A stretch of DNA of 37,609 nt from Nitrososphaerales archaeon (GTDB lineage: Archaea > Thermoproteota > Nitrososphaeria > Nitrososphaerales > JACPRH01), in assembly GCA_030754585.1 (NCBI GenBank), contig JASMAB010000005.1, positions 1 through 37,609 on the forward strand, written 5' to 3'. The position numbers and the translations under genes are program-made. The notes below the pieces were generated by a model. The model saw only the letters and a program-made list of their open reading frames with translations, ran no database searches and was not told where the DNA came from. Shown one piece after another: positions 1 through 37,609 of the stretch; position 1 is the first letter of the stretch; each line of letters opens with the position of its first letter.

Positions 1-738
1 ATGACCTACAACTAACGTTCTTGTTAAATCTGCACAATAGCGACGGTTTCGAGCTCCAAAATCGAATAATGCAAAATCCCCAAGCTTTAACTCGGCATTT
101 CCTCCTAGATAATGAGGTTCAGCAGTGTTTACCCCAAAAGAAGTAATTGGTTCGAATGCAGTGGTGGCCCCTTCCTTCTGAATTTGATAACTTATCTGGG
201 CCTTCACTTCACTTTCAGTCACATTATTACTTAAAATTGAAGGAATATTCTTCCATATCTTTGTTGTTATCTCTGCAGATCTTCTTATTTTTTTTATCTC
301 TTCATCATCTTTTACAAGTCTAGATTCGGCAATAGCTTCACTCACATCCAGTATTTTCACATTCGGTAGTGTTTTTTTAAGGATGAGAAGATCTTGGTAG
401 GTAAGTTCACGTGAGTTTACTCCTATTTTATCTATGTTTGTCCCTATCTTCTTTAGAATCATTTCTTTTTCCTTTGAATCTTTGAAAATTGTCGTTTTGA
501 ATCTGGTAGATCCTTCTTTTGCGCTCTCTTCTTCAAGCTTTGATGTATATAGTGATGCTTCACCGTTTGGGTATGCAAGAAAAATCGAGTTCTCAAAGAT
601 TCCTGACTCGAGATTTGTAAAGTAGAAAAAGGAGAGATCTATATGGGGCTCTACTGAGTTTTTTATGAATATTGCATCTGGTATCTCATTCTGTATTCTC
701 TGGTAAACTCTTTGAATACGTCGAGAGGTTTGGTTCAT
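1..738 (-). CDS. Xaa-Pro dipeptidase/aminopeptidase-like peptidase M24, C-terminus cut off by window edge
   Basis: Hand translation of the reverse strand from ATG at 738 is open to base 1; it reads MNQTSRRIQRVYQRIQNEIPDA...EGATTAFEPITSFGVNTAEPHYLGGNAELKLGDFALFDFGARNRRYCADLTRTLVVGH, with the M24 D(F)G...D.TRT metal-ligand motif. Confidence 0.85.
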   Translation of the reverse strand, partial: MNQTSRRIQRVYQRIQNEIPDAIFIKNSVEPHIDLSFFYFTNLESGIFENSIFLAYPNGEASLYTSKLEEESAKEGSTRFKTTIFKDSKEKEMILKKIGTNIDKIGVNSRELTYQDLLILKKTLPNVKILDVSEAIAESRLVKDDEEIKKIRRSAEITTKIWKNIPSILSNNVTESEVKAQISYQIQKEGATTAFEPITSFGVNTAEPHYLGGNAELKLGDFALFDFGARNRRYCADLTRTLVVGH

Positions 739-838
739 CTAGTTATCTTTACAATTCGGATATTAAAAAAGTGTTAAGTTTATGCTCAATAATACATTTA
801 AAATTTGACATTGGTCAACGCATTTTAAATAATATTAG

Positions 839-1234
839 TCAACTGCGTATCCGAACTATCTTTTGTTTGTTGATGGCGTTCCAGTATTCTACTTCAACTC
901 CATTCTCAATCTTATCTGTGATATTTTTATCATCTGGTAGATTAGCTTCAAAAACCTCGAAAGTTTCCATATCCATAAGTTGTACACCTGAAGACGATCG
1001 TGATATAACTTGGCCAGTTCGCTTGTCTATCATAGGAATTTCAACATTTGCAGAGACAGGTGAAACTAAACTTCTCTTTACACCATCAAATAATCCAATA
1101 CCTACAACTCTAGCTTTGGCTGCACCATGTTTACCAGGTTTTGACTTGTCATAAGAAACTATCTTGCAAGGTTCTCCTTCAATAATCAAGTAAGATCCTG
1201 TTTTAACACTTCCTAGATCTGCTGGTTTACTCAA
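839..1234 (-). CDS. Translation initiation factor aIF-5A
   Basis: KPGKHGAAKARV hypusination loop and overall aIF5A sequence; TTG start. Confidence 0.95.
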   Translation of the reverse strand: MSKPADLGSVKTGSYLIIEGEPCKIVSYDKSKPGKHGAAKARVVGIGLFDGVKRSLVSPVSANVEIPMIDKRTGQVISRSSSGVQLMDMETFEVFEANLPDDKNITDKIENGVEVEYWNAINKQKIVRIRS

Positions 1235-1346
1235 ATTTTGATTCCTCTTGTCATTAAAGGTTTTAAGCTCCTCCTATATAGTTTGTGTACGATTTCAAAG
1301 AAGATTAAATAAAGTGTAGATTAGAAGGTATATTGGTAACGTTACC

Positions 1347-2165
1347 ATGATTCATAAAGAGATATCCATAGCGATACTCAGTAGGAAAGAGTCCATTACA
1401 GTAATGGATGTAGTTACATCTCTGAGAAAAGATCTTGAAAGTAAAGAATTCAAAGTCTACTCTGATGAAACATCTATGAAAGATTATGCTAATTGGTCGA
1501 AAGTTATAGAGGATGTGAAAAAAATGAGTCCAGATTATATTGTGTCAGTAGGTGGTGATGGTACTTTGTTGTGGGTGTTCAGATCTATGGATGATGAGAC
1601 TCCTGTTCTAGCTCTTAACGTAGGTGGTAGAGGAATTCTATCCGAAATCTCACCGAATAATATCGGAAAATCAATTAAACAACTTCAAGAAAAGCAATAT
1701 CTGATAGATTCGCGCAATAGAATATCTGTATCAGTAAACGGAAAAACTCTTCCTCCTGCCTTGAATGAGGTCTATGTGAATAGAATATCACAGACAAGAA
1801 CCAGTACTTACACTATGACAATTGGTGGTTACAAAGTAAAGCAAAGAATGGACGGGCTGATGGTTTCTACATCAACAGGTTCAACAGGACACTCCCTATC
1901 ATTTGGTGGGCCATACATTCATCCAGATTCAGCTGTCTTTCTTGTATTGATGGTGGGTTCTATCGACCGATTACCTCCTATTGTCTTGCCAACTAAACCG
2001 ATAGAAGTAATTTCAGATCATGATTCAAGTGTTACTGTAGATGGCCAAGAAGAAATTCTCGTTAAAGCTTCGGAACAAATTGTGATTACAAAACATAATC
2101 GGGATGCCAGATTTGTACGATTTGAAAATAAAGGATTCCAACAACTTGAAAAGATCTTTTTATAA
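1347..2165 (+). CDS. NAD kinase (ATP-NAD kinase family)
   Basis: VGGDGTLLW motif; STSTGSTGHSLSFGGP motif. Confidence 0.93.
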   Translation: MIHKEISIAILSRKESITVMDVVTSLRKDLESKEFKVYSDETSMKDYANWSKVIEDVKKMSPDYIVSVGGDGTLLWVFRSMDDETPVLALNVGGRGILSEISPNNIGKSIKQLQEKQYLIDSRNRISVSVNGKTLPPALNEVYVNRISQTRTSTYTMTIGGYKVKQRMDGLMVSTSTGSTGHSLSFGGPYIHPDSAVFLVLMVGSIDRLPPIVLPTKPIEVISDHDSSVTVDGQEEILVKASEQIVITKHNRDARFVRFENKGFQQLEKIFL

Positions 2166-2301
2166 TTCATTTACAATTTAAATTAAAAACTGTCACGATT
2201 GCAATACTTTAAATTGGTTTGGTTTATTTGGCATCACAACACTGCAATATTCTGATTTAACAGACAAATTATGTAGAAAATGAACATAATATACCAATTC
2301 T

Positions 2302-2898
2302 TTGGAGGGACTTCAAGTAAATCCTGATTTACATAAGCGTTTACAAAAAGAAAATGCGTCAGTTGGATCATCAACCTCCAAAGAGATGGTAGTACTTGAT
2401 GCTACTGCCTTTTATGCTGATGTTCCATTTAGTAGTTGGGAAACATATTATTCAACTGATTCTGTTATTGAAGAGGTATCCCATAAAAAAATTCGGAAAA
2501 CGTATATTGAAGGACTTATTGAAGCAGGTAGGCTAAAAATATATTCTCCTTCAGAACAATATCTAAAGAAAGTGAATAATGTTGCCAAAGAAATTGGTGA
2601 TTCATCAACTCTTTCAAAACCAGACATCACGGTTGTAGCATTAGCTCTAGAATTCCAGAAACAAGGAAACCAAGTAATGATCATTTCTGATGATTACTCT
2701 GTTGAAAATCTTTCTAAAACACTTGATATACGAATTGTCTCAGTCATGACCCAAGGAATAAAAAAAATGGTGAAATGGCAGAAATATTGCTCTGGCTGTG
2801 GCAAGGTCTTTCACAATGGCAAAAGTCGGGAATGTGATGTTTGTGGGTCATCTCTCAAGAGGAAATTCAAGACTTCGAACAATTTAAGTCAAACCTAA
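2302..2898 (+). CDS. Nob1-like PIN-domain endoribonuclease with C-terminal Zn ribbon (ATG alternative start at 2386)
   Basis: VVLDATAFYADVPF PIN start, TLSKPDITVVALALE...IISDDYSVEN acidic motifs, then CSGCGKVF...CDVCGSSL Zn ribbon. The ORF start at 2302 is TTG; MVVLDATAFY at 2386 is plausible. Confidence 0.85.
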   Translation: MEGLQVNPDLHKRLQKENASVGSSTSKEMVVLDATAFYADVPFSSWETYYSTDSVIEEVSHKKIRKTYIEGLIEAGRLKIYSPSEQYLKKVNNVAKEIGDSSTLSKPDITVVALALEFQKQGNQVMIISDDYSVENLSKTLDIRIVSVMTQGIKKMVKWQKYCSGCGKVFHNGKSRECDVCGSSLKRKFKTSNNLSQT

Positions 2899-2917
2899 AT
2901 GATGGTATTGTTACAAT

Positions 2918-3352
2918 ATGCTGAAACCCGGAGTATACGAAAAAGATAAGATAAATCTCACGACCATAATGAAAGAGCTTCTTGAAGCTAAACAACCAGA
3001 AGATGTGGGTGCAGTTCTTACATTCCAAGGGATAACAAGACGGTCTGGAGAAAATGATCAAGTGGTGAAAATGATAGAAATGGAATCTTATGAGGAACCA
3101 GCTAACAAAATGATACTGAAAATTTGTGAAGAAGTAGAAAAAAAATATAGTGTAAATTCAGTCCTAATTTATCATCTTATAGGTAAGTTCAAGGTGGGAG
3201 AACCATTAGTGTTTGTCGTTGTTACAGGTAAAACAAGGAGTAAATCTATTCCAGCTTTGGAAGAGGCAATTCATCGCTATAAAACTGAGCCTGCTCTCTG
3301 GAAAAAAGAAATATACAGTGACGGAACCAATCAGTGGATAAGTCACGCCTAA
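2918..3352 (+). CDS. moaE: Molybdopterin synthase catalytic subunit MoaE
   Basis: GAVLTFQGITRR, HLIGKFKVGEPLVFVVVTGKTR and KTEPALWKKEIYSDG are MoaE signatures. Confidence 0.92.
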   Translation: MLKPGVYEKDKINLTTIMKELLEAKQPEDVGAVLTFQGITRRSGENDQVVKMIEMESYEEPANKMILKICEEVEKKYSVNSVLIYHLIGKFKVGEPLVFVVVTGKTRSKSIPALEEAIHRYKTEPALWKKEIYSDGTNQWISHA

Positions 3353-3361
3353 ATTATGGAA

Positions 3362-4177
3362 TTAAGGGTTCAAGAGTTCCTGAAACTCTGCAACTTTTGG
3401 TTTGCTTGCTTCCTCCCATTCTGCGTATCCCCTAGAATATAACTTAACTTTCTCGTATCCAAATATTCTTAACGCAGCATAGATGTATGCTGATGTCATT
3501 CCATCTTTGCAGTATATGTTTGCTTCATTATCTATGGATAATCCATGTTCCTTGAAAATTCGTTTAATACGCTCTTTTGATAAAAAATTTCTATCTTTTC
3601 CTAGGCATAAACGCCAAGGTAGGTTTATCGCCCCAGGTATATGTCCATTCAAAAAATCCATTCGTTCACCAGCATCAATTATTATTTCATTTGTACCATC
3701 CAATACATTTGAGATGTGACTAATAGATGAAGCAAAATGTGCATTTAACTTGGCGACATAAATTGATTTCTTTATTTCTGGGTTAGAATGGGACACTCTT
3801 CCTTGATTCCTCTTATAAATCGAAAAATTTCTATCTAGTAAATAGAGGTCTTTATGACCATATAAATCAAGAGTCCACAAAAGCCTGGAAGCATAAACTC
3901 CCCATTGATCGTCATATGTTACAATAAGAGATTCATTATGAATGCCAAACTTACCCATTAAATCTTCAAATTCTTGGGGATTAGGGGCATCTTTAAGACG
4001 CCCTATTGATTTAACAAAAACCGTTACAGGAATTGAAATAGCTCCAGGTATGTGTCCAGCTTTATAATCAACTCGTCTTCTAACATCAATTATTTTCACA
4101 TTTGGACCTAACTTCTCAATCCATTGTGGATCAACTAAAGTAATGCTCACTTCAGCCTTTTCTCCTTTAAGCCGCAC
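3362..4177 (-). CDS. Tandem-rhodanese thiosulfate/3-mercaptopyruvate sulfurtransferase-like protein
   Basis: Two rhodanese domains (IIDVRRRVDYKAGHIPGAISIP and IIDAGERMDFLNGHIPGAINLPW); active-site loop IYCKDGMTSAY retains the Cys. Confidence 0.93.
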   Translation of the reverse strand: MRLKGEKAEVSITLVDPQWIEKLGPNVKIIDVRRRVDYKAGHIPGAISIPVTVFVKSIGRLKDAPNPQEFEDLMGKFGIHNESLIVTYDDQWGVYASRLLWTLDLYGHKDLYLLDRNFSIYKRNQGRVSHSNPEIKKSIYVAKLNAHFASSISHISNVLDGTNEIIIDAGERMDFLNGHIPGAINLPWRLCLGKDRNFLSKERIKRIFKEHGLSIDNEANIYCKDGMTSAYIYAALRIFGYEKVKLYSRGYAEWEEASKPKVAEFQELLNP

Positions 4178-4331
4178 ATTCTCCTCTAGCTGTCTTTACC
4201 TTGTATGGACCGGTTAACCCCCAGTCAGTATATTCTTCTGGGGCATCTTTGTATGGGGGTAGTTGCGATACTTCTTCTAAAGATTGGATAACTTTCCTCT
4301 GAAGACGGGATTTCTTTCTTAATTTATCCAA
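4167..4331 (-). CDS. 54-aa small ORF between the sirohaem reductase and rhodanese genes, overlapping both
   Basis: Hand translation: (TTG)LDKLRKKSRLQRKVIQSLEEVSQLPPYKDAPEEYTDWGLTGPYKVKTARGECAA*. Start overlaps the reductase stop by 8 nt; stop overlaps the rhodanese start by 11 nt. Confidence 0.6.
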   Translation of the reverse strand: MDKLRKKSRLQRKVIQSLEEVSQLPPYKDAPEEYTDWGLTGPYKVKTARGECAA

Positions 4332-5943
4332 CTTCTTCCCCACCATCTGACCGTAATCGATTAATCCACGACTTAAATGTCTCGTTGTCTTGTCTCTCTG
4401 AACGGTAGAGACTCATGAGTCTTGAAATTGCTTCAGGTACTCTCTTGGCAGGGATTCGTATACTATGCTCTCCGAACTTAACGTTTCCGTTTGTCACTGC
4501 CCCGCCTAATTGTAGTTGATAAAATGGAGTCATTTGGCCTTTCACTCTTTGAGCCGATCCAAATAACCCAATTGTGGCAATATGGTTTTGTGCACATGCA
4601 TTAGGACAACCACTAATATTGATATTTGTGGCTTCAAATTCTTTGGAAAATATATCTATCTCATGCTCTAATAAATGCTCAGACAACTTCATGGCTAGAC
4701 GATGGGACCGAGTTACCCCTAGATTACAAGTATCGGCTCCAGGACAACCCACAACATCACAAATTGTATTTGCACCCAAAACTGATAAGTTTGACTTATT
4801 CAACTCACCAAAAATATTATTTAGATTTTTTTGGTTTATCCAACGAAAAACGACATTCTGCCGAATAGTTGTTCGAATAAGACCATCAGAATAATTATCG
4901 GCAATATCCGCCAAGATACGGAACTGTCTCGCTGTAAGATCTCCTCCAATAAGGTTTACAAATACAGAGTAAAACCCTACTTGTTTTTGATGCTCAACAT
5001 TAGTTTTCAACCATTTTTTAAATTCTTTATCACCGCTAATGTTCTTTGTAGATATTGATTCTCTCTTCAATACATTGTTATCCTCTATTTGCGTAATTGG
5101 ATCAGCCATCTTTTTTGATATCAATAGTTCTCTTTCTGTGAATACATATTTTCTAAATTTTCTAATTCCTATTTGATCTATGATAAACTTCATTCTTGCG
5201 CGAAAAATATTATTTCTATTCCCAAACCGATCGAAGATTCTAATGATAGATTCACAAGTAGCTTTTAAATCTTGAACAGTGGTGAATTCTTCAAGGAGAT
5301 GAGCCGCTCGTGGTGGAGATCCTAATCCTCCGCCAACATATAGCCTAAAACCGTTAGTTTTTTTTCCGTTCTTGTTTTTCACAATTGCTATTGCTCCAAT
5401 ATCATTTATCATTCCTTTTACACAATCATCATTACAGCCAGAGAATGCTAGCTTGAATTTTCGAGGAAGTTTTTGAGTGAGAGGATTACGCAGAAGATAA
5501 TATGCCATATGTTTGGCGTATGGTGTTACATCAAACTCTTCCTTGTTACAGACTCCTGCTAGAGGGCATGCAGTCACATTTCTTACTGTGTTACCGCAAG
5601 CTTCTTTTGTTGATAATCCAACTTCTCCTAGTCGTCTTAGTGCTTCTGGAACCGCCTCTAATGCTACCCAATGGAACTGAATATCTTGGCGCGTGGTGAT
5701 ATGCCCTATTCCTGTTGAGAATATTTCGGCTATATTCGCCATAACACGAAGCTGTTCTGAATTTAATTCACCGAATGGTACTTTTACTCTAAGCATCTGA
5801 ATATCTTTCTGGAAGCGAATACCGTACACTCCATTCTTAAGACGAATTTGTCTCCATTCTTCTTCGTCTAGTTTACCAGCCTTATACCTGAGGGCTTCTT
5901 TTGTTAAATACTCGATATCTGCGTTAATCTCTTGATTTAGCAT
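4324..5943 (-). CDS. Sirohaem/4Fe-4S nitrite or sulfite reductase
   Basis: Duplicated NiR/SiR halves; GNTVRNVTACPLAGVC, VVGCPGADTCNLGVT and ISGCPNACAQNHIATIGLFG (4Fe-4S/sirohaem cysteines). Confidence 0.93.
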   Translation of the reverse strand: MLNQEINADIEYLTKEALRYKAGKLDEEEWRQIRLKNGVYGIRFQKDIQMLRVKVPFGELNSEQLRVMANIAEIFSTGIGHITTRQDIQFHWVALEAVPEALRRLGEVGLSTKEACGNTVRNVTACPLAGVCNKEEFDVTPYAKHMAYYLLRNPLTQKLPRKFKLAFSGCNDDCVKGMINDIGAIAIVKNKNGKKTNGFRLYVGGGLGSPPRAAHLLEEFTTVQDLKATCESIIRIFDRFGNRNNIFRARMKFIIDQIGIRKFRKYVFTERELLISKKMADPITQIEDNNVLKRESISTKNISGDKEFKKWLKTNVEHQKQVGFYSVFVNLIGGDLTARQFRILADIADNYSDGLIRTTIRQNVVFRWINQKNLNNIFGELNKSNLSVLGANTICDVVGCPGADTCNLGVTRSHRLAMKLSEHLLEHEIDIFSKEFEATNINISGCPNACAQNHIATIGLFGSAQRVKGQMTPFYQLQLGGAVTNGNVKFGEHSIRIPAKRVPEAISRLMSLYRSERQDNETFKSWINRLRSDGGEEVG

Positions 5944-6149
5944 AACATACCATTACCTCTAGAAGGAATTAATACCTAAAAATCGTGAGAATATAAAGTA
6001 AGACACCTTCTGCCTTCATCACCAAACTATAACGCTGTTATATTATATGTTTTTGGATTATGATTGAATTAATGATCTCATAAAACTATCTTTAAAAATT
6101 AGGAGCCTAACATTATTTTAATCCCAACTTTAATTTCAATTCTATTTCT

Positions 6150-8093
6150 TTAAACAACGTTCCGCCTAATCGCCACTAATAACAGGAACATTGCAATAAT
6201 AATGATTAAGAAGCTCATACCTAAAAGAGGGAATGGGTTTGATACATTGCTTCCACGAATCTGTACGTTTTTAAGACCATGAACATAGTCAAAGTACAGG
6301 AATGTGTGAGTCTTGTTTACAGTGATTGTGTGAGAGACCTTTGTTTCATCAATAATTACTTCATAAGGACCTTCAAGAAGAGCAGATGGGATTGTTACTT
6401 CACTAAATCCATTACTCATATGGTGTCCTTCAATCGCGAAATTAATCAGTCTGTTAGATTGACTGAAGTGAAAATTATTGATAGTAGAATTAGAGAGAAT
6501 ACTCACATAAAATTTAGAGAGATCAAATTCTGTTTCGAAGATCTGCCTAATAGGTTTGTTGACGAAGAAATGAATTTCCTGAATAGCGTAATTTATTCTC
6601 TTTGGAGTGGCAAATTCCTTGTATCCAAAACCTTGGCTGCCAGCTATAATTCTAAGGGTATATTCTCCATTAGGAATATCAAGAAACTCTGGGCCTTTGT
6701 TCTTTTTAGGCGGTGTTAAGGAATCTTGGAATACGTTTTCAAGTAGAGTTGCGTTCAGCAGTAGCCAGGCGTTGTTAGAATTATCGAAGAGACTATAAGT
6801 AATCTTGCCTACATCTAAGCCCTCCATAACAACTAATGGAATTTTGTGGGTATTATAGAACTGGTTTGAAACAGGCTCCATGATATTGAATGTGGGCAGC
6901 ATATAGCTTAATCGCTCGGCTTGATAGAAACTTGACTTACGGACATCAAATGGTATCGAAGCTTCGGGATGTCTCCAGGGAGACATCGCGATGTATGATG
7001 ATGACTTTAATTCCCAAACTATTTGACCGTCAGACGTAACCTCGACAAGTCTTCCATTTGAATCGGTAACTAGTGTATTCCCATTTGGCAACCTCTGGGC
7101 GCCTCTAACAAATAATGGAAATTCGTTACTGGGTCTCTCGCTGCATTCACGCCAGCCAATACAAGGTGGCCACTGCCAAACCACCTGTTTTCGGTTTATG
7201 TCAAACTCAATCACACGATTATGTGGATCAGAGATTAAGATATGTCCATTAGATAATGGAATTGGGCTGTGGGGCATCCAAAGCTTTTCTCGATTTCCAC
7301 ATCCTTGAATGCAAGGGTCACCAAATTCATTTAATAAAGTCCCATTACGGGCTACATATAGAATTATATCGAAATTACGTGGACTGATTAGTATTGAGTC
7401 ATCTGGAAGGCGTAGTGCTTCATTGACATGTGTCCAGGGTCCGAAATCTTTACCTCTGATATTCATATACTTTGTATTATTTGCATATATTTCTTTAGCG
7501 TACCATTCCCATACAACCTCACCATGTTGATTAACCTCAAATACCTGCGGGTCTATGTAAGGCCAGGTCGAGTAATCTTCAGAATGGCCAGCAGTTAGCA
7601 ATGTGTTTCCATTAGGAAGTCTTACAGCGTCGTGTGAAACACGTTTGTCTTTGAATGACCAAACCAGTTCTCCATGTCTATTCACTTCGTAAGCACCACG
7701 CATATGTTCAGGATTTGCGATGGTGTAGAGAACATTACTGCTTCCAGGCAGAAACATTACCCCTGCGATAGATATTTTTTGAGTACGTGACTCTGGAATT
7801 TTATATCTCCAAACTACTTCACCCCACATATTCACTTCAATCAGCTCTCCAAGTGCAGTATTACCAAACAAGGTTGTGCCATTCCACGTTTTGCTTGGTA
7901 CCCAAGCCTCAACTGTATAGTTCGGGTCGACAGAGCCTCGAGGGATCAATTGATCGGTACTTGTACGTATATCCATATCACCCAACAATAATATGTTTCT
8001 ATTGGCAGCTCCTACGTTGTAGGAAACACTAATGATCATTAATGTAGAGAGCATTATAAATAACACAACCTTCCAGTTGATATTACAATTCAA
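6150..8093 (-). CDS. Arylsulfotransferase (ASST)-family secreted/membrane-anchored protein
   Basis: Repeated beta-propeller blades (GEVVWRYK, RLPNGNTLLTAGHSED, ALRLPDDSILISPRNFD, PLSNGHILISDPHNRVIEFD); N-terminal hydrophobic segment and C-terminal TM FPLLGMSFLIIIIAMFLLLVAI. Confidence 0.8.
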   Translation of the reverse strand: MNCNINWKVVLFIMLSTLMIISVSYNVGAANRNILLLGDMDIRTSTDQLIPRGSVDPNYTVEAWVPSKTWNGTTLFGNTALGELIEVNMWGEVVWRYKIPESRTQKISIAGVMFLPGSSNVLYTIANPEHMRGAYEVNRHGELVWSFKDKRVSHDAVRLPNGNTLLTAGHSEDYSTWPYIDPQVFEVNQHGEVVWEWYAKEIYANNTKYMNIRGKDFGPWTHVNEALRLPDDSILISPRNFDIILYVARNGTLLNEFGDPCIQGCGNREKLWMPHSPIPLSNGHILISDPHNRVIEFDINRKQVVWQWPPCIGWRECSERPSNEFPLFVRGAQRLPNGNTLVTDSNGRLVEVTSDGQIVWELKSSSYIAMSPWRHPEASIPFDVRKSSFYQAERLSYMLPTFNIMEPVSNQFYNTHKIPLVVMEGLDVGKITYSLFDNSNNAWLLLNATLLENVFQDSLTPPKKNKGPEFLDIPNGEYTLRIIAGSQGFGYKEFATPKRINYAIQEIHFFVNKPIRQIFETEFDLSKFYVSILSNSTINNFHFSQSNRLINFAIEGHHMSNGFSEVTIPSALLEGPYEVIIDETKVSHTITVNKTHTFLYFDYVHGLKNVQIRGSNVSNPFPLLGMSFLIIIIAMFLLLVAIRRNVV

Positions 8094-8213
8094 GGATGAT
8101 ACAATAAAACATTAGTTAAGAGATAATTAAATGTAATGTAAAGGTACTTCAATCTATAAAAAAAATTCAAAATTAATGAATTGGTCATTAAAATGTCATA
8201 CCATAATAGGAGG

Positions 8214-8287
8214 TGGACCGGGAGGGATTTGAACCCTCGATCACCTCCATGCCAAGGAGGCATCCTACCAGACTAGACGACCGGCCC
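8214..8287 (-). tRNA. tRNA-Ala(GGC), intronless, CCA not encoded
   Basis: Reverse complement folds as GGGCCGG/TC/GTCT-AGTCTGGTA-GGAT/G/CCTCC-TTGGCAT-GGAGG/TGATC/GAGGG-TTCAAAT-CCCTC/CCGGTCC/A; G3:U70 alanine identity pair present. Confidence 0.95.
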
Positions 8288-8410
8288 TCAACTGATTTTT
8301 TCATATGGTAAATTAAAAGGTTGCTCTAGATAACAAATATTGAAAAGATAAAAAAAGATACTTTTATATTAAATCATCAGTATCTTTACGAAAGAGAATG
8401 TAAAATCTTT

Positions 8411-9472
8411 ATGAAAATAATGTTATTTACCATGTTTTTCATTGTTCTTCTATCTTTTCCAGCTGCTCTTCTTGTACATCCAGCCTTTGCGGAGGTGAAT
8501 ATGGAGGAGTTTGTATCTTTCAATAATCCTGTGGGATTGGCTTGGATAAATGGAAGTTTCATCGTATCCTCTACAAATGGTGATACACACCTTCTCAAGA
8601 TAAGCCGGGATGGTCAGACGATAGAGCCTTTTGCGCCGATATTTTCAGGTGAAGGTGAGGTATACATAGCAATCTCCCCAGGTAAAGCAGGGTTCCCAGA
8701 AGGATACCTTTATGTCAGCTCAGGTAATTCGATATATGAAATAGATCCTTCAGGTAATGAAGTTAGACTTTTTTCAAAGCCATATGAAGAGATGGGTTTA
8801 GGTCACATTGCTTTCGATACAGTTGGAACTTGGGGCAATCTTCTCTATGCAGTAAATTATAATGGTCTACTCTGGTCAATAGATTCAGATGGGAACGCAA
8901 ATCTAGTAGTTGACTTAGGTAATGATCTTCTTCCTGAAAGTATTGACTTTGCACCATTGGATTTTGGGGATTTCGGCGGTGACATGTTAATTGCATTGGA
9001 GATGGGGCGTAAAGTCATAGCTATGTCAGATGAGGACCCGGGTCAGGCTACAATTCTAATTGAATTCGATGATGAATCTCCTGAACGTGTTCTTGTAATT
9101 CCAGCTGAAAGCGATCTATATATTGCAAAAAAAGATGAAAATTTGGTCGTAAAGATAGCCTCAGGTTATTTTTCTAGTCATCAAGGAGGACTTGTCGTGA
9201 TAACCGAAGGGGAATATGGAGAGCATGGTTCAATAACTATTCTGGAGGCTGACGGTAAGGTTATTGTGATTACCAAGATAGCTGAAAATTTAGAGAATCC
9301 TCATTTTGAGGGGGCAGTTTTCGTTAATCCAACAGTTTTTGAGACTGTAACTGCAGTTACTACAGTCCAGGATTTCGACCAGACATCTATACTTGTTTTA
9401 GGTATCAGTATTGTGGCAGTTGTTGCTTTGGCAGTTGTTTTGATTAGAGGACAAAGATACTCAAAAGAATAG
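8411..9472 (+). CDS. Secreted beta-propeller-like protein with signal peptide and C-terminal TM anchor
   Basis: N-terminal MKIMLFTMFFIVLLSFPAALLVHPAFA signal peptide; repeated blade-like segments; C-terminal TSILVLGISIVAVVALAVVLIRGQR. Confidence 0.7.
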   Translation: MKIMLFTMFFIVLLSFPAALLVHPAFAEVNMEEFVSFNNPVGLAWINGSFIVSSTNGDTHLLKISRDGQTIEPFAPIFSGEGEVYIAISPGKAGFPEGYLYVSSGNSIYEIDPSGNEVRLFSKPYEEMGLGHIAFDTVGTWGNLLYAVNYNGLLWSIDSDGNANLVVDLGNDLLPESIDFAPLDFGDFGGDMLIALEMGRKVIAMSDEDPGQATILIEFDDESPERVLVIPAESDLYIAKKDENLVVKIASGYFSSHQGGLVVITEGEYGEHGSITILEADGKVIVITKIAENLENPHFEGAVFVNPTVFETVTAVTTVQDFDQTSILVLGISIVAVVALAVVLIRGQRYSKE

Positions 9473-9493
9473 AACTTAGCAACATTACTGGTC

Positions 9494-9895
9494 TTATCTT
9501 TTTCTTAGAAGCTTCATCAAACCTGGATGAATCGATATGAATGGTTGCTTCTCAGCAACAATTTGCAGCGCCTTATCAACATCCAAACCCTCCTTTACGA
9601 CAAGATAACTTACTGCAATGAAAGGGCTTCGGCTCATACCCGCACAACAGTGAACCAATATATTGCCCATACTCCTCTGCTCATTCACTATTTCTAGGAT
9701 CTGCATAATTGTTTTCCAATCATTATCTTCACCGTCTATAAGAGTAAAATGGAACTGATTCACAGTATCAATCTTAGGATCATAATGTTGATGAACATTT
9801 ACAACCGTTTTCACTCCAAGTTCTCCTAACGCAGTCTGATCCGAAACTGATGTGCAACCCCCAACATAGAACCAAGGGAAAATTTGAATTATCAT
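9494..9895 (-). CDS. Dual-specificity protein phosphatase-like
   Basis: ILVHCCAGMSRSPFIAVSYL carries HCxxGxSRS P-loop. Confidence 0.9.
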   Translation of the reverse strand: MIIQIFPWFYVGGCTSVSDQTALGELGVKTVVNVHQHYDPKIDTVNQFHFTLIDGEDNDWKTIMQILEIVNEQRSMGNILVHCCAGMSRSPFIAVSYLVVKEGLDVDKALQIVAEKQPFISIHPGLMKLLRKR

Positions 9896-10021
9896 ACCAA
9901 TTATCTTGTACTTAATTATTGTATCTTATGAATATAATGAAAATATCCGATTAAGACATTTATCTAATGTATTAATCATTCCACAGAAGTGTTTTCTGAA
10001 TAATCAATCAAGGAGAAGATA

Positions 10022-10105
10022 CCCCCCTGTTTTTTTGAGTGCCCCAGAGGGTCCTTACCCCCAAAGAATGCAATGGAGTTGTTTTGGTGGTCCCCCTCAC
10101 CCCCC
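10022..10105 (-). other. G-run-rich island (potential G-quadruplex) 5' of the phosphatase gene
   Basis: Minus strand has G6-N3-G5-N29-G5-N12-G4-N14-G6 in an AT-rich context. Confidence 0.5.
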
Positions 10106-10274
10106 AAAAAAAAGGAAAACACCCATCGAGAAGTCCACTATATCCTAGTTAATCTCTAAAAATCTCAATGTGACAACTTAATGATTTATCATCTGAAGTA
10201 CCATCCCAATGGTATTCCACTAGACTGATCCGGTGCCCTTTTTCCCTGATGAATGAATACTTAGTTTTATGAAG

Positions 10275-10380
10275 TGGACCGGGGGGGATTTGAACCCCCG
10301 ACCTTCCGAGTGCAAGTCGGATATTCTACCACTGAACCTCCGACGTTGTATGCCTATTCTACATATAACGATACCGGCCC
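10275..10380 (-). tRNA. tRNA-Ala(TGC) with a 34-nt intron at non-canonical position 9/10
   Basis: Mature fold GGGCCGG/TA/GTTC-AGTGGTA-GAAT/A/TCCGA-CTTGCAC-TCGGA/AGGTC/GGGGG-TTCAAAT-CCCCC/CCGGTCC/A (72 nt) after removing 10338..10371; G3:U70 present. Confidence 0.9.
10338..10371 (-). other. tRNA-Ala(TGC) intron (34 nt) in BHB
   Basis: H = CCGG (acceptor nt 4-7) with intron TCGG; bulges TAT and AGG; inner helix CGTT/AACG. Cuts TA|T and AG|G give a perfect mature tRNA. Confidence 0.85.
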
Positions 10381-10391
10381 AGCTGGATTTA

Positions 10392-10397
10392 CGGCCC
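10392..10397 (-). repeat. Extra partial copy of the tRNA-Ala(TGC) 5' acceptor strand in the gene's leader
   Basis: Minus strand reads GGGCCGTAAATCCAGCT|GGGCCGGTA; six of seven acceptor nt duplicated 17 nt upstream. Confidence 0.75.
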
Positions 10398-10627
10398 GTC
10401 TATCAGGGTGTCTTCAATTGGAAATAAAGATTATCAAAACAGTTTCTTAGTCTCTTCCCTCTGTTTCTCTGAACAACTGTTATAATTGGTTTTATTTACC
10501 TACAACAGAATAATTTCTATTTGATATTGAACTAATCAAAAAAAAGTTATATCAAAACTTGGTTAATCTGCACAAAAATACTGAAGTGATATTATTTGAA
10601 AATCATCATTTTTTATGCGGTACTTAA

Positions 10628-10756
10628 TTATCTGCCTCTTCTTCGGAATCTACGTTGATTTATAAAATTACATACAGGGCATTCAAATGATCCTTCTCCT
10701 GAAGGATTCATCTTAATTTTATGTTTTGAGCAGATTTCACTCTTAATTTCTGGCAT
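10628..10756 (-). CDS. 42-aa putative zinc-ribbon microprotein
   Basis: Hand translation MPEIKSEICSKHKIKMNPSGEGSFECPVCNFINQRRFRRRGR*; CxxxH and CPxC plus a basic tail. Below the ORF-track cutoff. Confidence 0.6.
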   Translation of the reverse strand: MPEIKSEICSKHKIKMNPSGEGSFECPVCNFINQRRFRRRGR

Positions 10757-10935
10757 AACCAAAGACAAAGTTTCGACCTATTTCTCTTTTTTGTATTATC
10801 AATCTATATTCTTTAATATTTTTGATTTTCAACATATTTATCAAAAAGGGCTTATCTTGATTATATGTTCATTCATTCGCAATGATATAACGCACTAGGT
10901 TCTATCCGATTATTCTGAAAAAAAATATGTTGATA

Positions 10936-11322
10936 TTACTTTGTATTCTTAATCAATAGCAGATACATAGTCACTAAAATAGCTATTATGAAAAGGATGA
11001 ATCTTAAAATTGGGTGGGTGACGATAAAGAATACGGAAAATGATATTGTGATCCAAAGCATAATGATGCTGACTATTTTTATTTTTACTGATATTCCTTT
11101 TCCTGTACGGTAGTTGCTAATATATTTTCCAAACCACCGATTTCCCATTAACCATTTGTAAAACCTTTCTGAACCTCTGGAATAGCAGGCGGCAGAAAGT
11201 AAAAAAAATGGAGTTGTAGGTAGAATTGGTAGTATTATTCCGAGGATCCCTAATCCTAAGAAAAAAGTTCCAGCAACAATTAAAGTTCCTCTTATGAATC
11301 TATTAGATTTTTGTTTCCGCAA
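10936..11322 (-). CDS. DUF454/YbaN-family membrane protein
   Basis: GTFFLGLGILGIILPILPTTPFFLLSAACYSRGSERFYKWLMGNRWFGKYISNYR is characteristic of the DUF454 family. Confidence 0.85.
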   Translation of the reverse strand: MRKQKSNRFIRGTLIVAGTFFLGLGILGIILPILPTTPFFLLSAACYSRGSERFYKWLMGNRWFGKYISNYRTGKGISVKIKIVSIIMLWITISFSVFFIVTHPILRFILFIIAILVTMYLLLIKNTK

Positions 11323-11601
11323 TAGAATTTACTCCTACAATATCAAGCATATCAAATTTGCATCTTCCTAAAAAAGATGTTTTCTATCAAAATATGATGG
11401 AAATTAATACATTAACATCAAAAATACTCTTCCTTAATGTCTTCCAAATGTATGGATTATTTATATTGTTATTCAACGACTATAATAATCATATAATGCA
11501 GTTTTATTATTTTGTCGCTTTTCAATAAATCTAGGTATTTTCAGTTTAATTTGTTTTGTAATCTAGAAAGATTTAATCGTTGTAAACCACTAGCTGAGGG
11601 C

Positions 11602-11608
11602 AGCCCGG
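11602..11608 (+). repeat. Extra copy of the tRNA-Gln 5' acceptor strand in the gene's leader
   Basis: AGCCCGGT at 11602-11609 is identical to the mature 5' end AGCCCGGT at 11618-11625, 16 nt downstream. Confidence 0.85.
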
Positions 11609-11627
11609 TTCCGGTTTAGCCCGGTGG

Positions 11628-11650
11628 AAGAGAAACTTTTCTCTACCGAA
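11628..11650 (+). other. tRNA-Gln intron 1 (23 nt), position 10/11
   Basis: H CGGT(11622-25)/ACCG(11645-48); bulges GGA and AAT; inner AGAGAA/TTCTCT; outer helix weak (C21-G52), so a relaxed BHB. Confidence 0.85.
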
Positions 11651-11665
11651 TGTAGCGGTCAAGCA

Positions 11666-11685
11666 CAGGTGAGATGCCTCTTGAA
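11666..11685 (+). other. tRNA-Gln intron 2 (20 nt), position 24/25
   Basis: H CAAG(11660-63)/CTTG(11680-83); bulges CAC and AAT; inner AGG/CCT; outer GGT/ATC. Confidence 0.85.
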
Positions 11686-11698
11686 TATCGGCCTTTGG

Positions 11699-11714
11699 CC
11701 AATAATTGGAAGAG
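11699..11714 (+). other. tRNA-Gln intron 3 (16 nt), canonical position 37/38
   Basis: H CTTT/GAAG; bulges GGC and AGA; inner CAA/TTG; outer helix is the anticodon stem TCGGC/GCCGG. Confidence 0.88.
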
Positions 11715-12003
11715 AGCCGGTGACGCCAGTTCGAATCTGGCCCGGGCTACCATATTAGTTTACTTTAAGTCACGATGCCTTATTCTTCAGAATAGTTATG
11801 AATAATTATTGATTTCCTAAATAAATTAAACGAGGATTTTTTTCTTAATGATGCAGTATTATGCTATAAGATACTAAAGGAATCGTTTTTTATAGTATTT
11901 ATCGGGTCAAAGATTACCAAGTTAGATTTTACAATAGTGTTCTTCTTAAATTTCCCACTGACTCTGGGAATAATCAGTATACGAATCTTTATGGTATTTT
12001 AGA

Positions 12004-12423
12004 TTATAGTTTCACATTATTGTGAACGTCTACTAGTGACTCATCAACTTTTATTGCTTGTGTTGGACAAGCTGTTACGCACGCCATGCAGAAGATGCAA
12101 TCAACTTCTCTTACAGGATCCGATTTGTCTCTATAATCTAGTCTGTCATCTTCTCCACTATTTCCTGGGTTCATCCACCATTCAAAGACAGTTGTTGGAC
12201 ATGTTGTCAGACACGTGCCTTCGCCTTCACAATCATCCCAATCCACAGCTACATATGTTCCATGTATTCCTAACGGTTCTATTTTCTTTCCAGCTGCTTC
12301 ATAAGCTGCTTTCACATTCTCATCTTCTGCTCCAGCTCCCATTTTTCCAGGTCCCCAAACGACATGGTCATTATGCTTTTCGACAGGTTTTAGATTTTTA
12401 TAAAACTCTTCATCTATTGCCAA
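12004..12423 (-). CDS. Zinc-containing (zfx-type) dicluster ferredoxin
   Basis: CEGEGTCLTTCPTTVFEWW and CIFCMACVTACPTQAI clusters; N-terminal His-bearing extension HNDHVVWGP and GIHGTYVAVDWDDC as in archaeal zinc ferredoxins. Confidence 0.9.
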   Translation of the reverse strand: MAIDEEFYKNLKPVEKHNDHVVWGPGKMGAGAEDENVKAAYEAAGKKIEPLGIHGTYVAVDWDDCEGEGTCLTTCPTTVFEWWMNPGNSGEDDRLDYRDKSDPVREVDCIFCMACVTACPTQAIKVDESLVDVHNNVKL

Positions 12424-12429
12424 TTATAT

Positions 12430-12639
12430 TCACCAGATGTTACCTTGTCTCCAAGTACTAGCATATAAAAATATTACCAGACTTCGAAAAAAATATTCAG
12501 ATTTTGATGTTGCCCTTAAGAGTTTAACTATCTGTGGATAGCCTTCTTAATCAGCACACAACGTGAATGCTTTATACTTTCGACTGGCCTGACTTTTTTC
12601 TGCAAAGGCTTTCTGCAAACTTTTTTCTTTTTTGTCCAT
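12430..12639 (-). pseudogene. Truncated rubrerythrin remnant with in-frame TAA
   Basis: One frame reads MDKKEKSLQKAFAEKSQASRKYKAFTLCAD*EGYPQIVKLLRATSKSEYFFRSLVIFLYASTWRQGNIW*; matches the rubrerythrin N-terminal pattern LxxAFAGESQANRKYLAFAxxADKEGYPQxAKLFRA with the Lys codon position as TAA (12547-12549). Confidence 0.75.
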
Positions 12640-12768
12640 ATATTACTCGAACTTTTTACTTATATTTTTTCCTTCTTTCAGTTCTGTGAATTTGGGTTAA
12701 TCAGCTTTATGATATGCTTAATTAATAAAGAAAAAGATAAACAATCTAAGATTACAGAACTTGTTCAT

Positions 12769-12852
12769 GCCTCGATAGCTTAGTGGTAAAGCGTCTGCCT
12801 CGTAAACCATCGAGTAAGCAGGAGATCGTGGGTTCAATCCCCACTCGAGGCT
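12769..12852 (+). tRNA. tRNA-Thr(CGT) with 12-nt intron
   Basis: GCCTCGA/TA/GCTT-AGTGGTA-AAGC/G/TCTGC-CTCGTA[intron]A-GCAGG/AGATC/GTGGG-TTCAATC-CCCAC/TCGAGGC/T; mature 72 nt. Confidence 0.92.
12805..12816 (+). other. tRNA-Thr intron (12 nt), position 37/38
   Basis: H CTCG/CGAG with TAA and TAA bulges around a 5-nt loop ACCAT; intron AACCATCGAGTA. Confidence 0.85.
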
Positions 12853-12853
12853 C

Positions 12854-13312
12854 TTATTCATTTCTGTTGCAGCATGTACCTTTTGGAATCAAGTTTCCAT
12901 GAGGACATTTTATAGGATGCCTCATCAAGGAACATATGGCGTTGGTAAATTCATCTGTCATATGATGCTCGATTCCACAGGCAACTTTAGGATCAATTTC
13001 AATTCCCAGAGATTCAACCATAAGACTCTCTATGAGCATCCCGTTTCTAACCATTCGTCTCCCAATCCTGTTGCCTTTTCTAGTTAAGATCACTCCTTCG
13101 CGAGTTTTGTATTTTAGATACCCCTCTTTTTCTAGTTTCTTAAGCATCTGAACAGCACTAGGTGGCGCTATTTTCAGTTTTTGTGAAATAGTTGATATTT
13201 TTACTGGTGATTCACCGGTCTCTTCGATCATCCATACTGCTTCGAGGTACTCTTCCTTATTCTCAGAATCGACAGGATCAACATATAGATGGTTACAACC
13301 AGAGAACTGCAA
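12854..13312 (-). CDS. DtxR/MntR-family metal-dependent transcriptional regulator
   Basis: EYLEAVWMIEETGESPVKISTISQKLKIAPPSAVQMLKKLEKEGYLKYKTREGVILTRKG winged helix; C-terminal metal-binding residues CGIEHHMTDE. Confidence 0.92.
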   Translation of the reverse strand: MQFSGCNHLYVDPVDSENKEEYLEAVWMIEETGESPVKISTISQKLKIAPPSAVQMLKKLEKEGYLKYKTREGVILTRKGNRIGRRMVRNGMLIESLMVESLGIEIDPKVACGIEHHMTDEFTNAICSLMRHPIKCPHGNLIPKGTCCNRNE

Positions 13313-13314
13313 AA

Positions 13315-13458
13315 TTAACTACCCCTTTCTATCCAAGTATCTAGCAATTCTGTCTTCACTTCACCAATGTTTCCTACAATAAGGGCTGCCTCTAAGGCTT
13401 CACAAAATGTTATTAAAAATGGTGCTGCCGAGTTGATTATAGATTTTATAAGTGTCAT
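13315..13458 (-). CDS. 47-aa Ftr1-like microprotein (or truncated iron-permease remnant)
   Basis: Hand translation MTLIKSIINSAAPFLITFCEALEAALIVGNIGEVKTELLDTWIERGS*; FLITFxEALEAALIVG resembles the REALEA(A/L)LIVG segment of Ftr1 iron permeases. Confidence 0.6.
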   Translation of the reverse strand: MTLIKSIINSAAPFLITFCEALEAALIVGNIGEVKTELLDTWIERGS

Positions 13459-13463
13459 TCCAT

Positions 13464-13495
13464 CACCTAGTTAATTAGGTTATCCTAATTAGGTG
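13464..13495 (-). promoter_or_regulatory. DtxR-type operator palindrome overlapping the promoter/5' region of the microprotein-DtxR unit
   Basis: CACCTAGTTAATTAGGTTATCCTAATTAGGTG; core AATTAGG-TTAT-CCTAATT. TATA-like ATTTATAG lies about 25 nt upstream on the minus strand. Confidence 0.65.
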
Positions 13496-13535
13496 AGGCT
13501 AAATAGCTATAAATATTTTTCCATTTATTCTGGGT

Positions 13536-16448
13536 CTATTCAATAAATATGGCTGGTCTATATGGCTTCGAATAAACCGCTTTATCTCTTGGATCATATT
13601 TGTACGAGTCAGTTTCATTATATATGGAAACTTCTGCTCCAAGTTCCTTTTCCAGAAAATCTGTAGCTGTCTTCAGGATATCTGATTCATTAAGAATCTT
13701 TATTTTCAATCTTCTCTTACGCATATCAAGTGGAACTGTTCGAACTTCTTCTATCAGTTTCTTAGTGAATGACGAAACTTGCTTAGCCCTTCTTTTCATT
13801 TCTTCTTTCTGCATTATGCTGCTCATCAATAAACGCATATCTAATGAATCCTGATCTACCGATTGCAGCATCTCTAAGTATACCTTCCATTTCCACTCTG
13901 AAGATGTATAATAGATCACTTTTCTCGGCTTGATATTGGTTACTCTTACTATCTTCAACGTATCCTCCAAGAGATTCTTGATCAACTCTTCTCCCTCCTC
14001 CGCTTCTAGATCAATTTTGGAATTTTCTAATTTGGGCCAAACAGCTGTAGATATGGTCTCTCTATTTCCCATTAGTTCCCATATCTCCTCTGAGATAAAT
14101 GGTGCGAATGGTGCAAGGAGTCTTATGCGGGTTTGTATCACTTCGTAGATCACTGCGGTAATAATTGCTGTTCTATTCTTATCCAAATTAACTTTACTTC
14201 TACGAAGATACCACTGAACGTCTTGATCAGCAATGTAGATTATATTGTGAATAGCCTCACGGCAACGAAGTTTCTCTAATGCATCAGTTGACTGCTTGAT
14301 TATCATTTGGAGCCTGCTGAGCATCCACCTGTCCTCTACTCTAAGTTCTCTCTTATCCAAGGCTCCACGTTTATCTAATGCCCAAACAATCGTACCGTAT
14401 AGTCGTTCAATTCGTTCGTTGAAAGTCTTAACTAAACTGAGACTAATATCTGCGTCCTGTAATAGTTCGGCTGTTGCAAGTATGGCAAGCCTTAGGGGGT
14501 CTGCACCATAGGTTTTTACAGCTTCTCTAAGAGGGATAATATTTCCAAATGATTTGGACATTTTCTTACCATCCATTAAGACGCTTCCATTAATCACTAT
14601 CTGTCTTGGCCAATTAACCTCTGGGAAAATGGCTGAATGGTTGAAAAGGAAGAATGTTAGATGATTTGGGACTAGATCCCGGCCTGAATGTCGACTATCC
14701 AATGGATAGAAGTACTCAAACTCTTCTCGCATTTCTTGCAAAATCTTAATTCCTATACTGCTATTTCGTGCCTCATCTTCAAGATTCCCTTCTCCAAGAA
14801 GAATGTAGTCAAATACATTTTCAGTAAGCTGGTCCTTCGATAAATTATATTTATTTACATACTTTGAAATCAGGTAGTATGACATATAGATTACAGAGTC
14901 AGATAAACTCTCAATTATCCATTCTTTATCCCATGGTAGTTTGGTTCCGAGCCCTGATTCCCTAGCACATGCTTTCCTCTTCAACCAACCAATAGTATAA
15001 TCAAATTCTGGGCGGATTTCTTCAGGTAGTATATCTATCTTATCAATACATTTTCTCGCAAGATCTTTCCACTTCGATTCACCATAATTGATGAACCATT
15101 GCTCTTCGAATATCTTAACCAAACATTCTGTTCCGCATCTACATATTACTGGTCGATTCAATATTTCATAGATAACCTTTCCATTTCCAGCAGTGAAAAT
15201 ATGATCCTTTACTTTGTCTCGAGCATCGGAAATTGACATTCCTTTGTATTTTCCTGTTCCCTCCGCCATCTTACCTAAATGAAACTCATGCTTATACAGA
15301 TCTGATGTAGCATCTTCGAGTTTTGGATCATTTTGATTATCTATCTTCATCTTATTGATAATCTGCTCTGAAGGAATCCCAGAGTATTCCACTGAGGTTA
15401 TTATTACTGGTATTTTGATAGAGTTGATAAGCCCCTCTCGCAATTTATACTTCTGTAATATCTCTTGTCTCTTCCCCAAATCCTTCAATGCCTGATAATC
15501 ATATGGTGCATGAGCTGGAACAGACATGACAACACCGGTTCCATTTCTTGGATCTACAAATGATGCGGGTAGAATAGATATTTTGGTTTTTGATAGTGGA
15601 TTCTCAACTTCCTCTCCAATAAAATCTGATCCTTTTACTTCTTTTTCAATAGTTATTTTCATTGAAAGGTACTGTAGTTTTTCAGCAGCTTCCTGACTTA
15701 TTATCCAAGATTCACCATCAACATTGGCTTTCACATATATGGCTTCAGGATTTATCCAGATATTTGTCACACCGAAAAGAGTTTCAGGTCTAAGTGTAGC
15801 GGTTGGAAGGCGATATTTTTCAAGCTTGAACATAATAAGCGTATATTCACCTATTTCTGGTTCCACATCTCCTAAGGTATCGTGCTGTCCAACAGGGTTT
15901 CTATCTTTAGGACACCACCCCACTGGGTGACTTCCACGTATAATCAAACCTTTTTTTCTGAGTTTATTGAACTGCCAATGAATGAAGGCGCTGTACTGAG
16001 GATCGATGGTAGTGAATTCTCGTCTCCAGTCTATAGAATAGCCTATTTCCTTCATACCTACCTTTATCTCTTCGTGAAAATACTTAGCTATCTTTATTGG
16101 TTCAATTAGAGTTGGGATTATTTCCGGATGGATTTTGTATATTTTCTTAAACGTATCTATAAGATCCTTGTCTCCCTCAGCAATTCTCTTTGACATTGCA
16201 AGAATTGGGGTTCCAGTATAATGAAAGGCCATTGGAAAAAGAACGTTATAACCCTTCATCCGTTTATACCGTGCGTAAACATCTGTTAGAGTATAAGTTC
16301 GACCGTGCCCTATGTGTTGGGGTGAATTGGGATAGGGGTATGCTACAGTAAGATAAAACTTGGGTTTTCCAGGTTCAGGATCGGTTTCGAATATTCGATC
16401 TTTATCCCACCTTTTACTCCACTTCTGTTGTATTACATCCCAATCCAA
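13536..16448 (-). CDS. leuS: Leucyl-tRNA synthetase
   Basis: AYPYPNSPQHIGHGRTYTLTDVYARYKRMKGYNVLFPMAFHYTGTPI (HIGH) and KKMSKSFGNIIPL (KMSKS); archaeal LeuRS architecture. Confidence 0.96.
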   Translation of the reverse strand: MDWDVIQQKWSKRWDKDRIFETDPEPGKPKFYLTVAYPYPNSPQHIGHGRTYTLTDVYARYKRMKGYNVLFPMAFHYTGTPILAMSKRIAEGDKDLIDTFKKIYKIHPEIIPTLIEPIKIAKYFHEEIKVGMKEIGYSIDWRREFTTIDPQYSAFIHWQFNKLRKKGLIIRGSHPVGWCPKDRNPVGQHDTLGDVEPEIGEYTLIMFKLEKYRLPTATLRPETLFGVTNIWINPEAIYVKANVDGESWIISQEAAEKLQYLSMKITIEKEVKGSDFIGEEVENPLSKTKISILPASFVDPRNGTGVVMSVPAHAPYDYQALKDLGKRQEILQKYKLREGLINSIKIPVIITSVEYSGIPSEQIINKMKIDNQNDPKLEDATSDLYKHEFHLGKMAEGTGKYKGMSISDARDKVKDHIFTAGNGKVIYEILNRPVICRCGTECLVKIFEEQWFINYGESKWKDLARKCIDKIDILPEEIRPEFDYTIGWLKRKACARESGLGTKLPWDKEWIIESLSDSVIYMSYYLISKYVNKYNLSKDQLTENVFDYILLGEGNLEDEARNSSIGIKILQEMREEFEYFYPLDSRHSGRDLVPNHLTFFLFNHSAIFPEVNWPRQIVINGSVLMDGKKMSKSFGNIIPLREAVKTYGADPLRLAILATAELLQDADISLSLVKTFNERIERLYGTIVWALDKRGALDKRELRVEDRWMLSRLQMIIKQSTDALEKLRCREAIHNIIYIADQDVQWYLRRSKVNLDKNRTAIITAVIYEVIQTRIRLLAPFAPFISEEIWELMGNRETISTAVWPKLENSKIDLEAEEGEELIKNLLEDTLKIVRVTNIKPRKVIYYTSSEWKWKVYLEMLQSVDQDSLDMRLLMSSIMQKEEMKRRAKQVSSFTKKLIEEVRTVPLDMRKRRLKIKILNESDILKTATDFLEKELGAEVSIYNETDSYKYDPRDKAVYSKPYRPAIFIE

Positions 16449-16450
16449 AG

Positions 16451-19183
16451 TTACTCTCTCTTTATGTGTAAAGATATGATGTTCTTCAAGGAGTCTTCTA
16501 GTTTATTGATCCTGGTAATTCTATTACCTCCACCCTGACCAAATCTAGAATCCCCGCCACCAGATCCCCCAAGGGTTATTGCAATGTTTCTTGCTATCAC
16601 ATTAGCCCTTACTCCGTTCTTTTGAGCTTCGTCACCACTGAAGATGAAAATCCTAACACTTTTCTCTAGTAGAGAGATGCCACAATATATCAAGTGTGGT
16701 TGAGTGGAAATAGCCTGATCACCTACCGGCACATGATATTCCTCTCCAAGCCCTTCTTTTTTCGAGACACACACCTTAAGACCTTTTATTTCTATGGCTT
16801 TCTTTAGCATAACTGGAACTTCATAGTATACGAGTTCTTTGATTAGCTGCTTCTGTTTCTTTCTCAGAATATCATTAGTCCTTTTCAGATCAGTAACTAC
16901 AGTGACAACCTTATTTTGTGGGCTTTCTACAGTCTCAGAAATTTCTTTCAATATATTCTCACGCATCTGAATATGTTTCAGAGCTGGTTCACCACCAACA
17001 AATTCAATTCTTTCAATTCCATCCTGTATTCGTTCGCTTTTCAATATTTTGATAAATCCCACATCGCCAGTCATTGATGTGTGAGTTCCGCCACAGGCTT
17101 CTACATCCCAACCTGAGATATTCAATACTCTCAAATCTCTGGTGGGAACAACGCCTCCTTGATATAGTCTGAAACCATACTTTTGTTCCGCCTTACTACG
17201 GGTAAGTATCTCAGTTTTCACAGGCAGATTTAATCTGATAGCATTATTAGCCAAAGATTCAATTTTTGATATCTCATTATCTGTAAGGTGGGCAAAATGT
17301 GTTATATCCAATCTCGCTTTATCAATGTCTTTGTAGGCCGAGTGTTGCCATACCCATGACCCAAGTACCTTTTGAGCTGCTCCATTAACAAGATGTGTAG
17401 CGGTATGGTGTCTTGCCAGCGTTTCTCTTCTTTCCACATTTATCGTACATCTTATTTGTTGACCCTCAGCAAGCTGTTTCCCCTTAACCTTGTGCAACAC
17501 TACATTTCCATATTTCTCCACATCCATAACTTCAGAGCCACCAATGAAACCATGGTCAGGTTCTTGTCCTCCAGATCTCGGGTAGAACGCTGTTTGATCT
17601 AGAATGATATATTCACCGTTGATTATTTTTACAATAGTTCCTGTAAACTCAAAAAGATGTTGATTCTCATAGAAAAGAAGTCTAGTTGGAGGTAATTTAT
17701 CGGTATCAAACTTAGGCCTTTCCTTATCTTTCTTCTCCATCATATGACGCTCAGTCACCTTAGTGTAGAAGTCTGAGGGAACTTCTATCTGGAGCCCCTG
17801 TTTCTTCAACATATCTGGTGTTATTCCTTCAGAATCATATAATTGAATAAGTTCATCAATGCTTTGAGATTTTTTGTTTTTTGTTATGTTACGAACTATT
17901 TTACTAGTCCTTTCCAGTGTATTTTGGTACCTTTGTTTCTCCACATGAAGAATAGTAGATACATCATCCCGGTGTTCTTCTAGCTCAGGATAAATTTCTT
18001 TTAGATAATCTATGTGCCAGTTTGCAACCTCTTCAAGAGAAATATCCCATTTGAATTTATCTAGAAAACTTAATGCTCGCCTCAGGATCACCCTTAAGTT
18101 ATACCCTCCCCCCACATTGCTTGGTAACCCTCCGTCTGCAATTGCGAATACAAGTGTCCTAGCATGGTCAGCTAATGCGTAGAGTGCTTCAAGTCCTGAA
18201 GTCTGGTTCTTTAAATACTCCTTAGATACTTTGAGTTTTTTAGCTGCATGAGTTTTAGCAGTGTCTATATTTGGTATTTCATCAATATTAAACATCCCTG
18301 CAATTCGAGCATATTTTAGGTAGAATTCTTGGTCGTATTCAAGATTAGATCTTGCAATCAACTGTTTCATTACTGGACCAAATACTGAATCGTAACTTGT
18401 TGGGGTACCTTGTGTAATCCAAGCAAAACGTTCTAATCCTGCACCCATATCTATAACCTTCTCTTGCATTATATTGTAATTACTAGGTGTACCTTTGAAC
18501 TCTGTAAAAACCGCGTTTCCAAGCTCTAGTCCTCGTACATTATATTCAAGTGAATACCCAAATGCTCCAAATCCCACCCATACATCTTCAGTGAATATCA
18601 CTTCCTCTGGCCTTATCCCAAAAGGCCCAGTTAAGAGCTCAAAGTCAAGGTCTATGCATCTATCTTTCCAATAACCTGCCCCATCTAGTATACTGTGTTG
18701 GCCTATCATTCCAAATGATGAATAATGCTTCCCTGAAATTCCTACGTTCTGAATATCATTAAAACGTAAGCAGGTTTGTGGGATTATCAATGGGTTTGCA
18801 GGCATATCAAATACAACCTCACCTCCTTCGATCCTCTGAAATGATATGATTGATGCTACTGTGAAAAAAAGGTCTGGTCTCCACCTACACACAACTGGGT
18901 ATCTCTTTATACTTGTGTGCCCATTCTTTACAAAGAAATTTTCAATCTCACGCCAAGTATCTACATAATCAAATCTTCTGTTTGTTGGTGGATTACCTAA
19001 GAAATCATACTGTTGGCAAGGAGGTTCAGGACATAATTCACGGTCTTGATTAAGTGTCCAAAAGAACCTACCACAATTAGAACATTGTTTTCTGATGAAT
19101 CCTTCTCTTGTGAATAGATTTACTTCATAGTATCGTTTAGGGTCCTTGGAAAACTTTGCTCTGAGAACATCCTTCTCATTCAT
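16451..19183 (-). CDS. alaS: Alanyl-tRNA synthetase (archaeal type)
   Basis: RHHTATHLVNGAAQKVLG editing motif, VEACGGTHTSMTGDVG, GGSGGGDSRFGQGGG C-terminus. Confidence 0.97.
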   Translation of the reverse strand: MNEKDVLRAKFSKDPKRYYEVNLFTREGFIRKQCSNCGRFFWTLNQDRELCPEPPCQQYDFLGNPPTNRRFDYVDTWREIENFFVKNGHTSIKRYPVVCRWRPDLFFTVASIISFQRIEGGEVVFDMPANPLIIPQTCLRFNDIQNVGISGKHYSSFGMIGQHSILDGAGYWKDRCIDLDFELLTGPFGIRPEEVIFTEDVWVGFGAFGYSLEYNVRGLELGNAVFTEFKGTPSNYNIMQEKVIDMGAGLERFAWITQGTPTSYDSVFGPVMKQLIARSNLEYDQEFYLKYARIAGMFNIDEIPNIDTAKTHAAKKLKVSKEYLKNQTSGLEALYALADHARTLVFAIADGGLPSNVGGGYNLRVILRRALSFLDKFKWDISLEEVANWHIDYLKEIYPELEEHRDDVSTILHVEKQRYQNTLERTSKIVRNITKNKKSQSIDELIQLYDSEGITPDMLKKQGLQIEVPSDFYTKVTERHMMEKKDKERPKFDTDKLPPTRLLFYENQHLFEFTGTIVKIINGEYIILDQTAFYPRSGGQEPDHGFIGGSEVMDVEKYGNVVLHKVKGKQLAEGQQIRCTINVERRETLARHHTATHLVNGAAQKVLGSWVWQHSAYKDIDKARLDITHFAHLTDNEISKIESLANNAIRLNLPVKTEILTRSKAEQKYGFRLYQGGVVPTRDLRVLNISGWDVEACGGTHTSMTGDVGFIKILKSERIQDGIERIEFVGGEPALKHIQMRENILKEISETVESPQNKVVTVVTDLKRTNDILRKKQKQLIKELVYYEVPVMLKKAIEIKGLKVCVSKKEGLGEEYHVPVGDQAISTQPHLIYCGISLLEKSVRIFIFSGDEAQKNGVRANVIARNIAITLGGSGGGDSRFGQGGGNRITRINKLEDSLKNIISLHIKRE

Positions 19184-19370
19184 TTACATACGGGTCTTTC
19201 AAGATGGGGTTTAATAATACTGTCTTTTATTCGTCTATTAAATTGTTGAAATTATCTTGCTAACCTCATTTTTTTATTTTATCTTTCTACAATTTAGAGA
19301 TTTTAAATAATATTCACTGAAAAATCTTATATAGCCTCTGCAAAGTTTGCCTGTTGCGAGTCGAAGAGAA

Positions 19371-19679
19371 ATGGAATACATATACGCCGCATTGCTACTT
19401 CATAAATTGGATAAGAAAATAGATGAAGCAACTTTGAAGAAGGTTTTACAATCAGCTGGAGCAAAGCCCGATGATACTCGAACAAAGGCATTAGTTGCCG
19501 CACTAAGCGAAGTTGATATTGGTGAAGCATTAAAGAGTGCAGTTGTTGCACCAACCTCTACAGCACCAGTACCAAGTGAAACCACACCTGAAAAAGAAGG
19601 CAAAGAAGAGAAAGAGGAAGAAGTAGATGAGAAGAAAGATGAAGAAGCACTTGCAGGTTTATCAAGCTTATTCGGCTAA
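19371..19679 (+). CDS. Ribosomal protein L12 (P1-like); ORF-track start 19347 is TTG, ATG at 19371 preferred
   Basis: [20 protein letters not shown]-terminus and acidic EEKEEE...GLSSLFG C-terminus. Confidence 0.95.
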
Positions 19680-19704
19680 ATTTGTTTAAAGAAGATAATA
19701 TTCT

Positions 19705-20571
19705 TTAATTGTAGCCTTTTCGCTTCGCTAGATTAAGTAGATTATTAGCTTTTTGTTGACCTGACAAGAGAACATCTGGTAATGTTTCTTTAGTTGTGTA
19801 TGCTGATATCAGGGTGAGTGCTTTTGCAGTCAAAGCTGCATTTCCTAAGATAATGGGAATAGTTTCTTTTGTTAAATATGTTGTTTCTATACTGAGTGCT
19901 AATGTTGAGTTATGCGCTTTTTGAATCTTAACACGATATTCTTCCAAGTCTAATCGTAAGTCTTCGCCGCTAAAAACTACACCATCCACATAAGCTGCAC
20001 TAATTGAGAGCCCTGCCTTAATGGGTTTGAGACCAAGCCTTGATAGAAGAGAAGCTAATTTTGGCTTTATCACTTCACCAATTTTCAATACCTCTGTGTC
20101 TCTGGATATGAAAATACTGCCCGCATCAATTTTTGTGGGTACTTTCATCTCTTTGAATTCACTTAGAACTGGGCCAGGTGGTATACTTGTATTTCCTGAA
20201 GGCAAAGTCACGGGGTCAGTTGCAATATCTCCAACTCTTGCAGGCAAATCGACTTTATTCTTATCCATCAAAAGTTGAATTTTGAATGGATTCATCTCTG
20301 TAAAAATTATTGCATTCTGATCTGTTATTCTTTCAATGAAATTCTCAATATTTTTCTTCCTATTTTTTAAACCCATTTTGGATATCTTATTCTTAGCGAC
20401 GACTATATTCATTTCATCTCTGAACTGTTTTCTAAGTGTCATCATTTGACGAGCTCTAACTTTGCGTATCTTCGATAGCGCTAAAACGGAGTATTTTTCT
20501 GTGTATTCGTTTATCTTTCTTATTGCATCCACTTTTTTTGCGGAATATTCACGATCTGTATCTTGTCTCAT
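19705..20571 (-). CDS. Ribosomal protein L10 (P0-like)
   Basis: L10/P0 fold sequence including PARVGDIATDPVTLPSGNTSIPPGPVLSEFKEMKVPTKIDAGSIFI; lies directly after L1. Confidence 0.93.
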   Translation of the reverse strand: MRQDTDREYSAKKVDAIRKINEYTEKYSVLALSKIRKVRARQMMTLRKQFRDEMNIVVAKNKISKMGLKNRKKNIENFIERITDQNAIIFTEMNPFKIQLLMDKNKVDLPARVGDIATDPVTLPSGNTSIPPGPVLSEFKEMKVPTKIDAGSIFISRDTEVLKIGEVIKPKLASLLSRLGLKPIKAGLSISAAYVDGVVFSGEDLRLDLEEYRVKIQKAHNSTLALSIETTYLTKETIPIILGNAALTAKALTLISAYTTKETLPDVLLSGQQKANNLLNLAKRKGYN

Positions 20572-21224
20572 TTATTCATCTCCGAAATAGTTACGGGTTC
20601 AGCCATTGTCAACTTTAACATAATTCTATCGATATTGTTATTGCCTGATGGAAGTTTTTTCTCTATTGCATTAAAGATTACTACAGTGTTTTCTGCAACC
20701 GCTTCATCGCTCATAGATTCGTCTCCAACTTTGCCTGCTACAGCAAGTTGTCCTCTGCTTCGAATCCTTACTGCAGATGTAAACCGTTCCACCATATTTT
20801 CCACTGGTGCATTAGGTGGTACTGGTGTGGGCATTTTACCTTTTGGACCAAGGAATTGTCCTAGTATCTTACCTATTTTAGGCATAAGGGTAGTTTCTGA
20901 AAGAAAGAAGGAATATCCATTAGATATCTTTCTTAGCTGTCTTTTGTCAGTTGCATTCTTTTCTAACTCTTCGGGTTCTATTATCCTATCTGCTTTGCTG
21001 CGCTTAGCTTTCAACGCCATATCTCCACCTGCAAATACGCAAATACCAGGTTTCTTCGTAAATTTATGGGCCAAATACACAACTTCACTTATGTTGAAAT
21101 CTTGTTTCTTGATATCAATATCACGGAGGGTAACTATCAGTTCAAACGATTGGTTGAAGTTCCTCTTTCCAGACTTCTTCCGAGCCTCCTTGACCATCTT
21201 TACAAACTGCTTAAGATTTACCAA
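20568..21224 (-). CDS. Ribosomal protein L1
   Basis: SKKPG-type ...MPKIGKILGQFLGPKGKMPTPVPPNAPVE L1 signature. Confidence 0.95.
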   Translation of the reverse strand: MVNLKQFVKMVKEARKKSGKRNFNQSFELIVTLRDIDIKKQDFNISEVVYLAHKFTKKPGICVFAGGDMALKAKRSKADRIIEPEELEKNATDKRQLRKISNGYSFFLSETTLMPKIGKILGQFLGPKGKMPTPVPPNAPVENMVERFTSAVRIRSRGQLAVAGKVGDESMSDEAVAENTVVIFNAIEKKLPSGNNNIDRIMLKLTMAEPVTISEMNK

Positions 21225-21337
21225 CTATTAAAGCGCCTCCGACTCGACCTCTTCTTGAATTAGGCCTTTATCAACCTATCACTTTAAGATCAGTTGTCCT
21301 CTGTTCATCCTTTAATATTGATCTAATAATGGTTTCC

Positions 21338-24300
21338 TTAACTTATATTAGCAGTATGAAAGTCTACAGTTGGCTTGTTTGACCGTATCCATTCTAGACT
21401 TTTTATGAAGACAGTCGCAGTTTCTATGTTTGTAAATACTGGTATTCCAAGTTCAACAGATTTACGTCGAATGACATATTCATCTTCAAGCATATACGCG
21501 TACTTCTCTATAGCTGATGATTGAGGAATATTGATTATGAGATCAAGAGATCCGTCCAGAAGATAATCTGCAATATTTGGAGTTCTATCAGGTTCTGTAA
21601 TTTTATAGACAGTTGTAACATTAGAAACACCATTCTCGATAAGAAATTCCGATGTGTGTTCAGTGGAAAGAATATTATAGCCTAATTTTCGTGACATATC
21701 AACCAATGGCAGTATCCCCATTTTCATACTCTGACCTCCGACAGTAACAAGTATGTTACCTCCTCTTCGAGGAATATTATATCCTGCAGAAATCATGGCC
21801 TTACTTAATGCATCAAAGAAATTCCTCCCAAAACAGGCAACCTCTCCTGTAGATTGCATTTCAACTCCAAGGATAAGATCCGCTCCTTCCAGCTGAGTGA
21901 AAGAGAATTGAGGTACCTTTACCCCAACAATATTTCTTCTCCTGGCTGTCTTCAACATAGGCTTCAGACTATGCCCTAGAACTGAAAATGAAGCTGCATC
22001 CATAAGGTTAACTCCAGTCAACTTAGAAATGAACGGCATTGATCTTGACGCTCTCAAGTTACATTCAATAACATAAACTGTGTTGTCTTTAACGATGAAT
22101 TGGATATTGAATGGGCCCTTCACTTGAAGTGCACGGGCGATTTTGGAGGCATACTCATTCAATGTATTTAGTATATCTTGATTTACTCCTTTTGGAGGTG
22201 CTACCATAATAGCATCACCGGAGTGTATTCCGGCCTTTTCAATATGCTCCATTACTAAACCCATCAAAATATTGTCACCATCTGAAACTGCATCAAGCTC
22301 CACTTCCATTGCATCTTGGATGAATTTACTGATAACTAGAGGATATTCTGGGCTGACCTCCGATGCTGTTTTAAGGAATTTTTCCATCTGTTCTGATGTC
22401 CAAATCACTCTCATAGCAGCTCCACTTAATACGTATGAAGGTCTAACCATAACAGGGTATCCTACATCTTTGGCGAACTCTTTTGCTTCCTTAATTGATG
22501 CAAACTTACTCCATTTTGGTTGAGCCATATCAAGATCATCAAGAAGTTTACTGAATTTAGAGCGATCTTCAGCTGTATCTACACTATTACTACTTGTTCC
22601 CAGAATCTTTATTTGCTGTTTTTCGAGTTTAGGTGTAAGATTATTAGCTGTTTGTCCTCCCACACAAGTAACAATCCCAATGGGCTGTTCCTTTTCATAT
22701 ATGTCTAAGACATGTTCAAGCGTTAGCTCTTCAAAATATAGTCTGTCACTTTCATCATAATCTGTTGAAACCGTCTCTGGATTGCAGTTTATCACCAATA
22801 CTTCTTTTATACCATTTTTCTTCAAGCCCCAGACCATATTCATGGTACACCAATCAAATTCAACGGAGCTTCCAATTCGGTATGTACCAGCTCCCAATAC
22901 TATGACTTTCTTTTCTCTACTGAACTTCACATCATCTGCTTCACCATTATAAGTTAGATACAAGTAGTTAGTTTGAGCAGGCCATTCGCCTGCCAATGTA
23001 TCTATCTGCTTCACATTAGGAGTTACTCCGAATTTTTTTCGATAATCCCGCGCTTCTTGTTCAGTTACATTAAGACAACTGGATATTTGTTTATCTGAGA
23101 AACCAAATTGTTTGGCTTTCAAGATTAGTTCTGCAGGAACATCTGAGAGATTTTGATTTACATTTCGAAGTTCTTGTTCAATCTGTACTATATTCTTCAT
23201 CTTTTCAAGAAACCAAATATCAATGTATGATAATTCTTGAATACGCTCTACTGACATCCCCCTTTTTATTGCCTGAATAACTATGAAAATAATATCATCT
23301 GTCGGGCGATTCAGTCCTATCTCAATCATCTCAAGAGATTCTTCCGTGTCTTCGTTGCAAACTAGTCCGTTTCTACCAATTTCTAGCATTCGTATGGCCT
23401 TTTGAATAGCTTCTTCGAATTTATGCCCAATCGCCATAACTTCACCAACTGATTTCATTTGGACTCCGAGATTTCTACTAACTCGTTCAAACTTCTGAAG
23501 GTCCCATCTTGGCATCTTGATAACTAAATAATCCAAAGAAGGTTCAAAACAGGCTGTAGTGATGCCCGTAACTTTATTGGTTAGTTCAGGCAGGGTATAA
23601 CCTAATGCAAGTTTTGCCGCCATGTAGGCTAAAGGATATCCTGTTGCTTTTGATGCAAGTGCAGATGAGCGCGAAAGACGAGCGTTTATTTCTATAGCTA
23701 AGAACTTATCAGATTTATTATTAAGTGCAAATTGGATATTACATTCACCAACCACCCCACAGGCTTTTGTCGCTTCTATGGCTGCTGTTCTGAGCATATG
23801 ATATTCACTATTTGATAAAGTCTGAGAGGGTGCAACAACAATATTATCGCCTGTATGTACTCGCATAGCAAGCATATTCTCCATATTGCAGATGATTACA
23901 CTGTTATCTTTTTGATCCCGCATAACCTCATATTCTACCTGTTTCCATGATCCAAGATATTCTTCAATCAGCACTTGGTTGGCAAGGCTGTTAGAAATTC
24001 CACGTTGAACTATTTCATCTAGCTCATATTCGTTATATGCAACTCCTGAACCTTTTCCACCGAGGGTATATGCTACTCGAACCATAGCTGGATACCCTAT
24101 ATTTAGTGCGATTTTTCGAGCTTCGTCAACTGAATAAGCTACTTTGCTCTTTGGTACCGGTATACCAGCATTCTCCATTGTGTGAACAAAAGCATCTCTG
24201 TCCTCTGTTGCTTGTATTCCTGCGATAGGTGTACCCAAAACCCTTACTCCATATTTTTCTAAGATTCCATTCTTGGCTAGTTGAACTCCACAGTTCAAGG

Positions 24301-24583
24301 CAGTCTGCCCACCAAAACTTAGGAATATGCCATCTGGCCTCTCTTTTTCTATCACATTGGTTACATATTCAAGATTAATAGGTAGATAGTAGATCTTATC
24401 CACCATTCGGACGTCAGTCTGTATTGTGGCTACATTCGGGTTCACTAGAATTGACTCTATCTCTTCCTCGCGAAGAGCCTTTAAAGCCTGAGAGCCACTA
24501 TAATCAAATTCTCCTGCCTCTCCTATTTTAATGGCTCCGCTTCCTATAACTAGAACCTTCTTGATACCTTCTATCCTACTCAT
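21338..24583 (-). CDS. carB: Carbamoyl-phosphate synthase large subunit
   Basis: GSGAIKIGEAGEFDYSGSQALKAL, two ATP-grasp halves, C-terminal MGS domain. Confidence 0.97.
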   Translation of the reverse strand: MSRIEGIKKVLVIGSGAIKIGEAGEFDYSGSQALKALREEEIESILVNPNVATIQTDVRMVDKIYYLPINLEYVTNVIEKERPDGIFLSFGGQTALNCGVQLAKNGILEKYGVRVLGTPIAGIQATEDRDAFVHTMENAGIPVPKSKVAYSVDEARKIALNIGYPAMVRVAYTLGGKGSGVAYNEYELDEIVQRGISNSLANQVLIEEYLGSWKQVEYEVMRDQKDNSVIICNMENMLAMRVHTGDNIVVAPSQTLSNSEYHMLRTAAIEATKACGVVGECNIQFALNNKSDKFLAIEINARLSRSSALASKATGYPLAYMAAKLALGYTLPELTNKVTGITTACFEPSLDYLVIKMPRWDLQKFERVSRNLGVQMKSVGEVMAIGHKFEEAIQKAIRMLEIGRNGLVCNEDTEESLEMIEIGLNRPTDDIIFIVIQAIKRGMSVERIQELSYIDIWFLEKMKNIVQIEQELRNVNQNLSDVPAELILKAKQFGFSDKQISSCLNVTEQEARDYRKKFGVTPNVKQIDTLAGEWPAQTNYLYLTYNGEADDVKFSREKKVIVLGAGTYRIGSSVEFDWCTMNMVWGLKKNGIKEVLVINCNPETVSTDYDESDRLYFEELTLEHVLDIYEKEQPIGIVTCVGGQTANNLTPKLEKQQIKILGTSSNSVDTAEDRSKFSKLLDDLDMAQPKWSKFASIKEAKEFAKDVGYPVMVRPSYVLSGAAMRVIWTSEQMEKFLKTASEVSPEYPLVISKFIQDAMEVELDAVSDGDNILMGLVMEHIEKAGIHSGDAIMVAPPKGVNQDILNTLNEYASKIARALQVKGPFNIQFIVKDNTVYVIECNLRASRSMPFISKLTGVNLMDAASFSVLGHSLKPMLKTARRRNIVGVKVPQFSFTQLEGADLILGVEMQSTGEVACFGRNFFDALSKAMISAGYNIPRRGGNILVTVGGQSMKMGILPLVDMSRKLGYNILSTEHTSEFLIENGVSNVTTVYKITEPDRTPNIADYLLDGSLDLIINIPQSSAIEKYAYMLEDEYVIRRKSVELGIPVFTNIETATVFIKSLEWIRSNKPTVDFHTANIS

Positions 24584-25721
24584 CGGTATCCCCCTTTAGG
24601 ATATTAAGAAATTCATCGAAGATATATTCTGTATCATTAGGGCCGGGTGAAGCCTCAGGATGGAATTGGACAGATAAACACCTACCATTTTTATGCTTCA
24701 ATCCTTCAACAGTCTTGTCATCAGCATTTACAAACCAAGGTTTCAAACCAGTGCTTTTCAGAGATTTAGGGTTAATCGTATATCCATGATTCTGGCTTGT
24801 AACATAGCTTCGGAGAGTTCCCAAATCTATACAAGGCTTATTCTGTCCTCTGTGACCATATTTCAGCTTATATGTGTCACCACCAAGTGCTAAAGCGATT
24901 ATCTGAGTTCCCAAACATATTCCTAACAATGGAATATCATCATCAAAAAGCTTTTTTACAGTTTTAATGGTCTTGCCACAAATCTTTGGATCTCCTGGTC
25001 CATTGCTCACTAATACCCCCATAGGCTGGTAATCCAAAATATCCTTTGAAGAAGCGTCATAAGGGACTCGAATCACTTTCAATCCCCTGCGGAGAAGTTC
25101 TCGAATTATGTTGAGTTTTACTCCACAATCTATGAGTACCACTTTATTATCTCCTTTCCCATATTCAACAGGTTGTTTTACAGAAACTTCTTCAACAAAG
25201 TTGATATCGCCGTAGTTTAGGTTACTCTCAAGGTTCTTGATTAACATATCATCGGGCGATGGATCTTTTGATACCTCAAGAATACTCATCATTACTCCAT
25301 GGACACGAATCTTTTTCGTTAATTCTCTTGTATCAATTCCATATATTCCTGAAACCTTGTTCTGTTTCAACCATTCATCCAATGTTATCTTGGACGCCCA
25401 ATGGCTAGGCTTCTCGCACACCTCATTAACTATCACCCCTGAAACTTGAATTAACTCAGACTCGAAACCAATTGGTAAATTATATTTATCTCTTAACCTG
25501 AATTCTGGTACTCCATAATTACCTATCAATGGATATGTAAAACATAGTATCTGTCCACGATAAGATGGATCTGATAAAGATTCTGTGTAGCCAACCATAC
25601 CCGTATTGAATACTACTTCCCCCACAGTTTTGTTTGGAACCCCGAATCCGTATCCTTTGAATACTGTCCCATCATTGAGGACCAGTTTCGCTTTTAATCC
25701 GTGATTCGTTTCCTCACCCAT
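24576..25721 (-). CDS. carA: Carbamoyl-phosphate synthase small subunit
   Basis: GVPNKTVGEVVFNTGMVGYTESLSDPSYRGQI; glutaminase GICLGTQIIALALGG...VQFHPEASPGP. Overlaps carB start by 8 nt. Confidence 0.97.
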   Translation of the reverse strand: MGEETNHGLKAKLVLNDGTVFKGYGFGVPNKTVGEVVFNTGMVGYTESLSDPSYRGQILCFTYPLIGNYGVPEFRLRDKYNLPIGFESELIQVSGVIVNEVCEKPSHWASKITLDEWLKQNKVSGIYGIDTRELTKKIRVHGVMMSILEVSKDPSPDDMLIKNLESNLNYGDINFVEEVSVKQPVEYGKGDNKVVLIDCGVKLNIIRELLRRGLKVIRVPYDASSKDILDYQPMGVLVSNGPGDPKICGKTIKTVKKLFDDDIPLLGICLGTQIIALALGGDTYKLKYGHRGQNKPCIDLGTLRSYVTSQNHGYTINPKSLKSTGLKPWFVNADDKTVEGLKHKNGRCLSVQFHPEASPGPNDTEYIFDEFLNILKGDTDE

Positions 25722-25770
25722 TTAGGCAGCCTTGGCTCCCCTTTGAAGATGTCGATATTAAAGTTACTTT

Positions 25771-26259
25771 TTAATTTTCAGTAATTTTAGCATCAAACTT
25801 TCCTTCGCCTAATTCTTTCTGGAACTCACGAGGATCTTTCTCTTCTATTTTAATCCCCATGCTTATGCAGGAACCTACAATTTCTCTTACTACTGCTTTC
25901 AATGTTTTGCCATATGATTGGTCCATCTTAGAGTTTGCAATCTTTAGTAACTGTTGAAAACCAAGATTGCCAACCAATTTAGTTTTGGGTTCTCCAGATC
26001 CTTTCTCAACTCCGGTCTCCTTAACTATTAAAGCAGATGTTGTAGGTACTCCAACTTCCACATCGAATTCTTTTGTCCCTGTATCCACTGTGATTTTTAC
26101 AGGCACTCGCATGCCCAAATAATCTTTAGTCTTTTCATTGATATCCTTAACTATCATCATAACATTCATCCCAAAAGGCCCTAGTGCCGGTCCAAGTGGT
26201 GGGCCAGCATTAGCTTCTCCACCTACCACAAGAGCATTGACAGATTTTTTCTCTCCCAC
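25771..26259 (-). CDS. Ribosomal protein L11
   Basis: VVGGEANAGPPLGPALGPFGMNVM; GTG start. Confidence 0.96.
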   Translation of the reverse strand: MGEKKSVNALVVGGEANAGPPLGPALGPFGMNVMMIVKDINEKTKDYLGMRVPVKITVDTGTKEFDVEVGVPTTSALIVKETGVEKGSGEPKTKLVGNLGFQQLLKIANSKMDQSYGKTLKAVVREIVGSCISMGIKIEEKDPREFQKELGEGKFDAKITEN

Positions 26260-26485
26260 TTCTCATCATTTGTCCGATATCTTTGCCGGAGGTTCCTTTT
26301 GCCCCTGTTATAAGTCTTCGAGCCGATTTTGACTTTTTGAAGTTCCCAATGTTGAAAGATGGAGACCCATAAAGAATGGGTTAATGTTACTGCAGCAAAG
26401 ACTTTTTTTTGAGAATCGAGTTTACTTGAATATCTCAAATAACACATTCATATGGTCAGTTAATAAATAGATATTAACAGAGAAT

Positions 26486-26962
26486 CTACTCGGTATTTTT
26501 GACGCTACTTTTCTGAATAATCTTGAGGTAATCTGCATCAACCGTTACTGGTAGCTGATATGGTGCGTCTAGCAATATCACTGTAACTTCTTTACGAACC
26601 GTTTCTATACGAGTTATATTTGCTTGTATCCCTTTAAATGGCCCCGCTACAACCTCAACTTTATCTCCAATATCAAGTTCAGTTAATATTGATTTTGTTA
26701 CCAGGAATTTCTCTATATCAGGGAATCTGATTATCCCTGGTACCTGGCTCTTAACATGTTTAAATCCAGCTATACTCTCACCGACGACTTGGGCATCAGG
26801 TGCTTCCAGAAAGACGTATCCCTTCATTGCGTCGAATACTAGAACAGAATACACCTTCTTTTCACGCATCTCTGCCCTTGTTGATACAAATGAAGCAACT
26901 GTCTTCTCTTGTCCACCTGCAGTTTTAACTGCAAATATTCTCCCTGAAATCGCATCACTCAT
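26486..26962 (-). CDS. spt5: Transcription elongation factor Spt5 (NusG N-terminal + KOW)
   Basis: GYVFLEAPDAQVVGESIAGFKHVKSQVPG and KVEVVAGPFKGIQANITRI (KOW). Confidence 0.95.
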   Translation of the reverse strand: MSDAISGRIFAVKTAGGQEKTVASFVSTRAEMREKKVYSVLVFDAMKGYVFLEAPDAQVVGESIAGFKHVKSQVPGIIRFPDIEKFLVTKSILTELDIGDKVEVVAGPFKGIQANITRIETVRKEVTVILLDAPYQLPVTVDADYLKIIQKSSVKNTE

Positions 26963-26976
26963 ACTAGTTTCGCATC

Positions 26977-27144
26977 CTATAGCTGTAAGAAAGAACTTAT
27001 TGTTTGAATGATATAACCTATAGTTCCGACAACACCTACACCTAATAATACTAATTTAAGGTAAAGCATGAATTCTTGTCTATCCGATTTGTGGGCAAGT
27101 TTCATGGTATTCTTAGCCGATCGAATAAAACTGCCTAACCCCAT
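26977..27144 (-). CDS. secE: Protein translocase SecE/Sss1 subunit
   Basis: Hand translation MGLGSFIRSAKNTMKLAHKSDRQEFMLYLKLVLLGVGVVGTIGYIIQTISSFLQL*; immediately upstream of spt5; below ORF-track cutoff. Confidence 0.9.
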   Translation of the reverse strand: MGLGSFIRSAKNTMKLAHKSDRQEFMLYLKLVLLGVGVVGTIGYIIQTISSFLQL

Positions 27145-27244
27145 TCTTTATTTACCAACTCAATCGCGTGAAATCATTAAGTAAATAGTTTACTATATTA
27201 GCACGAAAAACCTTTCTAATAAGAAAAAACAGTGTAATTAAAAC

Positions 27245-28051
27245 ATGACTGATCATATCATTTTGGTATCTTCCAACCAAGATATTGCAAGCAGGAACAT
27301 GGCTCAACATCTAATAGAAACATATAGTTTTAAAGAGACTAATCAAAGATTCGAAGGTACCCCTATTTATAAAAAAGACCGAATATCTTTAATAAAAACC
27401 TCAAAAGAACTTTTGTTATTAGATGAACCAAGTCTTGATCCTGTTGCCTACATCTTCCTGTCTTGCCATAAATCAGAAAGTGGGATCCCAAGTTTAACAG
27501 CCCATTTCCCCGGTAATTTCTCAAAGGTCGCTTCATTCGGTGGTGTTCCAACAGAATTAGCCTACACGTATCCTAGCATTCATCGAGAATATCTTAAACA
27601 GTTAAAACAGCTAAAGAATAATGTTCGTAGATATTCGATAGTGACAGAGGCTATGCATCATGGACCTACATCCTTCTCTAAACCTCTACTCTTCGTGGAA
27701 ATAGGCTCCTCTGAAGAAAATTGGCAAGATAGTGCTGCAATAGAAACTGTATGTGAAGCAATTATGAATACAGTTGAAAGCGAATATTCTTCGGATAAAA
27801 TTGCCATTGGGTTGGGAGGAACTCATTACTCTGAAAAATTCACTAATCTTATCACTGAGTCTAATTATGCTTTAGGTGCAATTATGCCTAAATATGCCTT
27901 ACCAAATCTTGATAAGTTTATCCTTAATCAAATGATAATTAAGTCTATAGAGAAAGTTTCGTACGCAATCTTGGATTGGAAGGGTATTAAAGGAAGAGAA
28001 CGAGTAAAATCACTTGTGGAAGAAGCTGGATTAGAGATTATTAAATTCTAG
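27245..28051 (+). CDS. dtdA: D-aminoacyl-tRNA deacylase (DtdA-type)
   Basis: ILVSSNQDIASRNMAQHL, TEAMHHGPTSFSKPLLFVEIGSSEENW, GLGGTHYSEKF. Confidence 0.92.
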   Translation: MTDHIILVSSNQDIASRNMAQHLIETYSFKETNQRFEGTPIYKKDRISLIKTSKELLLLDEPSLDPVAYIFLSCHKSESGIPSLTAHFPGNFSKVASFGGVPTELAYTYPSIHREYLKQLKQLKNNVRRYSIVTEAMHHGPTSFSKPLLFVEIGSSEENWQDSAAIETVCEAIMNTVESEYSSDKIAIGLGGTHYSEKFTNLITESNYALGAIMPKYALPNLDKFILNQMIIKSIEKVSYAILDWKGIKGRERVKSLVEEAGLEIIKF

Positions 28052-28060
28052 AAAGAGTGT

Positions 28061-28390
28061 ATGCTTTTTATGTTAATTAGAAACTTTCTAAAAAAGAATC
28101 GTGTATACTACTTAACTTCTCAGATACCTAAAGGTAAAGTCTCGACATACGGTCATCTTGCTAAGGCCATGAGAAAACCAAATGTTACGCGTACTATCGG
28201 CAAAATACTAAATATTAATCCAAATCCTGTTATTATTCCATGTCATAGAGTTGTTTATGCAGATGGTGAAATTGGTGGTTATTGTAATGGCATTAATGAA
28301 AAGATTAAACTTCTATCCACTGAAGGAATTATAATTGTTAATAGAAAAATTACTAATTTTAAGGATATTCTTTTCACTGACTTCAAGTAA
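28061..28390 (+). CDS. ogt: Methylated-DNA--protein-cysteine methyltransferase
   Basis: IPKGKVSTYGHLAKAM...IIPCHRVVYADGEIGGY with PCHRV active site. Confidence 0.92.
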   Translation: MLFMLIRNFLKKNRVYYLTSQIPKGKVSTYGHLAKAMRKPNVTRTIGKILNINPNPVIIPCHRVVYADGEIGGYCNGINEKIKLLSTEGIIIVNRKITNFKDILFTDFK

Positions 28391-28400
28391 ATAATCGATT

Positions 28401-29351
28401 TTAACAGGAGTATTCATCTAGAAGTAATAATGATAATAATGCCTTCTGACTATGCAGTCTGTTTTCAGCTTCATCCCATACAACAGATTTTGTTCCATCA
28501 ATAACTTCATCCGTAACTTCTTCTCCTCGATGTGATGGAAGACAATGCATGAAAATTGCATCTTTGTTAGCTCTGTTCATTAGGTCGGAGTTCACTTGAT
28601 ATTCTGGCAGGAATGTTTTCAACCTTTCTGTACGTTGAGAATCTGAACCCATTGAAATGAATGTGTCTGTTACAACGATATCTGCATCCTTTACCGCTTC
28701 TTTTGCATCCTCTATTACTTCTATATTATTCATACTCTTTTCAGAGGCTTTCTTAGCTAGTTCATATGCACCACGATCCGGTTTGTAATTAGGAGGTGAC
28801 GCAACTTGCATATCTATTCCCATTCTACCGCAACCGATAAGCAATGTATTGCAGACATTATTTCCATCTCCTATCCATGCCAATTTTAGACCCTCAAGTT
28901 TTCCTTTCTTTTCTCTGATAGTCTGGAGATCAGCAAGGACTTGTGTAGGATGATAAATATCGGAAAGACCGTTTATTACTGGGATAGATGCATATTTCGC
29001 AAGAACAGATACTTCATTATGGTTTTGCATTCTGGCCATTATCACATCTACATAACGAGAAAAGCTTCTTGCTGTATCTTCAATCGTTTCTCCTCTCGAT
29101 AACTGGATTTCAGTTGAATTTAGTGTAATACTGTTTCCTCCAAGGTCATTCATAGCAACATCAAAACTCACTCGCGTTCGAGTAGAAGGCTTTTGAAAAA
29201 TCATTGCAAGCGTCTTGGTTGATAAGATTTTTTTATAGATGAATTTCTTCCTTTCTTTCTTAAATCTATCAGCTAAATCAAGTATTTTAATAATATCTTC
29301 TCTCGAAAATTCTGCTAAGGTTAGTATATCTCTTCCTTTCATTTGAGACAT
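28401..29351 (-). CDS. argF: Ornithine carbamoyltransferase (start at 29351 avoids overlap with ftsY; ORF extends to 29387)
   Basis: FQKPSTRTRVSFDVAM (STRTR), HPTQVLADLQTI, FMHCLPSHRGEEVTDEVIDG. Confidence 0.94.
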   Translation of the reverse strand: MSQMKGRDILTLAEFSREDIIKILDLADRFKKERKKFIYKKILSTKTLAMIFQKPSTRTRVSFDVAMNDLGGNSITLNSTEIQLSRGETIEDTARSFSRYVDVIMARMQNHNEVSVLAKYASIPVINGLSDIYHPTQVLADLQTIREKKGKLEGLKLAWIGDGNNVCNTLLIGCGRMGIDMQVASPPNYKPDRGAYELAKKASEKSMNNIEVIEDAKEAVKDADIVVTDTFISMGSDSQRTERLKTFLPEYQVNSDLMNRANKDAIFMHCLPSHRGEEVTDEVIDGTKSVVWDEAENRLHSQKALLSLLLLDEYSC

Positions 29352-29358
29352 TTTTCCC

Positions 29359-30270
29359 TTATTCCACCTCGAATATAACTGATACAAAATTGTTTATATC
29401 GAATGGTATAAGGTTTTCATATTCTTGTCCAATTCCAAGAAAAATAATGGGTTTCCCTGTAACGCTAATGATTGAAAGTGCCGCTCCACCTTTTGCATCA
29501 GCGTCTATTTTTGTTAGAATTGCTGCATCAAAGTCGGTATATTCTGAAAACTCTTTTGCCTGTGAAACAGCATCACTACCCATAAGAGCATCCCCAACAA
29601 ATATTTTCAGGTCAGGTTTTATTACTCGAATAATCTTTGTCATTTCATCCATTAGATTCTTACTTGTCTGCATGCGGCCTGCGGTGTCAATCAAGACGAC
29701 GTCTATTTTGTGCGACTTAGCATATAATATTGCATCTCTAGCAACTGCACTGGGATCCGCCCCATAACTTTGAGTTATCACTTTCAAGGATAAGCGTTCA
29801 GCATGTTCTGTAAGTTGCTCTATCGCACCTGCCCTATGTGTATCTGCAGCAGCAAGCACAACTGAGAAACCATTGTCTTTTAGAAGTTTTCCTATCTTGG
29901 ATATGGTAGTCGTCTTACCTGTTCCATTTATTCCAAGAAAAACTATTGAAAAGAGATTTCCTGAATTCTTTTTCTCGTTAATAACTTTAAAGAAGTCTAA
30001 ACTTTTTGCTTCATTAAGAATCTGTTTTACAACATTTTTGAGGTGTTCTATTAGATGTAATTCAATGTCTATAGAACGATCTATTTTTGTTCCAGTTACC
30101 GTTTCTTTGACTTTTTTAACTAAGTTTTCGACAATAATTGGCGATATATCACATTCTATGAGCGCTAGTTCAAACTCTGTTAATATTTTTGTTATGTCGT
30201 CTTCTTTGAGGGTTCTTTGGTTTACTGTTGTGGTTATTGTTTTTATAGCTGAACTGAGCTTTTCAAACAC
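29359..30270 (-). CDS. ftsY: Signal recognition particle receptor FtsY
   Basis: GINGTGKTTTISKIGKLL, DTHRAGAIEQL, DTAGRMQTSKNLMDEM, TKIDADAKGGAALSI; no M domain. Confidence 0.93.
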   Translation of the reverse strand: MFEKLSSAIKTITTTVNQRTLKEDDITKILTEFELALIECDISPIIVENLVKKVKETVTGTKIDRSIDIELHLIEHLKNVVKQILNEAKSLDFFKVINEKKNSGNLFSIVFLGINGTGKTTTISKIGKLLKDNGFSVVLAAADTHRAGAIEQLTEHAERLSLKVITQSYGADPSAVARDAILYAKSHKIDVVLIDTAGRMQTSKNLMDEMTKIIRVIKPDLKIFVGDALMGSDAVSQAKEFSEYTDFDAAILTKIDADAKGGAALSIISVTGKPIIFLGIGQEYENLIPFDINNFVSVIFEVE

Positions 30271-30276
30271 TGCTTA

Positions 30277-30696
30277 CTAACCCTTTTGCTTCGCCATTAA
30301 ACCATTTATTGACTCACGTTTTGTAAGCATCTTCTGATTAAGATCTGCTCTATGGGCTTCTATCCCTGATACAGCGTTTTCCATCTCCTTAATACGCTCT
30401 TCAACATCTTTCAAAGCATCGTCCTTTTGCTTCTCAACTATAACATCTGCACCAATTGTTACAAGAAGCTTATCCGATGGAGGTACCTTGGCATTAACAA
30501 ATGTACCCCCACCTATAGGTATTAGAACTTCATTAGATGATGATGGATTCAATCCTTTTAATGTTGTTAGTCCTCCCCTAGTTTCAATGAGGGCTCGCAT
30601 CAGCATTTCACCTTGTGCCGATATTTCTTTCAGTCGACCCTCAAGCATTCTAAATTCATATAAGTGGGCCTGTAGTTGTTTTTCTTCTTCACTCAT
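30277..30696 (-). CDS. Prefoldin subunit alpha
   Basis: Coiled coil flanking LIPIGGGTFVNAKVPPSDKLLVTIGADVIVEK. Confidence 0.92.
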   Translation of the reverse strand: MSEEEKQLQAHLYEFRMLEGRLKEISAQGEMLMRALIETRGGLTTLKGLNPSSSNEVLIPIGGGTFVNAKVPPSDKLLVTIGADVIVEKQKDDALKDVEERIKEMENAVSGIEAHRADLNQKMLTKRESINGLMAKQKG

Positions 30697-30745
30697 AAGT
30701 CAGACTATCCTTAACACCTAATTTAAACTCATCCTACTTTTAGTA

Positions 30746-31408
30746 TTATAGCTTGAAAATCCTGCTTAGCATTATTAGCTCAGGTCCAGTTGTGAGGCTT
30801 CCCACAATTGCCTTTTCTTTGGTTAAGATAATTCCTGAAGCTATATATGGCAATCCTCGGTTGATAGTTATTGGTTCGACATCAACTTTTAATATTTTGG
30901 AAGCTTTGGTTATCTCTTCATCTAATGCTTGAGGGTGAATAGCTGAACCTTCATTCCCAGAAACCATTAAAGCACCAACTTGATTGAAAGAAGCTATTGT
31001 AATGAATTCAACAGGAGCATCTAGTACATCCACAATTTGGTTTTCCATGTCTTTAAGCAACGTTGAAGCAATCACTCCTTTATCATTCGCGGAGATGAGA
31101 TTTCCTGCTGACGTGTATCTAGATAGTAATCTTTCAACAGGAAGACCTGTTGATTTTTTCAGGAGCTTAATCTCATTTTCATCTGCTAATCTTGAAACCA
31201 ATATCCCCTTATTATTCATAACAATTAATGGGCCAAGTAGTCTAGATCCTCCTATTGAAATTTCAATCTGTTCGACGCTAAGATATTCTGACAGTTTCTC
31301 TATCTTAGTTTTGGCTAATCCATTCGGAACTAGTAGATATTCTTCATTACTCTTCAAAAAGATACCAATGTTAGAGCTTCGGTAGATATCTAGGATATGA
31401 ATTGTCAA
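30746..31408 (-). CDS. Translation initiation factor aIF-6
   Basis: SSNIGIFLKSNEEYLLVPNGL; ...GNLISANDKGVIAS; five-fold repeated aIF6 motifs. Confidence 0.93.
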   Translation of the reverse strand: MTIHILDIYRSSNIGIFLKSNEEYLLVPNGLAKTKIEKLSEYLSVEQIEISIGGSRLLGPLIVMNNKGILVSRLADENEIKLLKKSTGLPVERLLSRYTSAGNLISANDKGVIASTLLKDMENQIVDVLDAPVEFITIASFNQVGALMVSGNEGSAIHPQALDEEITKASKILKVDVEPITINRGLPYIASGIILTKEKAIVGSLTTGPELIMLSRIFKL

Positions 31409-31578
31409 CTCAATTACCCACTTGAAATATATACCAGCTAACTTTAAAACGTATAATCTTCACCCTTTTAATAAGAAGTAGCTGAAATTATCAGGTTTTA
31501 AACATATACTCGTCTAAGAACTCTTGGATTAGAATAATGCAAAGAATTATATCAATGTAAAAAAAACTCTAAAAACTG

Positions 31579-32664
31579 TTGACAATTCCGCTAAAGCCAC
31601 GAAGTGAGGTTAGGCTAGCTGGAAACAGGCATGAGATGGAGCTCCCAAAAAGAATACTTGTGGGTAATGGTGTAGTAAAGGAGCTAGGTAGTTTTCTAGA
31701 TAATCTTAGGTGCCAAGCGGTACATATAGTAACTGGTCCCCATATTATTGCAAAAGTTAAGAAGCCCATTGAAATAATCCTATCCACAAATGGATTCACG
31801 GTTCATTGGTCAGAGATTCATATTGCTGACATGAAGACGATTCAAAAAATCGTTGAATCTATTGATAAAAATGTCGATATCATGATTGGATTTGGTGGAG
31901 GAAAGACGGTTGATGTTGCAAAACTTGCCGCATTTAACATGAATCTGCCCTACCTTAGTATCCCTACAAGTGCATCTCATGATGGTATATCAAGCCCTTT
32001 CGCATCAATAAAGGGGTCAGATCGTCCATACTCAATTGTAGCCAATCCCCCACTAGGGATAATTGCTGACCTTGACATTATAGGTGATGCGCCTATTAGA
32101 CTTCTGGCAAGCGGGTGTGGAGATTTGATTGGTAAAGTTACAGCTGTTAAAGATTGGGAAATAGAGCGAACTGATAAAGGATCATACTTTGGAAAATATG
32201 CTGCAAGTCTCGCACGTCTTAGTGCAGACATAATAATTGAAGAGGCAAAGAATATAGGAGAAGGAAAGAAGGATAGTGTTCGAGATGTTATTGAAGCTCT
32301 CTTAAGTGCTGGAGTAGCCGCTGGTATTGCCGGTAGTAGTCGACCGTGTAGTGGCTCTGAACATCTTTTTGCACATGCTTTGGATATTCAAGGAAAGAAT
32401 GATGGTTTGCATGGTGAAAAGGTAGGGTTAGGAACCATACTTATGGCCAAGCTTCAAGGGATTAATTGGGAAAAAATAGTGAAAGCCCTTGAAGATATTC
32501 ATGCTCCTACTAAAGGAAAAGATATTGGGCTTGAGGATAAAAGAATAGTAAAAGCAATACTGCAAGCAAAAAAAATTAGACCTGACCGTCACACCATTCT
32601 TGGGCGCATAAATTTAGATGAGCAGTCAGCTTTTAACCTAGCACGGTCAACAAATGTGATATGA
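31579..32664 (+). CDS. egsA: sn-glycerol-1-phosphate dehydrogenase
   Basis: IGFGGGKTVDVAKLAAF, SIPTSASHDGISSPFASI, CSGSEHLFAHALD...LHGEKVGLG; hallmark archaeal lipid enzyme. Confidence 0.95.
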   Translation: MTIPLKPRSEVRLAGNRHEMELPKRILVGNGVVKELGSFLDNLRCQAVHIVTGPHIIAKVKKPIEIILSTNGFTVHWSEIHIADMKTIQKIVESIDKNVDIMIGFGGGKTVDVAKLAAFNMNLPYLSIPTSASHDGISSPFASIKGSDRPYSIVANPPLGIIADLDIIGDAPIRLLASGCGDLIGKVTAVKDWEIERTDKGSYFGKYAASLARLSADIIIEEAKNIGEGKKDSVRDVIEALLSAGVAAGIAGSSRPCSGSEHLFAHALDIQGKNDGLHGEKVGLGTILMAKLQGINWEKIVKALEDIHAPTKGKDIGLEDKRIVKAILQAKKIRPDRHTILGRINLDEQSAFNLARSTNVI

Positions 32665-33101
32665 ACTCCAAACTGATATACACCATCCTCAATGAATCCT
32701 TAGCAAAACCCGGATTTACTTTTCAATTTCTCGGTGAAGCTGAAACCTGCAGATCTTGTTCTTCGCGTAAAGCTTGTCTTGGACGGCTTGAAATAGAAGA
32801 GTTTTACTCCGTAACCGACGTTAGGAAGAATAAGATTGAATGTAAATTATTAGAAGAAAGAGCGGTTGTGGTTCAAGTAAAGCCACAACTAAGAAATTTG
32901 GCAGTAAATAGCAGTTCCGCAGTTGCAGGTACTACAATACTTGTTGGAGAAGCTGATGGTGTCCCATGCCGGGATAATTGTCTCTGTCTCCCAAGCAATG
33001 TTAGGGTAGGTAAATATTACGTTATAAAGAGATTGATTAAGAAGACTTGCGATTGCCCTGTTTACGCTTCTCGGTCTTTGGTAGAGGTTGAGCCTTCTTA
33101 G
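32661..33101 (+). CDS. UPF0179-family protein
   Basis: CRSCSSRKACLGRLE and VPCRDNCLCLPSNVRVGKYYVIKR...CDCP cysteine pattern; ATG overlaps the egsA stop. Confidence 0.85.
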   Translation: MNSKLIYTILNESLAKPGFTFQFLGEAETCRSCSSRKACLGRLEIEEFYSVTDVRKNKIECKLLEERAVVVQVKPQLRNLAVNSSSAVAGTTILVGEADGVPCRDNCLCLPSNVRVGKYYVIKRLIKKTCDCPVYASRSLVEVEPS

Positions 33102-33855
33102 TATTCACTTTCCTCTTTGGGGTGTTCTTAGGTTTCTTAGGTTTCTTAGGTTTCTTAGGTTTCTTAGGTTTCTTAGGTTTTTGAGATTCATATATTTCTA
33201 AATATGTTACTTTATTTACATTACCAACATATTTGAATATATCAGTAGAAGCCGCCTTTTTTATTATTTGAAGTCCTTCAGTAAGATAAGCTTCTTTAGG
33301 AATGCTAATGGTTAGTTCGTCATTCTTAATGATAAGAGAAACTTTCCCTTCTTCTACTGGTAACCTCCTACGTAGTAGTGACATAGACTTTTCATATGCG
33401 GTTGTTAGCTCTTTAGATATTTTGAAATCATAAGTTAATACTTTACCTGCATATTTATGGTTGAAATCTATCTGAGCCCTTCCTGACCCTATGAATCTAA
33501 TAAGACCTATCCTATTATCTATCTCAACTTCATCACCCACTCTGAGCTCTGCAGCCTTCTCACCAAGCTTCCTCAAAGGTATTCGTCTAACCTTATTGGG
33601 GTCTCTCTCACCAAAGGCTTTTTCTGGGTGTATGTCAAGAACTACTCTCTTGTTGATCTTTGCAGAAATTATTGCTTCATCTAGGCCTTTCAGAACCCAT
33701 TCTTCGCCTACTGATACTAATCTTGGCTCATATTTCTTAGATTCATCAAAAACCCCGAACTTCTTTGCATCTGCCGCTACGGTGGTTTCTATAATCTCGC
33801 CAGTATCTTTAACCCTTCCAGATAAATCAATAAGTATCAGCGTACCTTTATCCAA
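33037..33855 (-). CDS. FKBP-type peptidyl-prolyl isomerase with Lys/Pro-rich C-terminal tail
   Basis: DLSGRVKDTGEIIETT, KVVLDIHPEKAFGERDPNKVRRIPL, IDFNHKYAGKVLTYDF; tail KPKKPKKPKKPKKPKKPKNTPKRK. Confidence 0.93.
   Translation of the reverse strand: MDKGTLILIDLSGRVKDTGEIIETTVAADAKKFGVFDESKKYEPRLVSVGEEWVLKGLDEAIISAKINKRVVLDIHPEKAFGERDPNKVRRIPLRKLGEKAAELRVGDEVEIDNRIGLIRFIGSGRAQIDFNHKYAGKVLTYDFKISKELTTAYEKSMSLLRRRLPVEEGKVSLIIKNDELTISIPKEAYLTEGLQIIKKAASTDIFKYVGNVNKVTYLEIYESQKPKKPKKPKKPKKPKKPKNTPKRKVNTKKAQPLPKTEKRKQGNRKSS
33122..33184. repeat. 9-bp tandem repeat (GGTTTCTTA; five exact units at 33131-33175 plus degenerate edges) encoding the Lys-Pro-Lys tail
   Basis: Direct reading of ggtttcttaggtttctta... 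Confidence 0.97.
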
Positions 33856-33953
33856 CTATAATTTCTCCAATTCATCAACACTGAATTCGAAGCCCGTAAA
33901 AACCTTGCGCCACTTCCTTTATTCCCGTTTTTCCAGGAAACTAATTACTCTGC

Positions 33954-35120
33954 CTATAGGTCTCGTAACTTTGTTCTTGCAATTTCAACAGGGTCCTCAC
34001 TTCTAGTTTTACCCACCAAGGAACTAAGGGTATCATTTACAGCCGAAACGGTTGTAACTACGTGGTACCGATGCACTTCACCCAATGAACCTATCCTGAA
34101 TAATTTACCTTTGTAAGGTCCAAACCCTCCTGCAATAACTACCCTGTAGTCTTTATCTAACATACCTCTGAACTGTTTGTCATCTACTCCTTCAGGATAG
34201 TTAACAGATATGATTGTATTAGATCTTACCTCCTCAACCGCGAAGAGTTTAAGCCCCATAGCTGTAAATGAGGAATAGAATGCATCGGCACATAACTTAT
34301 GTCTTTGTATCCTTTGGTTCAATCCCTCCTCTAAAGCCATATTCAGCGCTTCATCCAATGCATAGTATAGTGAAAGTGCCGGTGTAAACGGTGTCTGGCC
34401 TATTTCAGCATATTTTAGATGCCTAGCGATGTTAAAGTAAAGTCGCGAAGGTGGATTATCAATAATATACTTCTTCGCCTTTTTGCTGACTGACACCATC
34501 GCAAGACCAGGAGGTGCTGCAAGACTTTTCTGACTCCCTGTAGCAACAATGTCGGCACCTATCCTATCCACTGGAATATCATCTGCTGTAAGATTAGAAA
34601 CCGAATCTAATATCAGAAAGCTTCCATACTTTGCTGCAAGATCACCTGCTTCCTTTAACCATTTAAACATGGTTCCGGTTGACGTTTCATTTGTAATAAT
34701 AACAAGTGCCTTTACATCCTTATTTTTTTCAAACGCCTCTTCCAATTGATCTATCCTAGGAACATCTCCAAACGGGGCTTCAACCTTAATCGCCACTCCA
34801 CCAGAGGCCTCAACAAGGAGCGCCGCCCTTTCACCAAACTCACCAAAAACAGTTACGATCGTTTTGTCGCCTTTTCTCACAATGTTGGTGATTGCGGCCT
34901 CTACGGCACCAGTACCTGATGATGAGAAAACGATCACGTCACCAGATGTCTGGTAAACCTGTTTTGACTTTTCAACTATGTTTTTCATGAGATAAGCAAA
35001 ATCGGGAGTTCTATGACCCATTAAAGGAGTCAGCATTGCGTTCATAATTCGCTCAGGTACATTTGTAGGACCTGGAAGCATAAGCAGTTTTTTTGGGTTC
35101 ATTATCTTATAGACTCCCAA
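33954..35120 (-). CDS. Class V pyridoxal-phosphate aminotransferase (alanine/serine-glyoxylate type); MNPKK start at 35102 likely
   Basis: LLMLPGPTNVPERIMNAMLTPLMGHRTPDF; ATGSQKSLAAPPGLAMVSVS PLP-lysine motif. Confidence 0.93.
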   Translation of the reverse strand: MGVYKIMNPKKLLMLPGPTNVPERIMNAMLTPLMGHRTPDFAYLMKNIVEKSKQVYQTSGDVIVFSSSGTGAVEAAITNIVRKGDKTIVTVFGEFGERAALLVEASGGVAIKVEAPFGDVPRIDQLEEAFEKNKDVKALVIITNETSTGTMFKWLKEAGDLAAKYGSFLILDSVSNLTADDIPVDRIGADIVATGSQKSLAAPPGLAMVSVSKKAKKYIIDNPPSRLYFNIARHLKYAEIGQTPFTPALSLYYALDEALNMALEEGLNQRIQRHKLCADAFYSSFTAMGLKLFAVEEVRSNTIISVNYPEGVDDKQFRGMLDKDYRVVIAGGFGPYKGKLFRIGSLGEVHRYHVVTTVSAVNDTLSSLVGKTRSEDPVEIARTKLRDL

Positions 35121-35232
35121 GGGAGAGTATTGTAAACTTTGCTACTAGTTGAGAGTTTAACAATAATACCTGCCTATTCCGTAAAACATTTCAAGCCGTG
35201 TTATAAACTGAGGTTCTTAGGAAGATGAAGAA

Positions 35233-35766
35233 TTGTTGAATAGAGGATTATTTGTTGGGAGGTTCCAACCTTTTCATCATGGTCACCTTAATGCTATTAA
35301 ATATGTTTTAGAGCATGTAGAAGAACTTATTTTGGTTGTGGGAAGTGCACAATATAGTCATGACTCAATTAATCCATTCACTGTAGGTGAGAGAATGTAT
35401 ATGATGCGACTTGCATTGAAAGAATCTCAAATAGATCCTGCCAGACATATTATAGTACCCGTTCCTGATGTCACTTTGCATTCTACATGGTTTTCTAACC
35501 TCCAATCATATGTTCCACGGTTCGAAGTTGTTTATTCCAATGAACCCCTAACTTGCCGTCTCGCAAAAGAAGCTGGATACAGAGTTGAATATGTTCCTCT
35601 TTTTAAGCGTGATAGATATTGGGCCACAGAAATCAGGAAAAGAATGTTGTCTGGAGGTAATTGGAAAGAACTGGTCCCAAAAAGTGTAGCTGAATTCATA
35701 AAGCTTCAAGATGGAGTTCAAAGAATCAAAGATTTAGCACAGACAGATGTTACGATTAACGACTAG
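35233..35766 (+). CDS. Nicotinamide-nucleotide adenylyltransferase
   Basis: GLFVGRFQPFHHGHLNAIKYVLEHVEELILVVGSAQ; RYWATEIRKRML. Confidence 0.93.
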   Translation: MLNRGLFVGRFQPFHHGHLNAIKYVLEHVEELILVVGSAQYSHDSINPFTVGERMYMMRLALKESQIDPARHIIVPVPDVTLHSTWFSNLQSYVPRFEVVYSNEPLTCRLAKEAGYRVEYVPLFKRDRYWATEIRKRMLSGGNWKELVPKSVAEFIKLQDGVQRIKDLAQTDVTIND

Positions 35767-35819
35767 CACAATCATTTAATTTGTCATTTGGAAAACAAAG
35801 TTTTTCAGGAATGATTTAG

Positions 35820-36881
35820 TTGAACGAGCCTCAATTCTTTGAAATAGATGGATCGTACGGAGAGGGGGGAGGACAGATTCTTCGTACGTCAATTACTCTC
35901 TCATTAATCCTGAATAAGCCTATTAAGGTTAAGAACATAAGAGCCAAACGAAATATTCCAGGATTAAAACCTCAACATATCACTGCAGTAAAGCTTCTTG
36001 CAGATATGTGTGGTGCTGAGGTTCAGAACCTTCAGTTAGGAGCAAGTTGGGTGACTTTTAATCCAGGAGAGAAACCACAACCATCACTTAAATTTGATGT
36101 AGGAACCGCGGGTAGTATCTCACTTATCTTGATTGCTGCTGTACCAGCTGCTAGTCTAAATGGAGTGGGCTGCGAACTTGAACTCAAAGGAGGTACAGAT
36201 GTTAAGTGGAGCCCAACCATTGACTACTTTAGGTATGTAGTATTACCTGCTTTCAAGCTCTTGGGTATAAATTGTACAATAGATGTGATTAAAAGAGGAT
36301 ATTTCCCTCGAGGAGGAGGAATAGTGAAAGCATACATCAAACCTTTAAAGAAACTTAAACCTCAACAAATAGTTTCTAGAAGTACTTCTCCAATATCTGG
36401 AATAAGCATCTGCTCAAATCTTCCTAAAGATGTCGCTGAGAGACAGATGAGAACAGCCCTAGACAGATTATATTCACAAAATGTGAGTTGGGGCGATATT
36501 ATGATAGATGTAACGGATGCCATTTCACCCGGTTCGTCTATTACTCTCTTCTCTGTTTCTAAAGGGTCTTTCTTGGGTGCAGATAATGTAGGTGAGCAAG
36601 GGAAACCTGCTGGGAAGGTGGGGAAACAGGTTGCTCATCTCTTCTTGAAGGAGTATTTCTCAGAAGCTCCGATTGACAGATATATGGGAGATATACTTGT
36701 CACACCTCTGTTTCTTGCAGCTGGAGAATCAAAGTTCAAAGTATCAACATTAACTCCGCACATACGTACTAACCTTCATGTTGCAAGTCTTCTAACTGGA
36801 CGTAAGTACTACTTCGAAATGCACAAAAATGAAACTACCACCATAACCATAGAACCTAATTCAATTAGGCCGATGGAATAA
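35820..36881 (+). CDS. rtcA: RNA 3'-terminal phosphate cyclase
   Basis: IDGSYGEGGGQILRTSITLSLI; GYFPRGGGIV; HIRTNLHVASLLTG. Confidence 0.95.
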   Translation: MNEPQFFEIDGSYGEGGGQILRTSITLSLILNKPIKVKNIRAKRNIPGLKPQHITAVKLLADMCGAEVQNLQLGASWVTFNPGEKPQPSLKFDVGTAGSISLILIAAVPAASLNGVGCELELKGGTDVKWSPTIDYFRYVVLPAFKLLGINCTIDVIKRGYFPRGGGIVKAYIKPLKKLKPQQIVSRSTSPISGISICSNLPKDVAERQMRTALDRLYSQNVSWGDIMIDVTDAISPGSSITLFSVSKGSFLGADNVGEQGKPAGKVGKQVAHLFLKEYFSEAPIDRYMGDILVTPLFLAAGESKFKVSTLTPHIRTNLHVASLLTGRKYYFEMHKNETTTITIEPNSIRPME

Positions 36882-36935
36882 AGTTGCAATGTACAAAGGA
36901 AGTGCTTTTCTTTTCTAATGTGTTATCTATTCTTC

Positions 36936-37274
36936 CTAGATAGCGTAATCGCCACTTTCGCCTGTTCTTATTTTGATTAGATCATCCATTGGAAGAATCA
37001 TTATCTTACCGTCTCCAACATTCCCTGTATAAGCAGTCTTTTTAATTAATTCTACAACTTTTTCGGTATGATTGTCACTAACCATCAATTCAATTTTTGT
37101 CTTGGGCAGAAGATCAACATTGTATGGTCTTCCTCTAAACTGAAGCTCCAAACCTTTCTGATTCCCTTTTCCTCGAACTTCGTACACAGTTATACCAGGA
37201 ATATCTGCTTCGAGAAGAGCTTTCCTGACCTCATTCAGCTTTTCTCCTCGGATAATGGCTTCAATTTTCTTCAT
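36936..37274 (-). CDS. PII/GlnK-family nitrogen regulatory protein
   Basis: MKKIEAIIRGEKLNEVRKALLEADIPGITVYEVRGKGNQKGLELQFRG...VDLLPKTKIELMV...TGNVGDGKIMILPMDDLIKIRTGESGDYAI. Confidence 0.95.
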   Translation of the reverse strand: MKKIEAIIRGEKLNEVRKALLEADIPGITVYEVRGKGNQKGLELQFRGRPYNVDLLPKTKIELMVSDNHTEKVVELIKKTAYTGNVGDGKIMILPMDDLIKIRTGESGDYAI

Positions 37275-37609
37275 TCAAACCACTTCTTCAGTTCTCCTCA
37301 CGAGAACTTCAACTCTTTCTTCCATTATTTTATTCATTGTAATCTCATCAACTTCCGTTATATAGATCATGTTTTCATCATCTTTAGATGCGTTCTTAAT
37401 AATATTGATAACCCTACTTATATCATTATTCTCTACAATTACCTTCATTTGTATGATACGTTCATAGATTTCTCTATATTCCTGTCCACGCCACATCTTC
37501 TTTTCACCTTTTTGATGACTTCTACCTTTACCCTCGAAATATGTAAGATTGGAGAAACCTGCTTTGGTTAATGCATTCAAAACTGAATTAAGACTGTTTG
37601 GAGAAACCG
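37275..37609 (-). CDS. Divergent PII-like protein, 5' end outside window
   Basis: Frame open to the edge: VSPNSLNSVLNALTKAGFSNLTYFEGKGRSHQKGEKKMWRGQEYREIYERIIQMKVIVENNDISRVINIIKNA...; TGA directly abuts ATG of the next PII gene. Confidence 0.8.
   Translation of the reverse strand, partial: VSPNSLNSVLNALTKAGFSNLTYFEGKGRSHQKGEKKMWRGQEYREIYERIIQMKVIVENNDISRVINIIKNASKDDENMIYITEVDEITMNKIMEERVEVLVRRTEEVV

Follow-up and report, generated by a model that had tools for sequence, protein, structure and literature searches.

Probable remnant of an FTR1 iron permease gene before dtxR and a candidate tandem DtxR-type operator at iron genes in a family of Nitrososphaerales archaea

The window analysed here is a 37,609-nt stretch of contig JASMAB010000005.1 from a Nitrososphaerales archaeon. 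Between leuS and the gene of a DtxR-family regulator, it carries a 47-aa open reading frame (ORF) preceded by a putative promoter and operator. The genomes of the family are denoted G000 (that of the window), G001 (same genus) and G002, G003 and G004 (same family, other genera), with contigs given after a colon. The features of the locus are as follows.

12854..13312, minus strand: DtxR-family regulator gene (dtxR), 152 aa, assigned by Pfam and structure matches; its TTG start aligns with the ATG starts of the orthologues
13315..13458, minus strand: 47-aa ORF, the putative FTR1 stump; residues 1-29 correspond to the FTR1 N-terminus, and residues 30-47 appear to be unrelated read-through past a deletion junction
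13372..13458, minus strand: FTR1-homologous stretch of the stump, from tblastn against the FTR1 of G002 and G004; it ends at ALIVG
13462..13467, minus strand: putative Shine-Dalgarno-like GGTGAT, 5' of the stump ATG, read from the sequence
13475..13502, no strand assigned: candidate tandem DtxR/IdeR-type operator, TTAGGTTATCCTAA at 13475-13488 (exact) abutting TTAGGTGAGGCTAA at 13489-13502 (one mismatch)
13507..13513, minus strand: TATA-like box TTTATAG, adjoining the operator as in the other 8 copies
13536..16448, minus strand: leuS, the upstream neighbour, which adjoins FTR1-dtxR in G002 and G004 and dtxR in both G001 contigs

The translation of the ORF agrees with the preliminary description of this DNA, and so does the close spacing noted there: its stop codon ends at 13315, 2 nt from the TTG start of dtxR at 13312. 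That description also saw in the peptide a likeness to FTR1 iron permeases, which is borne out. Residues 1-29 are 65% identical to the FTR1 N-termini of G002 and G004 (tblastn, E ~1e-6), and a local FTR1 profile scores 16-20 bits on the stump, whereas the highest-scoring of 200 shuffles reaches 5.5; Pfam PF03239 gives no match on the 47-aa protein. The homology ends near residue 29, and the apparent deletion junction lies at about 13371/13372, with other alignments pushing the homology 1-3 residues further. The first motif reads CEALEA in the window, and the arginine of REALEA is present in every FTR1 N-terminus compared. The stump thus aligns with the N-terminus of the permease (PF03239) from the same archaeal family and the same operon position, but roughly 90% of the protein, with the second REGLE motif, is absent, and the first-motif arginine is lost in this allele. 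In the window, the stump has neither the REGLE/REALEA helix motif nor the complete transmembrane domain of a functional FTR1; a single hydrophobic segment spans residues 11-29 (mean Kyte-Doolittle 1.7). For residues 30-47, alignments to the FTR1 3' end or the intergenic region were no better than shuffles. The length of this tail, 18 open codons, is expected by chance (mean of 15 codons to a stop at 37% GC, P 0.29 for at least 18). The window holds no FTR1 sequence beyond the stump, and searches of G000 and G001 with the family model and the G003 protein found no other FTR1 in these bins, which are 62% and 88% complete, respectively.

In G002, G003 and G004, dtxR is immediately preceded by a complete FTR1 gene (310, 306 and 310 aa, respectively), with Pfam FTR1 matches at E 1e-55 for the G002 protein and 1e-59 for the G003 protein. 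These genes sit at the exact position of the stump, before the orthologous dtxR. G001 has two syntenic leuS-dtxR-ferredoxin contigs, C27 and C62, so this bin is apparently a mixture of two lineages within the genus. Over 6.2 kb, G001:C27 and the window share 99.74% identity (13 differing positions), and G001:C27 has the same stump with the same junction; the single difference between the two stump alleles is CGT (Arg) in G001:C27 versus TGT (Cys) in the window. The cysteine that was first remarked on in place of the REALEA arginine is a within-species difference, because the 99.7%-identical contig G001:C27 keeps the arginine in its stump. G001:C62 has no FTR1 codons. There, the leuS-operator-dtxR order is kept, dtxR follows the operator within about 20 nt, and the gene is 85% identical. 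So far, one species carries the stump, on two contigs that both belong to draft metagenome bins. One family holds three states, i.e., an intact FTR1-dtxR operon, a stump, and complete loss of FTR1. We infer that FTR1 was lost, not gained, because the other two genera keep the intact state. With homology at the orthologous position and intact FTR1 genes in relatives, the locus is very probably what is left of an iron-responsive FTR1-dtxR operon from which all but the first 29 FTR1 codons have gone. The earlier idea of a stump of a deleted permease gains support from these intact operons, from the complete loss in the sister lineage, and from the further copies of the operator before feoB and FTR1, described below.

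The regulator had been assigned to the DtxR family, and it matches both Fe_dep_repress (PF01325, E 5e-19) and Fe_dep_repr_C (PF02742, E 2e-18). It has a winged-helix DNA-binding domain and a metal-binding/dimerisation domain, its nearest solved structures are MntR, ScaR, IdeR and DtxR, and homologues are present in most of the genomes of the order searched. The Fe(II)-type ligand set of DtxR and IdeR comprises Met10, Cys102, Glu105 and His106. The roles of Met10 and Cys102 among the metal ligands of these proteins have been described, and archaea are said to control iron through DtxR homologues (PMC10317159). In our alignment to the DtxR/IdeR ligands, the Cys and the Glu-His pair align (C-G-I-E-H), with Glu at the Met10/Asp8 position. 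Compared with the MntR ligands, D8 is replaced by Glu and E99 by Cys, and H77 has no His counterpart. We take iron, not manganese, to be the metal, because the candidate target genes are iron genes and a Cys stands in for the Glu of MntR; in other respects the ligand set is non-classic. Beside dtxR, at 12769-12852 on the plus strand, is a tRNA that matches an Rfam model and was missed by ARAGORN. Its length of 84 nt points to a possible intron in the anticodon loop.

A 14-bp minimal IdeR/DtxR consensus, TTAGGNNNNCCTAA, has been proposed on the basis of crystal structures and binding assays (PMC8464063). The most fitting reading of the operator in the window is a pair of abutting TTAGGNNNNCCTAA sites. 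Each half corresponds to the 14-bp IdeR site, and the operator lies at promoters of iron genes and of the regulator gene, but the arrangement differs from the classic 19-bp box TTAGGTTAGSCTAACCTAA: in the latter, two such sites overlap and their centres are 5 bp apart, whereas the sites in the window abut, with centres 14 bp apart. A palindromic DtxR-type operator had been proposed here, and the palindrome is present and of DtxR type. However, the unit is more aptly taken as the tandem 28-mer at 13475-13502. The outer CACCTA/TAGGTG palindrome (13464-13495) was discarded as the operator, as its arms are not conserved beside the other copies; one arm overlaps part of the GGTGAT. The TATA-like element reported near the operator is the TTTATAG at 13507-13513.

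A genome scan for the palindrome had been suggested, and once redrawn as the 28-bp tandem, the operator recurs. With up to 3 mismatches, it is found in 9 places in the five family genomes (~7.2 Mb), versus 0 for a control pattern. All of these precede FTR1, feoB, dtxR or the stump: stump-dtxR (G000, G001:C27), dtxR (G001:C62), FTR1-dtxR (G002, G003, G004), the second FTR1 of G004, which has an FtrD-like domain (G004:C23), and feoB (G000:C24, G003:C20). A TATA-like box directly precedes the operator in 9/9, the 8-mer starting 11-13 bp from the operator edge. TTAGGNNNNCCTAA thus occurs at metal-gene promoters above chance in its tandem form. Single 14-bp sites with one mismatch were rejected as evidence, with 12 matches versus 41 for the control pattern; only the tandem form is specific. 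A perfect tandem operator lies at G000:C24:2276-2303, in the genome of the window itself and ~5 bp ahead of the feoB start codon, which points to a small iron regulon. DtxR-type operators precede feoB in all four of the five family genomes in which this gene was found; feoB was not found in G001 (bin 88% complete). The G002 and G004 operators consist of three 14-bp sites set apart from one another, one of them with a mismatch in G002; a fused dtxR-feoA gene comes next, and feoB after it.

We propose the following mechanism. The operator is predicted to cover the transcription start region, because the TATA-like box is just before it and the usual archaeal spacing would place the start there. 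When iron is sufficient, metal-loaded DtxR dimers would bind the two abutting 14-bp sites, and their presence on the start region would block initiation. The promoter is thus most likely iron-repressed, having formerly driven FTR1-dtxR and now driving dtxR alone. With FTR1 gone, dtxR would repress its own promoter and iron uptake would have been handed over to FeoB. The probable cotranscription and autoregulation put forward in the preliminary description are supported by the intact FTR1-dtxR operons, the FTR1 loss in the sister lineage and the operator copies that precede feoB and FTR1. The 47-aa ORF would be a by-product of translation at the former FTR1 start, and at most its translation may help ribosomes to reach the TTG of dtxR by coupling. 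In the FTR1-dtxR spacer of G003:C91 and G002:C14, a TATA-like TTATATAG/TTTATAG lies ~30 nt before the dtxR ATG, which hints at a second, leaderless dtxR promoter in these intact operons; the element is weaker or absent in the window.

A stronger role for such coupling can be envisaged, in which the ORF has been kept as a translational leader: ribosomes would load at GGTGAT, terminate 2 nt short of the TTG, reinitiate, and so set the level of DtxR. The 2-nt gap, the weak TTG start and the good Shine-Dalgarno-like sequence 5' of the stump fit this, and a leader is compatible with the decay history, being what the deletion left over. However, dtxR of the sister contig G001:C62 starts directly behind the operator with no leader, and the open tail is of chance length. 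We therefore regard a retained leader as unlikely. Still less likely, in our judgement, is that the truncated FTR1 start was recruited as a short translated leader which sets DtxR synthesis, possibly with a nascent helix that tethers to the membrane. If true, an internal deletion would have turned a transporter operon into a pure feedback loop.

The product had also been described as a single-helix membrane peptide, and a functional peptide of this kind in iron uptake or sensing would be in keeping with the hydrophobic stretch and with translation signals that look intact. The search with the 47-aa protein argues against it. Among 300 genomes of the order, its matches were confined to the two stumps and three FTR1 N-termini, all in the five family genomes, with no independent family. 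The conservation check that had been proposed for the ORF thus went against a microprotein, the stump being confined to one species. In addition, the arginine common to the FTR1 N-termini varies between the two alleles, the second REGLE motif is gone, and the tail has no detectable relatives. We consider a functional peptide highly improbable. We give equally little credence to an assembly artefact, in which most of an intact FTR1 would have been left out during assembly. In its favour, both sequences come from metagenome bins and G001 seems to be a mixed one, but the same junction occurs in two assemblies that differ at 13 positions, no FTR1 fragment was found elsewhere in either bin, and G001:C62 shows an independent or further loss of FTR1.

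We favor ordinary gene decay, with an informative regulon and an unlikely functional peptide, as the reading of the stump. The lasting interest of the locus is in the operator and the decay series. The latter can be read within one archaeal family, from an FTR1-dtxR operon to a stump with dtxR to dtxR alone, with the operator kept throughout. The case also advises caution, in that orthologous operons should be checked before short ORFs are named microproteins. The operator, i.e., two abutting 14-bp IdeR-type sites behind a TATA box, is a precise and recurring candidate for iron genes of Nitrososphaerales, for which our literature search found no description of a DtxR regulon. Archaeal DtxR-family regulons were reportedly treated by Leyn and Rodionov in 2015 (cited in PMC8464063), and the likeness to the present case is that of a DtxR regulator controlling archaeal metal homeostasis genes.

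Across the order, the tandem with 14-bp spacing and up to 2 mismatches gives pattern matches in 67/300 genomes, a count that includes G263, G273 and G277, which should be left out as their matches are apparently simple 14-bp repeats. DtxR-type sites precede a ZIP transporter (G024:C38) and a phosphonate-type periplasmic binding protein (G054:C11), and in a different arrangement a VIT1 family protein (G020:C24). In another family of the order, short TFIIB-repeat proteins (PF00382; G061:C47, G032:C2) have a tandem box with 2 mismatches at their start, which suggests an iron-controlled transcription factor B paralogue.
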